Assembly: GCF_000703045.1 (NCBI RefSeq)
Contig: NZ_JNLJ01000001.1
Coordinates: 959,501 to 1,023,500, forward strand
Reading direction: 5' to 3'
Length of the DNA: 64,000 bases
DNA from: Persephonella sp. IF05-L8
GTDB lineage: Bacteria > Aquificota > Aquificia > Aquificales > Hydrogenothermaceae
The stretch's first letter is position 1. Each line of letters starts with the position of its first letter. Of this stretch, positions 1-64,000 are shown one piece after another. Position numbers and translations under genes: made by a program. Under the pieces are notes generated by a model. That model ran no database searches. It was not told the DNA's origin and saw only the letters and a list, made by a program, of their open reading frames with translations.

Positions 1-237
1 TTCTTCTGAGGCTCTGTCAAGGGATAAAACTATTTTGTATAAATATCTTATTTTTTTAAGTTCCTCAACTATTTTAGGCATTGCTGGACCTTCAAATTCT
101 GAATACAGAGCAGGCAGGAGTAATACCATATTTCTTCTTTTTGCAAAAAGCTCCAGCTCGTATTCCAGTTCCTCTAAACTTCTTGTATTAAATCTTTGAA
201 GAGTTGTTATAACACCATTCTGAAAAAAGTCCGCCAT
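1..237 (-). CDS. Glycosyltransferase, N-terminal part (GpgS-like), cut by window edge
   Basis: Only the first 79 residues are in the window; the gene runs off the left edge. The start is an ATG at 237-235 with a strong GGAGGG ribosome binding site, 12 nt after the stop of the preceding glycosyltransferase. Seen: an N-terminus with NGVITTLQ, then LLLPALYSEFEGPAMP and a VLSLDRA strand. This pattern is what I recall for glucosyl-3-phosphoglycerate synthase-type GT-A enzymes (GT81/GT2), which join NDP-glucose to 3-phosphoglycerate. The next genes are a second glycosyltransferase, glycerate kinase and a glucosyl-phosphoglycerate phosphatase, so a role in glucosylglycerate synthesis is inferred. 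The catalytic DxD part lies outside the window, so substrate is uncertain. Confidence 0.6.
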   Translation of the reverse strand, partial: MADFFQNGVITTLQRFNTRSLEELEYELELFAKRRNMVLLLPALYSEFEGPAMPKIVEELKKIRYLYKIVLSLDRASEE

Positions 238-249
238 AAAACCCTCCTT

Positions 250-1497
250 TCACCATATTTTTATTAAGTAATCCTTCATATTTTCAAAGATTTCAGCCTG
301 TTTGTTGTAGTATTCCTCGGCTTCGTCATCTGTTTTATCCCTGAGTTCATTTACCAGAGAGGCAACCCTTGCATTGTAAAGGGGTATCATTGTATCAAGG
401 AGTTTAAATTTCTGTCTTGGCGTTGCATGGAAATAAGATGCATATCTATACACAACACGAACCCAGTTTTCAACTGGAAATATAAAATTTTCTAAATTTT
501 CTTCCATATATAACCTTTTTATTAATCTAAAATCTTCTTCTTCTAAGATAGATTTCCATACACCACCAAAGTTGTTATAACCGATTTTGAAATACTCAAT
601 AAGTCCCTGCTGGTCTATTTCAAAAGGCTCTGGTTCCTGTCCAACATAATTTCCAAGTATAGGAACATCTTTTGAACCTTTAACATTTTTCCAGAAACTT
701 TCATACTTTTCCATAAGTCTAAATATTGTTCCTACAACTTCCCTGTACATATGGGATAAATCTTTTCCCGGGTCTTTCTCCTGATGGATTTTTGCTCCAA
801 GTCTTGCCTGACAGATTTTATAACCATCTACAATTGCAGTTGTTGTCATCCATATATCTATTCCAAATTTAGCAACCTCTGTTTCCCAGACATCTTTATC
901 AAGATAGTCCTTTACCAGTTTGTAGGACATACCAAAATCTCCACCTATAGGCTGACGAATTCTGTATCCATAAAGGGCACGGGTAAGGTTATAGGCAATA
1001 GTGTTTGTTATTGTTCCATCAAATTTATATCTTTTGTAGTAGGGACATACATAATCATATCCGTGATATATAGGCTCAATTACATTTTTTACCCATTCTG
1101 GAGTAATAGATTTAAGGTCTGAGTCAAATGTGGCAACTGCTTCAGCTTTTAAAAACTCTGCTGCTTCAAAAACAGCCCTGAGGGCTGAGCCTTTACCTGG
1201 AATTCCTCTGTATATTGTTACTATTTTTTCTATGTTATATCTGGAAATATCTGTTTCTTCAGCTATTTCCCTGGTATCATCTGTTGACCCTCCATCTGAA
1301 ACAAATATTAAACATTTTTTATCCTTAAAGTATCTATCCAATCCTTCTGCCACCTGCTCAATAACATGGGATATTGTTGTCTGACTGTGATAAGCAGGGA
1401 TACCTACCACTATATCGGCGTAACCAAGGCGTTCTATCTTTTTCCTGGCATCTTCCCGTAGAGCTGTTGAAAACCTTATTGTTGGTAATATAATCAT
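250..1497 (-). CDS. ggs: GT-A glycosyltransferase, probable glucosylglycerate synthase
   Basis: This 415-aa protein is a nucleotide-sugar glycosyltransferase of the GT-A fold. Seen: VVGIPAYHSQ near residue 31, VSDGGSTDD near 66-74, a GIPGKGSALR motif near 98-107 and a FDSDL metal/nucleotide site at 124-128; no membrane segment. Known of the family: Persephonella marina makes glucosylglycerate both in two steps (GpgS then GpgP) and in one step from NDP-glucose and D-glycerate (Ggs). Its position 2 nt after a glycerate kinase and near a GpgP-like phosphatase fits this. I infer Ggs here because the next gene looks more like GpgS, but the two could be swapped, and a mannosyl-transferring relative cannot be excluded. 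Start is ATG preceded by a G-rich ribosome binding site. Confidence 0.6.
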   Translation of the reverse strand: MIILPTIRFSTALREDARKKIERLGYADIVVGIPAYHSQTTISHVIEQVAEGLDRYFKDKKCLIFVSDGGSTDDTREIAEETDISRYNIEKIVTIYRGIPGKGSALRAVFEAAEFLKAEAVATFDSDLKSITPEWVKNVIEPIYHGYDYVCPYYKRYKFDGTITNTIAYNLTRALYGYRIRQPIGGDFGMSYKLVKDYLDKDVWETEVAKFGIDIWMTTTAIVDGYKICQARLGAKIHQEKDPGKDLSHMYREVVGTIFRLMEKYESFWKNVKGSKDVPILGNYVGQEPEPFEIDQQGLIEYFKIGYNNFGGVWKSILEEEDFRLIKRLYMEENLENFIFPVENWVRVVYRYASYFHATPRQKFKLLDTMIPLYNARVASLVNELRDKTDDEAEEYYNKQAEIFENMKDYLIKIW

Positions 1498-1499
1498 AA

Positions 1500-2795
1500 T
1501 TAACCCCCTACAATGAGTATAGAAATATCCATTACATTTGTTCCTGTAGCACCTGTTATGATTAAATCTCCTGTTTGTTTGAAAAAGTTATAGGAATTGT
1601 TGTTATTTAGATATTCATCAATATTTAAATTAAGTTGTTTAGCTTTCTCATAACTGTTTTTATCTATTACTGCTCCTGCTGCATCTGAATTACCGTCTAT
1701 TCCGTCTGTTCCCCCTGATAATAAAACTATATTGTCTATATTTTTTATTTCCTGCAGAGCAGAAAGGCAGAACTCCTGATTTCTACCTCCTTTGCCATTC
1801 CCCCGGACTGTTACCGTTGTTTCTCCTCCACTAAGAATACATACAGGTGGTCTGAATGGATTTCCGGATTTTTTGATTTCTTTTCCTATTGCTGTAACTG
1901 CCTTTGCCACTTCCCGTGCTTCACCTTTTAACTGTGAAGTAAGGATGTAGGCAGGTATTTTTTCTTCTGCTTTTTGTTTTGCTTTTTGTAAAGCGATGAG
2001 ATTACTACCTATTATGTAATGTTTTATATTTGGGTTTTCTGATTTTGGTGTGTCTGGGATTTCTCCCTTTAGACCTTTTAGAATTACCTGAAGAACGGTT
2101 TCAGGTATTTTATCCATAAGGTTATATTTTTTGAGAACATTGTAAGCATCCTCAAAGGTTGAAGTATCATAATACATGGGTGCTGAGCCTATAGTGAAAA
2201 GGTCATCCCCGATAACATCAGAAATAACCAGAACTATTCCTCTGGCTTTTGTATATGAGGCAAGTCTGCCTCCTTTTATCATGGATATATGTTTTCGGAT
2301 AATATTTATTTCTTCAATTGGAACTGAATAGGATAAAAGGATATTTGTTAGTTTTTTCAAGTCTTCAAGGGTTATAGGAGGAATAGGCTTTTCTATTAAT
2401 GCAGAGCTACCACCTGAAAGTAGATAAATAAAAAAATCATTTTTATTTAGGTTTTTTAGGCTGTTTATTAGTTCTTCGGCACCCTTTAGACTGTTTTCAT
2501 TTGGGACAGGGTGTCCTCCCTGAATTACTTTTATTTTTCTTAATGGCTCATAGTAATTACAGACTACCAGTCCGTTTACAATTTTATCTCCAAGGATATT
2601 TTCAAGAACTTTTGCCATCTCAATGGAAGCTTTACCACTTCCAAAGATATATATTTTTTCTGGAAGCTGGTAGGTGTCTTGGGAGATAATAAGTTTGTTA
2701 TTGCTGATTTTTAGGGTTTCAGGAATGAGATTTTTAGGTTTTACGTTCTCTATTGCATATAAAAATATCTCAACTGCCATCTGGCGTAAATTCAT
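1500..2795 (-). CDS. Glycerate 2-kinase (MOFRL family)
   Basis: This 431-aa protein matches the GK-II/MOFRL glycerate kinases, which phosphorylate D-glycerate with ATP. Seen: VVCNYYEPLRKIKVIQGGHP near 80-97, an LLSGGSSALIEKP motif near 123-136, ISDVIGDD near 191, and the C-terminal MOFRL domain with LSGGETTVTVRG, GKGGRNQEF and LSGGTDGIDG. Length is normal for the family. The start codon lies 26 nt inside the end of the upstream phosphatase gene, so translation is probably coupled. In a cluster that makes glucosylglycerate, the kinase could set the balance between free glycerate (acceptor for a one-step synthase) and phosphoglycerate; that role is inference. Confidence 0.85.
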   Translation of the reverse strand: MNLRQMAVEIFLYAIENVKPKNLIPETLKISNNKLIISQDTYQLPEKIYIFGSGKASIEMAKVLENILGDKIVNGLVVCNYYEPLRKIKVIQGGHPVPNENSLKGAEELINSLKNLNKNDFFIYLLSGGSSALIEKPIPPITLEDLKKLTNILLSYSVPIEEINIIRKHISMIKGGRLASYTKARGIVLVISDVIGDDLFTIGSAPMYYDTSTFEDAYNVLKKYNLMDKIPETVLQVILKGLKGEIPDTPKSENPNIKHYIIGSNLIALQKAKQKAEEKIPAYILTSQLKGEAREVAKAVTAIGKEIKKSGNPFRPPVCILSGGETTVTVRGNGKGGRNQEFCLSALQEIKNIDNIVLLSGGTDGIDGNSDAAGAVIDKNSYEKAKQLNLNIDEYLNNNNSYNFFKQTGDLIITGATGTNVMDISILIVGG

Positions 2796-3579
2796 TTATT
2801 AGTCTCCTAACAACTGCATTCCAGCCTTTACTACCGGGATATGGAGCTTTTATCAGATTTTTAATGTTCACCTCTTCATATTTATTATTAATTTTTGGAA
2901 TAAGAATGGGAATGTCAACATTTTCAAGCATTGGAATATCGTTTTTGCTATCTCCTATTCCTATGGTTATGATATCCCCTATATTCTTTTTGAATATGTC
3001 TGATGTGATTTTGACAGCCTTCCCTTTGTCCTGATTTTTTCCTATTAGATGATAAAAACGACCACCTTTTGTGATTTTTAGACCATTTTTTTCTGCAAGT
3101 TTTTCAAGCTCAGATAAGAGTTCAGGCTTTTCTGTTATAAAAGGCTCTGTAAACTCCCTTTGTTTTGCCAGTTTTGCTTTTTCTACAGAAAGACCTGTTA
3201 AAGCTGCCACCTCTTCAACTGACATATCCCCAAAACCTTTTAGTCCAAACTCTCCCTTTACTCTGTTAAAAAATTCTCTTATTTTCTGGTAAGTTTCTCC
3301 CAATACAATAACCTGATAATTATCCTTTACAGGAGCATCAATACGGAAATTCCTGTAGCCAAGAGGGAAAAATATTGCTGCCCCATTTTCAACAATGAAA
3401 GGCTCTTTTATACCTATCTCCTGCTGGAGAAGTTCAACTTCTATTCTGGTTTTACTGGTAGTGAATATCAAAGGAATTTTGAGCTTTTTTATTTTCTCGA
3501 GGCTTTCCGTAGCATCCGAATAAGAGTAATCATCATGGTTTAATAATGAACCATCAAGGTCTGTAAATATAACTAACAT
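2770..3579 (-). CDS. gpgP: Glucosyl/mannosyl-3-phosphoglycerate phosphatase, HAD family
   Basis: The 269-aa protein is a HAD-superfamily Cof/MPGP-type phosphatase expected to remove phosphate from glucosyl-3-phosphoglycerate, giving glucosylglycerate. Seen: the nucleophile motif FTDLDGSLL (residues 5-13), FTTSKTR (motif II region), EFTEPF, GGRFYHLIG with DKGKAV (motif III), and GIGDSKNDIPML (motif IV). REFTEPF and GRFYHLIG are, as I recall, typical of the mannosyl-3-phosphoglycerate phosphatase subfamily rather than of general Cof enzymes. Glucosyl rather than mannosyl substrate is inferred from the likely organism. The start is 3 nt after phoR, with its ribosome binding site (AGGTGA) inside the phoR end, so it is co-translated with the phosphate-sensing kinase. 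Confidence 0.8.
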   Translation of the reverse strand: MLVIFTDLDGSLLNHDDYSYSDATESLEKIKKLKIPLIFTTSKTRIEVELLQQEIGIKEPFIVENGAAIFFPLGYRNFRIDAPVKDNYQVIVLGETYQKIREFFNRVKGEFGLKGFGDMSVEEVAALTGLSVEKAKLAKQREFTEPFITEKPELLSELEKLAEKNGLKITKGGRFYHLIGKNQDKGKAVKITSDIFKKNIGDIITIGIGDSKNDIPMLENVDIPILIPKINNKYEEVNIKNLIKAPYPGSKGWNAVVRRLINEFTPDGS

Positions 3580-3582
3580 GGT

Positions 3583-4581
3583 TCACCTGATAGGAATTTT
3601 TACTGTGAATTTTGAGCCCTTCCCAGGTTCACTCTGGACTTCTACTTTACCGTCGTGGGCTTCTGTTATATGTTTCACAATGGATAATCCAAGTCCTGTT
3701 CCTCCTTCATTTCTGCTTCTGGATTTATCCACCCTGTAAAATCTTTCAAAAATTAAAGGAACTGCCTCTTTGGGAATACCTATTCCAGTATCTTCCACAG
3801 TAATAGCTGCATATTTTTCGCTTTTACTTGAGTAAACTTTTACCCGGCCACCTGATTTGTTGTATTTAATGGCATTTTCCACAAGATTTTTCAATAAAAT
3901 ATTAAATTTTTTCTCATCAACAAAAATAGAAAAATCTCTGTCCACCTGATTTTCAAGTTTTATTCCTTTTTCATTTGCTATATGCTGCAGGTCTTCAAAG
4001 ACCTGCTGAACCATGCTGTATAGATTGATATAGTTTTTCTGAATTTTATCCTCTTTTGACTCAATTTTTGCAAGGATAAGAAGGTCATTTATCAGGCTGT
4101 CCATCTGATTTATTCTTTTTTTAGCTTTTGATAAAAAAGTTCTGACTAACTGTAAATCATCTTCATTTTCTATAGTTTCAATAACTCCTTTCAGGACTGT
4201 GATAGGTGTCTTGAGTTCATGGGAGACGTTTGAAACAAAATCCTTTTTTGCCTGCTTATAAAGCTCAAAAGGTGTTATATCCTGAAAATGAATTACTTTA
4301 TGGTTGTTAATCTTAAAAACTCTGGCAAGGAATATATCATCATCTATTGTTATTTCTTCTTTTAGTTCTCCTTCTATATCTGCATTAATAAGAGAATACA
4401 AATAATTATTTTTGATTTCTTCTACCGATAGGATTTCTTCTGTATTTTTAAGCCCTAAGAGCTTTCGTGCATATTTATTTATATATTGAATATTTTTATT
4501 TTCATCAATTACGATTAAGCCTTCCTGCAGGTAATCCAAAAACTCAACAAGTGTGTTTTTTAGTAAATCATTCATTCTCAT
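3583..4581 (-). CDS. phoR: Phosphate regulon sensor histidine kinase PhoR-like
   Basis: This 332-aa histidine kinase has a PAS domain (about residues 10-100), a HisKA domain with VSHELKTP (phosphoacceptor His about 121) and an HATPase_c domain with NLVENAIKYN (N box), DTGIGIP (G1), FERFYR (F box) and GTGLGLS (G2). It overlaps the end of phoU by 14 nt, which with the pst genes upstream identifies it as PhoR, the kinase that reads phosphate status via Pst/PhoU. Odd: it has no membrane-spanning segment at the N-terminus, unlike E. coli PhoR, so it should be a soluble kinase recruited through PhoU/PstB. No response regulator (phoB/phoP) is in the window. Confidence 0.88.
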   Translation of the reverse strand: MRMNDLLKNTLVEFLDYLQEGLIVIDENKNIQYINKYARKLLGLKNTEEILSVEEIKNNYLYSLINADIEGELKEEITIDDDIFLARVFKINNHKVIHFQDITPFELYKQAKKDFVSNVSHELKTPITVLKGVIETIENEDDLQLVRTFLSKAKKRINQMDSLINDLLILAKIESKEDKIQKNYINLYSMVQQVFEDLQHIANEKGIKLENQVDRDFSIFVDEKKFNILLKNLVENAIKYNKSGGRVKVYSSKSEKYAAITVEDTGIGIPKEAVPLIFERFYRVDKSRSRNEGGTGLGLSIVKHITEAHDGKVEVQSEPGKGSKFTVKIPIR

Positions 4582-5230
4582 CCAGTTCCTGATGCCTGAG
4601 CATTTTTCCTTCTTTCATGTAGATAACTTCTTCTGCAAGATTTGTTGCTATGTCTGCAACCCTCTCAAGATTTGAGGAAACAGTAATCAGTCTTATGCCT
4701 ACCTTAATATTTTTTGGGTCTTCCACCATATATGTGTATATTTCTCTAATGATTTGCTCATGAAGAGCATCCACTTTGTCATCCCTTTCTATAACCTGTC
4801 TTGCCAGCTCTGTGTCCAGGGTTTCCAGAGATTTAACAGCATCCCTGACCATATTGAGAACTATCTCTGTCATAACTGGAAGGTCAACATATTCTTTAAG
4901 TTTCGGCTTTGTTAGTATTCTTTCTGCCTGCTCTTTTATGTTTTCTGCATGGTCGCCTATTCTCTCTAAATCCCTGTTAACAAATAAATCCATTACCAGC
5001 ATTCTCAGATATTTTGCTTCCGGCTGAAATCTGGCAATTGTTGTGATTATCAGGGTTTCATTTTCAACTTCCATCTGGTCTATCTTTGGTTCTAACTCAT
5101 CAACAACCTTTAGATACTCAGGGTTGTGCTCTATGATTGCTTTAACTGCATTTTCAATCATTGTGTCAGCCATCTCGGCCATATTTATAAGTCTGTCTCT
5201 GATTTCTTCAAGTCTTGGCTTTAAAAGCAT
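4568..5230 (-). CDS. phoU: Phosphate transport regulator PhoU
   Basis: The 220-aa, all-helical protein has two tandem PhoU repeats of three helices each. The family signature motif appears as DLERIGDHAENI (first repeat) and NLERVADIATNLAEEV (second repeat). PhoU links the Pst transporter to PhoR and damps both phosphate uptake and PhoR signalling when phosphate is plentiful. It lies 14 nt downstream of pstB and overlaps phoR, the usual order. No unusual residues are seen. Confidence 0.95.
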   Translation of the reverse strand: MLLKPRLEEIRDRLINMAEMADTMIENAVKAIIEHNPEYLKVVDELEPKIDQMEVENETLIITTIARFQPEAKYLRMLVMDLFVNRDLERIGDHAENIKEQAERILTKPKLKEYVDLPVMTEIVLNMVRDAVKSLETLDTELARQVIERDDKVDALHEQIIREIYTYMVEDPKNIKVGIRLITVSSNLERVADIATNLAEEVIYMKEGKMLRHQELDENE

Positions 5231-5244
5231 TACTTCCTCCTTTA

Positions 5245-6027
5245 TTATCCAAATCTACCACTTACATAATCTTCTGTGAGTTTTTCTTTAGGTGCAGTAA
5301 ATATAATATCAGTTTTATCAAATTCAATAAGTTCACCAAGATACATAAAGGCAGTGTAATCAGATACACGGGCTGCCTGCTGCATATTGTGGGTAACTAT
5401 CAGGATTGTTACTGTCTCTTTTAGCTGGACTACCAGTTCTTCTATCTTTGATGTTGATATTGGGTCAAGGGCTGATGTTGGTTCGTCAAAAAGTAAAACT
5501 TCAGGTTCAACAGCGAGGGCTCTTGCTATAACAAGTCTCTGTTGCTGTCCCCCTGACATTCCTGTTGCAGGCTCTTTCAGTCTGTCCTTTACTTCATCCC
5601 AGAGAGCTGCTTGTCTTAAAGCCTTTTCTACCCTTTCTTCAAGCTCAGCTTTATCACGGATACCTCTAAGTTTTAATCCATAAGCAACATTATCAAATAT
5701 ACTCATTGGAAATGGAGTGGGTTTCTGAAATACCATTCCAACCCGGGAGCGAAGGTCTATAAGGTCAATATCATCAGAGAGTATATTAGTTCCGTCTAAA
5801 AGGATTTCTCCCTCATATTTATTTCCTGGATAAAGGTCATGCATTCTGTTAAAACATCTAAGCAAAGTTGTTTTCCCACAACCAGAGGGTCCAATAAGTG
5901 CTGTTACCTTATTTTCATAGACAGGTAGATTAATACCCTTTAATGCTGCCTTTTCCTTATCTGGATATCCCTGTCCCGAATACCAGAAATATAAATCTTT
6001 TACCTTTATTTTTTCTTTTTCTGACAT
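5245..6027 (-). CDS. pstB: Phosphate ABC transporter ATP-binding protein PstB
   Basis: This 260-aa cytoplasmic ATPase drives high-affinity phosphate import. Seen: Walker [10 protein letters not shown] at 46-54, the Q-loop region [15 protein letters not shown] (a PstB hallmark), the ABC signature SGGQQQR, Walker [13 protein letters not shown] and the switch His in VTHNM. Length and motif spacing are typical. It is separated from pstA by 9 nt and carries a clear ribosome binding site (GGAGG) before the ATG. Confidence 0.97.
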
Positions 6028-6036
6028 AAAAACCTC

Positions 6037-7095
6037 CTATCCCTTGTATTTCCAGTGGATTATGCCTCTGGAAATTAAAGTAACAAGCAGTATAAAAAAT
6101 GTTATTACAAAAGAAGCAGCCCAGGCTTGGGTATGCCAGTCCTCATAAGGTCCCATGGCATACACGAATATTGTAACCGTCAGGGAAGCAATAGGCTCAT
6201 TCATATCCAGAGTAAAAAATGAGTTATTAAAGGACGTAAATAGTAAAGGTGCTGTTTCTCCTGCCACTCTGGATATAGAGAGTATTACCCCGGTTAAAAT
6301 TCCTGTTGCTGCAGATTTATAAACAATATCCTTTATTACGGTAAAATATGAAGCTCCAAGAGCAAAAGCAGCCTCCCTTAAAGTCCATGGAACAAGGGAA
6401 AGCATATCTTCTGTAGTCCTCAGGATTACCGGTATCATTATGAATGCAAGGGCTGCAGCTCCTGCCCACCCGTTAAATCCATGTATTCTGTCAACCAATT
6501 TTGTGCTCAGGAATATAAAAAGCAATACACCAATGATAACTGAAATAGAAATTAGAACTGTTTTTATAAACCTTCCTTTTTTAGGGTCTTTTATAACAAG
6601 GATTTTTCCTGTTAGCAGATTAAGAACCCCATATATAACTATTGCAATCACAGCTGATAAAAATCCTACAGCAACTTCTCCACCCCAGTTTAGCTGTCCC
6701 TGAGGCTTTACAAGAATTGCATATATAAATGTACCTACAACAATAGACGGCACAGATACCATAATATCAGACAGAAAGCTTATAACCTGTGCCCATTTTG
6801 TTCCCCTTGCATATTCAGCAATAAATGTTCCTGCAAGAATACCAATAGGAACCCCTATAATAACGGCAAAAAATACTATTTCCAGTTGCCCTACAAATGC
6901 ATTTCTCAATCCACCTCCCGGAATTCCCGGAGGGGCTGGGTCTTCTGTGAAAAGTTCCCAGTTAATACCTGCTATCCCATGCCTTAAAACATCTATAAGA
7001 ATAAAAGACAGCCAGAAAAGACCTATTCCAGCTGCAACTGATGAAAGTGTCAGAGCAATAAAACTTTTTATTTTTCTTCTTTTTACAAGGCTCAT
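6037..7095 (-). CDS. pstA: Phosphate ABC transporter permease PstA
   Basis: The 352-aa inner-membrane permease has an N-terminal helix, a periplasmic stretch and a core of about six further membrane segments. The EAA-type loop that contacts PstB reads LREAAFALGASYFTVIKDIV. Compared with a usual PstA of about 280-300 residues it is somewhat long; the extra part is a middle segment near residues 155-205 holding another hydrophobic stretch (LISISVIIGVLLFIFL). Start and stop overlap with pstC as ATGA. It forms the channel with PstC. Confidence 0.95.
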   Translation of the reverse strand: MSLVKRRKIKSFIALTLSSVAAGIGLFWLSFILIDVLRHGIAGINWELFTEDPAPPGIPGGGLRNAFVGQLEIVFFAVIIGVPIGILAGTFIAEYARGTKWAQVISFLSDIMVSVPSIVVGTFIYAILVKPQGQLNWGGEVAVGFLSAVIAIVIYGVLNLLTGKILVIKDPKKGRFIKTVLISISVIIGVLLFIFLSTKLVDRIHGFNGWAGAAALAFIMIPVILRTTEDMLSLVPWTLREAAFALGASYFTVIKDIVYKSAATGILTGVILSISRVAGETAPLLFTSFNNSFFTLDMNEPIASLTVTIFVYAMGPYEDWHTQAWAASFVITFFILLVTLISRGIIHWKYKG

Positions 7096-8033
7096 CTTGA
7101 GTATCCCCTCTCAGCTTTCATAAGGAAATATTTTGCAATAGCAAGGATTATAAAGCTTAATGAGAATAGTATCAGTGCAAGATAAAACAGAGATGACAGA
7201 TATATATCCGAATCTGCCTCTGTAAATTCGTTTGCCAGAGTTACTGTGATTGTGGCAGCTGCGTCAAATAAAGAAGTTGTTATCTGGTGGTTATTTCCAA
7301 GGACAAATGCCACAGCCATTGTTTCTCCAAGTGCTCTTCCAAGAGCCAGAACAATCCCACCATAAATCCCAAGTTTTGCGTAGGGTATCATAATATCCTT
7401 TACAACTTCCCATTTTGTAGCTCCCAGGGCATAGGCAGATTCTTTCATTAAATTGGGTGTTAGATTTAAAGCATCCCTTGCTATACTTGCTATGAAAGGA
7501 ATTATCATAATACTCAGTATCAGACTTGCTGTGAAAAGGTCTATACCCTGTGGATTTCCCTCAAATAATTTTCCAATTAAAGGTATCTTACCGAGGGTTT
7601 TTTGCATAAAGGGCTCTATATACTCAGCCATTAACGGAGCCAGGGTAAAAAGTCCCCACATACCGTATATGATACTGGGAATTGCAGCAAGCATTTCAAT
7701 TGCAATTCCTATAGGGGTTTTTAGTAGTTTCGGGGATACTTCTGTCAGGAATATTGCTATTCCAAGGGCAACAGGAATTGCCATTGCAAGAGATAGCACT
7801 GTGGTAACCAGTGTTCCGTAAAGGGGTGCTGCAGCTCCAAAAATATTTTTAACAGGGTCCCAGTCAACAGTAAAAATAAAGTTGAGCAGTCCAAATCTAT
7901 GAATAGCCAGTGATGATTCATCATAAAGAACAAATATTGTGGAAAGAACCAGGGTTAAAACAAGAAATGAAGCAGAGAAAGAAATAATTCCAAATGCAAT
8001 ATCGGACAGGGGCAGATTTTTTAATTTTTTCAT
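7092..8033 (-). CDS. pstC: Phosphate ABC transporter permease PstC
   Basis: This 313-aa permease has about six membrane segments and the conserved cytoplasmic loop KESAYALGATKWEVVKDIM that docks onto PstB. The motif AAIPSIIYGMWGLF is typical of PstC. It follows pstS after 70 nt that hold a hairpin with a T-run, so its expression is probably lower than that of pstS. It overlaps pstA by 4 nt. Confidence 0.96.
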   Translation of the reverse strand: MKKLKNLPLSDIAFGIISFSASFLVLTLVLSTIFVLYDESSLAIHRFGLLNFIFTVDWDPVKNIFGAAAPLYGTLVTTVLSLAMAIPVALGIAIFLTEVSPKLLKTPIGIAIEMLAAIPSIIYGMWGLFTLAPLMAEYIEPFMQKTLGKIPLIGKLFEGNPQGIDLFTASLILSIMIIPFIASIARDALNLTPNLMKESAYALGATKWEVVKDIMIPYAKLGIYGGIVLALGRALGETMAVAFVLGNNHQITTSLFDAAATITVTLANEFTEADSDIYLSSLFYLALILFSLSFIILAIAKYFLMKAERGYSR

Positions 8034-8068
8034 CCTATTCCCACATGAGAATTTTTTAAAATTATAGC

Positions 8069-8096
8069 AAAAAGAGGAAGGATAAACCCCTCCTCT
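8069..8096 (-). terminator. Attenuator hairpin between pstS and pstC
   Basis: Read on the minus strand, AGAGGA (8096-8091) pairs with TCCTCT (8078-8073), with two or three more G-C pairs possible inside, and is followed at once by TTTTT (8073-8069). It sits between the stop of pstS and the start of pstC, inside an operon that continues. This shape fits a partial Rho-independent terminator that lets the binding protein be made in excess over the membrane parts, a common arrangement in binding-protein transporters. Confidence 0.65.
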
Positions 8097-8103
8097 AAGA
8101 TAT

Positions 8104-9111
8104 TTACGGATTAATATTATGCTCTTTCCAGTAGTTGTAGATTTTTTCCTTCAGCTCTTTTGGTAAAGGAACGTAATCCAGTCTTTCTGCTATTTTGTCA
8201 CCATTCTCGAAAGCCCATTTGAAGAATTTGTTTACCTTTTTGTTTACCTCTGTTTTCTCCCTTGCTTCCAGAATAAATGATGCTCCTGCAATTGGCCATG
8301 CATTTTCACCAGGAGCATTTACCATCCAGAGATAGAAATGTTTTTTAGGGTCAAACTGGGCTGTTGCACCTGCTGCTTTGAATGTTTCTATTGATGGTGC
8401 AACAAACTTTCCTGCAGGATTTTTCAGTAATGTATAGGAAAGTCTGTTTTGTTTTGCATAAGCAAACTCTACATATCCAATGGAGTATTTTAATCTTTTA
8501 ACGTAGTTTGCAACACCTTCATTTCCTTTTCCGCCTATTCCTACTGGCCATTTAACTGCTTTTCCAGCACCAACCTTGTTTTTCCAGTCTTCACATGCAC
8601 CTGCAAGGTAGTTTGTGAATATAGCCGTTGTTCCTGAACCATCTGCTCTGTGAACTACAGATATTTCTTGGTGTGGAAGGTTCAGGTCTGGGTTAAGGGC
8701 TTTTATTTTCTGGTTATCCCAGTATTTTATATTCCCAAGATAGATATGACACAGAGTATCAGCATCTAATTTTAGCTGTCCTCCTTTTATTCCTGGAATA
8801 TTTACGACTGGAACAACTCCACCAATTATTGCTGGAAACTGGTAAAGCTTATATTCATCTAACTTTTCAGGTGGTAAAGGTGCGTCTGATGCCCCAAAAT
8901 CTACAGTTCTGTTTTTTATCTGTCTTATACCTCCACCTGAGCCTATTGACTGGTAATTAAGTTTTATACCTGTGGCTTTGTAATACATATAAGCCCATGC
9001 CTGATAAACTGGATATGGGAATGTTGCTCCTGCTCCGTTTATTGTATCCCCTGCAAATACCGAACAAGTCAGTATTCCTGTTGTTATTATTCCTGCTAAT
9101 AATTTTTTCAT
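8104..9111 (-). CDS. pstS: Phosphate-binding protein PstS
   Basis: The 335-aa periplasmic protein captures phosphate for the Pst transporter. It begins with a signal peptide (positively charged KK, hydrophobic core, cleavage likely after SVFA, about residue 20). Seen: NGAGATFPYPVY, SIGSGGGIRQI, FGASDAPL and HRADGSGTTAIF, the phosphate-ligand segments of the PstS family. No lipobox Cys is placed for lipidation, so it should be a soluble periplasmic form. It lies 24 nt after the porin gene and is probably co-transcribed with it. Confidence 0.97.
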   Translation of the reverse strand: MKKLLAGIITTGILTCSVFAGDTINGAGATFPYPVYQAWAYMYYKATGIKLNYQSIGSGGGIRQIKNRTVDFGASDAPLPPEKLDEYKLYQFPAIIGGVVPVVNIPGIKGGQLKLDADTLCHIYLGNIKYWDNQKIKALNPDLNLPHQEISVVHRADGSGTTAIFTNYLAGACEDWKNKVGAGKAVKWPVGIGGKGNEGVANYVKRLKYSIGYVEFAYAKQNRLSYTLLKNPAGKFVAPSIETFKAAGATAQFDPKKHFYLWMVNAPGENAWPIAGASFILEAREKTEVNKKVNKFFKWAFENGDKIAERLDYVPLPKELKEKIYNYWKEHNINP

Positions 9112-9135
9112 GATATTCCCTCCTTTGTTATATTT

Positions 9136-10464
9136 TTAGAAAAACCATTGGGATGTAAATTTAATTCTTTTGATTTTTTTGTCTCCGATATCTTTGCCAT
9201 AATCATCTTCCTGATATGCAATTCCAACTTTTGTTGAATTTCCTCTTAGATACCAGTTAATACCAACTACCGTTGATTTTAGCTTGTAATCCCCTTCTCC
9301 TTTCCATTTTTTCCATTCCTCATATCTTGCAAATGGAGCAATATAGTATAACTGTGGAATAACGTATTCACCTGTTACATACCAGCCGTTAGATTTTCCT
9401 AATTCGTATCTGGTGTCTGTAAAATCTTTTTCAACTCCATCAAAATCAAAGTATTCATACTGTATGAAAGCTCCTTTGTAATGGGCGGAAAATTCATAAT
9501 TAATTAGCGTTCTATCTATAGAGTGTGTTCCACTATTATCTGTATATTTTATTTTTGGTACTCTCCAGTATCCAATACCTACTTCTATATGTTTACCTCT
9601 ACCAAAGTATGTTTCCGTTCTTTTGGTTTCTTCCCATCCAGGAATTGGAGATAAAATTAATTTACCTCCATAGAAAAAGTCCTGCTCACTTATACCGTCA
9701 GGAGTGTTTCCTTTAGCGTCATGGAATTTTCCTGAGTATACTGAATCCCCAAATGCTAACTGGTAATGGATTTTTTTCTTCCAGTTACCGTATATCTGTG
9801 CATTTGTTGCACGGCGATTATGGGATATGAATTGAGCTGCTTCATCTGCAACATGTGGACGGTCATAATGAATAACCCAAGCTGATTTTACTGTTTCTGT
9901 TCTGGATACATCTATTTTAGCTCTGTAAAATTTGAAATTGACAAGGGATGTTCCAAAAGGTTTTTTAATTTTCAGATAAGCATCTCCTACTTTAAAATTA
10001 CCTTCTCCATTATCCTGATAGTTTGCTTTATCATTTCTTATATCCATCATAAAGGATACATGTTTAGAAAATCCTACCCCCACTTCAAACCTGACCCTTC
10101 TCATATATGCGTCCCAGGTATCTATATCCTCTTTTGTAGGGTCGTTATAATCTACTTTATAATTTTCAAATGTTCCCTGTATTCTGATACCTAACTTGAT
10201 ATACATATCAGGATTGTCAAAAGGCCTGATTTTCAGGTTAGGATGAGTTTCTTTACCTAATAAAAATTCAGGGGAGTTTTCTTTTATGATGCTGGCGTGC
10301 TTTATTAGTTTTTTTTCTTCTTTTTTATCCAGCTCTAAAGCTTCTTCCTTTGTTAAAATTCCTTTTTCATAAAGTTTTTTTAAGATAGGGTTGTGGATTT
10401 CCTCAGCTGAAGCTAAACCTACACAGCCTAAAATTGCAGTGATTATAACTGCCTTCTTCATCAT
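9136..10464 (-). CDS. Phosphate-selective outer-membrane porin (OprP/OprO family)
   Basis: This 442-aa protein has a signal peptide (cleavage likely after GLASA, about residue 20), then a short helical segment with KLYEKGILTKEEALEL, then a long beta-strand-rich barrel domain ending in FF, the terminal aromatic residue expected for outer-membrane insertion. Strand patterns and length fit the Porin_O_P family. The family tag alone does not prove phosphate specificity, but the gene is the first of the pst operon, so a phosphate channel is likely. Two Met codons at the start (MMKK) leave a 3-nt ambiguity. Confidence 0.85.
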   Translation of the reverse strand: MMKKAVIITAILGCVGLASAEEIHNPILKKLYEKGILTKEEALELDKKEEKKLIKHASIIKENSPEFLLGKETHPNLKIRPFDNPDMYIKLGIRIQGTFENYKVDYNDPTKEDIDTWDAYMRRVRFEVGVGFSKHVSFMMDIRNDKANYQDNGEGNFKVGDAYLKIKKPFGTSLVNFKFYRAKIDVSRTETVKSAWVIHYDRPHVADEAAQFISHNRRATNAQIYGNWKKKIHYQLAFGDSVYSGKFHDAKGNTPDGISEQDFFYGGKLILSPIPGWEETKRTETYFGRGKHIEVGIGYWRVPKIKYTDNSGTHSIDRTLINYEFSAHYKGAFIQYEYFDFDGVEKDFTDTRYELGKSNGWYVTGEYVIPQLYYIAPFARYEEWKKWKGEGDYKLKSTVVGINWYLRGNSTKVGIAYQEDDYGKDIGDKKIKRIKFTSQWFF

Positions 10465-10536
10465 TTCCTCCTCTATTTAGTTTTCGTCTTTTTGGCTAAA
10501 TTTTAGTGAAAGAAATTTAAAACTTTATTAAATTTC

Positions 10537-10554
10537 TGTTAAGATTTTTTAACA
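10537..10554. promoter_or_regulatory. Inverted repeat in the promoter region of the porin-pst operon
   Basis: The divergent intergenic region between the porin (minus) and BI-1 gene (plus) contains TGTTAA (10537-10542) and TTAACA (10549-10554), a perfect 6-bp inverted repeat with a 6-nt spacer. Read another way, CTGTTAA has partial similarity to a PhoB half-site (CTGTCAT). It lies about 70-90 nt upstream of the porin start, so it is a candidate site for the PhoR-partner response regulator. No binding evidence exists in sequence alone. Confidence 0.35.
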
Positions 10555-10612
10555 ATTTGAAAAAGCCCTGAACAGAAATATATTCAGAGGAAAACTTTTA
10601 TGAGAGGTGATT

Positions 10613-11284
10613 ATGGAAGCAAGAAATATTTCAATACCACAGCAGATTGAGAAATCCAATCTACTGGCAAAAACGTATATGCTTTTAACACTTGGATTTT
10701 TAACAATGGCTGCTGGAACAATTGTAGGATTACAATTTATTCCCCAGATGTTGTCCCTTGGAAAATGGGGTCTCCTGATTGTTTCTCTACTTGCAACTAT
10801 AGGAACAATGCTCCTTGCTCTATTTAATCAAAGGAATACACTCGGATATGTATTTTTCCTGCTTTTTACATTTACCATTGGATTTTTTGATGCACCAGCA
10901 ATTGCTGTTATATTCAGTTCACCTGCTTTAATTGAAATATTCAAACAGGCTTTTGTGATAACTGCTGTTGTTACCGGTAGTTTAACAGCTTATGTATTTA
11001 TTACAAAAAAGGATTTTAGCTTTTTAGGTGGTTTTCTGTTTACTGGACTGATTATTGTTGTGGTTATGGCTGTTATAAGTCTATTCTGGCATAATACCAC
11101 TCTGGAGTTTGTGATTTCTGGAATGGGTGCACTCGTGTTCTCCGGTTTTATCCTGTATGACACCTCCAGACTTATATATGAAAAATCAACAGCTGTTGAG
11201 ATTGCAATTGCATTATTTCTGGATATTATTAACCTGTTCTGGTCAATATTTAATCTGCTGAATATTTTAAAAGGTGAGGAATAA
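10613..11284 (+). CDS. BAX inhibitor-1 family membrane protein (YccA/YbhL type)
   Basis: The protein (about 223 aa) is almost entirely hydrophobic with about seven membrane segments, matching the BI-1/UPF0005 family. Seen: [13 protein letters not shown] near the start, a central [20 protein letters not shown] segment and a C-terminal [11 protein letters not shown], the family's conserved Asp-containing region. Bacterial members are linked to membrane protein quality control (YccA with FtsH) or calcium leak. A GTG six bases earlier is possible, but GAGAGG at 10602-10607 best serves the ATG at 10613. It reads away from the porin-pst operon. Confidence 0.88.
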
Positions 11285-11307
11285 AAACTATTGACAGGGG
11301 TATAAAA

Positions 11308-12582
11308 ATGGAAATGAAATTCAACACAATTGAAGAGGCTATTGAGGATATTAAAAACGGCAAGATGGTTATTGTTGTTGATGACCCTGATAGAGAGAAT
11401 GAAGGCGATTTGGTAATGGCAGCTGAGAAGATTACCCCTGAAGCAATCAACTTTATGGCAAAAGAAGGACGCGGTCTTATATGTCTTTCCCTTACCCCAG
11501 AAAGATGTAAAGAACTTGATATTCCCTTGATGACCACCACCAATACAGACCCAAAAGGAACAGCATTCTGTTTATCAATAGATGCCCATCCTGATTTTGG
11601 AACAACAACAGGTATTTCAGCTTATGACAGGGCTATCACAATAAAGTTAGCTGTTTCTCCTGACGCTAAACCGTCTGATTTTGTTAGACCTGGACATGTT
11701 TTTCCTCTAATGGCTCGTCCTGGCGGCGTTCTGGAAAGAACAGGACATACAGAAGCATCTGTTGACCTTGCCAAGCTGGCAGGCTTATATCCTGCAGGAG
11801 TAATATGCGAAATTATGAAAGAAGATGGCACAATGGCAAGACTGCCAGACCTGATGAAATTTGCAAAGAAACATAATTTAAAAATCATAACAATAGCTGA
11901 CCTTGTTAAGTACAGACTGAAAAGCGAAAAGTTAGTAAGCAGAGAGGCAGAGGCATACCTTCCAACAAAATTCGGCACGTTCAAGGTTTATGCATATAAA
12001 AGTAAAGTTGATGGCTCTGAACATGTTGCACTGGTAATGGGTGAGATAAACTCCGATGAACCTGTTCTGGTCAGGGTACATTCTGAATGTTTAACAGGGG
12101 ATATCTTTGGTTCCCTTAGATGTGATTGCCAGTCCCAGCTCCATTCAGCCCTCAGAATGATAGCAAAAGAGGGAAAAGGGGTTCTGGTTTATATGAGGGG
12201 ACATGAAGGTAGAGGCATAGGAATAGTCAACAAAATAAAAGCATATAAATTACAGGATGAAGGTTATGACACAGTGGAAGCAAACCATAAATTAGGTTTT
12301 CAGGCAGACCTGAGGGATTTTGGAACAGGTGCACAGATATTATTAGACCTTGGCGTTAGAAAAATGAGACTTATGACAAACAATCCAAGAAAAATAGTTG
12401 CTCTGCAAGGATTTGGTCTGGAAATAGTTGAAAGAGTTCCAATTATTACAGAAACAAATCCATACAACAAAAATTATCTAAAGGCTAAAAAAGTAAGACT
12501 TGGACACCTGTTAGATGAGCTTCAAGGGGAAAGCTGTCAATTAGACCATGAAGATTTACAGAGAGAAGATAAAAATAGCTGA
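11308..12582 (+). CDS. ribBA: Bifunctional riboflavin enzyme RibBA
   Basis: This 424-aa fusion carries both entry enzymes of riboflavin synthesis. The N-terminal half (about 1-205) is 3,4-dihydroxy-2-butanone-4-phosphate synthase with [19 protein letters not shown] and [14 protein letters not shown]. The C-terminal half is GTP cyclohydrolase II with [19 protein letters not shown] (zinc Cys residues) and RGHEGRGIG. All expected active-site parts are present in both halves. It lies 23 nt after the BI-1 gene. No FMN riboswitch fits in that gap. Confidence 0.97.
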
Positions 12583-12997
12583 TTTTAGCAAAGAATACCT
12601 CCCTCAAGTTCAGGAAATATTAAAAGAGAATTTTGAGTATCCATGGTCTGAAGAGCAAATCCTTTCTTCAAATGTTTTTTCTATAAAAAAAGTTTTTCTC
12701 TATGAAAATAATCCTGTGGCATTTTTTGCAGGGGAGCTGATATTTTCAGAAGGTTCAATCTCAATGATAGCCGTCAAGAAAGAGTTTCAAGGAAAAGGTG
12801 TTGGCAAATATGTTATGAGCTGGTTTATAGACCTGTGCAAACAAAAAGGTATAAACAATATCTGGCTGGAAGTTTCCCAGAATAATAAAAAAGCCATAAG
12901 ATTTTATGAAAGTTTTGGCTTTACACTACAGGATATAAGGAAAAATTATTACAAAGATGGCTCAGATGCTCTAATTATGAAACTTAACCTGTGTTAA
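12548..12997 (+). CDS. rimI: GNAT acetyltransferase, RimI-like
   Basis: The 149-aa protein is a GCN5-type N-acetyltransferase. The acetyl-CoA loop appears as [15 protein letters not shown] (about residues 77-91), followed by [19 protein letters not shown], the RimI-type C-terminal pattern. RimI acetylates the N-terminus of ribosomal protein S18 and, in many bacteria, other proteins. It starts 35 nt inside ribBA in another frame, with its ribosome binding region inside ribBA, so it is coupled to it. It converges on the next gene with a 4-nt overlap. Confidence 0.85.
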
Positions 12998-13716
12998 TCT
13001 GGATATCTGGAAGGATATTTGAGAATTTCATTGAGGGGAACTATTCTATAACCTTGTCTTATAATTTCGTTGATTATTATTTCTAAAGTTTCAGGTTTTA
13101 TTTTAGTTTCATGCATAAGTATAATACTTCCTGGAGATAGATGACTGACTACATTTTGTATTATGATTTGTTGATTTTCAAAATATTTCCAGTCCATACT
13201 ATCTACAGACCAGAGAATACCCTTCAAGTTATTTTTATTTAAAGCCTCAACTATACCCTGATTAACAATCCCGTAAGCCGGTCTAAAATACTGTGGATTT
13301 AAATTATTTTTATGAAATAAGTCCAGAGCCTTTTCCACATCATCTAAAATTTCTTTCTCTGTTAGCTTGTCATAGTTTAAATGACTATATGTATGAACTC
13401 CGATGATAAAGAGCTTAGATTTATAACGGTTTATATCATGCTCAGGAATACGATTTGCTATCCAAAAAAATGTTGCAGGCACATTGTATTTCTTTAATAC
13501 AGATACAAGGGTATATCCATTTTCAGAGGGACCATCATCAAAGGTTAAAGCTACTATTTTTCTGTTTATATCCCCTTTAAAATAAAAACTTTTTACAACC
13601 TGAGGGTCTTTTTTAGACAGATAAGGTATATATTTAGGATAAAGGAAAAAATCCTCTGCATATGCACGAAAACTAATAGTTAAAACTAAAATAATTGATA
13701 TAAATCTTAAATTCAA
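12994..13716 (-). CDS. Secreted polysaccharide deacetylase (NodB/CE4 family)
   Basis: This 240-aa protein has a signal peptide (residues 1-20, ending FRAYA) and a NodB homology domain. Seen: LTFDDGPSENG (catalytic Asp and metal Asp), GVHTYSHL (metal His pair), FRPAYG and a final LMHET. All five CE4 motifs are recognisable, so it should be an active metal-dependent deacetylase of N-acetylated cell-wall or surface glycans. It is transcribed alone, toward rimI. Substrate cannot be told from sequence. Confidence 0.9.
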   Translation of the reverse strand: MNLRFISIILVLTISFRAYAEDFFLYPKYIPYLSKKDPQVVKSFYFKGDINRKIVALTFDDGPSENGYTLVSVLKKYNVPATFFWIANRIPEHDINRYKSKLFIIGVHTYSHLNYDKLTEKEILDDVEKALDLFHKNNLNPQYFRPAYGIVNQGIVEALNKNNLKGILWSVDSMDWKYFENQQIIIQNVVSHLSPGSIILMHETKIKPETLEIIINEIIRQGYRIVPLNEILKYPSRYPD

Positions 13717-13828
13717 TGCTACAATCCTAAATTTCTTTTTTTAATTCTTAAATTATAACTTGAAAATTTGCTATATTTCTTAAATCTTTCTAAAATAGTT
13801 TTGTTCAGCTTTCACTTTGAGGAAGAAT

Positions 13829-14359
13829 ATGGAAATAAAAGGCAAAAAAGCATCTATTTTAATTTCAGAGCAAGAAATAAAAGAAAAAATCAAACAACTG
13901 GGACAGCAGATTAGTAAAGATTTTGAAGGAAAAGAATTATTAGTGGTGGGCATTCTGAAAGGCTCTTTTATTTTTATGGCTGATTTGGTAAGAGAAATAC
14001 AGGGAAAAGTTTATATAGATTTTATGCAGGTTTCCTCTTATCATACAAGTATGGAAAGTTCAGGAGAAGTTATCTTTGTTAAAGATTTATCCACAGATAT
14101 AAAAGGAAAAAATGTACTGATAGTTGATGATATTATAGACACAGGTAGAACACTGGAAGCCCTTGTGGAAGCTTTATCCCAGAGAGAGCCTAACATAATA
14201 AAAACCTGTGTTTTACTGGACAAAAAAGAAAGACGGGAAGTTAATTACAATGCTGATTATGTAGGATTTGTCATACCTGACAAGTTTGTTATAGGCTATG
14301 GTTTAGACTGGGCAGAAGAAGGCAGGACATTAAAAGATATCTATGCAGTGGAGGATTAA
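13829..14359 (+). CDS. hpt: Hypoxanthine phosphoribosyltransferase
   Basis: The protein (about 176 aa) belongs to the purine salvage phosphoribosyltransferases: hypoxanthine or guanine plus PRPP to IMP or GMP. Seen: VVGILKGSFIFMADLVR (PPi loop), the PRPP motif VLIVDDIIDTGRTLEAL, and DFMQVSSYHTS in the flexible loop region. A TTG at 13817 opens the frame, but GAGG at 13819-13822 fits the ATG at 13829. The stop is 1 nt before the moaC start, indicating a shared transcript. Confidence 0.95.
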   Translation: MEIKGKKASILISEQEIKEKIKQLGQQISKDFEGKELLVVGILKGSFIFMADLVREIQGKVYIDFMQVSSYHTSMESSGEVIFVKDLSTDIKGKNVLIVDDIIDTGRTLEALVEALSQREPNIIKTCVLLDKKERREVNYNADYVGFVIPDKFVIGYGLDWAEEGRTLKDIYAVED

Positions 14360-14360
14360 G

Positions 14361-15281
14361 ATGGGATTTAAACCAGTTGATGTATCAGGAAAGTTTGAAA
14401 CAATCAGGACAGCAAAGGCAGAAGGCAAGATATATTTGTCCCCTAAGTCCGTAGAAATGATAAAAGAAGGCAGAGTTCCAAAAGGAGATGTTTTGCTTGC
14501 TTCCCAGATGGCAGGTTTGCTGGGAGCAAAAAGAACCCCTGATATACTTCCATTTTGCCATAACATAATGATTGACCATGTTGTTGTGGATACACAGCTT
14601 CAGGAAGACGGAGTTTATGTAACAGCCGAGGTTAAATGTGTAGGCAGAACAGGAGTTGAGATGGAGGCTTTAACAGCTGTTTCTGCAGCACTACTTAATG
14701 TTTATGATATGCTTAAAGCTTTTGATAAAAATATGGTTATATCAGATATAAAACTTATTTCCAAAAAAGGTGGTAAATCAGACTGGGCTGAGGATTTATC
14801 AGGGCTTAAATGTGCTGTGATTACCCTCAGTGATACATGCTATCAGGGAGAAGCCGAAGATAGAAGTGGAAAAACAGCTATTGATATTATTGAAAATGAG
14901 TTCGGCGGTCAGGTTGTTCATTATAAGATACTTCCTGATGATAAGGATATGATTGTTAATGAACTAAAAGAGCTTACAGATAAAGTGGATATTATATTTA
15001 CAACTGGTGGAACAGGATTTAGCAAAAGGGATGTTACCCCAGAAGCTACTAAAGAAGTAATTAGAAAAGAGATGATAGGATTTTCTGAAGCTATGAGGAT
15101 TGTTGGAATTAAATTTACTCCAAAATCTCTACTTTCAAGAGGCGTCTGTGGAATTTTAGGGGATGCAACCCTTGTTATAAATCTCCCTGGTTCAACAGGT
15201 GGAGTTAAGGATAATATCAGACTTGTTGCACCACTATTAAAACATGCAATAAGAATGGCCAAAGGTGAGAAAAAACACTGA
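14361..15281 (+). CDS. Molybdenum cofactor fusion protein MoaC-MoaB/MogA
   Basis: The protein (about 306 aa) fuses two molybdopterin enzymes. The N-terminal part (about 1-150) is MoaC, cyclic pyranopterin monophosphate synthase, with LPFCHNIMIDHV and KCVGRTGVEMEALTAVS. The C-terminal part (about 155-306) is a MoaB/MogA domain (molybdopterin adenylyltransferase type) with TTGGTGFSKRDVTPEAT and NLPGSTGGVKDN. An upstream ATG (14343) is in frame but lies inside hpt; GGAGG at 14350-14354 fits the ATG at 14361. The fusion is known in several lineages. The two active sites act at different steps, so channelling is not implied. Confidence 0.93.
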   Translation: MGFKPVDVSGKFETIRTAKAEGKIYLSPKSVEMIKEGRVPKGDVLLASQMAGLLGAKRTPDILPFCHNIMIDHVVVDTQLQEDGVYVTAEVKCVGRTGVEMEALTAVSAALLNVYDMLKAFDKNMVISDIKLISKKGGKSDWAEDLSGLKCAVITLSDTCYQGEAEDRSGKTAIDIIENEFGGQVVHYKILPDDKDMIVNELKELTDKVDIIFTTGGTGFSKRDVTPEATKEVIRKEMIGFSEAMRIVGIKFTPKSLLSRGVCGILGDATLVINLPGSTGGVKDNIRLVAPLLKHAIRMAKGEKKH

Positions 15282-15756
15282 GGCTTATCTTGGTTTTGCA
15301 CTTATGTGGAAGGAGGAGAGATACCTCCTTCCTGCTGAAGAAATATTAAAAAAGGAATTTGCAGATTTTAAAATTCAATCAGAGCCTTTTAAACCTCCAT
15401 TTTCAAAGTATTACCATAAAGAGATGGGCAGTTCCTTATTCAAAAAATTTGTTATAACTGAGTTAATTATTGATAAATCAGAGATAGTTAAGGTCAAAAA
15501 ACTAACTATGGATATTGAGGATAAACATAGAATAGATGGAAACAGAACAGTTAATATAGACCCGTTTTATATTGATAAAGAGCAGCTTGTTGTTTCTACT
15601 TCAAAATACAGAGGAAATAGAATTTATATGGGAGATGGTGTTTTTGTAGAATTAGAGCTGTTTTACCACCATGGCTCATTCCAGCCTTTTATATGGACTT
15701 ATGTAGATTATAAAGAGCATATTCCCTTTTTTAATATTGTTAGAAAACAGTTGTGA
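15265..15756 (+). CDS. DUF4416 family protein
   Basis: This 163-aa protein matches the DUF4416 family as I recall it, common in Aquificota and Deltaproteobacteria and of unknown role. Seen: EPFKPPFSKYYHKEMG near 36-53, IDPFYIDKEQLVVSTSKYRGNR and YHHGSFQPFIWTYVDY near the C-terminus; no membrane segment or signal peptide. The start is a GTG lying 17 nt inside the moaC-moaB gene, so it belongs to the hpt-moaCB unit. I cannot assign a function. Confidence 0.75.
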   Translation: MRKNTEAYLGFALMWKEERYLLPAEEILKKEFADFKIQSEPFKPPFSKYYHKEMGSSLFKKFVITELIIDKSEIVKVKKLTMDIEDKHRIDGNRTVNIDPFYIDKEQLVVSTSKYRGNRIYMGDGVFVELELFYHHGSFQPFIWTYVDYKEHIPFFNIVRKQL

Positions 15757-15786
15757 ATTATTAACTAAATGTTATTCACTTTAAAA

Positions 15787-15972
15787 TTATTTCCATTCGT
15801 ATCCGCAATTTTTACAGTGCCATTTTGGGAAATCTTCACTCACTATACAACCACCAAGTTTAATTAAGCCTTTTTTCTCTTCTGCTTTTCCTTCAGGAGT
15901 TGGAAGACCATAAATAATAGGAATTGCTCTGGTAGACTTGCATTTGGGACATTTAATTTTTGATTTAACCAT
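15787..15972 (-). CDS. Small zinc-ribbon protein
   Basis: This 61-aa protein has two Cys pairs, CPKC near residue 8 and CKNC near residue 53, ending with GYEW, a typical zinc-ribbon layout. A further Cys lies between. GGAGGT stands before the ATG. It is a lone minus-strand gene with about 80 nt of AT-rich DNA before it. Such proteins usually bind nucleic acid or a partner protein; no function is assigned. Confidence 0.75.
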   Translation of the reverse strand: MVKSKIKCPKCKSTRAIPIIYGLPTPEGKAEEKKGLIKLGGCIVSEDFPKWHCKNCGYEWK

Positions 15973-16051
15973 GAAAATTTACCTCCAAAAAGTAAACTAA
16001 AAACTTAAAATTTGAAAATTAATTTGTCATGGTTTTCGTATACTTATTTGA

Positions 16052-16879
16052 TTATTTAACTTTGAGTCTTCTCTGAACTTCTTTTTCCCAGTTTGATTTT
16101 ATCTCTTCTCTACTTAGGGTTAAATCCTGATTATCATGGTAAGGCACTGCATAAGGAGATATTTTAAGCCTGTTTTCTTCTTTTTCTGTTAAAGGGGGAA
16201 TATCTCCGTTTATAGTGGCAACAGTTGAAAAACTTTTTCTTCCAACAGGCTCAATTAGTCCAATTTTGAACTCTGCTTCTATTAATCCCTTTCTTACTGC
16301 AAGCGAAGCACTGTAAGTAGCCAGAATAGCATCTTCTTTCATAAGGTCTTTAACCTTTTTAAAAAGTTCAACAGTCCACATTTCTGTATTTACTTTTGGA
16401 GAAAATGCATCATAAAAAACTGCATCAAATTTGTGGTCTATTGTTTTTATTACCTGCCGTGCTTCTCCAAATAAAATGGTCAGTTCAAAATTTTTTCCTT
16501 TCGCTGTATATGTATCATCCTTAAATTGTCCTGATAGTATCTGAGAATATATATTTTGCAGATTAGAAGGGAGCTCAAGTTGTTTTATTTTGCTGAAAAT
16601 ATCTTTGTCTTTCTCAACTGATATAATTTTAAGGAAAATGTCAGGATTGTTTTTTGTGGCAACTTCTATGGCAACAGCAACGTTGTAGCCTAAGCCAAAG
16701 CCTATATCCAGAATGTCTATCTGATTTTGGTTTTTTGCAAGCTGGTCTATTCTGCAGGGAAGAACAAATTTAAGAAGGCTTTCTGTATAAGCTCCTGCCT
16801 TTGTGCTGTGATATGCTTCGTTAAACTCTTGGTTTATAAATGTTTCTGTTCCGTCAGCAGTTTTTATTTTGCTGTCCAT
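16052..16879 (-). CDS. mnmC2: tRNA wobble-uridine methyltransferase, MnmC2 type without oxidase
   Basis: The 275-aa protein is an S-adenosylmethionine methyltransferase of the DUF752 type. Seen: NQEFNEAYHSTKAGAYTES near the start, the SAM-binding strand DIGFGLGYNVAVA, and DAVFYDAFSPKVNTEMW, a signature of the MnmC methyltransferase domain. In E. coli this is fused to an FAD oxidase; here the oxidase is absent, as in Aquifex aeolicus, where the lone domain is known to methylate nm5(s2)U34 of tRNA. It overlaps the FAH-family gene by 16 nt. The lone form supports the Aquificota assignment. Confidence 0.88.
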   Translation of the reverse strand: MDSKIKTADGTETFINQEFNEAYHSTKAGAYTESLLKFVLPCRIDQLAKNQNQIDILDIGFGLGYNVAVAIEVATKNNPDIFLKIISVEKDKDIFSKIKQLELPSNLQNIYSQILSGQFKDDTYTAKGKNFELTILFGEARQVIKTIDHKFDAVFYDAFSPKVNTEMWTVELFKKVKDLMKEDAILATYSASLAVRKGLIEAEFKIGLIEPVGRKSFSTVATINGDIPPLTEKEENRLKISPYAVPYHDNQDLTLSREEIKSNWEKEVQRRLKVK

Positions 16880-17475
16880 TGTGCCTCTATTATCGGTTTG
16901 TTGTCTATAAATATCTTTCCTGTAAAAATATCCCCTTTTTCAAATTCTCCAACCCCTGAAGGAGTACCGCACATAAGAATATCTCCATCATAAACGCTAA
17001 AATATTTTTTCATTTCCTTAATAATATTCTCAGGTTTATAAATCATATCAGCCACACTACCCGATTGCCTTAGCTGTCCATTAATCCACAGCTCCATTTT
17101 TAAACTATTTATATGCTGAGGCTCTATTCTGACAAACTTGGAAAAAACAACAGAGTTATCAAATGCCTTTGCCTTTTCCCATGGTAGTCCTTTGCTTTTT
17201 AGTCGGTTTTGCTCCTCAACAAGTGTAAGGTCTATTCCAAATCCTACACCTGCTACCTGACCCTTTCTGAAAATAAAAGAGATTTCTCCTTCATATCTGC
17301 ATTTTTTGTCTGGTTTTATAAGCTGAGTTGAGATAGAGGAGTTAGGTTTTATAAAAAATACTATTTCCTCTGGATTTTTATTTCCAAGTTCCTCAATATG
17401 CTTTGTATAGTTTCTACCTACACAGATAATTTTTGAAGGGCATATAATCTCATTTTCAAATATTACCCCTTTCAT
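16864..17475 (-). CDS. Fumarylacetoacetate hydrolase (FAH) family protein
   Basis: This 203-aa protein has the FAH-family fold signature: CVGRNYTKHIEELG near residues 18-31, YEGEISFIF (metal-binding Glu residues), GFGIDLT, AFDNSVVFSKFV and LMCGTPSGVG near the end. The family contains hydrolases, decarboxylases and isomerases acting on 2-oxo acids, including oxaloacetate tautomerase/decarboxylase and acylpyruvase. With no catabolic genes nearby, a metabolite-repair role is the most likely inference. It overlaps mqnA by 4 nt and mnmC2 by 16 nt. Confidence 0.85.
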   Translation of the reverse strand: MKGVIFENEIICPSKIICVGRNYTKHIEELGNKNPEEIVFFIKPNSSISTQLIKPDKKCRYEGEISFIFRKGQVAGVGFGIDLTLVEEQNRLKSKGLPWEKAKAFDNSVVFSKFVRIEPQHINSLKMELWINGQLRQSGSVADMIYKPENIIKEMKKYFSVYDGDILMCGTPSGVGEFEKGDIFTGKIFIDNKPIIEAQWTAK

Positions 17476-18260
17476 TTTATAACCTCAAAATCTGGTTTTT
17501 CTTCGATTAAACCCATTTCCAGCAGATAGTTTGAAAAAAGCTGAAGGCTTTCAAAATGTTGAGAAGACAGGCAAAAATCCAGATTTTTTAGATAAAATTT
17601 TGCAAAATCTGTATCAAAATCAATTTTTGATTTTTTGAGATATTTTTCCATATCCTCAAAAAACTTTTCTTTGGAAATTTTTAAAACTGATGAAAGTTTA
17701 AGTATTTCTGATTTTTTCCTCTGAAAACTCTCTTTTCTCACACACCAGAGGGCAAAAACAAAAGGCAGTTTTGTGTGTCTATACCACTCTCCAGACAGGT
17801 CTATGCTGTAAGGATATTTATCCCTGTATGCAATAGCTTCATCTCCGATTAGTAAAGCTGTATCTATCTTGTTTATATCTTTAAGGTCTGTATAAAAAAC
17901 TTTTTTGTTAAGAAATTTTTCAAACACAATTCTGGTTAGATACCTGGAGGTTTTGGAAGCAGTGGTCAGGGCTATTTCTGTTATCTGGTTAACAGGTTTT
18001 TCAGATAAAACGAGAACAGAATGAACTTTATTTAATGAGCTTATGGAAAGGTCAGGGAGTATGTAGTAATCCTTAAAGTTTTCTATATATTCTGCAGAAG
18101 ATACGAAGCCAACATCTATACTTCCTTTCCGTAAATACTGATTAATCTGTGAAGGAACTCCCTTTATAAGCTGATAATCAAAATCTGCCTTTACCCCTGT
18201 AAGTTCAAAGTTAAAGGGCAGTGTATTAAGATAATCTATCCAGCCTATTTTTAAGCTCAA
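17472..18260 (-). CDS. mqnA: Chorismate dehydratase MqnA (futalosine menaquinone pathway)
   Basis: The 262-aa protein resembles MqnA/MqnD periplasmic-binding-like enzymes. It starts with KIGWIDYLNTLPFNFEL and has GSIDVGFVSSAEY and LIGDEAIAYRD; the first motif is close to that of MqnA, which dehydrates chorismate to 3-enolpyruvyl-benzoate. This is the entry to the futalosine route of menaquinone synthesis. The other mqn genes are not in the window. It overlaps both neighbours by 4 nt (TauE permease before, FAH family after), so the four genes form one operon. Confidence 0.85.
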   Translation of the reverse strand: MSLKIGWIDYLNTLPFNFELTGVKADFDYQLIKGVPSQINQYLRKGSIDVGFVSSAEYIENFKDYYILPDLSISSLNKVHSVLVLSEKPVNQITEIALTTASKTSRYLTRIVFEKFLNKKVFYTDLKDINKIDTALLIGDEAIAYRDKYPYSIDLSGEWYRHTKLPFVFALWCVRKESFQRKKSEILKLSSVLKISKEKFFEDMEKYLKKSKIDFDTDFAKFYLKNLDFCLSSQHFESLQLFSNYLLEMGLIEEKPDFEVIK

Positions 18261-19312
18261 CCTTCCTGTTTCCTGTGTTGAAGTTTTTCAATATAAATCT
18301 CAATTAAAACTTTTAGTCTATGGGTTAACATACTAATTATAGTTCCAGCAATTAAACTTACAACTATCACAGACAGAGAGTAAATCTCTGGATGATTATG
18401 GGCGAAGTCTGAAATAGTATTATGAACAGTATGGAAGGCTTCTTTTTTCTTTTCCTTTTCAAAAAACAGTTGATAAAAACTCATTATTGAAACAGCAGAT
18501 ACCAGAGAAGCCATAATAAATTTGGTTATATTTTTGTTAATTTTTTGTCCTACGGCTGAACCAAAAACAGCACCGAAAGAGGAGCCAGCCATAAGAATTA
18601 ATGCAAGAACAATATCAACCCCATAATTCACAGTCCCATGGAAATATGTGAGAAACGAAGTTATAAAAATCATCTGGAAAAGGCTCATTCCAACAGCCCT
18701 ATGAACAGGTAAACCTGCAAGATATATCAAAGCTGGTATTACAACAAATCCACCACCCACACCCATAACAGCGGCAAGAAATCCAGAGATTAAACCTATG
18801 AAAATAGGTATCAGAATAGAAAATGTTCCAAATTCAAACTGGTATTTAAAAGGTAGATTTCCAAGAAATCTAACAACTGCACTTTTTTTCTTTTCTCCTC
18901 TTTTCTTTTTTAAAACATCTATAAACATTGTTATTCCGGTAAATGCCAGATAAAAAGCATAAAAAGACAGAACAAATGTCCTGAAATATCCTGCTTCTTC
19001 AAGTATTTTTGCCAGAAATACTCCAAATCCACCACCAACAAAACCTGAAAGTATCATAACTATGCCAAGTTTTATATCAATGTTTTTTAGCTTTAAATGG
19101 GCTAAAAATCCTGAAACGGTTGCACCTACCATCTGAGCAACTGAGGTTCCTACAGTTACGATAGGAGGGATACCAAGTTTGATTAAAGCAGGATTTAGTA
19201 TAATTCCTCCACCAATTCCAAGGAGACCTGAGAAAAATCCAACTACAATACCCAGAGCAATAATTACAAAAATATTAACTGTAACATCTGCAACCGGAAG
19301 ATATATTTCCAA
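18257..19312 (-). CDS. TauE/SafE family permease (possible sulfite/sulfur-compound exporter)
   Basis: This 351-aa protein has about eight membrane segments in two internally similar halves. Each half carries the family's glycine-rich motif: FFSGLLGIGGGIILNPAL near residue 26 and LISGFLAAVMGVGGGFVVIP in the second half, each followed by a GTS/GMS helix. TauE/SafE proteins move sulfite, sulfoacetate or other organic anions; in a sulfur-oxidising chemolithotroph sulfite export would fit, but that is inference. It is the first gene of the minus-strand set that includes mqnA. Confidence 0.85.
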   Translation of the reverse strand: MEIYLPVADVTVNIFVIIALGIVVGFFSGLLGIGGGIILNPALIKLGIPPIVTVGTSVAQMVGATVSGFLAHLKLKNIDIKLGIVMILSGFVGGGFGVFLAKILEEAGYFRTFVLSFYAFYLAFTGITMFIDVLKKKRGEKKKSAVVRFLGNLPFKYQFEFGTFSILIPIFIGLISGFLAAVMGVGGGFVVIPALIYLAGLPVHRAVGMSLFQMIFITSFLTYFHGTVNYGVDIVLALILMAGSSFGAVFGSAVGQKINKNITKFIMASLVSAVSIMSFYQLFFEKEKKKEAFHTVHNTISDFAHNHPEIYSLSVIVVSLIAGTIISMLTHRLKVLIEIYIEKLQHRKQEG

Positions 19313-19376
19313 TTAAACCTCCTTTCTCTAAATATATTAGAATATTCTAACGGAAAAACAGGAGCAGAAAGGTGAT

Positions 19377-21014
19377 ATGTCACAGGAAAAGTTAGATAGT
19401 TTGTTAAACAATAGATGGTTTGTAGCCTTATTTTTGTTTTTTACAGTTTTTATTTATTTCTGGAATATCTGGCTCAATGATATATGGATACCCAATGAAG
19501 CTTTTTATGCAGAAGCTGCACGGGAAATGTTGGAAAAAAAGGACTTTCTTGATATTTATTACAACTATGAGCCCCGTTTGAATAAACCCCCTATGACCTA
19601 CTGGTTAGTGGCTATTTCTTATTTAATTTTTGGAATAAACGAGTTCGCAACAAGATTTCCTATTGTTCTGACAGCTTTAGGTTCAAATATTTTGGTTTAT
19701 CTAATAGGTAAAGAGCTGTTTGATAGAAAAGTCGGTATTGTTGCTGCTGCTGTAATGGCTTTTAGCTTTCAGTTTGTTATAAATTCCAGATATGCTTCTC
19801 CAGAAGTGCCACTTACATTTTTTTTCACATTAACCCTTTATTTTTTTATTGTTGGGTATAGAAGAAGAAGATTTTTTTATATTTTACTTTCCTACATTGC
19901 TTTAGGGTTAACTATTTTGACTAAAGGATATCCTTATCTGATTGTAATCGGTGCTATAGTTATTTTTTATTTACTTTTTGAAAATGGTTTCAGATTAAGA
20001 GAATTCTTCAAAGATTTAAAGTTTCTCCATCTTGAGATAGGGATACCTATTGCTATTGTTATTGGTTTTAGCTGGTATGTTTATGCCTATATGAAATTTG
20101 GACAGGACTTTGTTGAGGTTACCTTACGGGAAACTATTCACAGAGCTTTAACAAAAAAATCCAAAGGATTTTCTGATTTGTTCTTCTATTTTATTGCTAT
20201 TTTATGGGGATTTCTACCCTATTCTATTATGGTTTACTACAGTACCTTTAAGGCTATAAAAGATAAGGTTAAAGGGTTGCTATTTCCTCTGGTATGGCTT
20301 TTAACAATGCTGGTTATATTCACTATAGCAAAGGGAAAAATCCCTGTTTATATTATTCAGGCACACGGGGCAATGTCCATTATGGTTGCTTATTATCTGG
20401 TTAGATATTCACCTAAAAGTAAGATTGATAAAGTCTTTTACAGTGTATCTTTATTAATTCCCGTTGCTATTGCAGTTATTGTGATAGCAGGTATGGTTTA
20501 CATATTTAAACTTGATTATATGTATTACATTGCAGCTATTTTCCCTATTCTTTATCTGGTCAGGTATAGAGAAATTAGGCTTCTTCCTTTTATATCTATG
20601 CTTGTATTGTTTTATGTGTTTGTTGTTTCTGTTTTACCTGTTGTGGAAAAATTCAGACCTTATGACAAAATTGGGATTGCGATAAATGATAATGTGCCTG
20701 AGAAAAATATTCCTTTATACGTAGAAAATCGTTTTTGGCATAATCTTCCTTTTTATGCCAGAAGAAAAGTCTATAGAGATATTCCAACAAAAAAAATTAT
20801 AAAACTCTCTACAGAAAAACCACTGCTGGCACTAATTAAACCCGAAACCTACAAAAAAATAAATGGGGCTGTAATTTTATGGGAAGGTTATCTATACAAA
20901 AAAGGAAGTGAATCCAGATTTGCAATTTTATTAAAATATGTATTTAAAGCTTTACATGGAGATTTTTCAGGATTTGAAAAAAGATATCTAATATACAAGA
21001 GGTGGGTGAGATGA
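19377..21014 (+). CDS. GT39-type membrane glycosyltransferase (ArnT/PMT-like)
   Basis: The 545-aa integral membrane protein has about 11-12 membrane segments and a soluble C-terminal tail. The first outer loop has DIWIPNEAFYAEAAREML and then LNKPPMTYWL, the pattern of lipid-phosphate-sugar-dependent transferases (ArnT, PMT; PF13231/PF02366). Such enzymes move a sugar from a polyprenyl-phosphate donor onto lipid A or protein outside the inner membrane. Acceptor and sugar are unknown. The start is an ATG with AAAGGTG just before it. It overlaps the next gene slightly. Confidence 0.85.
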   Translation: MSQEKLDSLLNNRWFVALFLFFTVFIYFWNIWLNDIWIPNEAFYAEAAREMLEKKDFLDIYYNYEPRLNKPPMTYWLVAISYLIFGINEFATRFPIVLTALGSNILVYLIGKELFDRKVGIVAAAVMAFSFQFVINSRYASPEVPLTFFFTLTLYFFIVGYRRRRFFYILLSYIALGLTILTKGYPYLIVIGAIVIFYLLFENGFRLREFFKDLKFLHLEIGIPIAIVIGFSWYVYAYMKFGQDFVEVTLRETIHRALTKKSKGFSDLFFYFIAILWGFLPYSIMVYYSTFKAIKDKVKGLLFPLVWLLTMLVIFTIAKGKIPVYIIQAHGAMSIMVAYYLVRYSPKSKIDKVFYSVSLLIPVAIAVIVIAGMVYIFKLDYMYYIAAIFPILYLVRYREIRLLPFISMLVLFYVFVVSVLPVVEKFRPYDKIGIAINDNVPEKNIPLYVENRFWHNLPFYARRKVYRDIPTKKIIKLSTEKPLLALIKPETYKKINGAVILWEGYLYKKGSESRFAILLKYVFKALHGDFSGFEKRYLIYKRWVR

Positions 21015-21757
21015 ATGAACTTTTAACACTTAACGGTAAAGAAATTCAGATTGAGCATTTTAACAGAACTCTGATGTATGGGGAAGGTGTTTTTGAGACC
21101 TTTAGATATAATGAAGGTCTACCAAAATTTATAAAAAAGCATTACCAGAGGCTTGTTAGAGGCGCTAAAACCCTTGGAATTTCTCCTATAACAGAGGAGG
21201 ATTACATCTACTATATTGAGGAAACTGTCAAACAGGCAGAAGGAAATGATTTATATGTAAAAACCATTCTGGTATCTGAAGGGAATTCTGAGTTTTCAGT
21301 ATTACCAGTATCCAGTAAACTTCTAACTATTGTAAGACCATTTAGACCTCGGCAAAAAGAAAAAATATCTTTAACTATTGCACCATTTAAGGTTCATAGC
21401 TCAGACCCGTTATTAAAAATAAAATCCACCAATTATATGAGAAATGTTTTAGGTAAAAGATACGCAAGGGAAAATGGATTTGATGATGTTGTTTTCCTAA
21501 ATGAAAACGATGAGATTACAGAAACATCCTCAGCAAATATATTCTGGATAAAGGGTAGATTTTTATACACACCTTCTGTTGATTGTGGCATTTTACCCGG
21601 TATCACAAGGGAAGTTGTAATAGAAGAAGCCAAAAAAGATGGCTGGACGGTGGTTGAAGGAAGATTTTATCTTGATGACCTGAAAAAAGCAGATTATATA
21701 TTCGTCACAAATGCCCTAAATGGTATAATTAGAGTGGGAAAATTTAATTTTATTTAG
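21011..21757 (+). CDS. pabC: Class IV aminotransferase, probable aminodeoxychorismate lyase
   Basis: This protein (about 248 aa) is a fold-type IV PLP enzyme. Seen: RTLMYGEGVFETFR near residue 20, KIKSTNYMRNVLGKR with the PLP-binding Lys, and ETSSANIFWIKG plus CGILPGITREVV at the phosphate-binding end. GEGVFET is more typical of PabC (4-amino-4-deoxychorismate to p-aminobenzoate, folate pathway) than of branched-chain or D-amino acid aminotransferases, but these families are hard to separate by eye. A GTG at 21002 is in frame; the ATG at 21011 suits the AGAGGTGG site better. Confidence 0.75.
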   Translation: MNELLTLNGKEIQIEHFNRTLMYGEGVFETFRYNEGLPKFIKKHYQRLVRGAKTLGISPITEEDYIYYIEETVKQAEGNDLYVKTILVSEGNSEFSVLPVSSKLLTIVRPFRPRQKEKISLTIAPFKVHSSDPLLKIKSTNYMRNVLGKRYARENGFDDVVFLNENDEITETSSANIFWIKGRFLYTPSVDCGILPGITREVVIEEAKKDGWTVVEGRFYLDDLKKADYIFVTNALNGIIRVGKFNFI

Positions 21758-21778
21758 TGAAAAAGGAGGAAGGTTTAA

Positions 21779-23011
21779 TTGCCCTTAATAGTCCAGAAAT
21801 ACGGAGGAACATCAGTAGGTAGTATAGAAAGAATTAAAAATGTTGCAAACAAGGTAAAAAAAGCAGTAGATGCAGGTAATAAAGTTGTTGTCGTTTCCTC
21901 TGCAATGTCAGGGGAAACAGACAGACTACTTGGCCTTACCAGAGAACTTTCCTCCAGACCAGACCCACGGGAACAGGATATGGTTGTTTCCACAGGGGAA
22001 CAGGTTGCCATTGGTCTTCTTGCAATAGCATTAAAGGAGCTTGGGATAGATGCTATAAGCCTGACAGGATGGCAGGTGCCCATTATCACTGATGATGCCC
22101 ACACAAAAGCAAGAATTCGGAAAATAGATACAAACAGAATACATGCAGAACTGGATAAAGGAAAAGTTGTTATTGTTGCAGGTTTTCAGGGAATTGATGA
22201 ATATGGAGATATTACAACTCTTGGTAGAGGCGGTTCAGATACGACTGCCGTTGCACTGGCTGCAGCTTTAAATGCAGATGTATGTGAGATATACACAGAT
22301 GTTACAGGGGTTTTCACAGCAGACCCAAGGATTGTTGAAAATGCAAGGAAAATTCCTGTGATTTCTTATGAAGAAATGATGGAAATGGCCTCATTAGGCT
22401 CAAAAGTTATGCAAATCAGGTCTGTAGAATTTGCAGCCAAATACGGCGTTAAAATACATGTAAAATCCTCATTTATTGATGAGGATGGAACATGGATAGT
22501 GGAGGAAAATGAAGAGATGGAAAGGGTAGCTGTTAGAGGCATAAGCCACGAATTAAAAGAGTCCAAAATAACGGTTGTTAAAGTTCCAGATAAACCAGGA
22601 ATTGCAGCAAAACTGTTCAAGGCACTGGGAGATAACAACATAGTTGTTGATATGATTGTCCAGAATGTATCCCACGAAGGATATACAGATATATCATTTA
22701 CCGTTAATAAAACAGATGCTGACTTTGCAGAAGAAATTGCAAAAGAAGTGGCACAGGAAGTTGGAGCTGCAGGTGTAGAGAGAAATGACAAAATAGCAAA
22801 AATCTCAGTAGTCGGTCTGGGAATGAAAACCCATGCAGGAACTGCAGGAAAAATGTTTGAGGTTCTATACAGAGAAGGAATAAACATCTATGCCATTTCA
22901 ACATCAGAAATCAAAATATCCTGTCTGATAGATGAAAAATATGCAGAACTTGCAGTAAGAGCATTACATGAAGCATTTATAGAAAATCAGGAAACAATTG
23001 TTATTGATTAG
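21779..23011 (+). CDS. lysC: Aspartate kinase
   Basis: The 410-aa enzyme makes aspartyl phosphate, the first step to lysine, threonine and methionine. Seen: [15 protein letters not shown] at the start, [34 protein letters not shown]-type core ([12 protein letters not shown]), and two C-terminal ACT domains with [15 protein letters not shown] and [13 protein letters not shown], so it is likely feedback-regulated. Length is that of monofunctional class II kinases. The start is TTG at 21779 with a very strong AAGGAGGAAGG site 5 nt before it. Confidence 0.96.
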
Positions 23012-23020
23012 GAGATAAAC

Positions 23021-24454
23021 ATGAGGAAGAAAAAAATTAAAAAAGTTTTGGTTGCAAATAGAGGAGAGGTTGCAACCCGTATAATCAGAGCATGTAAAGA
23101 GCTTGGAATAAGAACAGTCGCTATTTATTCTGAAGCTGACCATAATGGTATCTGGGTTAAGAAGGCAGATGAAGCCTACATGATACCTGGCGACCCGATG
23201 AAAGCCTATCTAAACTTTTATAAAATAGTTGACCTTGCAAGACAAACCAGATGTGATGCTATACATCCCGGTTATGGATTTCTGTCTGAAAACGCAGATT
23301 TTGCAAGATACTGCCAAAAGAGAAATATCATTTTTATTGGTCCCAAACCAGAACATATAGAATTATTCGGAGACAAAATAAAATCAAAAATCGCAATGCG
23401 TGAAGTCGGCGTTCCAGTCCTGCTAGGAACAGATGAACCCATAACAGACCTTGAAGAAGCCAAAAAGGTTGCCAGAGAGATAGGATTTCCAGTTATTATC
23501 AAAGCTGCTTACGGTGGTGGCGGTAGAGGTATGAGAATAGTTGAAAAAGAAGAAGATTTTGAGGATTTATTCAAATCAGCCACCAGTGAGGCAGAAAAGT
23601 TTTTTGGAAAAGGTGATGTTTTCATAGAAAAATATGTAAAAAATCCAAGACATATAGAAATTCAAATAATGGCAGATAAGTATGGAAATGTTATTCATCT
23701 TGGAGAAAGGGATTGTTCTATACAAAGAAGACACCAGAAAGTTGTAGAGATAGCACCATCTCCCCGTCTCAGCGAAGAAGTAAGAAGGGAATTATACAGA
23801 GTTGCTGTTAAATCAATGTTCAAACTTGGGTATGAAAGTGTTGGAACTTTAGAATTTCTGGTTGATGAAGATGATAACTTTTACTTTATTGAGATGAATA
23901 CAAGACTACAGGTTGAACACACAGTTACAGAAACCATAACAGGTGTTGACCTTGTACAGAGAATGATAAGAATTGCAGAAGGAGAAAAATTACCATTCCT
24001 ACAAGAAGATATTAAGTTTAGAGGATATGCAATAGAATTCAGGATAAATGCTGAAGACCCTAACAAAAATTTTGCTCCATCCCCAGGAAGAATTACCTCT
24101 TATTACTCCCCTGGAGGTCCCGGAGTTAGAATTGATGCAGCAGTTTATAAAGATTACATAATCCCTCCATATTATGATTCTATGATTGCCAAGCTCACAG
24201 TCTGGGCTCTTACATGGGAACAAACTGTAAATAGAGCAAAAAGGGCATTGGATGAATTTCAGGTAAGAGGAGTTCCAACAAATCTGCCCCTACTCAGACA
24301 AATTGTAAGGGATAAAGACTTTATGGCAGGCAAATTTGATACAGGATATATAGATAAAAAACTGCCTAAATTTAAACTAAAACCTGAAGAAGGCGACCCA
24401 GAAGACCTTGCCACCGTTATAGCAGCGGCAATTGCTGCATACCATAGACTATAA
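23021..24454 (+). CDS. Biotin carboxylase subunit (2-oxoglutarate/pyruvate carboxylase type or AccC)
   Basis: This 477-aa enzyme carboxylates biotin using ATP and bicarbonate. Seen: KVLVANRGEVATRIIRAC, HPGYGFLSENADFA, the ATP-grasp loop AAYGGGGRGMRIV, GERDCSIQRRHQK and FIEMNTRLQVEHTVTE. The C-terminus beyond the usual AccC end (KEEGDPEDLATVIAAAIAAYH-like) resembles what I recall of the small subunit of Hydrogenobacter 2-oxoglutarate carboxylase (CfiB) and PycA. So it may serve anaplerotic CO2 fixation near the reductive TCA cycle rather than fatty acid synthesis. The large, biotin-carrying subunit is not in the window. It lies 9 nt after lysC. Confidence 0.85.
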   Translation: MRKKKIKKVLVANRGEVATRIIRACKELGIRTVAIYSEADHNGIWVKKADEAYMIPGDPMKAYLNFYKIVDLARQTRCDAIHPGYGFLSENADFARYCQKRNIIFIGPKPEHIELFGDKIKSKIAMREVGVPVLLGTDEPITDLEEAKKVAREIGFPVIIKAAYGGGGRGMRIVEKEEDFEDLFKSATSEAEKFFGKGDVFIEKYVKNPRHIEIQIMADKYGNVIHLGERDCSIQRRHQKVVEIAPSPRLSEEVRRELYRVAVKSMFKLGYESVGTLEFLVDEDDNFYFIEMNTRLQVEHTVTETITGVDLVQRMIRIAEGEKLPFLQEDIKFRGYAIEFRINAEDPNKNFAPSPGRITSYYSPGGPGVRIDAAVYKDYIIPPYYDSMIAKLTVWALTWEQTVNRAKRALDEFQVRGVPTNLPLLRQIVRDKDFMAGKFDTGYIDKKLPKFKLKPEEGDPEDLATVIAAAIAAYHRL

Positions 24455-24474
24455 ACATTAAGGAGGTTAAATAA

Positions 24475-26143
<1,669 letters not shown>

Positions 26144-26773
26144 ATACATATCTCTTTGACTTAGATGGCACCCTTATAAACTCATCAAAGGATATATCTG
26201 TAGCTGTCAATTACACATTAGAAAAATTAGGATTAACTCCCCTCCCTGAAAAAGAAATCATAAAACATGTGGGGTACGGTGGTAAAAAGCTTCTACAGGG
26301 AGTTTTATCCACACAGGACGAAGACCTTTTAGATAAAGCAGTAAAGATATTTAGAGAATACTATTTTGCAAATCCTGCTGAATATACTACGCTATATCCA
26401 TATACCGAAGAATTACTGAGAAAACTAAAAAAAGAAAATAAAAAAATAGCTGTTGTAACCAACAAGTATGAAGATATATCCAGACAGATTTTAGAAAAAC
26501 TTGGTGTTATGAGCCTGATAGACATTGTAATAGGTGGAGATACCACAGAGTATAAAAAACCCCAACCAGAACCTGTTTTATATGCAATATCTATCCTTGG
26601 TTCATCCCCAGAAAAATCAATAATGATAGGAGATAGTGAAACAGATATTATCTCAGGGAAACAGGCAGGAACAAAAACAGCTCTTGTTCTGTATGGATTT
26701 GGGAAAAAAGATATAGCCCTCTCCCATAATCCCGATTTTGTTGTAAAAACACCAGAAGAACTTTTTAGGTTAT

Positions 26774-28939
26774 TTAGCTAATAACAAGTTTACCAATATT
26801 ATAAATAATAAATGTTACTATCCATGCAGATGTTAGATTTGTTAGTATAGAAATTCCTGCCCATTTCCAGCTATTTAATTCCTGTTTTATAGCAAAAACT
26901 GTGGCCATACAGGGCGTATAAAGAAGTAAAAATACCAGAAATGAAAATGCAGTAAGTGGAGTAAATGCATTTCTAACAGCTTCTATCAAAGAAGTGTCCG
27001 TTGTTTCTTCCTCTTCTTCTATAGAAATCAGACCAAATAGGGAAACAATCTTCTTGGCTGCTTCAATATTTGCATCTATGAAGCCTTTTCCTGCCTCCAT
27101 AAGTTTTTCTTTAATATCTATCTTTTCAATTTTTTCTTCCTGAAAAGCCTCTTCAGCGTATATATTCCCCATTGTTGATATAACAACTTCCTTTGCTACG
27201 AAACCAGACATTAAAGCACCAGCAGCCTGCCATGTCCCAAAACCAAGAGGCTCAAATACAGGGGCTACAGTTTTACTAATCTTACCAAATAATGAATTCT
27301 CAGTGTCTTTAACTCCGATAGGAAAATGGAGCAAAAACCATATAACAATAGATGTGGCTAGTATGAAAGTTCCTGCTTCGTATAGGAAAGCCTTTGTTTT
27401 TATCCATGAGTTTTTAATCAGATACCTTAATGTTGGAAGTCTGTATGGTGGAAGTTCCAGAATAAAAGGATAAGACGTAGATTTAAAAACAAATCTGTTA
27501 TATATTAAAGCCACAATTACTGCCACCAACACACCAAGAAGATACAAAAACATAAGGACAAAAGCTCTATGATGGGTAAAAAATATAGTTATAAAAAATG
27601 CATAAACAGTCAGACGGGCACCACAGGACATAAAAGGTATCATCAAAACTGTGAGAATTTTTTCTTTTGGATTTTCAAGGGTTCTTGTTGCATAAACAGC
27701 AGGAACATTACATCCAAAACCTATTATCATAGGAATAAATGATTTTCCACTAAGACCAAGAACTGACATAAATCTATCCATAAGAAAGGCAGCTCTTGCC
27801 ATATAACCGCTACCTTCCAGAAATGCCATAAACATATACAGGAAAAACAAAACAGGCACAAAAACAAGCACAAAACCCACACCACCTATTATCCCATCGG
27901 TGACAAAAGACCTGAACCATGGAGAAGCACCTGCAGAATTAAGTATCTCTGCTACAAGAGGTGCAACAAATGAGCCTAACGTATTATCCAGCCAGTCCAC
28001 ATAAGGAGAGGAAAGTTCAAAAGTAAACTCAAATAAAAGCCACATTAAAACAAAGAAAATAGGTAGTCCGAATACTTTGTGAAGAAATATCTTATCTAAG
28101 ATAAGTGTTATATCTACCTCTTTAACAGGATGTTTTTTAACACATTGCTCATAAATACTTATGATTATTGAATATCTTTCTTCTACTATTATTGTTGTTG
28201 CATCTTTGTGATACAGTTTTTTTATTTCATTCTTAAATTTTTCTATAGCTTTTAGAACCTCTTCATTTATGCTCATTTCTATAAATGAGGTATTCCCTTC
28301 AATTAAAGAAAGAACAAGAAATCGCTTAGGATACAGGTCAAATAGAACAGGTTGTTTTTCCTCAATTACTTTTACTATTTTCTTCAGCTCTTCTTCAAGC
28401 TGGTCTTCAAAATGAAGAACACATTTTGGTTTTGATTTGCTCTCATAAGTCTGGATAACTGCATCTAATATCTCCTGAACACCCTCACCTTTAGCTGCAA
28501 TAGTTGGAATAGCCCTGGAACATAAAAGGCTTTCTAACTTTTTATAATCAATCTCTATACCCTTTGAAATTGCCTCATCCCACATGTTAAGGGCGATTAC
28601 CAGAGGAAGCTCCAGCTCAAGCAACTGAATTGTTAGATAAAGGTTTCTTTCAAGATTTGTTGCATCAACAACATCTATAACGACATCAGGTCTTTCTTTT
28701 ATTAAAAACTCTACAGCAACTTTTTCCTCAGCAGTATCATTACTCAGACTGTATGTCCCAGGAAGGTCTATTAGATGAATTTTATAACCTTTATACTCAA
28801 ATTCTGCCTCCTTTTTTTCTATTGTTACCCCCGGCCAGTTTCCAACATGCAGATTTGTTCCTGCTATTGCATTAATCAGTGTAGTTTTTCCTGTGTTTGG
28901 ATTACCTACAACTGCAACTTTTATAACTTTATTCTCCAT
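26774..28939 (-). CDS. feoB: Ferrous iron transport protein B
   Basis: The 721-aa inner-membrane Fe(II) importer has an N-terminal G domain with VGNPNTGKTTLIN (G1), DLPGTYSLS (G3) and NMWDEA (G4), a helical GDI-like region, and a membrane domain with the two gate motifs, including FGCNVPAVYATRTLE and SCGARLTVYAFF. GAGYMARAAFLMDRFM-type (GSGYMARAAF) and FVAKEVVISTMGNIY segments are typical. It overlaps feoA by 11 nt. No clear Fur box was seen upstream of feoA. Confidence 0.97.
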   Translation of the reverse strand: MENKVIKVAVVGNPNTGKTTLINAIAGTNLHVGNWPGVTIEKKEAEFEYKGYKIHLIDLPGTYSLSNDTAEEKVAVEFLIKERPDVVIDVVDATNLERNLYLTIQLLELELPLVIALNMWDEAISKGIEIDYKKLESLLCSRAIPTIAAKGEGVQEILDAVIQTYESKSKPKCVLHFEDQLEEELKKIVKVIEEKQPVLFDLYPKRFLVLSLIEGNTSFIEMSINEEVLKAIEKFKNEIKKLYHKDATTIIVEERYSIIISIYEQCVKKHPVKEVDITLILDKIFLHKVFGLPIFFVLMWLLFEFTFELSSPYVDWLDNTLGSFVAPLVAEILNSAGASPWFRSFVTDGIIGGVGFVLVFVPVLFFLYMFMAFLEGSGYMARAAFLMDRFMSVLGLSGKSFIPMIIGFGCNVPAVYATRTLENPKEKILTVLMIPFMSCGARLTVYAFFITIFFTHHRAFVLMFLYLLGVLVAVIVALIYNRFVFKSTSYPFILELPPYRLPTLRYLIKNSWIKTKAFLYEAGTFILATSIVIWFLLHFPIGVKDTENSLFGKISKTVAPVFEPLGFGTWQAAGALMSGFVAKEVVISTMGNIYAEEAFQEEKIEKIDIKEKLMEAGKGFIDANIEAAKKIVSLFGLISIEEEEETTDTSLIEAVRNAFTPLTAFSFLVFLLLYTPCMATVFAIKQELNSWKWAGISILTNLTSAWIVTFIIYNIGKLVIS

Positions 28940-29162
28940 TACAGTCCTCTACTTCTATTAGTTCAGCTTCATTCTTCCTGAGGGCTAAGCAATAATCCTT
29001 TACTTTTATTTTTACGGGTCCTCCAAAAGGTGCATCCTGAATAACCTCCACAATCTGCCCGGGAAAAAGTCCAAGCTCAAGCAGTTTCTTTTTCATCTCA
29101 GGTGGAAATCTAAGCTCCTTTATTCTGCATTTTTTTCCTTCTTTCATCTGTGATAACTTCAT
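28929..29162 (-). CDS. feoA: Ferrous iron transport protein A
   Basis: This 77-aa SH3-like protein is the small cytoplasmic partner of FeoB. Seen: PPEMKKKLLELGLFPGQIVEVIQ-like pattern (LGLFPGQIVEV) and PFGGPVKIKVKDYCLALRK, which match FeoA. It lies directly upstream of feoB with an 11-nt overlap and has a 91-nt AT-rich region before it, likely the promoter of feoAB. Confidence 0.93.
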   Translation of the reverse strand: MKLSQMKEGKKCRIKELRFPPEMKKKLLELGLFPGQIVEVIQDAPFGGPVKIKVKDYCLALRKNEAELIEVEDCNGE

Positions 29163-29253
29163 TTTCCACCTGCCTTCCTAATTTTAATTTATATTCAATC
29201 TCAATTAGTATAGCCATTATAAACTATTATAAAACTCCAACCAATGACCTAAA

Positions 29254-29949
29254 TCAACTTCCAAGCAAAATAGAAGTAAAGAACATATACGGGGGTATTA
29301 TCAGAAAATTAAGAGCCCCTACAGCAAGTAAAATTATTACTATAAAAAATCCCCATTGTTCTAATGGTTCTAATTTGTGTTCCAGATGTGGAGGAAGTAA
29401 GCTCATAAGAATTCTACCACCGTCCAGTGGGGGAATAGGTATAAGATTAAAAATAGCAAGAATTACATTAATGCTCACAGAGTATTGAAGGAATATCAGT
29501 ATAGGATAAACAATAGACCTGAAAAATCCTTCTCCAAAAGTGGAGACTATTCCTACCAGAACAGATTGGGAGGATAAAAACTGATAAATTACCCCAAAAA
29601 AGACAGCAGCTACAAAATTTATTCCGGGGCCTGCAAAAGCAGTAACTGCCATTCCTTTACGGTATCCTAATTTTTTAAAATTCATAGGATTTATAGGAAC
29701 AGGTTTTGCCCATCCGAATATAAAAGGGGCTTTCATCAGCATTAAAAGAGCTGGTAGTATTATAGAACCTAAAGGGTCTATATGTGGAATTGGATTAAAT
29801 GTTAATCTACCGGAAACCTTAGGAGTAGGGTCTCCAAGTCTATAAGCTATAATACCATGTCCAAGCTCATGTATTATAACTGCGAACAGCAAAGCTGGAA
29901 CCATAAAAATAAGTCTTGTTATATCAAAATCCATTTTTCCAACCTTCAA
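29254..29949 (-). CDS. Site-2 protease-type membrane metallopeptidase (M50)
   Basis: This 231-aa protein has about five membrane segments and the M50 active site: VIIHELGHGIIAYRLGD (zinc-binding HExxH, near residues 25-33) and NLIPIPPLDGGRIL (third ligand Asp). It has the short form typical of the YwhC/Rv-type rhomboid-like M50B group with no PDZ domain. Such proteases cut membrane-bound regulators or clear signal peptides; the substrate is unknown. It is separated from feoA by 91 nt and reads in the same direction. Confidence 0.88.
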   Translation of the reverse strand: MKVGKMDFDITRLIFMVPALLFAVIIHELGHGIIAYRLGDPTPKVSGRLTFNPIPHIDPLGSIILPALLMLMKAPFIFGWAKPVPINPMNFKKLGYRKGMAVTAFAGPGINFVAAVFFGVIYQFLSSQSVLVGIVSTFGEGFFRSIVYPILIFLQYSVSINVILAIFNLIPIPPLDGGRILMSLLPPHLEHKLEPLEQWGFFIVIILLAVGALNFLIIPPYMFFTSILLGS

Positions 29950-29974
29950 ATTTTTTTCAGATATTTTATATTAT

Positions 29975-30003
29975 TTCACTGCCTGTGAAAATCAATTTAT
30001 AAT
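29975..30003 (+). promoter_or_regulatory. Sigma-70-type promoter giving a nearly leaderless murF mRNA
   Basis: TTCACT (29975-29980) and a perfect TATAAT (29998-30003) are 17 nt apart. Transcription should start near 30010, while the murF ATG is at 30013. No Shine-Dalgarno sequence stands before that ATG. Together this predicts a leaderless or near-leaderless transcript. Confidence 0.6.
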
Positions 30004-30012
30004 TTGTGTGAT

Positions 30013-31320
30013 ATGGAAATAAAAGAGATTGCAAAAATTGTAAACGGAAAGTTAATAGGAAAATCGGAAGGAAAAGTAAGCAAATTCTGCATAGATAGCA
30101 GAAAAATAAGCCAGAATATGTTTTTTGTTCCTATTAAAGGTGAAAGATTTGATGGACACCAGTTTATTGAAGATGCTATTAAAAAAGGTGCATCAGGGTA
30201 TTTTACCCAGATAGATAAAAATATAGATGGTGGAATACTGGTAGATGACACTCTAAAAGCCCTTACAAAAGTAGGCATACATAAAAGAAAAAAGCTAAAA
30301 AAAGCCATAGGCATAACAGGAACCAGCGGGAAAACAACTACTAAAGAGATTTTGAGATTTTTATTGTCTCAGTTTTTCAATACCTATAGCACACCTGGAA
30401 ACTATAACAATGAGATAGGCGTTCCTCTTACACTTGCCAATATACCTGAAAATTCTGAGGTTGGAATTTTTGAGTTTGGAGCAAGGAAAAAAGGTGATAT
30501 AAAAAAATTAGTTGATATTTCCCAGCCAGAAATCAGAATACTAACAGCCATAGGCCACGGACATACTGAGGTTTTTGGCTCTCTGGAGGAGGTTATAAAA
30601 GGAAAAGGTGAGATATTTGAAGGGGGAGAAATTGCAATTTTGCCTTACTCCCTGCTAAAGCATTACCAACTGGATAATAAAATAACTTTTGGTTTTGAAG
30701 ATAATGCAGATATTCAGATTAAGGATGTAAAAATAGATTTTGAAGGAACTGAAGGAATTCTAAAAATAGATAGCAAACTTTTCAAAATAAAAATCCCTGC
30801 AATTAACAAAGCTGTTATTTATAATACTGCAATTGGTACAGCTGTTTTAAAATATCTAAAAATAGACATTGAAAAAGGTCTAAAAATATTGTCTGAGTTT
30901 CAGATGCCTGAAGGAAGGGGAAGGTTAACAAAAATCAAAAACATTCAAATTATTGATGATACTTACAATGCAAATCCTTTATCTGTAAAAAATGCAATTG
31001 ATACAATATCCAGCCTGCAAGGATTTAAGATTGTTGTCTTAGGGGATATGCTGGAACTTGGGAAAGAAACAAAAAAACTACATTCAGAAATAGGAAAGTA
31101 TATAGCTCAGAAAAATATAAATCTTGCAATTTTTTATGGGGAGGAGATGAAATGGGCTTATGAGAAAGCAAAAAAGTATATACCTGCATTTTATTTTGAA
31201 GATAAAACAAAAATAGCAGAGGAAATTTTAAAACAGAAAGACAAAAATCCTGTAGTGCTTATAAAAGGCTCCCGTGGAATGAAAATGGAAGAAATTATTG
31301 AAATTCTAAAAAATATTTAG
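30013..31320 (+). CDS. murF: UDP-MurNAc-tripeptide D-alanyl-D-alanine ligase
   Basis: The protein (about 435 aa) adds D-Ala-D-Ala to the UDP-MurNAc-tripeptide in peptidoglycan synthesis. Seen: CIDSRKISQNMFFVPIKG near residue 28, the P-loop ITGTSGKTTTKE, GNYNNEIGVPLTLA, FEFGARKKGDI and IDDTYNANPLSVKNA. All are Mur ligase hallmarks. A TTG at 30004 is in frame, but ATG at 30013 is the natural start; neither has a ribosome binding site, and a strong promoter lies just before it. The gene stands alone between the M50 protease (divergent) and gap. Confidence 0.95.
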   Translation: MEIKEIAKIVNGKLIGKSEGKVSKFCIDSRKISQNMFFVPIKGERFDGHQFIEDAIKKGASGYFTQIDKNIDGGILVDDTLKALTKVGIHKRKKLKKAIGITGTSGKTTTKEILRFLLSQFFNTYSTPGNYNNEIGVPLTLANIPENSEVGIFEFGARKKGDIKKLVDISQPEIRILTAIGHGHTEVFGSLEEVIKGKGEIFEGGEIAILPYSLLKHYQLDNKITFGFEDNADIQIKDVKIDFEGTEGILKIDSKLFKIKIPAINKAVIYNTAIGTAVLKYLKIDIEKGLKILSEFQMPEGRGRLTKIKNIQIIDDTYNANPLSVKNAIDTISSLQGFKIVVLGDMLELGKETKKLHSEIGKYIAQKNINLAIFYGEEMKWAYEKAKKYIPAFYFEDKTKIAEEILKQKDKNPVVLIKGSRGMKMEEIIEILKNI

Positions 31321-31435
31321 AAAAATTCAGGCTTCACTTCTTTTTTAAGGAAGATTAAATTAATTCCTGTGTAGAGCAATCCTTAGAAAATGTTAAAATT
31401 TTTAGGTAAAAACAATAAAAAAATGGAGGAAGTAA

Positions 31436-32443
<1,008 letters not shown>

Positions 32444-32446
32444 GAT

Positions 32447-32468
32447 AAAGGGGCTTTACGCCCCTTTT
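32447..32468. terminator. Rho-independent terminator after gap, possibly bidirectional
   Basis: AAAGGGGC (32447-32454) and GCCCCTTT (32460-32467) form an 8-bp stem with a 5-nt loop, flanked by A's on the left and T's on the right, so it can act from both sides. It serves gap on the plus strand and overlaps the 3' end of the broken Uma2 gene on the minus strand. Confidence 0.9.
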
Positions 32469-33003
32469 ATTGCCATATTTTTGAAAAATCAAAATCAATT
32501 GAGCAATTTTTCAGGTCTAATTTCACAACTTCGTCTGTTGCATCTATTAGTTTTATGTATCTTCCACCAATAAGTTCATAAGCCTTTGCAAGTTTTTCGT
32601 CAGGATATACCAGAATGTAGTATTTAACCCCTTCCCTCTGATAAATCTCAAATTTCAGTTTCTCATCCTTTTCCTGTGTTGATTTTGAAATAACTTCAAA
32701 AATCATAGATGGGGATTTTGTTATATATGGCTTATCATCAATAGGATAACAAATTACCAGATTATCAGGTTGAACGACAGTATCCTCGCTAATCTTCCAG
32801 TCAACAGGTAAAAGAGCCTTACATTCCTCGCAGCTTTTTAAAAGTTCTTCCAGCTGCCAGGCAATATGATTACTTAAAAGCTGATTATTAACAGGATACG
32901 CCTAATACATAGCAAAAGGAATTCCCTCTATTAATTCCCACCTGCCTTCCCAGTTTTTATAATCTTCGTAAGTGTAATGGGGCAAGTATCTCTCAGCTAA
33001 CAT
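32467..33003 (-). pseudogene. Uma2-family (DUF820) endonuclease, broken by an in-frame stop
   Basis: Read from the ATG at 33003, the frame gives MLAERYLPHYTYEDYKNWEG, then WELIEGIPFAMY, then a TAG (32904-32902) at codon 34, and continues without shift through AYPVNNQLLSNHIAWQLEEL, LPVDWKISEDTVVQPDN, PSMIFEVISKSTQEKDE and a normal C-terminus. This matches the Uma2 PD-(D/E)XK fold family; EGIPFAM, QPDN and FEVIS are its core motifs. All frame parts are intact except the stop, so a single recent point change is likely. The first Met after the stop starts too late to rebuild the catalytic Asp region. A sequencing error is the main alternative. Confidence 0.8.
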
Positions 33004-33058
33004 TGTTCTTTATACTCAAATAATTTATGTATTTTCCAATTTCTTTGTCAGGCAAATC

Positions 33059-34315
33059 CTAAATCTCATAAAGTCTCATAGCTTTTCTAACTTCTTTCAT
33101 ATTGCTTTCAGCTATTTCTCTGCATCTTAAGGTACCTTCAATGAAGAATTTTTCATATTTTCCATAATCCTTTTCAATTTCTTTTCTTTTTTCTCTGATA
33201 GGTTCTAAAAATCTGTTAAGGTTCTCTGCGAGTATTTTTTTACAATCTGTGCAGCCAATTTCTGCTGCTCTGCATTTCTGGTCTATATCCTTAAGTAGAT
33301 TTTCATCCTTAGTAAAAATCTTATGGTAGTCATAGACTATACAAACATCTGGGTTTCCTGGGTCTGTTCTTCTTATTCTTTGTGGGTCTGTTTTCATCTG
33401 CATTGTTTTTTTGTTTACTTCTTCTTCGCTATCGGAAAGATAAATGGCATTGTTATAGGATTTAGACATCTTCCTGCCGTCTATTCCTGGTAGTTTCGCT
33501 GCTTCTGTAAGTATTGCCTCAGGTTCGGGGAATATTTCATCATACAGATTATTAAATCTCCTTGCTATTTCCCTTGTAAGCTCTATATGTGGTAGCTGGT
33601 CTTCGCCTACAGGCACACCTTCCGCCTTATAGATAAGAATATCAGCAGCCTGCAGAACCGGATAAGCCAGAAAACCAAGGGTATCTATATCTTTGCCTAC
33701 ATCTCCTTTTTCAAGATTGTCAATAGCTTCTTCTACAATTTTTTTATTTATTCCAAATTTAATTAACACTTCTTTTAGATACTCAAAATTAATACCTTTC
33801 TGATTATAAAAAGCCCTGTGAAAAGCCTCTCTCAGATACTCCTCAAATATTTTGTTTTTTTGTTTTCCTGTTGCTTTCTCCAAAGCTTCATCAAAGCTTT
33901 CAGGAGGCGGAGCCTGATTAATTTTTACCTGTTTTCCAAGTAGAAAATCCTTTAGATACTGGTAAAAAAGGTTAAATTTCAGGTCTTTATAGGAAGGGTT
34001 TAGCTCAAGCCAGCTTTTTGGTGTAATCATAGAAAATAGTAGAGCAAGTTCTGAGTGTTGTTTTACTCCGGACTGTATAAACAAAGTAGCTTTTTTAGGG
34101 TCTATGCCGCAAGCAAGCCAGTCTATAATCATCTGTTTTATATTTTCTTTCAAATCCTCTGTATTTTTGTATTTATTGGTTAAAGCATGCCAGTCTGCAA
34201 CAAAAAAATAACAGTCATGTTCATCCTGAAGTTTTAACCAGTTTTTTATAACACCAAGATAATGCCCCAGATGGAGTTTTCCTGTGGGTCTCATTCCACT
34301 AACAATCTTTTTCAT
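33059..34315 (-). CDS. trpS: Tryptophanyl-tRNA synthetase with a ~90-residue insertion
   Basis: The 418-aa class I synthetase charges tRNA-Trp. Seen: SGMRPTGKLHLGHYLG (HIGH-like), QAADILIYKAEGVPVGEDQ, and RKMSKS at about 281-286, then IGCTDCKKILAENLNRFLEPI. Most bacterial TrpRS have about 330 residues. The extra length is a Lys/Glu-rich helical segment at about residues 111-208, between SWLELNPSYKD and DTLGFLAYPVLQAADI, where the usual enzyme has only a short linker. I recall Aquificota TrpRS being longer than most, so this is probably a lineage insertion. Catalytic motifs are intact. Confidence 0.95.
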   Translation of the reverse strand: MKKIVSGMRPTGKLHLGHYLGVIKNWLKLQDEHDCYFFVADWHALTNKYKNTEDLKENIKQMIIDWLACGIDPKKATLFIQSGVKQHSELALLFSMITPKSWLELNPSYKDLKFNLFYQYLKDFLLGKQVKINQAPPPESFDEALEKATGKQKNKIFEEYLREAFHRAFYNQKGINFEYLKEVLIKFGINKKIVEEAIDNLEKGDVGKDIDTLGFLAYPVLQAADILIYKAEGVPVGEDQLPHIELTREIARRFNNLYDEIFPEPEAILTEAAKLPGIDGRKMSKSYNNAIYLSDSEEEVNKKTMQMKTDPQRIRRTDPGNPDVCIVYDYHKIFTKDENLLKDIDQKCRAAEIGCTDCKKILAENLNRFLEPIREKRKEIEKDYGKYEKFFIEGTLRCREIAESNMKEVRKAMRLYEI

Positions 34316-34399
34316 TCCTTAACCTCCGTGTACTTGGAAAATTGCAAAAGTCTAAACTAATATTTTAACCTTTCTCTCCTTTCTAATCTTTAAAATTTT

Positions 34400-34415
34400 A
34401 TACCATAAGTGGTAT
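34400..34415. promoter_or_regulatory. Palindromic operator candidate before the 34455 cluster
   Basis: ATACCA (34400-34405), TAAG, TGGTAT (34410-34415) is a perfect 6-bp inverted repeat. A further ATACCA half-site follows at 34429-34434. A possible -10 (TATATT, 34420-34425) lies between them, so a bound protein would block the promoter of the small cluster starting at 34455. The regulator is unknown. Confidence 0.45.
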
Positions 34416-34454
34416 CATATATATTTCTATACCAATTATTTCAAGGGAGAGAAA

Positions 34455-34739
34455 ATGGTTGCAAATGTATTGCTGAAATACTGGAAAATTTTTCTGGCTG
34501 TAGGAATTTTACTTGCTGTAGGTGGTTTATTTATTCCAAATGAAATTGCGTCAAAGATAGTAGAATTTACAGGATTTGCCATACTTGCACTTACTGCTTA
34601 TGTCCTTGGATACAAGATGGCAACAGATGAAGCAGAAAAATATATAAAATCAGAAATGGAGAAGCTGGCCAAAAGGGATATCAGATACAAAATAGCCGGA
34701 GACAAAATGATTAAAAATCTTAAAGGAAAAATTGGATAA
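34455..34739 (+). CDS. Small membrane protein, unknown
   Basis: This 94-aa protein has two hydrophobic helices (about residues 10-27 and 37-54) joined by a short loop with PNEIASK, then a charged, Lys/Glu-rich tail of about 40 residues predicted helical. GGGAGAG precedes the ATG. I do not recognise the family. It is the first gene of a unit with a 65-aa protein (1-nt overlap), an MFS transporter (no gap) and another small membrane protein, and lies behind a palindrome that may be an operator. Confidence 0.7.
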   Translation: MVANVLLKYWKIFLAVGILLAVGGLFIPNEIASKIVEFTGFAILALTAYVLGYKMATDEAEKYIKSEMEKLAKRDIRYKIAGDKMIKNLKGKIG

Positions 34740-34936
34740 TGTCAGACCTGGCAAAAAATAATAAAACAGTAAAAGTAAAACAGCTTAAAAAATTTTTAAA
34801 GGAAAAATATCCTAACAAACAGGTTGCAGAGATTTATCTGGAAGTTTTGGAAAATTTTGAGGATGATGAATTAGTTCCTGACCTTATTCTTGAAAATCTT
34901 CTTTTGGATGAAGAAGATTTCAGGGTGGACGCATAG
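34739..34936 (+). CDS. Small soluble protein, unknown
   Basis: This 65-aa protein is highly charged: a Lys-rich first half (KTVKVKQLKKFLKEKYPN) and a strongly acidic second half (ENFEDDELVPDLILENLLL). No membrane segment or Cys. Its ATG overlaps the previous stop as TAATG, and its stop is directly followed by the ATG of the MFS transporter, so co-translation is expected. No family is recognised. Confidence 0.65.
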   Translation: MSDLAKNNKTVKVKQLKKFLKEKYPNKQVAEIYLEVLENFEDDELVPDLILENLLLDEEDFRVDA

Positions 34937-36199
34937 ATGAAAAAGCACTCTAAAACCCTATTCGCAGGAATGATAGGTAATGTTTTAGAGTGGTATGATT
35001 TTGTTGTTTATGGTTTTCTGGCTGTTATTATTGGTGAGTTATTTTTCCCATCTTCAGACCCGATGGTTTCTCTGCTTAAATCCTTTGGTGTTTTTGCCGT
35101 TGGATTTGTTATGCGTCCTGTAGGGGCAATTTTATTTGGGCATATTGGGGATAAATACGGTAGAAAAAAGGCCTTAACTATATCCATAATAATGATGGCT
35201 GTATCCACAACAGCCATTGGGCTGCTTCCTACTTATGCCCAGATAGGAATTCTTGCTCCTACTCTTCTGGTTATTCTTAAGCTACTACAAGGATTGTCTG
35301 TTGGCGGTGAGTATACAACATCTGTTTCTTTTATTGTTGAGCATGCACCTCAGGATAAAAGAGGGCTGTTTGGAAGTGTAGGGATTTTAGGGGCTGTTGT
35401 TGGTATCCTTCTTGGTTCAGCTTCAGGAGCAGTAATTACAAAGATTTTACCTGAAGATGACCTTTATACATGGGGCTGGAGAGTTTTATTTTTCACAGGA
35501 ATTTTGCTTGGGCTCGTAGGATACTATGTTAGAAAAAATATAGATGAAACCCCAAAATTTATGGAACTTGAGTATGAGGAACTTATAGATAAAAATCCAG
35601 TTCTGGATGTATTTAAAAAAGCATATAAAGAGTTTATAAAAACATTTTCTTTAAGCACATTTCAGGCAGTAGGATTTTATACAATATTTGTTTATATAGC
35701 CAACCATCTTGCTGTGTTTGTTAAGTTTCCCAAATCAACGGCATTAACAATAAATACCATCAGTATGATTATTCTTGCTGTTTTAATCCCATTTTTCGGA
35801 TGGCTTTCTGATAAAATTGGTAGAAAGCCGATAATCCTAACTTCTACAGGTTTGACTATTATTCTGGCATATCCATTGTTTAAGTTTATTTCTTCAGGTA
35901 GCGTTGAAAATGCCTTAATAGGTCAGATTTTATTTGCAATAGTTGTTGCAGGATTTATGTCTATACTCCCAACAACCCTGGTTGAGATATTTCCTACACA
36001 GATTAGAAATAGCGGTTATTCAATTGGATACAATCTGCCTTTTGCAATATTTGGGGGGACTGCACCTTTAATTGCCACATATCTTATAAAAGTTACTGGA
36101 AATATCAATTCCCCTGCCTTTTATCTGATTTTTGCTGCTACAATCGCTTTTCTGGCAGGTATAACATTAAAAGAAACTGCAAAAGAGCCGTTAAAATAA
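34937..36199 (+). CDS. MFS transporter, metabolite:H+ symporter (MHS/ProP-like) family
   Basis: The 420-aa protein has 12 membrane segments. Seen: GNVLEWYDFVVYGFLA in helix 1 (signature of the MHS family), RPVGAILFGHIGDKYGRKKAL in loop 2-3, GLSVGGEYTTS in helix 4-5, and GWLSDKIGRKPI in loop 8-9. MHS members carry proline/betaine, 2-oxoglutarate, citrate, shikimate or dicarboxylates, usually with protons. The substrate is not told by sequence. It is the third gene of the unit starting at 34455 and abuts its neighbours. Confidence 0.9.
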   Translation: MKKHSKTLFAGMIGNVLEWYDFVVYGFLAVIIGELFFPSSDPMVSLLKSFGVFAVGFVMRPVGAILFGHIGDKYGRKKALTISIIMMAVSTTAIGLLPTYAQIGILAPTLLVILKLLQGLSVGGEYTTSVSFIVEHAPQDKRGLFGSVGILGAVVGILLGSASGAVITKILPEDDLYTWGWRVLFFTGILLGLVGYYVRKNIDETPKFMELEYEELIDKNPVLDVFKKAYKEFIKTFSLSTFQAVGFYTIFVYIANHLAVFVKFPKSTALTINTISMIILAVLIPFFGWLSDKIGRKPIILTSTGLTIILAYPLFKFISSGSVENALIGQILFAIVVAGFMSILPTTLVEIFPTQIRNSGYSIGYNLPFAIFGGTAPLIATYLIKVTGNINSPAFYLIFAATIAFLAGITLKETAKEPLK

Positions 36200-36555
36200 T
36201 GAGCAACAGAGTATTTATAGCTGAACTTCTTCAGGATTTACCGTTATGGATTGCCATTATTATGAGTGTTTATCCTGAGTATCAAAATGAGTATGTTTTT
36301 CTAATTTCTCTGGGTATTGGTGTTGGTGCAACTATATTTATCCTGAAAGAGATGAAAAATGGTAATTACAGCTATGAAACATTATTTAACAAACCATCTG
36401 AGGCTGTTCCGTTTTTGATTTACGCATTTTTATTACTAATTGTTTTAATTATCTTAACTTTTCAAGAAAGGCTTTATATGGACACAATTGTTTGGATATA
36501 TCTGGTTGTTGGTGGTATTGGTGAGATTTTCTTTATGAGAAAAGCAGAAAATTAG
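36199..36555 (+). CDS. Small membrane protein, unknown
   Basis: This 118-aa protein has four predicted membrane helices (about residues 10-22, 29-46, 69-87, 93-112). Its ATG overlaps the last base of the MFS gene stop, so it is translated with the transporter. It might modulate the transporter, but no family is recognised. It converges with kdsB with a 4-nt overlap and no terminator between. Confidence 0.7.
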   Translation: MSNRVFIAELLQDLPLWIAIIMSVYPEYQNEYVFLISLGIGVGATIFILKEMKNGNYSYETLFNKPSEAVPFLIYAFLLLIVLIILTFQERLYMDTIVWIYLVVGGIGEIFFMRKAEN

Positions 36556-37286
36556 CTAACTATCTGGCAGAATTTTTCAAAATCTTCCTTTGTGTCTATA
36601 CCCAGGGTATCCTTTGAGGCTTTGATTACCTTGATACGATAACCATTTTCAAGAAGTCTTAGCTGTTCTAACTTTTCTATCTGTTCATAGGTCGTCTGGG
36701 ATAGTGCAAAGGCAAAATCCATCAGTGCTTCTTTTTTATACCCGTAAACCCCGATATGTTTCAAGACAGGAGTTTCAAAATTTTTAATCATCTGGGAAAA
36801 ATCTATATCCCGATAAAAAGGAATAGGACTACGGGAAAAATACAGGGCATATCCTTTTTTATCAATAACTACTTTGACGACATTGGGATTTAGATAGTCT
36901 TCCTCGTTCTGAATAGGATAGGCAAGGGTTGATATCTGGGCTTCATTAAGGGCTTCTATTACCTTCTCTATGTCTGAAGGTTCAAGAAGGGGTTCATCTC
37001 CCTGAACATTTATTATTTTTTCTTCCTGTAAGTTTTTTGCCACATATGCAACCCTATCACTTCCGCTATTCAGGTCAGAGGGGGTTAAAACTGCTTCTAT
37101 TGGAGAATTTTCAAATATATCTGCTATTTCCTGACTATCTGTTGCTACAATAACACGGCTGGCATTTTTTACCCTGAGGCAGTTTTCTGCTGTCCATTGA
37201 ATAACAGGCTTCCCCTTCACATGAAGGAGAAGCTTGTTTTTTAGTCTTGTTGAGCCTTTTCTGGCAGGGATGATTATTACAGCCAA
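36552..37286 (-). CDS. kdsB: 3-deoxy-manno-octulosonate (KDO) cytidylyltransferase
   Basis: This 244-aa enzyme makes CMP-KDO for lipopolysaccharide core. Seen: IIPARKGSTRLKNKLL at the start (nucleotide loop), VIVATDSQEI, NVQGDEPLLEPSDIE and LKHIGVYGYKKEAL. The start codon is TTG (37286-37284) with GGAAGA just before it; it begins 1 nt after the thiG stop, so the pair is co-transcribed. It supports a Gram-negative outer membrane with LPS. Confidence 0.95.
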   Translation of the reverse strand: MAVIIIPARKGSTRLKNKLLLHVKGKPVIQWTAENCLRVKNASRVIVATDSQEIADIFENSPIEAVLTPSDLNSGSDRVAYVAKNLQEEKIINVQGDEPLLEPSDIEKVIEALNEAQISTLAYPIQNEEDYLNPNVVKVVIDKKGYALYFSRSPIPFYRDIDFSQMIKNFETPVLKHIGVYGYKKEALMDFAFALSQTTYEQIEKLEQLRLLENGYRIKVIKASKDTLGIDTKEDFEKFCQIVS

Positions 37287-37287
37287 T

Positions 37288-38088
37288 TTATCTTCCGATT
37301 ATTCCTTCCACTGGAGATGAAGCCGAAGCATACATTTTCTTAGGTATTCTACCTGCAAGGTAGGCAAGTCTTCCTGCAATTACTGCATGTTTCATTGCGA
37401 CAGCCATTTTTATAGGGTCTTTTGCCTGTGCGATAGCTGTATTCATCAGAACACCATCAACTCCAAGTTCCATAACTATAGCAGCATCTGAAGCTGTTCC
37501 TATACCTGCATCAACAATAACAGGAACATTAACAGCCTCTTTTATGAAAAGAATGTTATATGGATTTTGAAGACCAAGACCTGAACCAATTGGAGCCGCA
37601 AGTGGCATAACGGCAGCACAGCCTATTTCTTCAAACTTCTTAGCCATTATTGGGTCATCTGTTATATAAGGTAGAACGGTGAAACCTTCTTTTACAAGGA
37701 TTTCTGCTGCTTTTAAGGTTTCTATCATATCTGGATAAAGTGTTTTCTGGTCGCCAATAACTTCAAGTTTGACAAATCCATGTCCAAGAGCTTCCCTGGC
37801 AAGCTTAGCAGTTAAAACAGCTTCTTCTGCTGTATAACATCCAGCTGTATTTGGAAGTATCATTACTTTTGATGTATCTATGTAATCAAGAAGGTTTGGC
37901 TTGTTGGGGTCTGTTATGTTAACTCTTCTGACAGCAACAGTTATCATCTGTGCTCCAGAGGCTTCTGTTGCTTTTGCTGTTTCCTCAAAATCCTTATATT
38001 TACCTGAACCAACAATAAGTCTTGATGTAAACTCTCTGTCACCAATTACTAATTTGTCTTCTTGCAGAAATTTTTCTAAATCAAACAT
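37288..38088 (-). CDS. thiG: Thiazole synthase
   Basis: The 266-aa enzyme forms the thiazole phosphate of thiamine from deoxyxylulose phosphate, dehydroglycine and ThiS thiocarboxylate. Seen: [48 protein letters not shown] (Schiff-base Lys) and [17 protein letters not shown]. No other thi genes are nearby and the 83-nt upstream region shows no TPP riboswitch. It is followed directly by kdsB. Confidence 0.97.
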
Positions 38089-38171
38089 TTAGCAACCTCC
38101 GTTTTGACTTTGGTTAAGACAATTTAATTATAATACATAATGTTTCGAATAATTTATGAGATATATCTATG

Positions 38172-39578
38172 TTATGTTATATAAAGAGGTTCTCCTTTTT
38201 TCATAATATGGGTTTTTACATTTAGAGTTTGGTCTATTTTATCCTTGAATGTTTGTATTATTTCAGCTTCTCCATGAACTATATTTATCAGTTCTGTATT
38301 TTCAAAGTTAGAAAGCCATTCAAGTAAAACAGGCTGGTCTGCATGGGAAGAAAATCCGTTTATTGTATAAATTTTAGCTTTGACAGCAATTTCTTCCCCA
38401 TAGATTTTGACTGTTTTTGCTCCATCTATTATTTGTCTTCCAAGGGTTCCTTTGGCCTGATATCCCACAAATATAACTGAACTCTCAGGTCTCCATAAAT
38501 TATGCTTAAGATGATGTTTAATTCTACCCCCTGTACACATACCACTTCCTGCCAGTATAATTGCACCACTATCAATTGCGTTTATAGCCTTTGACTCCTC
38601 TACGGTAGTTGTAAAATGGACATAGGGAAATATAAATGGATTTTCCCCTTGCTCTACCATTTTTTTTGTAGCCTCATTGAAATACTCTGGAAATTGAAGA
38701 AATATTTTAGTTGCAGATATAGCAAGGGGACTGTCCAGAAACACTTTACATTTTGGGAGTTCTCCCCTGTCATACATGTGTCTTAACACATAAAGAATTT
38801 CCTGAGACCTTTCAAGTGCAAAGGTAGGGATAACTATATTTCCCCCTCTTTCAAAACTCTCTATAACAGCCTGTTTAAATTCTTTTATAGTTTCTTTTAA
38901 ACTTCTATGTTTCCTATTTCCATAAGTAGCCTCTGTGAATATAATCTGTCCATTTTTTGAAAATTCTAATGGTTTTATAATTAATCTTTCCTTCATTCCC
39001 AGGTCGCCAGAAAAGATTATACTTTTCCATTTATCATTTATTTTTACATCTATCTGAATATAAGCTGACCCCAGAATATGCCCTGCGTTCTTAAAAGTGA
39101 TTTTCAGATAGTCTGTTAATTCAAGGGTTTGATGATAATCTAAGGTTATCTTAAAATGCTCCATAGCTTCATAAACATCATCCTCATCATACAAAGGAGG
39201 TGGAACATCTTCAGGATGTCCCCGTCTAAGAGCCTTTTTATATTCTGTCCTGTATTCTTCCTCCATAACCTTAGCTGCATCAAGAAGCATTATACGGGCT
39301 ATATTTTTGGTAGGAGCTGTAGATATAATTTTTCCTCTAAATCCTCTCCTAACCAAAAGAGGTATTCTGCCTATATGGTCAATGTGGGCATGGGTTACTA
39401 TCAAATAATCTACTTTCTTGGGATTAAATCCAAAATCTTCGTAATTATGTTTTTCATCATGCCCTTGAAACATACCACAATCTACTAATATCTTGAGATT
39501 ACCTACTTCAATAAGATGACAAGAACCTGTTACTGTTTCTGCAGCACCAAAAGAGCGAACCACTACTTTATCAATCAT
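38172..39578 (-). CDS. Beta-CASP metallo-beta-lactamase RNase-like protein
   Basis: This 468-aa protein has a metallo-beta-lactamase domain with VTHAHIDHIG (zinc site, about 62-70), a GSAYIQIDV-type turn, SGDLGM (Asp ligand), then a beta-CASP insert and a C-terminal RMMBL part with GSGMCTGGRIKHHL and GFSSHADQPVLLEW. It is close to the archaeal/bacterial Ysh1/CPSF73-like nucleases that lack a KH domain. An RNA-processing role is inferred; DNA nuclease is possible. It reads on from the gene at 39589 with a 10-nt gap. Confidence 0.88.
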   Translation of the reverse strand: MIDKVVVRSFGAAETVTGSCHLIEVGNLKILVDCGMFQGHDEKHNYEDFGFNPKKVDYLIVTHAHIDHIGRIPLLVRRGFRGKIISTAPTKNIARIMLLDAAKVMEEEYRTEYKKALRRGHPEDVPPPLYDEDDVYEAMEHFKITLDYHQTLELTDYLKITFKNAGHILGSAYIQIDVKINDKWKSIIFSGDLGMKERLIIKPLEFSKNGQIIFTEATYGNRKHRSLKETIKEFKQAVIESFERGGNIVIPTFALERSQEILYVLRHMYDRGELPKCKVFLDSPLAISATKIFLQFPEYFNEATKKMVEQGENPFIFPYVHFTTTVEESKAINAIDSGAIILAGSGMCTGGRIKHHLKHNLWRPESSVIFVGYQAKGTLGRQIIDGAKTVKIYGEEIAVKAKIYTINGFSSHADQPVLLEWLSNFENTELINIVHGEAEIIQTFKDKIDQTLNVKTHIMKKGEPLYIT

Positions 39579-39588
39579 TTTAATCCTC

Positions 39589-40224
39589 CTAATGATGATG
39601 ATGAACTAAACCTAAACCTCGAAGGATAAGCCATATCCCAAGAATTATAACTATTACCCCTGAAAATGAAGCCACTCTCTTTCGGAGTTTTGGACTGAGA
39701 ACCTGAAATAACTTACTGGCAAAAAGCATGGCAGGCACAGTTCCCAATCCAAATGCAAGCATGACAAGCATTCCTTTTAAGGGAGAACCTTCAAAAATAG
39801 CCTGCATTAAAAACGCATACACCAGGGGACAGGGTAAAAATCCATTAAACATTCCCAGAAAAAAGGGATTTTTTCTAAATTTAGCTAAGATTTCGCTGAT
39901 AGTAATAAAAATAAGGTCTAAGCCAGGAATACCTTTTTCTTTTATATTTCCAGTTATCTGTAGCCCAAATATAACCATTGCAATGCCGAGGAAAATAGAA
40001 AGGGATTTTTGAAAAAGCTGAAACTCAATTTTATGAAAAAACATACCAGCATATCCTGCAACGAAACCAAGGAACATATAAGAAAAAATTCTTCCTGCAC
40101 TGTAAAGGAGATTACCAATTAACCATGAACGGTGTTGGATTAAAGGAGGTATAAAACCGCACATTCCAATGCAGTGATAGGAACCAAGAAATCCTGCCAG
40201 ACTTATGAGAAGATATTTAAGCAA
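39589..40224 (-). CDS. TauE/SafE-UreH-like membrane protein with His tail (metal handling?)
   Basis: This 211-aa protein has about six membrane helices. Seen: LGSYHCIGMCGFIPPL near residue 15 and MFNGFLPCPLVYAFL in the middle, the Cys-containing motifs of the UreH_2/sulfite-exporter-like family often found beside cytochrome oxidase and copper genes; the C-terminus ends in four His. The Cys and His layout suggests metal (copper or nickel) handling, by inference. The start is TTG with GGAGG before it. It has a 93-nt divergent spacer to fmt. Confidence 0.78.
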   Translation of the reverse strand: MLKYLLISLAGFLGSYHCIGMCGFIPPLIQHRSWLIGNLLYSAGRIFSYMFLGFVAGYAGMFFHKIEFQLFQKSLSIFLGIAMVIFGLQITGNIKEKGIPGLDLIFITISEILAKFRKNPFFLGMFNGFLPCPLVYAFLMQAIFEGSPLKGMLVMLAFGLGTVPAMLFASKLFQVLSPKLRKRVASFSGVIVIILGIWLILRGLGLVHHHH

Positions 40225-40317
40225 TTACTTCCTCCTATTCATCTTCCAAAAATAATAATATAACTATCTTATTTCTTGGGCAATGTAATAAAATAATTTA
40301 ATAAAAAGGAGGCGAAG

Positions 40318-41253
40318 TTGAAAATAGTTTTCTGGGGAACACCAGATTTTGCAGCAGAAAGTCTAAAAGCCCTTCTAAACTCCAAACATCAGGTTGTTGG
40401 AGTTGTTACACAGCCAGATAAACCTAAAGGAAGGGGCAAAAAACTAACTCCCCCACCGGTAAAAGTTGTTGCACAGGAAGCAGGTATTCCTGTTTTTCAA
40501 CCTGAAAAAGTAAAAAATAATAAAGAGCTTTATGAGAAACTTAAAGAACTAAACCCTGATATATTCGTAGTAGTTGCCTACGGAAAAATCCTACCCAAAG
40601 AAATTATAGAACTTCCCAGATACAAAACAATCAATGTTCATGCCTCTTTACTTCCAGAATACAGAGGAGCAGCACCTATCCATAGAGCAATAATGGAAGG
40701 AAAAGAAAAAACAGGTGTTTGTATAATGGAAATAACCGAAGAATTAGATGCTGGTGATATATATGAATGTGTTGAGGTTCCAATAACCCCGCAAGATGAT
40801 ATTGTCTCACTGCACGATAAACTGGCATCAGAGGGAGCAAAACTACTTGTAGAAGTTCTGGACAAAATAGAAAAAGGAGAAATAACAAAAATACCACAGG
40901 AACACAGCAAAGCAACCTATGCAAAGCCAATACAAAAAGAAGAGGGGAAAATAGACTGGAGCAGACCTGCAAAAGAAATATTTAATCAAATTAGAGCACT
41001 GAAGGTCTGGCCTAAAGCATTTACAAAATTTAGAGATAAAGAAATCAAAATACTTGATGCCCAAATAATAGATGAAAATTCCAGAGGAAAAGCAGGTGAA
41101 ATAGTTGATATAGTAAAAGGAAAAGGGTTTACTATCCAGACAGGGAAGGGACAATTACTTATTACAAAAGTCCAATTCCCTAATAGCAAGGCAATAAGTG
41201 GAGATGAGGCTGTTAGAGGGTATCATATTAAAAAAGGAGAAATTATGGAATAG
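40318..41253 (+). CDS. fmt: Methionyl-tRNA formyltransferase
   Basis: The 311-aa enzyme formylates initiator Met-tRNA. Seen: [54 protein letters not shown] (formyl-tetrahydrofolate site) and [13 protein letters not shown]. Length is normal. The start is TTG at 40318 with AAAAAGGAGG before it. The following gene is an rRNA methyltransferase 69 nt away. Confidence 0.97.
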
Positions 41254-41322
41254 ATTTTTGATGGAAATCAATTCTAAAATATATTAGATACCATATTTTA
41301 ATATTATATAAGGATTTATATA

Positions 41323-42057
41323 ATGAAAGAAAAAAATAAGTTTGTGATTTGGGGTAGAAATCCCATAATAGAAGCTTTAAGGGCAGGTAAAAGTATAGAA
41401 AAAATATTAATGGCACACGATACCCACCTGCCTAAGGAGTTAATTAAACTATCTGAAAGGAATAAGGTAAAAATTCAAAAAGTTCCACGAAAGAAAGTTG
41501 AAGAAATTGCTGGAACTAAGAAAACACAAGGGGTTGTAGCTATACTCAGTCCCATTCAATACTGGAATGAGAATGACCTTATAGATGAGATTATAGAGAA
41601 ACAAGGGGTTTTACTGGTAATGGACCATATAACAGACCCTCAAAATGTAGGTAATATGATAAGAACAGCAGAAGTCTTGGGGGTGGGTGGAATAGTTATC
41701 CCACGGGAAAGAAGTTCTCCTATTAACGAGGTTGTAGTAAAAGCATCTACAGGAGCAGTCTTTCATCTTCCCATAACAAAAGTAGGTAGTTTACGTCAAT
41801 TTTTAGATAGATTTAAGAAAAAAGGTGGGTGGGTAATGGTCGTAGAAAAAGGGGGAAAACCTATTCACAAACTTAACTTTCCTTTTCCTCTTGCTGTAGT
41901 TTTGGGTTCAGAAGGTAAAGGCGTTTCTAAATCTGTTATAGATACAGCAGATATTATAGCAACTATACCTATGAAAGGGAGGGTAACATCCTTAAATGTT
42001 TCTTCAGCCACAGCTATAGCTTTATGGGAAGTAGCTAAGCAGTTATGGATAAATTAG
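41323..42057 (+). CDS. rlmB: 23S rRNA 2'-O-methyltransferase, RlmB/TrmH (SPOUT) family
   Basis: The 244-aa protein has an N-terminal L30e-like RNA-binding part (WGRNPIIEALRAGKSIEKIL) and a SPOUT methyltransferase domain with MDHITDPQNVGNMIRTAEVLGV, VVLGSEGKGVSKSV and IPMKGRVTSLNVSSATAI, the three knot motifs. RlmB methylates G2251 of 23S rRNA; a tRNA target cannot be fully excluded. It ends 109 nt before the bc1 operon. Confidence 0.88.
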   Translation: MKEKNKFVIWGRNPIIEALRAGKSIEKILMAHDTHLPKELIKLSERNKVKIQKVPRKKVEEIAGTKKTQGVVAILSPIQYWNENDLIDEIIEKQGVLLVMDHITDPQNVGNMIRTAEVLGVGGIVIPRERSSPINEVVVKASTGAVFHLPITKVGSLRQFLDRFKKKGGWVMVVEKGGKPIHKLNFPFPLAVVLGSEGKGVSKSVIDTADIIATIPMKGRVTSLNVSSATAIALWEVAKQLWIN

Positions 42058-42120
42058 ATGATTTTTGTCATAAAAATTTTGATTTTGTAATAAAGATAGT
42101 GCAAAATAAATAAGATGTAG

Positions 42121-42150
42121 CGTTTGTTAGAAATAACTAACGTATATACT
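42121..42150 (+). promoter_or_regulatory. Inverted repeat and -10 element of the bc1 operon promoter
   Basis: CGTTTGTTA, GAAA, TAACTAACG (42121-42142) is a 9-bp inverted repeat with one mismatch. A TATACT -10 candidate follows at 42145-42150, about 17 nt before the petA start, and the repeat covers the -35 region. This layout suits a repressor or activator controlling the respiratory operon. Confidence 0.5.
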
Positions 42151-42166
42151 AAAGAGGAGGTATAAA

Positions 42167-42661
42167 ATGGCTGAAGAAAAAGTTAGCAGACGGGACTTCC
42201 TCCTGTATGCCATGGGAGGATGGGCTGCTGTAGGGCTTGGCGGTGTTTTATACGCCATGTATAAAACATGGGAGCCTTTACCAGAAGTAAAAGCAGCTGG
42301 TATTGTCAAGTTTGACCTTTCAAAAGTAGCACCTGGACAACTTAAAGTTGTTCAGTGGAGAGGGAAGCCGGTCTTTGTTCTACACAAAACTCCGGATATG
42401 AAAAAGTGTGATAACAGGACTATAGCAGGGGAATACACAGTTGTTGTTGGAATATGTACCCACCTGGGTTGTATTCCTAACTGGGAAGCTGATAAAAAGA
42501 TATTTAAATGTCCATGTCACGGTGGTGAATTTGACGCCTGTGGAGTAAACATATTTGGTCCTCCTCCAAGACCTCTTGAAATACCTCCATTTAAACTGGA
42601 AGGGAAAACTATTGTTTTAGGGGAAACAGGCCCCGAATACGAAAAAATGATGAAAGGTTAG
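42167..42661 (+). CDS. petA: Rieske iron-sulfur subunit of cytochrome bc1
   Basis: This 164-aa protein has a twin-arginine-like N-terminus (SRRDFLLYA, Arg 8-9) with one membrane helix as anchor, then a Rieske domain: CTHLGC (about 97-102) and CPCHGG (about 115-120). Cys97, His99, Cys115 and His118 should hold the 2Fe-2S cluster; the other Cys pair forms the usual disulfide. It passes an electron from quinol to the c-type cytochrome. GAGGAGG precedes the ATG. First gene of petABC. Confidence 0.97.
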   Translation: MAEEKVSRRDFLLYAMGGWAAVGLGGVLYAMYKTWEPLPEVKAAGIVKFDLSKVAPGQLKVVQWRGKPVFVLHKTPDMKKCDNRTIAGEYTVVVGICTHLGCIPNWEADKKIFKCPCHGGEFDACGVNIFGPPPRPLEIPPFKLEGKTIVLGETGPEYEKMMKG

Positions 42662-42672
42662 GAGGATAGGTG

Positions 42673-43878
42673 ATGGAGAAAAAAGGCGGATTAATGGAAT
42701 GGCTTGATAAAAGGCTCGCCGTCAACGCTTTGTGGCGAGTGTTAATGTCAGAGTATTACATTCCTAAAAATATTAACTGGTTATGGAGTTCTGGTGTTCT
42801 TACTATTCTGGTTTTTGCTATTCTGGTGGTTTCTGGAATATTTGTACTTATGTATTACAAACCTGATGCGAAACTTGCTTTTGATAGTGTAAACAAGACA
42901 ATTATGCTTGATGTTTCGTTTGGTTGGGTGTTTAGACATGTTCATGCTGTAGGTGCATCTATTATGTTCCTGGTTCTATTTATTCATATGGGTAGAGGTA
43001 TTTATTACGGTTCATATAAAGCTCCCAGAGAAGTTCTTTGGGTAACAGGTTTTATCCTGTTTGTCTTAATGTCTGCTACAGCTTTCACCGGATATCTTCT
43101 CCCTTGGGGACAGATGTCTTACTGGGCTGCTCAAACTATTACAACATTATTCTCTAAAATCCCATTTATTGGACCTGACCTTGTTATCTGGATTAGAGGT
43201 AACTATATAGTTGCAGACGCTACACTAACAAGGTTCTTCGCATTACACGTAACATTATTGCCAGCTCTTATTGCTGTATTTACTGCAATTCACCTGTATG
43301 CTCTTAGAATAGTTGGTTCTAACAACGAAGATGGAATACCAATGACAAAAGAAGAAAAGAAAGAAAAAGGAATTCCTTTCTGGCCTGTATTTATGTCTAA
43401 AGAATACTTCATTATGTCATTATTCCTGTTCTTCTTCTTCTATCTTGTATTCTTTAACTACAACTTTGCTATGGACCCAATTAACTTCCAGCCTGCAAAC
43501 TATTTACAAACACCACCTCACATTTATCCTGAATGGTATTTCCTTTCATTCTATGAAGTATTAAGAGGATTTTTCTTTAGTGAAACACTGGGACTTATAG
43601 GATTTGTACTGTCTATGTTTATACCTTTATTCTTACCATGGTTAGATACTTCTCCATATCCTTACGTAAGTGGTAAACACAGACCACTTTTCAAAATCAT
43701 GTGGTGGATTTTTGTTGCTGATTTTATAGCACTAACAATACTTGGTAAGCTGCCACCTACAGGCCTGTTCGCATGGCTTGGTTTTATAACATCTATTATT
43801 TACTTTGTATTCTTCCTTTCACTTCCAATTATTTCAGCAATTGAGAAAAGAAAGGCAGCTTCTGGAGGTGGGCAATAA
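42673..43878 (+). CDS. petB: Cytochrome b subunit of the bc1 complex
   Basis: The protein (about 401 aa) has eight or so membrane helices. Seen: heme-binding His pairs in FRHVHAVGASIMFL with FIHMGRG, and FFALHVTLLPALIA with FTAIHLYALR; GYLLPWGQMSYWAA; and PEWYFLSFYEVLRGFF (PEWY at the quinol site). It is a full-length fused b, not a split b6/subunit IV. A GTG at 42670 is in frame; GGAGG at 42661-42665 fits the ATG at 42673. It is 8-11 nt after petA and overlaps petC by 1 nt. Confidence 0.97.
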   Translation: MEKKGGLMEWLDKRLAVNALWRVLMSEYYIPKNINWLWSSGVLTILVFAILVVSGIFVLMYYKPDAKLAFDSVNKTIMLDVSFGWVFRHVHAVGASIMFLVLFIHMGRGIYYGSYKAPREVLWVTGFILFVLMSATAFTGYLLPWGQMSYWAAQTITTLFSKIPFIGPDLVIWIRGNYIVADATLTRFFALHVTLLPALIAVFTAIHLYALRIVGSNNEDGIPMTKEEKKEKGIPFWPVFMSKEYFIMSLFLFFFFYLVFFNYNFAMDPINFQPANYLQTPPHIYPEWYFLSFYEVLRGFFFSETLGLIGFVLSMFIPLFLPWLDTSPYPYVSGKHRPLFKIMWWIFVADFIALTILGKLPPTGLFAWLGFITSIIYFVFFLSLPIISAIEKRKAASGGGQ

Positions 43879-44729
43879 TGAAGGATTTAAAAATATTTAT
43901 AGTTATAGCAATTATCGTAGGGATAACCTATTGGGGTATAGAGCCTTTAGCACATGGTATTATGCATAAGCATATAGAGGAAGCTATAGAAAAATATCAC
44001 TTGCCAGATTATAATTTCTCAGACCTGGGACCTACCCCTCCTTTAGATGGAAATGCTGAACAGGGTAAGCAAAACTTTCAAATGTTTTGTGCTTCCTGCC
44101 ATGGACTTAAAGCTGATGGAATAAAAGCTCCAATGGACCCAAAAACTGCAGCTGCATCTTTTGGTGTAGTTCCTCCTGACCTATCTAATGTGGCTTCATT
44201 TACAGATGAAAAATTCCTTTTCCACTTTATCAAAGACCCTGCAAAGGCGTCTGAATTTAAAAAGATAGCTATGCCTGCAATGGGACTTAATGATGAACAA
44301 ATTGCAGATATTATTGCTTATCTCAAATCAACAGCTAAAAAATTAGAAGGAAAAGAACTTGTTAAAGAAGCCTGTGGAAGATGTCATAGTATTAAGTATC
44401 AGAAAGTATATGCAGAAACTCCACCAGAAAATCTGAAAAAATATCTTGGTAAAGTTCCTCCTGACTTATCTATAATAATGAAAGCGAAAGGAGAAGAATA
44501 TATTGCAGCTTTTATTAACAAACCTCAGGCTCTTTTACCTGGAACATCTATGCCAAGGGTAGGATTGAACAAAGAAGCTACAGAAGAAACTCTTAAATAC
44601 TTAGAAGAAATTGCTGACCCTCACAAAGAACAAAGACAAAAAGTTGGAATTATTGTTCTGGCTTATATGCTTGTTATGATTGGCCTTACTTATGCATGGA
44701 AGAAGAAAATCTGGAAAAATCTTCACTAA
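43878..44729 (+). CDS. petC: Di-heme cytochrome c subunit of the bc1 complex
   Basis: The 283-aa protein has an N-terminal membrane helix (about 5-20), two cytochrome c domains with CASCH (71-75) and CGRCH (166-170), and a C-terminal membrane helix (about 252-272). AMPAMGLN and TSMPRVGLN supply the axial Met ligands. A di-heme c in place of classical mono-heme c1 is known from Aquificota and Campylobacterota-type bc1 complexes. It is the last gene of the operon, followed 8 nt later by a terminator. Confidence 0.93.
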   Translation: MKDLKIFIVIAIIVGITYWGIEPLAHGIMHKHIEEAIEKYHLPDYNFSDLGPTPPLDGNAEQGKQNFQMFCASCHGLKADGIKAPMDPKTAAASFGVVPPDLSNVASFTDEKFLFHFIKDPAKASEFKKIAMPAMGLNDEQIADIIAYLKSTAKKLEGKELVKEACGRCHSIKYQKVYAETPPENLKKYLGKVPPDLSIIMKAKGEEYIAAFINKPQALLPGTSMPRVGLNKEATEETLKYLEEIADPHKEQRQKVGIIVLAYMLVMIGLTYAWKKKIWKNLH

Positions 44730-44734
44730 CATAA

Positions 44735-44764
44735 AAGGGGGAAATTTCTCCCCCTTCTTTTCTT
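44735..44764 (+). terminator. Rho-independent terminator of the bc1 operon
   Basis: GGGGGA (44737-44742) pairs with TCCCCC (44749-44754) around a 6-nt loop, followed by TTCTTTTCTTTT. It lies just after the petC stop and closes the plus-strand operon. Confidence 0.88.
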
Positions 44765-44792
44765 TTAATCTAATATTCTACTTTTAAACAGT

Positions 44793-44805
44793 TTAGAAAT
44801 AACTA
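44793..44805. repeat. 13-mer shared with the bc1 promoter palindrome
   Basis: TTAGAAATAACTA here is identical to 42127-42139, the core of the inverted repeat in the bc1 promoter. The two copies flank the petABC operon 2.7 kb apart. It sits in the AT-rich gap between the bc1 terminator and the Rpn gene; nothing else is seen in that gap. Confidence 0.4.
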
Positions 44806-44891
44806 TTTAGCAAATAAAAAAAAGAGTTGAAAAAATAAATAACCACCGATGAGTTCTGCTTATTGATACATGTGTGTCTATCTAATAAAAA

Positions 44892-45686
44892 CTATTTTTC
44901 TTTATTTTTTTCCGAATTGGTTTCTTTTATTACTTTCTCTACAAAATCTAATGGTAAATCTAAAACATCAGCTATCTGTTCAATATCCATATTTGATTTT
45001 TGGTATAGGTTTTTAATAGCTTTCTTTAATCCTTGCTTATAGCCTAAATCATAAAAAGGGTCTTCTTTTGCCATCTCTTCTGTTATGGTTAGGGGCATTT
45101 TTCTTTCCTCCATAAGTGTCTTTAATTTCACTTTTAATTTAGGTCTATAGTTTAATGCTATCAATAGCTTTCTAATATAGTCTGCTCTCTGTTTCTCTGA
45201 GAGTTTTAATAGCTCATCAATTAGTGAAAATATATATGTCTCAAAATCCTCAACTTTACATAAAACTGCAAGTATTTTATCCTCTAAACTATCACTTTCT
45301 AAAAGCTCTTTGCACTCTATATCTTTTATATCCCTTATCTCATAGCTGAATTTTAGTTTATCCGTTTCTAAATAATTTTGCATGTTTGTTTTACCATCTC
45401 CAACATATAAAACCATCTGTTTAATAGTTTTATCGGGATACCTTTGTTTTAAAAGTAGATAATACTCAAGCATTCTAAAAGGCATATTTTTGTCGTTTTG
45501 TGTTTGTAACTCAAGGTGAAAAACAGAACCATTTTCAAGCTCTAAGACTAAATCTGCTAATCTTTCTTTGATAGAAGGAAAAGTATTATCAAGAATTTTA
45601 GAGCCTTTTTTTCCTGTTAGAATGCTTATAAACTTTTGGGGGATATTTTGGATTATATCCCTTAAGGTCTTATCAAGCTTTGCCAT
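44892..45686 (-). CDS. Rpn-family PD-(D/E)XK nuclease (transposase_31-like)
   Basis: This 264-aa protein fits the Rpn/PDDEXK_2 family: KERLADLVLELENGSVFHLE with HLELQTQND (the D...ExQ catalytic core, about residues 45-65), MPFRMLEYYLLLKQRYP, then VLYVGDGK. The C-terminal half is helical with DLGYKQGLKKAI. Rpn nucleases (RpnA type) promote RecA-independent recombination in E. coli, and many copies behave like selfish or defence-linked genes. It stands alone next to secDF; no inverted repeats of an insertion sequence were seen. Confidence 0.78.
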   Translation of the reverse strand: MAKLDKTLRDIIQNIPQKFISILTGKKGSKILDNTFPSIKERLADLVLELENGSVFHLELQTQNDKNMPFRMLEYYLLLKQRYPDKTIKQMVLYVGDGKTNMQNYLETDKLKFSYEIRDIKDIECKELLESDSLEDKILAVLCKVEDFETYIFSLIDELLKLSEKQRADYIRKLLIALNYRPKLKVKLKTLMEERKMPLTITEEMAKEDPFYDLGYKQGLKKAIKNLYQKSNMDIEQIADVLDLPLDFVEKVIKETNSEKNKEK

Positions 45687-45730
45687 ATTCTATATTTCCA
45701 TAAGTGAACTATTGTTACAGGTATTTAAAA

Positions 45731-46663
45731 TCAGGCAGGTTTTGCAGCTTTTTTACCTTCTCCTCCTTTTTTCTTAAGAAATCTTTCAAGGTCAACTACA
45801 ATAGGAGATGCCACATATATAGAAGAATATGTTCCAAACACTATACCAATAAGTAATGCCAGTGAAAAGCCTTTTAGAGACTCACCACCAAACAGATAAA
45901 GAGCAAGAACTGAGAATAAGGTTGTTCCAGAAGTTATGATTGTTCTGGAGAGGTTTTCATTGATACTTTGATTAACAAGCTGCAGTAGATTTTTCTTACC
46001 TCTGATTTTTATGTTTTCTCTTATTCTATCAAAGATAATAATTGTATCGTTGAGAGAATAACCAAGAACAGTCAGAATAGCTGCTATCACTGCAAGATTT
46101 ACTTCTTCTCCAAGTAATGAAAATATTCCCAGTGTTATTATTGCATCATGAAAGAGTGGAACCACGGCACCTATTGCAAAAACAGGTTCAAATCTAAATC
46201 CAACATAAATAAGGATGGCAACCATAACAGCAACTATTGAATATACACTTGCTTTCCGTAGCTCCTCTCCAACAACAGCCCCTATGTAATCTATCTTCCT
46301 TATTTCAAATTTATCTCCAAATTTTTCTTTTAGAGCTTTTTTGATTTTTGCGACAATTTCGGAGGATTTACCCTTTTTCAAGGATACTCTGATTTCATAC
46401 TCATCTCCTTCTGTTCCTACAGCCTGTATCATTGAGTCTTGTAGGTTAACAAGTCTTAAAGCGCTTCTTATTTCAGCTGTAGATACTTTATCTACAAATT
46501 TTACCTGAACAGCTGTTCCCCCTGTGAAATCCAGACCTAAATTAAATCCTTTAGTAAAAATCAATACAAGACTGGCAATAACAAGAAGAGTTGAAACAAT
46601 ATATCCCTGTTTTTTTATTTTCATAAAATCAATATTTGGTGGCTCGTTTAAAAAGTTCCTCAT
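45731..46663 (-). CDS. secF: Protein translocase subunit SecF
   Basis: The 310-aa membrane protein has six membrane helices and a periplasmic P1-like domain. Seen: GFNLGLDFTGGTAVQV near residue 45, YSLNDTIIIFDRIREN and a C-terminal GTYSSIYVASPIVV. With SecD it uses proton motive force to help release exported proteins. It is 10 nt after secD. Confidence 0.96.
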   Translation of the reverse strand: MRNFLNEPPNIDFMKIKKQGYIVSTLLVIASLVLIFTKGFNLGLDFTGGTAVQVKFVDKVSTAEIRSALRLVNLQDSMIQAVGTEGDEYEIRVSLKKGKSSEIVAKIKKALKEKFGDKFEIRKIDYIGAVVGEELRKASVYSIVAVMVAILIYVGFRFEPVFAIGAVVPLFHDAIITLGIFSLLGEEVNLAVIAAILTVLGYSLNDTIIIFDRIRENIKIRGKKNLLQLVNQSINENLSRTIITSGTTLFSVLALYLFGGESLKGFSLALLIGIVFGTYSSIYVASPIVVDLERFLKKKGGEGKKAAKPA

Positions 46664-46673
46664 CTATGCTCTC

Positions 46674-48209
46674 CTAAAATGCATATTTTAAAGATTTTCT
46701 GCCGCCAAGAATAATATCAAGGAACAGTTTAGTAACAAACATAGCTGTAAATATTGAAGTTATTGTTCCTATAGATAATGTTGCAGCAAATCCTTTAAGT
46801 GGCCCTGTTCCGAACTGGAATAGAACAAATGCAGCAATTAATGTGGTTATCTGGGCATCCAGAATAGCATCCCATGCCCTTTTAAATCCTTCTTCTATAG
46901 CCACACGGAGAGTTTTACCCCGTTTAAGTTCTTCTTTAATTCTTTCAAATATAATTACATTGGCATCCACAGCCATACCAATGTTAAGGATAATACCTGC
47001 AATACCTGGCAGGGTAAGAGTAACATCTAAGAAAACCATTGCAGCCCAGAGCAGAATTCCGTTGAACAATAAGGCCATTATGGATATAAAACCAGAAATT
47101 GCATATCTCCATATCATAAATAATCCCACAAGGACTAAGGCTGCTATACCTGCTTTTAAAGTTTTTTGTATAGAATCTTTACCAAGCGTAGGTCCTATTA
47201 CTCTCTCCTCAAGAATTTTAACTGGTGCAGGTAAAGCTCCAGCTCTTAAAATAATAGCAAGGTCTGCAGCTTCTTCAGGGGTAAAGTTTCCAGTAATCTG
47301 TCCGGATTTTGAGATACGGGAACGAACAACCGGTGCAGATACAACTTTATTATCTAATACAATAGCAAGTCTTTTACCTATCATTTTTGCCGTGGCTTCA
47401 CCAAAAATTGAAGCCCCTTCATCTGTAAGCTCAAAATTAACAGCAGGTTTTCCTCTATTATCAACTCCAGCCCTTGCATCCTTAAGCTGTGAACCGGTTA
47501 CAATTGGAGTATCTTTTACAAGAAACCATTCTTTAATTTCTTTGCCATTTATTTTTTCTGGGACACCTTCAAGTATTTTTGTTCCTGGAGGTAGTTTTGG
47601 GTAACGTTTTAGTAATTCTTCTTTGCTAAAAGCAGTATCTACAACTTCAAGTAGTTCAAGCTGTGCCGTTTTCCCAATAATAGCTTTGGCTCTTTCTGGG
47701 TCAACAACCCCAGGAATTTCAACAAGAATTCTTTTTTCTCCAAGTTTAGAAACATTTGCATTTAAAGTTCCAAATTCATCTATCCTGTTTCTGATTGTTT
47801 CAACAGCTTGCTGGACAGTAAGTTTTTTTATTCTTTCTAATTCCCATGGTGCAAAAGCAACAGAGATTGTTCCGTCGGAGGTTTCTGCTTTTACCTGAGG
47901 GAAATTATCGGAGATTATTTTGTATGCCTTATCTATCTGGGTAGGGTCAAGGAGGGAAATTATCACTTTATCTTTGGATACTTTTATGTTAAGAACATCT
48001 ATGTTTGCTTCTTTTAGTTTTTTTCTTATATCTTCTGCAAGCTGTTTATACTGGGTTTGGATTACATGGTCGACATCAACCTCAAGGACAATACTCATAC
48101 CACCTTGAAGGTCAAGTCCAAGCTTTACAGGTTTTGAAAAAATGAGATAGATTGAGGCTACCAGAACCCCAAATGTGAGTAATAACTTCCACTTTAAATC
48201 TGCTTTCAA
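46674..48209 (-). CDS. secD: Protein translocase subunit SecD
   Basis: This 511-aa protein has an N-terminal helix, a large periplasmic region with VKLGLDLQGGMSIVLEV and QAVETIRNRIDEFGTLN, and five C-terminal helices with GMAVDANVIIFERIKEEL. All SecD hallmarks are intact and length is normal. The start is TTG (48209-48207) with GGGGAC before it. The 89-nt upstream spacer to the plus-strand dehydrogenase gene should hold divergent promoters. Confidence 0.96.
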   Translation of the reverse strand: MKADLKWKLLLTFGVLVASIYLIFSKPVKLGLDLQGGMSIVLEVDVDHVIQTQYKQLAEDIRKKLKEANIDVLNIKVSKDKVIISLLDPTQIDKAYKIISDNFPQVKAETSDGTISVAFAPWELERIKKLTVQQAVETIRNRIDEFGTLNANVSKLGEKRILVEIPGVVDPERAKAIIGKTAQLELLEVVDTAFSKEELLKRYPKLPPGTKILEGVPEKINGKEIKEWFLVKDTPIVTGSQLKDARAGVDNRGKPAVNFELTDEGASIFGEATAKMIGKRLAIVLDNKVVSAPVVRSRISKSGQITGNFTPEEAADLAIILRAGALPAPVKILEERVIGPTLGKDSIQKTLKAGIAALVLVGLFMIWRYAISGFISIMALLFNGILLWAAMVFLDVTLTLPGIAGIILNIGMAVDANVIIFERIKEELKRGKTLRVAIEEGFKRAWDAILDAQITTLIAAFVLFQFGTGPLKGFAATLSIGTITSIFTAMFVTKLFLDIILGGRKSLKYAF

Positions 48210-48298
48210 TAGCGTCCCCTTAAAACTTTTTTATGGTTATTATACATTAAAATTCAAGGTAAAATGGTTATAAACCTGAAAAAAATAAGGAGGTTTCA

Positions 48299-49324
48299 AT
48301 GAAAGCGGCATATTACGATAAACATGGAAGCTACGAAAATATAAAAATAGGAGATTTCCCAGTTCCTGAAATTCAGGAAGATGAAGTTCTTGTTAACATA
48401 AAGGCTTTTTCTTTGAACCATCTTGATATATGGGTTATGGAAGGTAAATATCCAGTTCAGATACCTATGCCACATATTTTTGCCTCAGATGGAGCAGGTA
48501 TTGTAGTTAAGGTAGGAAAGGCAGTAAAACATATAAAAGAAGGAGATAAGGTCATTGTTTATCCAGGTCTTTCCTGTGGGGTGTGTGAAAGCTGTCTGTC
48601 AGGAAAGGATAATCAATGCAGACAATACCATCTTCTTGGGGTAATAGAAAATGGAGTTTCTGCAGAATACACAAAGGTTCCTGCAATTAATGTATTCAAA
48701 ATTCCTGAAGGACTTTCCTTTGAGGAAGCAGCATCAATAGGTATAACATACACAACAATGTGGCATTCTCTTGTATCAAGAGCTGGAGTAAAACCGGGGG
48801 ATACCGTTCTTATCCACGGTGGTGGCAGTGGTGTTGGAACAGCAGGCATACAGATTGCAAAATTATATGGGGCAACTGTGATAACTACGGTGGGAGATGA
48901 CTGGAAGGTAGAAAAGGCAAAAGAGCTTGGAGCAGATTTTGTCATAAATTATAAAAAGGAAAATTTTGTTGAAAGGGTAAAAGAAATAACTGAAGGAAAA
49001 ATGTGTAATATTGTGATAGACCATATTGGACAGGAAACTTTCCCAAATTCTATAGAAATAGCAAAAAGAGGGGGACATGTTGTTACCTTTGGAGCAACAA
49101 CAGGAGGAGAACCACAGATAAACTTGAGAAAAATATTTGGTAAAAATATAACAATCCATGGCGTCTATATGGGAACAAAAGGAGAGGTTGCACATTATCT
49201 TAAATTCTTCCCTGGTAAACTAAGACCGATAATTGATAGTGTTTTTGAGTTTGAAAATGTAAAAGATGCTTATAAAAAGCTCCTAAGCAGACAATTTTTT
49301 GGAAAAATAGTGGTAAAAGTATGA
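48299..49324 (+). CDS. Zinc-containing alcohol dehydrogenase-like oxidoreductase
   Basis: The 341-aa MDR-family protein has the structural zinc loop CGVCESCLSGKDNQC (about 85-99), a Rossmann motif HGGGSGVGTAGIQIAK and MWHSLVSRAGVKPGD. At the place of the first catalytic-zinc ligand Cys (near residue 38) it reads SLNHLDIWV, so the catalytic Cys is missing and only the structural zinc seems kept; this fits quinone reductase-like members that act without catalytic zinc. Its stop overlaps znuC by 4 nt. Substrate unknown. Confidence 0.88.
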   Translation: MKAAYYDKHGSYENIKIGDFPVPEIQEDEVLVNIKAFSLNHLDIWVMEGKYPVQIPMPHIFASDGAGIVVKVGKAVKHIKEGDKVIVYPGLSCGVCESCLSGKDNQCRQYHLLGVIENGVSAEYTKVPAINVFKIPEGLSFEEAASIGITYTTMWHSLVSRAGVKPGDTVLIHGGGSGVGTAGIQIAKLYGATVITTVGDDWKVEKAKELGADFVINYKKENFVERVKEITEGKMCNIVIDHIGQETFPNSIEIAKRGGHVVTFGATTGGEPQINLRKIFGKNITIHGVYMGTKGEVAHYLKFFPGKLRPIIDSVFEFENVKDAYKKLLSRQFFGKIVVKV

Positions 49325-50097
49325 ATGAAATAGTAGAAGTCAAAAATTTAACCGTAAAATTAGGCGGCAGAACAATAATAGAAAATATCAATCTTACGAT
49401 TAATAAAGGGGAAATTGTTGCTATTGTAGGCCCTAACGGTGGTGGTAAAACCACACTGGTAAGGACTATACTGGGACTTATAGAACCATTTAAAGGAGAA
49501 GTAAAATTACTTGGAAAATCTCCCAGACAGGCTATTAAAACAGGTAAAATTGGTTATCTTCCTCAAAAATCTGAGATACCTCAGAACTTTCCATTCTCAG
49601 CGCTTGATATAGTAATGCTTGGGCTTATTAATTCAAAACTGCCTAAAGAAGAAAAGATTAAGAAAGCTTTGCAATATATAGAATATGTAGGAATGAAAGG
49701 ATTTGAGTATTATCCTTATAGTAGATTATCTGGCGGGCAACAGCAAAGGATATCAATAGCACGGGTTCTTGTTGCAGACCCAGAAATAATATTTCTGGAT
49801 GAGCCTTCAACAGGAATTGATATGGTTGCACAGGAAAGCTTTTATGATTTCTTACAAAAAATAAGAGAAGAAAAAGGTATAACAGTTGTAATGGTATCCC
49901 ATGACGTTGGAGTGGTCAGTAAATTTGTGGACAAAGTCGCCGGTTTAAACAGATATCTACATTATTACGGACATCCTAAAGATTTCTTCCAGAAACATAT
50001 ACTTGAAAAACTTTATGGAACAGATGTTGAGCTTGTTATTCACTCCCCTGAATGTGTAGCCTGTGAACACTTCCATATGGAGTTTAAGGAGAAATAA
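49321..50097 (+). CDS. znuC: Metal ABC transporter ATP-binding protein (ZnuC-like)
   Basis: This 258-aa ATPase has Walker A GPNGGGKTT (about 39-47), the signature LSGGQQQR, Walker B IIFLDEPSTGIDM and the switch His in VSHDVGVV. The C-terminal LVIHSPECVACEHFH tail is Cys/His-rich, suggesting metal binding. This belongs to the zinc/manganese (cluster A-I) importers with the permease next door. The metal-binding lipoprotein (ZnuA) gene is not in the window. Confidence 0.9.
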   Translation: MNEIVEVKNLTVKLGGRTIIENINLTINKGEIVAIVGPNGGGKTTLVRTILGLIEPFKGEVKLLGKSPRQAIKTGKIGYLPQKSEIPQNFPFSALDIVMLGLINSKLPKEEKIKKALQYIEYVGMKGFEYYPYSRLSGGQQQRISIARVLVADPEIIFLDEPSTGIDMVAQESFYDFLQKIREEKGITVVMVSHDVGVVSKFVDKVAGLNRYLHYYGHPKDFFQKHILEKLYGTDVELVIHSPECVACEHFHMEFKEK

Positions 50098-50903
50098 TGA
50101 TAGATATACTTAGTATTCCTTTTATGCAGAATGCTTTAATAGGAGGTATCCTTCTGGCTATTCTGTTATCCGTTTTATCCCTCTTTATTTATATGAAAAA
50201 CTGGTCTTTCATTAATGTGGGTATTTCCCATGCAACATTTGGTGGTTTAGCCGCCGGTTTTTATATGGGAATATCCCCAACATTTGTTGGAATTATATTT
50301 GCCGTTTTAACAGGATTATTTATTGGATATATCAGTAGAAAAGGAAATATACATGAAGATGTTTCAATAGGAATTTTATTTTCTATGTCCATGGCTCTTG
50401 GCGTTATTTTAATAACATTAACACCTAATTACAATTCAGATTTATTTACATTCTTGTTTGGTAATATTCTTACAATAAGCAGACAGGATATTATTTATTT
50501 ACTACTATTTAGCATCTTTGCCTTGGGCTTTATAGGAATATTTTTCCAGAAATTAATGTTTTGTTGCTATAACGAAGAAATAGCCTATACCAGCGGAATA
50601 AATACGGCATTTTATTACTACAGTCTTATTCTAATCATAGCTATTGCAACAGTTTTATCTGTAAAACTGGTCGGTGTTATTCTGGCATCTGCAATGATGA
50701 TTTTGCCTGCAGCTTTTGCAAACCAGATATTCTGGCATTACAAAAAGATAATCATTTTTTCAATACTGATAAGCATTTTTATGGTAATTGCAGGAATTTT
50801 TATATCATTTGAGGCCAATCTCCCTTCAGGAGCAACAATTGTTTTTATATACTCTGTTTCCTTTGGATTAATAATAGCATTAAAAAAATTGATTAAAGGA
50901 TAA
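50097..50903 (+). CDS. znuB: Metal ABC transporter permease (ZnuB-like)
   Basis: The 268-aa permease has about eight membrane helices and matches the ABC-3 family: GISHATFGGLAAGFYMGI near residue 42, then VKLVGVILASAMMILPAAFANQ in the last third (split here, LVGVILASAMMILPAA). It overlaps znuC by 1 nt. Zinc is the likely substrate, with manganese or iron as alternatives. Confidence 0.9.
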   Translation: MIDILSIPFMQNALIGGILLAILLSVLSLFIYMKNWSFINVGISHATFGGLAAGFYMGISPTFVGIIFAVLTGLFIGYISRKGNIHEDVSIGILFSMSMALGVILITLTPNYNSDLFTFLFGNILTISRQDIIYLLLFSIFALGFIGIFFQKLMFCCYNEEIAYTSGINTAFYYYSLILIIAIATVLSVKLVGVILASAMMILPAAFANQIFWHYKKIIIFSILISIFMVIAGIFISFEANLPSGATIVFIYSVSFGLIIALKKLIKG

Positions 50904-50904
50904 A

Positions 50905-51612
50905 ATGGGATACCCAAGATTTATAGGAAGTGTAGAAGATGACAGATTTTTCATTACAGATGAAGAATTCCATCATGCAAAAGTCAGGCGTGTAAAAGAA
51001 GGATTTAAAATAGAGATAAACGACCTGCAAGGAAATGTATATTTAGGACAGATTGAAAAAATAGGAAAAAAATCAATTGAAGGAATAATACTTGAAAAAA
51101 TTCCCCAGCAGGAACCACACTTAAATATTCAGCTATTTCTGGCAATGCCAAACAAACTATCAAAGATAGATGAACTTATAGAACCGATTACGGAACTTGG
51201 GGTGGCTGAGCTGATACCTGTAATATCAAAAAATACTGCTGTAAAGCAATCAGATATTATAAAGAAAATCTCTAAATGGGAAAAAATATCTCTTAACTCA
51301 ATAAAACAATGCAAAAGACTATTCCCTATAAAAATTCATCAACCTGTGTATCCCCATCAGATACAGACAGATGCCAAGATAAAAATAGTTTTTTATGAAA
51401 AAGAAGAAAATAGAACTATGAAAGAGTTTTTAAATAAAAAAACAAATTCGGTAGCCATTTATATAGGGTCAGAAGGAGGTATTACCATAGAAGAAATAAA
51501 AATCCTCTCAAAAAAAGGTTTTGTGAGTGTATCCCTTGGAGAACTTATATTAAAGATGGAAACAGCCGTTATATCAGCAATATGCCAGACAAATTTTGTT
51601 TTTAATTTATAG
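50905..51612 (+). CDS. rsmE: 16S rRNA (uridine 1498-N3)-methyltransferase
   Basis: The 235-aa SPOUT enzyme has an N-terminal PUA-like part (DEEFHHAKVRRVKEG) and the methyltransferase domain with LAMPNKLSKIDELIEPITELG, IGSEGGITIEEIKIL and SLGELILKMETAVISA. These match RsmE, which methylates U1498 of 16S rRNA. It begins 1 nt after znuB, so it belongs to the same run. Confidence 0.93.
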   Translation: MGYPRFIGSVEDDRFFITDEEFHHAKVRRVKEGFKIEINDLQGNVYLGQIEKIGKKSIEGIILEKIPQQEPHLNIQLFLAMPNKLSKIDELIEPITELGVAELIPVISKNTAVKQSDIIKKISKWEKISLNSIKQCKRLFPIKIHQPVYPHQIQTDAKIKIVFYEKEENRTMKEFLNKKTNSVAIYIGSEGGITIEEIKILSKKGFVSVSLGELILKMETAVISAICQTNFVFNL

Positions 51613-51642
51613 TATAATTAAAAGTTAGTATAATTAAAAGTT
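51611..51642 (+). repeat. Tandem duplication holding two -10-like elements before hemB
   Basis: AGTATAATTAAAAGTT occurs twice head to tail (51611-51626 and 51627-51642), starting in the last two bases of the rsmE stop codon. Each copy carries TATAAT (51613-51618 and 51629-51634). They lie 24-50 nt before the hemB start and could act as two alternative promoter -10 boxes; no clear -35 is seen for either. Confidence 0.6.
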
Positions 51643-51665
51643 AAATACTCTATATGAGGTTAGAG

Positions 51666-52640
51666 ATGGGCTTTCCCATTCATAGACCAAGAAGACTTAG
51701 AAGAAATGAAAATATAAGAAGACTTGTGAGAGAAACTTATCTCTCCATAGATGACCTTATATATCCACTTTTTATTGAAGAAGGCACAAATATCAAAAAA
51801 GAAATCCCATCTATGCCTGGAATTTATAGATGGTCTTTGGACAGAATAAATGAAGAACTTGAAGAAGTGGCAAAATTAGATATTCCAGCTGTTTTATTAT
51901 TCGGTATCCCAGCACACAAAGATGAAGTCGGTAGCGACACATGGAACGAGGAAGGAATTATACAAAAAGCAATAAGACATATAAAAGAGAACTTCCCCCA
52001 GCTTTATGTGATAACAGATGTCTGTTTCTGTGAATATACAGAGCACGGACATTGTGGTGTATTGCATGACCATGATGTAGATAATGATATAACCCTTGAG
52101 AATACAAAGAAACAGGTTGTCTCACATGCACAGGCAGGAGCTGATATGGTAGCACCATCAGGAATGATGGATGGTGTTGTTAAAGCAATTAGAGAAGCCT
52201 TAGACGGAGCTGGCTTCACAAACATTCCTATAATGGCTTATTCAGCAAAATATGCCTCAGCTTATTATGGACCCTTTAGAGACGCAGCAGAAAGCGCTCC
52301 TGCCTTCGGAGATAGGAGAACATACCAGATGGACCCTGCAAACCGAAGAGAAGCACTTAAGGAAGTTTCCTTAGATATAGAGGAAGGGGCTGATATTGTA
52401 ATGGTAAAGCCTGCTCTTGCTTATTTGGATATCATCAGCGACTTAAAGCAGAACTTTAAAGTTCCTGTTGCAGCTTATAATGTGAGTGGTGAATACTCCA
52501 TGGTCAAAGCAGCTGGAAAATTAGGCTGGATTGACGAAAATAAAGTAATGCTTGAAACCCTTACCTCAATAAAAAGAGCAGGTGCTGACATTATAATTAC
52601 TTACCATGCAAAAGAGGTTGCTAAACTGCTTAGAGGTTAA
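51666..52640 (+). CDS. hemB: Porphobilinogen synthase (delta-aminolevulinate dehydratase)
   Basis: The protein (about 324 aa) joins two 5-aminolevulinate molecules into porphobilinogen for heme. Seen: [20 protein letters not shown] at the start, a zinc-type site [15 protein letters not shown], and the two active-site Lys regions [18 protein letters not shown] and [12 protein letters not shown]. The Cys-rich site marks a zinc-dependent enzyme. An ATG at 51654 is in frame; GAGG at 51656-51659 and the family's usual N-terminus support 51666. Confidence 0.97.
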
Positions 52641-52645
52641 AGAAA

Positions 52646-53467
52646 ATGAGTAAAGACACGATGTTGAAATTTTATATTATTGGATTATCCCTTCTCTCAT
52701 TAACGGCTTTCTTTTTAGCTATCAACTCATCATCAGATATAAGAGAAGTAAGACAACAATTAACAGAAAAAACAAGACAATTAGAAGAGAAAGAAAAAAT
52801 AATAAAAGAACTTCAAGCAAAAATAGAAGAAAAAAACAAAAAAATAGAAAAACTTGCAAAAGAAAATATAGTTCTGGCAAAAAAACTCAAGCAGATTGAA
52901 GAAAAAATTAAAAAAGCAAATAAAACCCTCAGAAGAAAAGGTATAAAAATAAAGCTTCCACAGGGTGGTATTTATATATCGCCAGAAACAGGGGAAAACA
53001 TTTTAGCTTTTGCAAATACAATGGACAAAAGCATAGAGAAACTTTTGAAAACAATGGCTGATGTGCCAATAGGCGTTCCTTTATACGGAAAAATAACATC
53101 AAGATTTGGTTATAGAAAAGACCCATTTACACGTAAAAGAGCCTTTCATACAGGTTTAGACCTGAAAGCCAGATATAAACAACCTGTATTTGCTACTGCA
53201 AACGGTGTGGTAGAGTATGCAGGCTGGATGAAGGGATATGGAAAGATAGTTATTATTAGACATAAATATGGATTTAAAACTTACTATGGCCACTTATCAA
53301 AAATAAGGGTGAAAAAAGGCCAGTATGTTAAAGTGGGAAGTGTCATCGGATATGCAGGTAATACAGGAAGGTCAACAGGAACACATTTGCATTATGAAAT
53401 TAGAAGATACGGAGCTTTAATAAATCCCCTTAGACTAATGTATCTTAACAGGACAAACTCATTCTGA
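52646..53467 (+). CDS. M23 peptidase with coiled coil (envelope, LytM type)
   Basis: The 273-aa protein has an N-terminal membrane helix (about 9-27), a long Lys/Glu coiled coil (about 33-100), and a C-terminal M23 domain with TSRFGYRKDPFTRKRAFHTG, then LDLKA, YGHLSKIRVKKGQ and GTHLHYEIRR. Zinc ligands His and Asp (HTGLDLKA) and the HLH pair are present, so it may be an active endopeptidase that cuts peptidoglycan cross-links. It could be a division-linked hydrolase or activator. Stop and next start overlap by 1 nt. Confidence 0.9.
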   Translation: MSKDTMLKFYIIGLSLLSLTAFFLAINSSSDIREVRQQLTEKTRQLEEKEKIIKELQAKIEEKNKKIEKLAKENIVLAKKLKQIEEKIKKANKTLRRKGIKIKLPQGGIYISPETGENILAFANTMDKSIEKLLKTMADVPIGVPLYGKITSRFGYRKDPFTRKRAFHTGLDLKARYKQPVFATANGVVEYAGWMKGYGKIVIIRHKYGFKTYYGHLSKIRVKKGQYVKVGSVIGYAGNTGRSTGTHLHYEIRRYGALINPLRLMYLNRTNSF

Positions 53468-54363
53468 TGGAAACCTCAAAAAAACTTGTCTTAATAGACG
53501 GTTCTTCGTATCTATATCGGGCATTTTACGCCCTTCCTCCATTGACAAGCCCTAAAGGTTTCCCTACAGGAGCCATTTATGGCTTTATCAGAATGCTTTC
53601 AAAACTTATGAATGAACTTAACCCACAATACATAGCTGTTGCCTTTGATTTACCTGGAAAGACATTTAGACATGAAGAATACAAAGAATATAAAGCAACC
53701 CGAAAAGAAACTCCCGATGACCTGAAAAAACAAATTCCTGTATTAAAAGAAATCCTGAAACTATGGGGGATTAAAATCATAGAAATTCCCGGATATGAGG
53801 CTGATGATATTATTGCAACCCTTGCAAAAAAAGGAAAAGAAAAAGGGTTTGAAGTAATTGTAGTAACTCCAGATAAAGATATGATGCAACTTGTAGAAGA
53901 TGGTATTTATATTTTAAATCCAGTGACAGAAGAATTATTTGACAGAGAAAAAGTAAAGAAAAAATACGGAGTTTATCCGGAACAGTTTGTTGATTATCTG
54001 GCAATAATTGGGGACACAGTAGATAATATTATTGGAGTTCACGGGGTAGGACCTAAAACAGCCCAGAAATTACTTGAAGAGTTCGGAAATATTGAAAATA
54101 TACTAAAAAATCTGGATAAATTAAAACCCAGAATTCAGGAAGCTTTTAACGAAGCAAAAGACAGACTTGAACAAAACAGATTTTTAGTTAAATTAAAGTC
54201 TGATATAAATTTAGAAATTGATATTGAAGACCTGAAGAAAGGAAAAGCTGACTTAATAGCTTTGAAAAACAAATTTGAAGAATTAGGATTTAAATCATTA
54301 TTAAAGGAGATAAATAGGACGAAAATAGTAGAAAAGGTAGGGGAACAAAAAAGCTTATTTTAA
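53467..54363 (+). CDS. Stand-alone 5'-3' exonuclease (Pol I N-terminal-domain type)
   Basis: This 298-aa protein equals only the 5'-nuclease domain of DNA polymerase I. Seen: LIDGSSYLYRAFYALPPLTS at the start, KTFRHEEYKEYKATR, GYEADDIIATLA, VTPDKDMMQLV and a helix-hairpin-helix IIGVHGVGPKTAQKLLEEFG. Metal-binding Asp residues are intact. In Aquificota Pol I lacks this domain, so the free nuclease should remove RNA primers and flaps. It lies between an M23 peptidase and nth, with nrnA after, a small nucleic-acid repair group. Confidence 0.93.
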   Translation: METSKKLVLIDGSSYLYRAFYALPPLTSPKGFPTGAIYGFIRMLSKLMNELNPQYIAVAFDLPGKTFRHEEYKEYKATRKETPDDLKKQIPVLKEILKLWGIKIIEIPGYEADDIIATLAKKGKEKGFEVIVVTPDKDMMQLVEDGIYILNPVTEELFDREKVKKKYGVYPEQFVDYLAIIGDTVDNIIGVHGVGPKTAQKLLEEFGNIENILKNLDKLKPRIQEAFNEAKDRLEQNRFLVKLKSDINLEIDIEDLKKGKADLIALKNKFEELGFKSLLKEINRTKIVEKVGEQKSLF

Positions 54364-54373
54364 GAAGAGAAAA

Positions 54374-55006
54374 ATGAAAAAAATAACTGAAGAAGAGATT
54401 ATAAAAAGACTTAAGAAACACTTTCCTGAGCCATGGATTGATTTAAAATTTGAAAATCCATTTCAATTGCTTGTGGCAACCATTCTCGCTGCACAAGCAA
54501 CAGACAAAAAAGTAAACGAAGTTACAGAAACATTTTTCAAAAAATACCCAGACCCTAAATCAATAGCAGATGCCCCCCTAAAACAGATAGAAGAAGATAT
54601 CAAACAGATAAACTTCTATAAACGAAAAGCCAAACTTCTTAAAGAGTGCTGCACTGTGCTGGTTAAAAAGTTTAATGGCATAGTTCCAGACACACTGGAA
54701 GATTTAGTTAAACTTCCTGGAGTTGGTAGAAAAACAGCAAGTGTCATTCTTGTTAATGCATTCAACAAGCCAGCAATAGTAGTTGATACCCACGTTAAAA
54801 GAGTGAGCCAAAGGCTTGGTTTAACCCAATCCAACAATCCAGACAAGATAGAAAAAGACCTTGCCAATTTCTTTTCAAAAGAAAACTGGGTATATATTTC
54901 AAAAGCCCTTGTTCTTTTTGGAAGATACATTTGTAAAGCTAAAAAACCTGAGTGTAAAAAGTGTTATTTGGTTGATATCTGTCCGTATGAGAATAAAAAT
55001 CTCTGA
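54374..55006 (+). CDS. nth: Endonuclease III
   Basis: The 210-aa base-excision glycosylase/lyase has LPGVGRKTASVILVNAF (helix-hairpin-helix with catalytic Lys in GRKTAS), VVDTHVKRVSQRLGL (catalytic Asp) and the 4Fe-4S loop C-x6-C-x2-C-x5-C (CKAKKPECKKCYLVDIC) at the C-terminus. It removes oxidised pyrimidines. It starts 10 nt after the exonuclease gene. Confidence 0.96.
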   Translation: MKKITEEEIIKRLKKHFPEPWIDLKFENPFQLLVATILAAQATDKKVNEVTETFFKKYPDPKSIADAPLKQIEEDIKQINFYKRKAKLLKECCTVLVKKFNGIVPDTLEDLVKLPGVGRKTASVILVNAFNKPAIVVDTHVKRVSQRLGLTQSNNPDKIEKDLANFFSKENWVYISKALVLFGRYICKAKKPECKKCYLVDICPYENKNL

Positions 55007-55016
55007 GGTGGCAAAA

Positions 55017-56000
55017 ATGGAAAAAGTGGTTCCAGCGATTGAAAGACTAAAAAGAGAAGAAGGGGAAATCTTACTGGTCACCCATCATAATCCCGATGGA
55101 GACGGTATAGGTAGCATGCTTGCTTTATACCAATTCCTAAAAAAACAGGGAAAAAACGTTAGAATGGCAATGAAAGATGACCTTCCTCAAGTATACGATT
55201 TTTTACCTTACGCAGATAAAATAGAAAAACTTCCTATAAACCACAAATTTAATCTTGCAGTTATCTTGGATGCAGCAGGAATGTATAGAGCTGATGCTCC
55301 TGTTTATGCAGACGAATATCTACGAATAGACCACCATATTGGTGGAGTATTTGAAAGTGTAAATGATTACGTAGACCCTTACGCCCCTTCTACAACAACT
55401 GTAGTAGGAAGGCTTCTCAAGGCATGGGATGAAAACCTAATTGACAAAGATATTGCAACCTGCCTGTATACTGGACTTATTACCGATACAGGTTCATTTA
55501 AGCATAACATAGTAAATGAGGAGGCTTTTGATTTTGCAAAATATCTGGTAGAAAAAGGAGTAGACCCTTCTTACGTTTCTTCAATGGTATTTGAAAGGAA
55601 CAAGCCCCAAACTCTTCAACTTCTAAACAAGGTTCTTTCCACCTTAAAAATGTATGAAGGCGGTAAAATAGCAGCTCTTACTGTAAGACAGCAATTTCTT
55701 CAAGAAACAGGAACTTCTGAGGAGGATACAGAAGGATTTGTAAACTTTGCCAGAGGTATTGACGGAGTTGAGGTCGCTTTTATAATGATAGAAAAACCAG
55801 ACCATCAGACATGGAGAATTTCCATTAGAGGAAAAGGAAATGTAAATGTTCAAAAAGTGGCTGCAAAATGCGGTGGTGGTGGTCATAGAGATGCGGCAGG
55901 ATGTAGAATGAAAGGTTCAGAAGAAGAAGTGAGAGAAAAACTAATAAAAGCCATAAAAGAAGAAATGGAAATACAAAAAGAAACTGTTAAAATAAATTAG
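55017..56000 (+). CDS. nrnA: DHH-family oligoribonuclease/pAp phosphatase NrnA-like
   Basis: The protein (about 327 aa) has the DHH motifs THHNPDGDGIGS, VILDAAG, RIDHHIGG, GLITDTGSFKH, and a DHHA1 domain ending in GGGGHRDAAGC. It degrades short RNAs (nanoRNA) and 3'-phosphoadenosine phosphate, replacing Orn where that is absent. The frame is open further upstream inside nth, but the ATG at 55017 has GAGG 8 nt before it and gives the normal N-terminus. It is the last gene before the CRISPR array. Confidence 0.92.
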   Translation: MEKVVPAIERLKREEGEILLVTHHNPDGDGIGSMLALYQFLKKQGKNVRMAMKDDLPQVYDFLPYADKIEKLPINHKFNLAVILDAAGMYRADAPVYADEYLRIDHHIGGVFESVNDYVDPYAPSTTTVVGRLLKAWDENLIDKDIATCLYTGLITDTGSFKHNIVNEEAFDFAKYLVEKGVDPSYVSSMVFERNKPQTLQLLNKVLSTLKMYEGGKIAALTVRQQFLQETGTSEEDTEGFVNFARGIDGVEVAFIMIEKPDHQTWRISIRGKGNVNVQKVAAKCGGGGHRDAAGCRMKGSEEEVREKLIKAIKEEMEIQKETVKIN

Positions 56001-56288
56001 ATAAAAATATAAATTTTTCTTCAGGTTACATGGAAAACGAATAGGGATATTAGAATAAATATATTAAATATAAGTCTCTTTTTCTTGCATTTTGAATAGA
56101 AAATATATTTCTATGTAAGTTGGCTTTTTACAAGGATTAGTGAGAATATAATAGAAAATATATTCGCATTAATGGAGGTCTGATGCAAATTAATACCTCC
56201 AGCGAAGGTTTTAAAAAATTTTTAAACCTCTGCTAACCCTTGAACCACACTTGCCAAATTAATTTTTTTTACTTAACCTAATTAACGC
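56001..56288 (+). other. Probable CRISPR leader region
   Basis: This very AT-rich, non-coding 288 nt lies before the first repeat. It holds a 15-nt direct repeat (AATAGAAAATATATT at 56095-56109 and 56150-56164), of which the first is nearly palindromic, and a hairpin with TGGAGGT (56173-56179) and ACCTCCA (56195-56201). The truncated last repeat at the other end and the repeat-base change both support placing the leader on this side. No gene is seen here. Confidence 0.6.
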
Positions 56289-57167
56289 GTTTTATCTGAA
56301 CTATATGGGATAGAAACTGGAATGTTTGATGGAGAAAGACAAGATACCGACCGTTTTATCTGAACTATATGGGATAGAAACGAATAGCTGTTGTAGTGTT
56401 TTCTAAGGAGTGATAAGTTTTATCTGAACTATATGGGATAGAAACTTTGGATACAAGAAAATAGATGATGTTTTAGATGGAGTGTTTTATCTGAACTATA
56501 TGGGATAGAAACTCCCTAAACATAAGAAAAACACCCCTAAAAACCTCTATTGTTTTATCTGAACTATATGGGATAGAAATATCTATTAAGGAGGAAAGTA
56601 TGTCAAAAGAAAATAAGTGGTTTTATCTGAACTATATGGGATAGAAATAAGTTCTGCAAGTTCATCTTTAAATTTTGCATTAGCCGTTTTATCTGAACTA
56701 TATGGGATAGAAATCGTTCGTATTTAGTTCTTGATATATCTTCCAGAGTTGTTTTATCTGAACTATATGGGATAGAAATTTCTATTTTAGTTGTCATCTT
56801 TCTCCCTCTGCTAATTTGTTTTATCTGAACTATATGGGATAGAAATCGTTCGTATTTAGTTCTTGATATATCTTCCAGAGTTGTTTTATCTGAACTATAT
56901 GGGATAGAAATTTCTATTTTAGTTGTCATCTTTCTCCCTCTGCTAATTTGTTTTATCTGAACTATATGGGATAGAAATCCTTTTCTTATACTCTTTCTTA
57001 CTTCTTATTCACATAAAGTTTTATCTGAACTATATGGGATAGAAATGATGATTATCCGAATATTGCTTTTCCTAATTGGTTAAACAGTGTTTTATCTGAA
57101 CTATATGGGATAGAAAGCGATAATACCTCCAGACGAAATATATCTAAGCTTAGAGTTTTATCTGAAC
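56289..57167 (+). CRISPR. CRISPR array, 13 full repeats and one truncated repeat
   Basis: The 28-nt repeat begins GTTTTATCTG and ends GGGATAGAAA; a 29th base follows the same rule (C after repeats 1-4, T after repeats 5-12, G after 13). Repeat starts: 56289, 56353, 56417, 56484, 56552, 56620, 56686, 56751, 56818, 56883, 56950, 57018, 57089; all 13 are identical over 28 nt. A 13-nt remnant (GTTTTATCTGAAC) at 57155-57167 ends the array. Spacers are 36-43 nt counted from the 28-nt repeat. Spacers 7 and 9 are identical, as are 8 and 10. No cas gene lies in the window, so the array is served by Cas proteins elsewhere. Repeats with such an end are common in type I-B and III systems, but type cannot be assigned here. 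Confidence 0.98.
56686..56949 (+). repeat. Tandem duplication of a two-spacer unit within the CRISPR array
   Basis: The 132-nt block 56686-56817 (repeat 7, spacer 7, repeat 8, spacer 8) is followed by a matching block 56818-56949 (repeats 9-10, spacers 9-10). The spacers are the same base for base as far as read. This is a duplication by recombination between repeats, not four separate acquisitions. Confidence 0.93.
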
Positions 57168-57450
57168 AAAGAAGAGTTTTAATCCTATACATTTTAAGAA
57201 TTCACAAAAATGATTTTGACAGTATTGATAAATGGATTTGATAATAGAAAAAAAGGAAGTAAATTAATTGATGAAATTATAAAGGCAAATGAATTATTTT
57301 CCAGATACAAACGCCATAAAGCAGCAGTTAAAGTATAAGTTCACACTAAAAAATAAAATCCAACCTTTCTCCTCAACTTAAATAGAAAACTTCAAGAACT
57401 AAAAATTCCTTATATTAGCTTTAGAATAAACTTTAATATATTGAAAAAAA
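57168..57450. other. Trailer side of the CRISPR array, no firm gene
   Basis: This 283-nt AT-rich stretch follows the truncated repeat. A 42-codon plus-strand frame (57210-57338, starting MILTVLING) has no ribosome binding site and no recognisable domain; its end faintly recalls the tail of a longer protein, so it may be a gene remnant. The rest shows no RNA, repeat or terminator that I can support. Promoter elements for neighbouring genes are not expected here since atpI ends at 57451. Confidence 0.4.
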
Positions 57451-57735
57451 TCAAGATTTTTTGCTATCTGTTCTGGTAGTATCTGATAAATTCTCTTTTT
57501 CTTCTAAATTTTCAAAATCCTCCCCATGAACTATATATCGCTGGACATCCTTATACATATTCCTGAAACCTGCAGCAAGACCAAAAAAGAAAAATATGAT
57601 AGTAAGCCATGGAGATGTATTGAAAAATTTATCAAGATAGTATCCTATTAGAACTCCAACTACAACACCTGATACAAGATGAAGACCTATAGTTCCTATT
57701 GAAAAATATTGAGTAATTCCTTTCTTCTTTGGCAT
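57451..57735 (-). CDS. ATP synthase accessory protein AtpI/AtpZ-like
   Basis: This 94-aa protein has two membrane helices (about 12-30 and 41-60) with GVVVGVLIGYYLDKFF and FGLAAGFRNMYKDVQRYI, the AtpZ/AtpI (DUF/PF09527) pattern, then an acidic tail. Known members help assemble the c-ring or move Mg2+/Ca2+ and normally sit before the atp operon. Here it follows dapB instead, and no ATP synthase gene is in the window. Confidence 0.78.
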   Translation of the reverse strand: MPKKKGITQYFSIGTIGLHLVSGVVVGVLIGYYLDKFFNTSPWLTIIFFFFGLAAGFRNMYKDVQRYIVHGEDFENLEEKENLSDTTRTDSKKS

Positions 57736-57744
57736 AAATCCAGA

Positions 57745-58551
57745 TTACTTAAGCCCAAGAACGTCCATCATATCATAAAGACCAGCAGGCTTATCTTTTA
57801 TCCATTTAGCCGCTTCAACTGCACCTTTTGCAAAAATATCCCTTGAACCTGCCTTATGGGTAAGCTCTATTCTTTCCCCCATTCCAGCAAATATCACAGT
57901 ATGTTCGCCAACAACATCACCACCCCTAAGGGCAAAAACAGCTATTTCATCATCAGGACGACCATTTTCATATATACCTTCTCTGCCATAAATAACATTT
58001 TTTATTCCTGTTTCTTGCTTAAGAATATCCACAATTTTAACGGCTGTTCCTGATGGAGCATCTTTTTTGAACCTGTGGTGCATTTCAATAACTTCTATAT
58101 CGTATCCTTTCCCTTTTAGTGCCTTTGCAGCTTCCTGAACCAGCTTAAATAAAAGATTAACCCCAATACTCATATTTGGAGCAAGAACAATTGGAATATC
58201 TTTGGATAACTCCTTAATTTCTTTTAGCTGGTCTTCTGTCCAGCCTGTTGTGCCTATGACCATAGCTTTTTTATTTTTGTCTGCTGCCGCTAACCTTACA
58301 TGGCCTAAAACAGCCTCTGTATTTCCTGCAAAGTCTATTATTACATCACCTTTATCAATGATTTTTGCAAGGTCAGATACAATAGGAGCATCTATATTTT
58401 CTCCCAGTATGTCCCTTACATTATCATGGGAGTGAACACAATCCGGGCTTTCAACCCCACCTACTATCTCAAGATTTTTGTCCTCAAATGCAAGTTGGGC
58501 AATCCTCTGCCCCATTCTGCCAAGTATTCCAGAAATTATAACCTTTACCAT
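57745..58551 (-). CDS. dapB: 4-hydroxy-tetrahydrodipicolinate reductase
   Basis: The 268-aa enzyme of lysine/diaminopimelate synthesis has ISGILGRMGQRIAQLA (NAD(P) loop), VIGTTGWTEDQLKEI, APNMSIGVNLLFKLV and EMHHRFKKDAPSGTAVKI (catalytic His and Lys). Length is normal. It lies 1 nt after the 86-aa gene upstream and 9 nt before atpI. Confidence 0.97.
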   Translation of the reverse strand: MVKVIISGILGRMGQRIAQLAFEDKNLEIVGGVESPDCVHSHDNVRDILGENIDAPIVSDLAKIIDKGDVIIDFAGNTEAVLGHVRLAAADKNKKAMVIGTTGWTEDQLKEIKELSKDIPIVLAPNMSIGVNLLFKLVQEAAKALKGKGYDIEVIEMHHRFKKDAPSGTAVKIVDILKQETGIKNVIYGREGIYENGRPDDEIAVFALRGGDVVGEHTVIFAGMGERIELTHKAGSRDIFAKGAVEAAKWIKDKPAGLYDMMDVLGLK

Positions 58552-58552
58552 A

Positions 58553-58813
58553 TCAGTTAGCCTGCTCCTCGTCTAATTTAAATACTACATCAGCTAATTG
58601 ATTTAATGCATCATTAACCTGGTCTGGTGGAACAATAAAGGGCGCAACAACTACGTCAACGCCCTCTTTAAATAAATATTTTTTTATCAGGTTTTGGATT
58701 TCCTCAATCTGCTCTGGAGTGACATCCTCTTTGAGAACTTCCATAGGCTCTTTTTCTGTTACGAAGAAGCCAACAAAAGCAAAAGGAAATGCTCTTTTTT
58801 CTTCAAAAGACAT
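58553..58813 (-). CDS. Unknown 86-aa protein
   Basis: This soluble, acidic protein has a hydrophobic start (RAFPFAFVGFFVTEKEP), an amphipathic helix (TPEQIEEIQNLIKKYLF), a central strand EGVDVVVAPFIVPP and a C-terminal helix. Its ATG overlaps the stop of the 39-aa membrane protein as TAATG, and dapB starts 1 nt after its stop. I do not recognise it. Close coupling with the microprotein suggests that the two act together. Confidence 0.65.
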   Translation of the reverse strand: MSFEEKRAFPFAFVGFFVTEKEPMEVLKEDVTPEQIEEIQNLIKKYLFKEGVDVVVAPFIVPPDQVNDALNQLADVVFKLDEEQAN

Positions 58814-58932
58814 TATTTTTCCTTAGTTCCCATTTTGTACATTATTGTTCCCCAGAGAACTACCAGCATTGTGAGCATGAGAACAAATAAAATTACTTCG
58901 GCTGGTGGAATTCCTCCGTATGTTGCCTCCAT
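58813..58932 (-). CDS. 39-aa single-helix membrane microprotein
   Basis: Too short for usual gene lists, but well supported: ATG at 58932-58930, preceded by GGAGGTAAAGAGGC, 39 codons, and a TAA at 58815-58813 that overlaps the next ATG. It begins MEATYGGIPPAEVILF, has one hydrophobic helix (about residues 12-32) and ends KMGTKEK. The layout (short polar start, one helix, positive end) resembles the small subunit IIa of ba3-type cytochrome oxidases, and other tiny respiratory subunits; the likeness is weak and its neighbours are not oxidase genes. Its function is unknown. Confidence 0.7.
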   Translation of the reverse strand: MEATYGGIPPAEVILFVLMLTMLVVLWGTIMYKMGTKEK

Positions 58933-58982
58933 GCCTCTTTACCTCCTTTCCTTTGAATTACTAAATATACTAAATGCATTTT

Positions 58983-59744
58983 TTATAAAAAGCAACTGTT
59001 GTATATGATATAAATACCTTCCATAGGAAGATACCTATCGTAGATATGCTCAATTCTTAATCCTCTGGAAATAATTTCTCCATTACCACCTGTTATGATA
59101 AGTTTATGCTGGTATCCATACTCTTTATTTATTTTTTCAACCATTCCCTCAATAAGTGATAAATATCCAAAATATATACCTGCTTGGATACTTTCTACTG
59201 TTGTTTTCCCCACAACATTTTCAATATTTTCTATATTTACCGATGGAAGTTTGGCTGTTTTAGAAAATAAAGCCTGAATGCTGGCATCTATGCCGGGGAA
59301 AATAGCTCCACCGTCATATTCACCTTTATAGTTAACAACGTCAAATGTAATAGCTGTTCCAAAATCCACCACAATTGCTGGATAACCGTGTTTCTTTACA
59401 GTAGCACATGCATTTACCAATCTATCAATTCCAACTTCTTCAGGGTTTTTGTAGTTATTTTGTATGGGAATTTGTATATCTTCCCCTAAAAATAAAACTT
59501 CTGCTAATTTTGTTTTTTCAAAGGCTGCGGCAATTCTCTTTTCAACAACAGGAACAACTGAAGATATAACAAAATGTTTTATTTCAGGAAATTTTTCTAT
59601 GCTTAAAATCTGGTAAAAATCAATATACCAGTCATCTGTGGTTTTTTGATGGTCGGTTTTTAGTTTGTAGCTTTTTATATTGGATATATCTGTTATGAAA
59701 CCGACTTCTACTGTTGTGTTTCCTATATCTACCCCAACTATCAT
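58983..59744 (-). CDS. coaX: Type III pantothenate kinase
   Basis: The 253-aa ASKHA-fold kinase makes 4'-phosphopantothenate for coenzyme A. Seen: VGVDIGNTTVEVGFI at the start, GIDRLVNACA, VVDFGTAITFDVV, GGAIFPGIDAS and IITGGNGEII. These fit CoaX, which needs a monovalent cation. It starts 3 nt after the amidase gene. Confidence 0.95.
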   Translation of the reverse strand: MIVGVDIGNTTVEVGFITDISNIKSYKLKTDHQKTTDDWYIDFYQILSIEKFPEIKHFVISSVVPVVEKRIAAAFEKTKLAEVLFLGEDIQIPIQNNYKNPEEVGIDRLVNACATVKKHGYPAIVVDFGTAITFDVVNYKGEYDGGAIFPGIDASIQALFSKTAKLPSVNIENIENVVGKTTVESIQAGIYFGYLSLIEGMVEKINKEYGYQHKLIITGGNGEIISRGLRIEHIYDRYLPMEGIYIIYNSCFL

Positions 59745-59747
59745 AGA

Positions 59748-60860
59748 CTATTCCCTGTAAAAGTAGTCAACAATTGCATTATAAACTGAGTGTGCAAACT
59801 GGTCTATAAATTTTTCCTCTTTTAAAAGCCGTGCATCATGTTTATCTGTGAGATATAAAGTTTCTATCAAAACTGATGGAATTCCTGGGGTTTTTAAAAC
59901 AGCAAAATTAGCGCTGTCAATATCCCTAAAAACAGTAACTTTTCTGAGATGTTTCCTCAGATAATATGCAAAATTTCTTCCTTCCGTCATAGTTGTGCTT
60001 ATTGCAAGGTCTGCCACTATCCTGTTTACAAGAGGATTTGCACTTACTTTAACGTATCTTATAACAGCTTTGTTTTCCCTTTGCTCAACCAGACGGGCAA
60101 GTTTAGATTTTGCACCTCTAAGGTTCAGAGTATAAACATAAGTTCCGGACTCTGAATGTGTAGGAGATGAGTTGCAATGGATACTGATAAACAGGTCTGC
60201 TTTTTTTCGGACTGCTATTACTGTTCTTTCATATAGACCAACATATCTATCTGTGTATCTGGTTAGATAAACCTTAAATCTTGGGTCTTGCTCAAGTATT
60301 TTTTTAAGCCTTTTTGCTATTTTAAGATTAACATGCTTTTCTATTAAGCCATTGGCCATTGCCCCCGGGTCTCTCCCCCCATGTCCAGGGTCTATCACAA
60401 TAATTTTTTTTCTGCTGGAAGGGATGTATGTCTTTTGTTTTTTTTCATATTGAACTATTATTTGATAGATTGGGTCATCTTTATATGAGTATGTTTTTAC
60501 AGGTTTCAGGGTTTTTTTATAAAAATCTATGACTATCCTGTATGGATTTTTTAGGGTGTGAACTTTGTAATCTTTTATTTTTCTGGTTGTTTCAAATATA
60601 AATTCTGTGGAGTTTCTTGAATACAAAACATCCAGACTTTTTATATATCTATTCTTTATTATCCTTTTGTTTACCTTATTACTTTTTTCTTTTATTTTGA
60701 CTGAGATTATATTTTTTGAAAACTGTTCCAGACTAAATTTAACAGGTTTTTCTGTCTGTAAAACAACCCTATAAAAATCCTTATGGTCAGCATGCTTTAT
60801 TGTTATTGCAAAAACAACATTAATTGCCAGCAGGAAAATGACAAATATCTTTTTTAACAT
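59748..60860 (-). CDS. N-acetylmuramoyl-L-alanine amidase with AMIN domain (AmiC-like)
   Basis: The 370-aa protein has a signal peptide (about residues 1-18), an AMIN domain (about 20-115) with RYIKSLDVLYSRNSTEFIFE-like strands, and an Amidase_3 domain with IVIDPGHGGRDPGAMANG (zinc His), FISIHCNSSP (zinc His) and PSVLIETLYLTD (catalytic Glu). It cuts the stem peptide from glycan during division, in the periplasm. It is the first gene of the amidase-coaX-39aa-86aa-dapB-atpI run. Confidence 0.94.
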   Translation of the reverse strand: MLKKIFVIFLLAINVVFAITIKHADHKDFYRVVLQTEKPVKFSLEQFSKNIISVKIKEKSNKVNKRIIKNRYIKSLDVLYSRNSTEFIFETTRKIKDYKVHTLKNPYRIVIDFYKKTLKPVKTYSYKDDPIYQIIVQYEKKQKTYIPSSRKKIIVIDPGHGGRDPGAMANGLIEKHVNLKIAKRLKKILEQDPRFKVYLTRYTDRYVGLYERTVIAVRKKADLFISIHCNSSPTHSESGTYVYTLNLRGAKSKLARLVEQRENKAVIRYVKVSANPLVNRIVADLAISTTMTEGRNFAYYLRKHLRKVTVFRDIDSANFAVLKTPGIPSVLIETLYLTDKHDARLLKEEKFIDQFAHSVYNAIVDYFYRE

Positions 60861-60930
60861 CTTTGACCTTTTTATTTTTTCTGGTAATTTTATTTATCGG
60901 TAATAAAAATATGTAGCTTAAGGAGATAAT

Positions 60931-61662
60931 ATGAAGCTGGGAGTGAATATAGACCATATTGCAACAATCAGGGAAGCCAGAAAGACTTATGAGCCTGACC
61001 CTGTTAAAGGAGCTCTTATTGCACAGGATGCAGGGGCTGACCAGATAACATTTCACCTGAGGGAAGACAGAAGGCATATCCAGGATGAAGATGTTATTAG
61101 ACTAAGATGCACAATTAAAAGAATTCCTCTTAATATGGAAATGGCTCCTACAGAGGAGATGAAAAGTATTGCAATTGACATAAAACCTGAAAGGGTTACC
61201 CTTGTTCCTGAAAAAAGAGAGGAGATTACCACAGAAGGTGGTCTGGATGTTTCAGGTATGGAGGAATATCTAAAGAGTTTTGTAAAAGAGCTTAAAGATA
61301 ATGGCATAGATGTGGCTCTGTTTATTGACCCAGAAGAAAACCAGATAGACGCATCACTAAGAGCGGGTGCAGATGCTATTGAACTTCATACAGGGGAGTA
61401 TGCCAATGCAACTTCTGAAAATCAACAGAAAAAGGAGTTAGAAAGGCTCAAAAAGGCTGCAAGATATGCAAAAGAAAAAGGTCTAAAGGTTTTTGCCGGC
61501 CATGGTCTTACATATACTAATGTTCAGCCTGTTGCTGCAATAGAGGAAATAGAAGAGCTTAATATAGGACATTCAATAATTGCAAATTCTGTATTTATGG
61601 GTCTGGATGAAGCTGTCAGGAAAATGAAAAAACTTATTATGGAAGTTAGAAACTCAGAATGA
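60931..61662 (+). CDS. pdxJ: Pyridoxine 5'-phosphate synthase
   Basis: This 243-aa TIM-barrel enzyme condenses 1-deoxyxylulose 5-phosphate and 3-amino-2-oxopropyl phosphate into vitamin B6. Seen: [68 protein letters not shown] and [10 protein letters not shown]. All catalytic stretches are present. AAGGAG precedes the ATG. It ends in an 9-nt overlap with the convergent PAP2 gene. Confidence 0.97.
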
Positions 61663-62211
61663 TATATTAGCAATAAGAATGCCTTTAAGATAATATCCTG
61701 CTACACCTGACAAAAAGCCTATTAAGGAGCCTACCAGAACATCTACAGGGAAATGGGCTCCCATATAAACACGGCCAAAGGCTATCAGTAAGGCATAAAT
61801 TATGAAAAGCAGTATAATCCACCAGCTACCGTAAAAAAGAATAACACCCAGAAGGGTAAAAGCATAAGCTGCATCTGCAGATGGAAAACTTTTGAAGCCT
61901 ACAGGTTCAAGCAGATAAACATCTTCCAATAGCTTTGAAGGTCTTTGATGACGGAATGTATATTTTAAAGCAGGCATCAGAATACCGGTTATAAGCAAGG
62001 ATACTGTAAGGTGTAATAATGCTTCCCATCTGCCATATATATAAAAAAATGGCAGGAAAACAGGGAGGGTATAACTTTTACCAAGTCTAAAAAAGTATTT
62101 GTAAAATTTATCTAAGAACTTACTTCTTTTGTTGTTTATCGCCCTGAATAGCTTCACATTCCATTTTATTTTCAGTTCCCAGTCTGGTGGAATTATTCTT
62201 TCTTTAGCCAT
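61654..62211 (-). CDS. PAP2-family membrane phosphatase
   Basis: The 185-aa protein has about five membrane helices and PAP2 motifs: [11 protein letters not shown] (motif 1), [11 protein letters not shown] (motif 2) and [16 protein letters not shown] (motif 3). Motif 2 normally reads PSGH, with the His as general acid; here an Asp stands in that place. Lipid phosphatase roles such as undecaprenyl-pyrophosphate recycling or lipid A dephosphorylation are typical, but the change makes activity uncertain. It overlaps the PHP gene by 8 nt. Confidence 0.82.
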
Positions 62212-63280
62212 TTACAACCTCAAAAGGATTTGTAATCGCAACAGGTCTAAATCCCAGATAAAGATTTCCAATTTTAAAGTCATATTCATAAATTTCAAAA
62301 TGATAAAATCCCTTTTCTTTTATTTCATACGAAAAGTCACTTTGATGTGTAATAATAACAGGCTGATTATCTTTTTTTAATATTTTTAATGTTTTTTTAT
62401 GATTAAAAATGCAAAACAATCTGGAGTTAGTGGGGAGTTTATCCCCTGGGAAGTATATATTTCCGTCATACTCTCCCCAAAAATCACCGTATTTTTGCTT
62501 CAAGGATATATGGAGATTTCCATGTTTTAAAGCTTTTAAAATATCAGATTTTTCTTCCAGAGGTTTCAGGGAATAAACCTGATTTACCAGCCATTTAAAG
62601 CCTGAGCGATAAGAAGGAATTAAAATTCCATGGGTATGCTCTTGATAAACAAGCTTAATATGTAAATCCAGACCACCTATCATCTTAAGACCTTTTGCCC
62701 GAGCAAAATATAGTCTGCTCCATTTTTCAAGTGGAATTAATGCATTCCATTTGTGCAGAATTTTCCATGTTATAGGGAAAATAATGATATTTTTTAACAG
62801 GGAAATAATTGATAATGCTTTGTTCCATACAACTCCATCTTTTATGTTTATTATTTCATACAGGTAATCAGGTCTAAACTCACCTTTCCATTTGTAATGC
62901 TCAAACTCAAAGTTATTGGGATGGGATATAACAGGCAGTTCATTTCCCAATAAGAGAAGCCTGCCCTCTGGTGTATTTTTCTCAATACCTGCAAATATTC
63001 TGTTATCCTCAAAATATTTATAGTTATCATTATCGTGGTCTGTTACAAATACAAAATCTATATTGTTCTCTTCCATTGCTTTTCTTATGTCTGATGGTTT
63101 TCCAAGGGAGTCAAAGGAAAACTGAGTATGTATATGGGCAATGACATTGTATTTGTAATATTGAGGTTTTTCCGGATTATTTTTCTCAATTTTGTCTTCC
63201 AATAGGGAAATTCTTTTAAATGGTCTGAATTCCAGATAAAGCAGTATTCCTATAAAAACAACAAGGAATAAATAAAACAA
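62204..63280 (-). CDS. Membrane-anchored PHP-domain protein
   Basis: This 358-aa protein begins with a membrane helix (about 2-18), then a PHP phosphoesterase domain: NVIAHIHTQFSFDSLGKP (first metal His pair), FVFVTDHDND, LLLGNELPVIS and GGLDLHIKL near residue 205. A C-terminal strand-rich part may be a binding domain. The start is TTG with AAAGGAGGAAG before it. PHP proteins act as phosphatases or nucleases; the outward-facing anchor suggests a periplasmic or membrane substrate, possibly a lipid or glycan phosphate, as it pairs with a PAP2 phosphatase. Confidence 0.8.
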   Translation of the reverse strand: MFYLFLVVFIGILLYLEFRPFKRISLLEDKIEKNNPEKPQYYKYNVIAHIHTQFSFDSLGKPSDIRKAMEENNIDFVFVTDHDNDNYKYFEDNRIFAGIEKNTPEGRLLLLGNELPVISHPNNFEFEHYKWKGEFRPDYLYEIINIKDGVVWNKALSIISLLKNIIIFPITWKILHKWNALIPLEKWSRLYFARAKGLKMIGGLDLHIKLVYQEHTHGILIPSYRSGFKWLVNQVYSLKPLEEKSDILKALKHGNLHISLKQKYGDFWGEYDGNIYFPGDKLPTNSRLFCIFNHKKTLKILKKDNQPVIITHQSDFSYEIKEKGFYHFEIYEYDFKIGNLYLGFRPVAITNPFEVVNG

Positions 63281-63325
63281 TCTTCCTCCTTTCAGGAAAA
63301 GTTTCTGGATAATATTCTAACATTA

Positions 63326-64000
63326 TCAGGATGATATAGTTGAGAACCTGTAAAATACACCCTTTTGTTTTAGTAGTTCCTCTTTTGTTCCTTCTTCAAC
63401 AATCTGACCTCCTTCTATTACAATTACTTTATCTGTGATATCCAGAAGCTTGAGCCTGTGGGTTATTATGATTACTGTTCTGTCTTTAAAATGTTTGTCT
63501 ATCTCTTCCATTATGTATTCTTCTGTTTCAACGTCTAAAGCTGAAGTTCCCTCATCTACAATCAGAATATCTGGGTTTTTCAGGAATATACGTGCTATTG
63601 CTATTCGTTGTCTTTCTCCACCAGAAAGCCTGGAACCCTTTTCACCTAAAACAGTATCCAGACCGTTTTCCAGCTTAAATGCAAAATCTGCTCTGGCTTT
63701 TTTCAGAGCTTCAATTAATTCTTCTTCTGTGGCATCAGGTTTGGCAACAAGCAGGTTGTTTCTAAGGGTGTCGTTAAATATTATTACCTCCTGGGAAACC
63801 ATGCCTATTTTATCCCTTAAAGAAGACAGAGAATATTCTCTAAGTTCATGATTATCTATTAAAACCTTTCCTTCATATTCGGTAATCAATGCAGGTAATA
63901 TTTTTACCAGCGTTGATTTACCTGAGCCTGTGGGACCTACAATGCCTATATTTTCACCTTTACATATAGTCAGATTTATATTTTTCAGGATTTGATTTCC
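63326..64000 (-). CDS. ABC exporter ATP-binding domain (MsbA/lipid flippase-like), partial
   Basis: The C-terminal 224 residues of an ABC exporter lie here; the gene continues beyond the right edge. Seen: Walker A GPTGSGKST (about 63950 region), the Q-loop VSQEVIIFND, signature LSGGERQRIAIARIF, Walker B ILIVDEGTSALD and switch His ITHRL. The D-loop and IIFNDTLRNNL pattern fit MsbA-type half-transporters with fused membrane domain. Frame is open to the window end, well upstream of the first ATG seen (63889), so that ATG is internal. With kdsB elsewhere and envelope genes beside it, lipid A export is plausible. Confidence 0.88.
   Translation of the reverse strand, partial: GNQILKNINLTICKGENIGIVGPTGSGKSTLVKILPALITEYEGKVLIDNHELREYSLSSLRDKIGMVSQEVIIFNDTLRNNLLVAKPDATEEELIEALKKARADFAFKLENGLDTVLGEKGSRLSGGERQRIAIARIFLKNPDILIVDEGTSALDVETEEYIMEEIDKHFKDRTVIIITHRLKLLDITDKVIVIEGGQIVEEGTKEELLKQKGVFYRFSTISS

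What the first reader, a model, noticed from the sequence alone, without database searches (positions are those of the whole stretch)
58553..58932. Unannotated 39-aa membrane microprotein coupled to an unknown 86-aa protein
The small gene has a strong GGAGGT ribosome binding site, one membrane helix and a TAATG overlap with the next gene, so it is almost surely translated. It recalls tiny subunits of respiratory enzymes such as ba3 oxidase subunit IIa, but the operon is coaX-dapB. The pair may be a small membrane-bound complex of new type.
Basis: partly seen in the sequence, partly recalled or inferred. Interest (0 to 1): 0.52.

Follow-up and report, generated by a model that had tools for sequence, protein, structure and literature searches.

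The report
Oxidase-linked membrane microprotein in Aquificota
A real, strongly conserved 39-residue membrane protein found only in one family of hot-vent bacteria travels with the oxygen-respiring cytochrome cbb3 oxidase and often sits beside a cytochrome c gene, so it is probably a small helper subunit of that respiratory chain, while the neighbouring 86-residue protein is older and separate.

Summary
p39 (58813-58932, -) is a genuine gene: GGAGGT ribosome-binding site, one-base TA-ATG overlap with p86 (58553-58813, -), one hydrophobic helix, strong purifying selection (pN/pS 0.03-0.12 against 10 genus members other than the two nearest). Homologs are in 35 of 41 genomes of its family and convincingly in none of 95 others in the phylum.

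The "pair complex" reading is not supported. 66 genomes carry p86 without p39, and the TAATG overlap exists only in the window's genus (13 of 35).

The context points to respiration. In 10 of 35 genomes p39 directly follows a mono-haem cytochrome c gene. p39 tracks the cbb3 oxidase (34 genomes with both). The one assembled dapB locus without p39 (G021) belongs to a genome with no haem-copper oxidase but with bc1 and cytochrome bd. A bd or bc1 subunit is therefore unlikely.

Best reading: a single-helix accessory subunit of the cbb3 branch, analogous to CcoM or CcoY but not detectably homologous. A new family of a known kind; function inferred, not shown.

The parts
58813..58932 (-). p39: 39-aa single-helix membrane protein, new family restricted to the Hydrogenothermaceae-like family
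58941..58946 (-). GGAGGT ribosome-binding site of p39 (8 nt spacer); GGAGG present before all 35 homologs
58553..58813 (-). p86: 86-aa acidic, soluble-looking protein of unknown function; wider than p39 (101 of 136 phylum genomes); directly upstream of dapB in families f1 and f2
58811..58815 (-). TAATG: one-base overlap of p39 stop and p86 start (window's genus only)
57745..58551 (-). dapB, 4-hydroxy-tetrahydrodipicolinate reductase (neighbour, not part of the proposed function)
58983..59744 (-). coaX, type III pantothenate kinase (upstream neighbour; in four other genera a cytochrome c gene lies directly upstream of p39)

Best explanation
p39 is a single-helix accessory subunit of the cbb3-type cytochrome c oxidase branch of this family. 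It probably sits N-terminus out (by charge distribution), next to CcoN/CcoO or to the membrane-anchored mono-haem cytochrome c that feeds them. There it would stabilise the complex or dock the cytochrome, as CcoM, CcoQ and CcoY do for other cbb3 oxidases. Shown here: the gene, its selection, its family range, its adjacency to the cytochrome c gene in four genera, its coupling in presence and absence to the cbb3 oxidase, and the mismatch of bd and bc1 distribution. Inferred: physical binding, orientation, and the stabilising or docking role. p86 is a separate gene of wider range in the phylum that shares the gene cluster with dapB.
For: Adjacency: p39 follows a mono-haem cytochrome c gene (lipoprotein signal in 9 of the 10 by the script's rule) in 10 of 35 genomes, four genera: G013, G017, G024, G030, G018, G025, G019, G026, G034, G036. 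The same cytochrome c family is fused to the C-terminus of CcoO/FixO in three genomes of one genus and one of another. Co-occurrence: 34 of 41 family genomes hold both p39 and the cbb3 CcoN; G016 and G018 hold p39 and cbb3 is their only PF00115 match. Of five genomes with CcoN but no p39, four also lack dapB and the fifth ends inside dapB, so the locus is simply not assembled. The only assembled p39-less locus, G021, has no COX1, a haem-less remnant of the lipoprotein, no p39 and a p86 fragment; it keeps bc1 and bd. The cbb3 cluster has FixO and what look like split FixP parts but no FixQ match at E <= 0.01. p39 is 90-97% identical across sampled genus members, as CcoN and CcoO are (95-98% and 86-98%), while p86 spans 56-95%.
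Against: No protein-level evidence. p39 is never in the ccoNO cluster in the clusters read. The G021 loss is one event, possibly one deletion, and it took most of p86 too. Most p39 genomes (25 of 35) have no cytochrome c gene beside p39. The cytochromes beside p39 are not one well-supported clade, and the CcoO-fused domains are unresolved against soluble ones. The nearest other cbb3 cluster, in four f2 genomes (g16), comes without p39. A family-wide gene tracks any family-wide trait; G108 has p39 but no CcoN was found (fragmented assembly, also no bc1).
Confidence: 0.5

Rival explanations
1. p39 is a homolog of subunit IIa of B-type (ba3) haem-copper oxidases, kept or recruited as a helix of an oxidase in this family.
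For: A clean profile of six IIa peptides from f2 ba3 loci ranks p39 copies at the top of 13,604 small ORFs (best E 0.083; best non-p39 0.23); hhalign probability 44%, aligned from the proline before the helix.
Against: PF08113 finds nothing over its cut-off in 61 genomes and lists no p39 locus at E <= 1; none of 24 p39 sequences hit it. One of ten helix-shuffled controls reached 32% probability. G016 and G018 have p39 but no ba3-type oxidase.
Confidence: 0.12
2. p39 belongs to another membrane complex of the family (for example bc1, cytochrome bd as a CydX analogue, or a denitrification enzyme).
For: CydX-like proteins are of the same size (recalled); bc1 is present in 36 of 41 family genomes.
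Against: G021 keeps bc1 and bd but lacks p39. G011, G014, G017, G018 and G024 have p39 and no bd match. The 768-aa COX1 protein (probably quinol NO reductase) and the ba3-type one are absent from G016 and G018. Other denitrification enzymes were not tested.
Confidence: 0.18
3. p39 and p86 form a small membrane-bound complex of new type.
For: Neighbours in all 35 loci, overlapping in the window's genus; both lost or truncated in G021.
Against: 66 genomes have p86 and no p39; gaps up to 344 nt between them; p86 keeps to dapB instead; p39 and p86 evolve at different rates.
Confidence: 0.07
4. p39 is a free regulatory or stress-type membrane microprotein unrelated to respiration.
For: No protein partner shown; position in a housekeeping gene cluster in the window's genus.
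Against: Cytochrome c adjacency in four genera and absence in the lineage without haem-copper oxidases.
Confidence: 0.13

Closest known systems
CcoM, 36-aa subunit of Pseudomonas stutzeri cbb3 oxidase
   Same: Single transmembrane helix of about 36-40 residues; proposed attachment to a cbb3 oxidase (PMC10433244 and PMC8267372, passages read)
   Different: No sequence match: profile A1 finds no PDB chain at E <= 10. p39 is tied to a cytochrome c gene and a dapB gene cluster in a different phylum; CcoM's own sequence was not compared directly
CcoY (Cj1485, 33 aa) and CcoX (Cj1486, DUF4006) of Campylobacter jejuni
   Same: Tiny single-helix proteins needed for full cbb3 activity (PMC8267372, passages read)
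   Different: Encoded between ccoP and ccoH; p39 is not in the cco cluster and shows no DUF4006 hit at E <= 1; CcoY not compared directly
Subunit IIa of ba3 oxidase (CoxIIa, PF08113)
   Same: Length, proline before the helix, tryptophan near its end; weak profile similarity
   Different: Below PF08113 threshold; not beside ba3 genes; present in genomes without ba3
CydX-type subunits of cytochrome bd
   Same: Size and single helix (recalled)
   Different: Distribution does not follow cytochrome bd

Membership tests
CoxIIa (PF08113) | Match to the family profile over its curated score | tested here: not met
   0 of 61 genomes over cut-off; no p39 locus listed at E <= 1; none of 24 p39 sequences
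CoxIIa (PF08113) | Encoded with ba3 subunits I and II | tested here: not met
   IIa ORFs precede subunit II in six f2 loci; p39 does not, and G016/G018 lack a ba3-type COX1
Accessory small subunits of cbb3 oxidase (CcoM/CcoQ/CcoY kind) | Single transmembrane helix, 30-60 residues | tested here: met
   Maximum 19-residue hydropathy over 1.6 in all 24 sequences, 37-45 aa
Accessory small subunits of cbb3 oxidase (CcoM/CcoQ/CcoY kind) | Occurs with a cbb3 oxidase | tested here: met
   34 of 35 p39 genomes have CcoN; the exception G108 is a fragmented assembly
Accessory small subunits of cbb3 oxidase (CcoM/CcoQ/CcoY kind) | Sequence match to a known small cbb3 subunit (Pfam families, solved chains) | tested here: not met
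   No such Pfam hit among 24 sequences at E <= 1; no PDB chain at E <= 10
Accessory small subunits of cbb3 oxidase (CcoM/CcoQ/CcoY kind) | Present in the purified oxidase | not testable with these tools
   Needs biochemistry
CydX | Occurs with cytochrome bd | tested here: not met
   p39 without a bd match in G011, G014, G017, G018, G024; bd without p39 in G021

The most novel reading that the evidence does not exclude
p39 is the membrane dock for a lipid-anchored cytochrome c in a C-type (cbb3) oxidase whose CcoP is split in two: a IIa-like helix serving a cbb3 enzyme, an arrangement I know of in no other cbb3 oxidase (recalled, not searched). Lineages where the adjacent cytochrome differs (g2/g6) also have a changed p39.
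Probability: 0.2. Interest if true: 0.6.

Novelty: new member of a known kind. Interest (0 to 1): 0.42.

Why it matters
Respiratory oxidases keep yielding tiny subunits that annotation missed. p39 adds a conserved one in a family of microaerophilic thermophiles, encoded away from the oxidase cluster, where operon-based searches would not find it. It makes a clear biochemical test possible, and shows that such subunits can be traced through a neighbouring cytochrome c gene.

Tried and rejected
p86 was pursued as a known fold or family. No Pfam or NCBIfam match reached its cut-off (other members had best E 0.0029), no PDB sequence match was convincing (best E 0.04), and an AlphaFold2 model from 11 sequences (mean pLDDT 77.8) had no fold match (best E 2.7). 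Its function stays unknown; a link to DapB is only positional.

A first, iterated IIa profile pulled in p39 at high score. I rejected it because untrimmed upstream residues and p39 itself contaminated the profile; the clean repeat is the one used, and it is weak.

A domain-fusion argument (cytochrome c beside p39 = cytochrome c fused to CcoO) was tested with a tree. The tree does not place the fused domains with the p39-adjacent ones, so it is used only as evidence that this cytochrome family serves the cbb3 branch.

bc1 and bd were considered as partners and set aside by distribution. p39 was not sought outside the phylum except in Pfam, NCBIfam and PDB. No paper on p39 or p86 turned up in searches (listings only, apart from the papers named as read); this is not proof of absence.

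Full report
Observation. The finding is real. On the minus strand p39 runs 58932-58813 and p86 58813-58553, sharing one base (TA-ATG), inside a same-strand run amidase, coaX, p39, p86, dapB, AtpI-like gene. GGAGGT lies eight bases before the p39 start. p39 has one hydrophobic helix (residues 13-31), no K/R before it and three after, which by the positive-inside rule suggests the N-terminus outside (orientation inferred).

Conservation. In 61 genomes (the window's own and 60 relatives), p39 alone matched 32 at E <= 1, a few of them chance. A profile of 24 sequences finds 35 of 41 genomes of the window's family (f1; named loci call it Hydrogenothermaceae, with Persephonella nearest) and nothing convincing in the 95 other genomes of the phylum searched (best E 0.0126 inside a 264-aa frame). 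Five columns are invariant: E12, L20, L26, W27, M31. Against the window copy, pN/pS is 0.03-0.12 for the 10 genus members other than the two nearest (G006 0.04 at pS 0.27; G109 one synonymous change and no other); over all 300 pairs of the 25 distinct sequences with the ME-T-GG start, mean pS is 0.69 and mean pN 0.13 (the 'MQELF', 'MENW/MQNW' and 'MEYLG' types were left out of that count). A GGAGG site stands before all 35 starts.

p86 is another story. It is in 101 of 136 phylum genomes: 35 in f1, 59 in f2, 7 in f3. None of the 66 in f2 and f3 has a convincing p39. In f1 and in the f2 loci that I read it lies directly upstream of dapB; in the f3 loci read it does not. The one-base overlap with p39 occurs in 13 of 13 p39 copies of the window's genus and in none of the other 22, where the gap is 9-344 nt. 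p86 has no convincing family, PDB or fold match. So the two genes are neighbours, not an obligate pair.

Respiratory context. In 10 of 35 genomes (genera g2, g6, g7, g8) the gene directly upstream of p39 encodes a mono-haem cytochrome c, nine of ten with a lipoprotein-type signal by a simple rule in my script. Lipoproteins of this cytochrome family stand elsewhere in the genome in sampled g1 and g9 members, and the same family is fused to the C-terminus of CcoO/FixO in G015, G028, G022 (cut by a contig end) and G016. G004, G014, G023, G029, G033 and G035 showed neither, as far as hit lengths and the CcoO proteins tell (no complete CcoO of G033 was read). A tree of 33 such domains is largely unresolved; the g2/g6 cytochromes beside p39 form their own clade (99/99), those of g7/g8 lie elsewhere, and the CcoO-fused ones do not group with either.

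Which complex? The family's cbb3 cluster reads di-haem cytochrome c, ccoN, ccoO, a 98-aa and a 74-aa membrane protein. Pfam finds COX1, FixO and, below cut-off, FixS and FixP_N, so CcoP seems split; there is no FixQ match. A published metagenome study also reports type C cbb3 oxidases in Sulfurihydrogenibium and Hydrogenobaculum (PMC3665934, passages read). Of 41 family genomes, 34 have p39 and CcoN, one (G108) p39 only, five (G010, G020, G031, G110, G111) CcoN only, one (G021) neither. In the five, dapB is missing (four) or cut by the contig end (G111), so the locus is not assembled. G021 is 99% complete with dapB intact. Just upstream stand a 100-aa lipoprotein with the usual signal and linker but no haem motif, no p39, and the last 26 or so residues of p86; the genome has no COX1 match at all. 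It keeps bc1 and cytochrome bd. Conversely G011, G014, G017, G018 and G024 have p39 without a bd match, and in G016 and G018 the cbb3 is the only COX1. Among the respiratory complexes tested, only cbb3 fits. The weight is limited: G021 is one event, and one deletion could explain all three gene losses there.

Against this: p39 is never inside the cco cluster in those read; the related cbb3 of four g16 genomes does without it; and 25 of 35 p39 loci have no cytochrome gene beside them.

Rates. p39 of G000 is 90-97% identical to that of seven sampled genus members, like CcoN (95-98%) and CcoO (86-98%), while p86 is 56-95%. In g2, g5 and g6 p39 drops to 38-43% although CcoN there stays at 91-93%; in g7/g8, with more divergent CcoN (87-89%), p39 stays at 72-79% (23 genomes compared). 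So p39 does not follow the species clock; in g2/g6 the adjacent cytochrome differs too. I read this as a change of partner or interface, a suggestion only.

Relation to known subunits. CcoM (36 aa; PMC10433244 and PMC8267372, passages read) and CcoY (33 aa; PMC8267372, passages read) are the closest functional analogues: single helices needed for stability or full activity of cbb3 oxidases. No homology was detected: no relevant Pfam hit among 24 sequences and no PDB chain at E <= 10, though CcoM and CcoY were not aligned directly. PF08113 membership fails.

Verdict. p39 is a real, new small membrane protein family limited, as far as searched, to one Aquificota family, most likely an accessory subunit of the cbb3 branch of respiration. 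Its function is inferred from context and distribution, not shown.

Noticed in passing
window 56287-57124 (+): CRISPR-like array, 13 copies of GTTTTATCTGAACTATATGGGATAGAAA at 64-71 nt spacing, with an exact 132-nt tandem duplication of two repeat-spacer units (56686-56817 and 56818-56949).
   Followed up: partly
L187, L188, L189, L133 (CcoO ORFs): CcoO/FixO carries an extra C-terminal mono-haem cytochrome c domain in three genomes of genus g4 and in G016 of g5; the other CcoO proteins read lack it.
   Followed up: partly
L129 4582-8080 (G000, outside the window): The cbb3 cluster appears to have a split CcoP: a separate di-haem cytochrome c upstream of ccoN and a 74-aa FixP_N-like membrane protein at the end.
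   Followed up: partly
window about 42167-44729 (+), from L230 4168-6730: Rieske-like, cytochrome b and a two-haem cytochrome c gene (bc1 complex) lie in the same window, about 14 kb from p39.
   Followed up: no
window 58553-58813 (-) and 101 phylum genomes: p86 is an uncharacterised conserved family of this order, beside dapB in two families; its role is open.
   Followed up: partly
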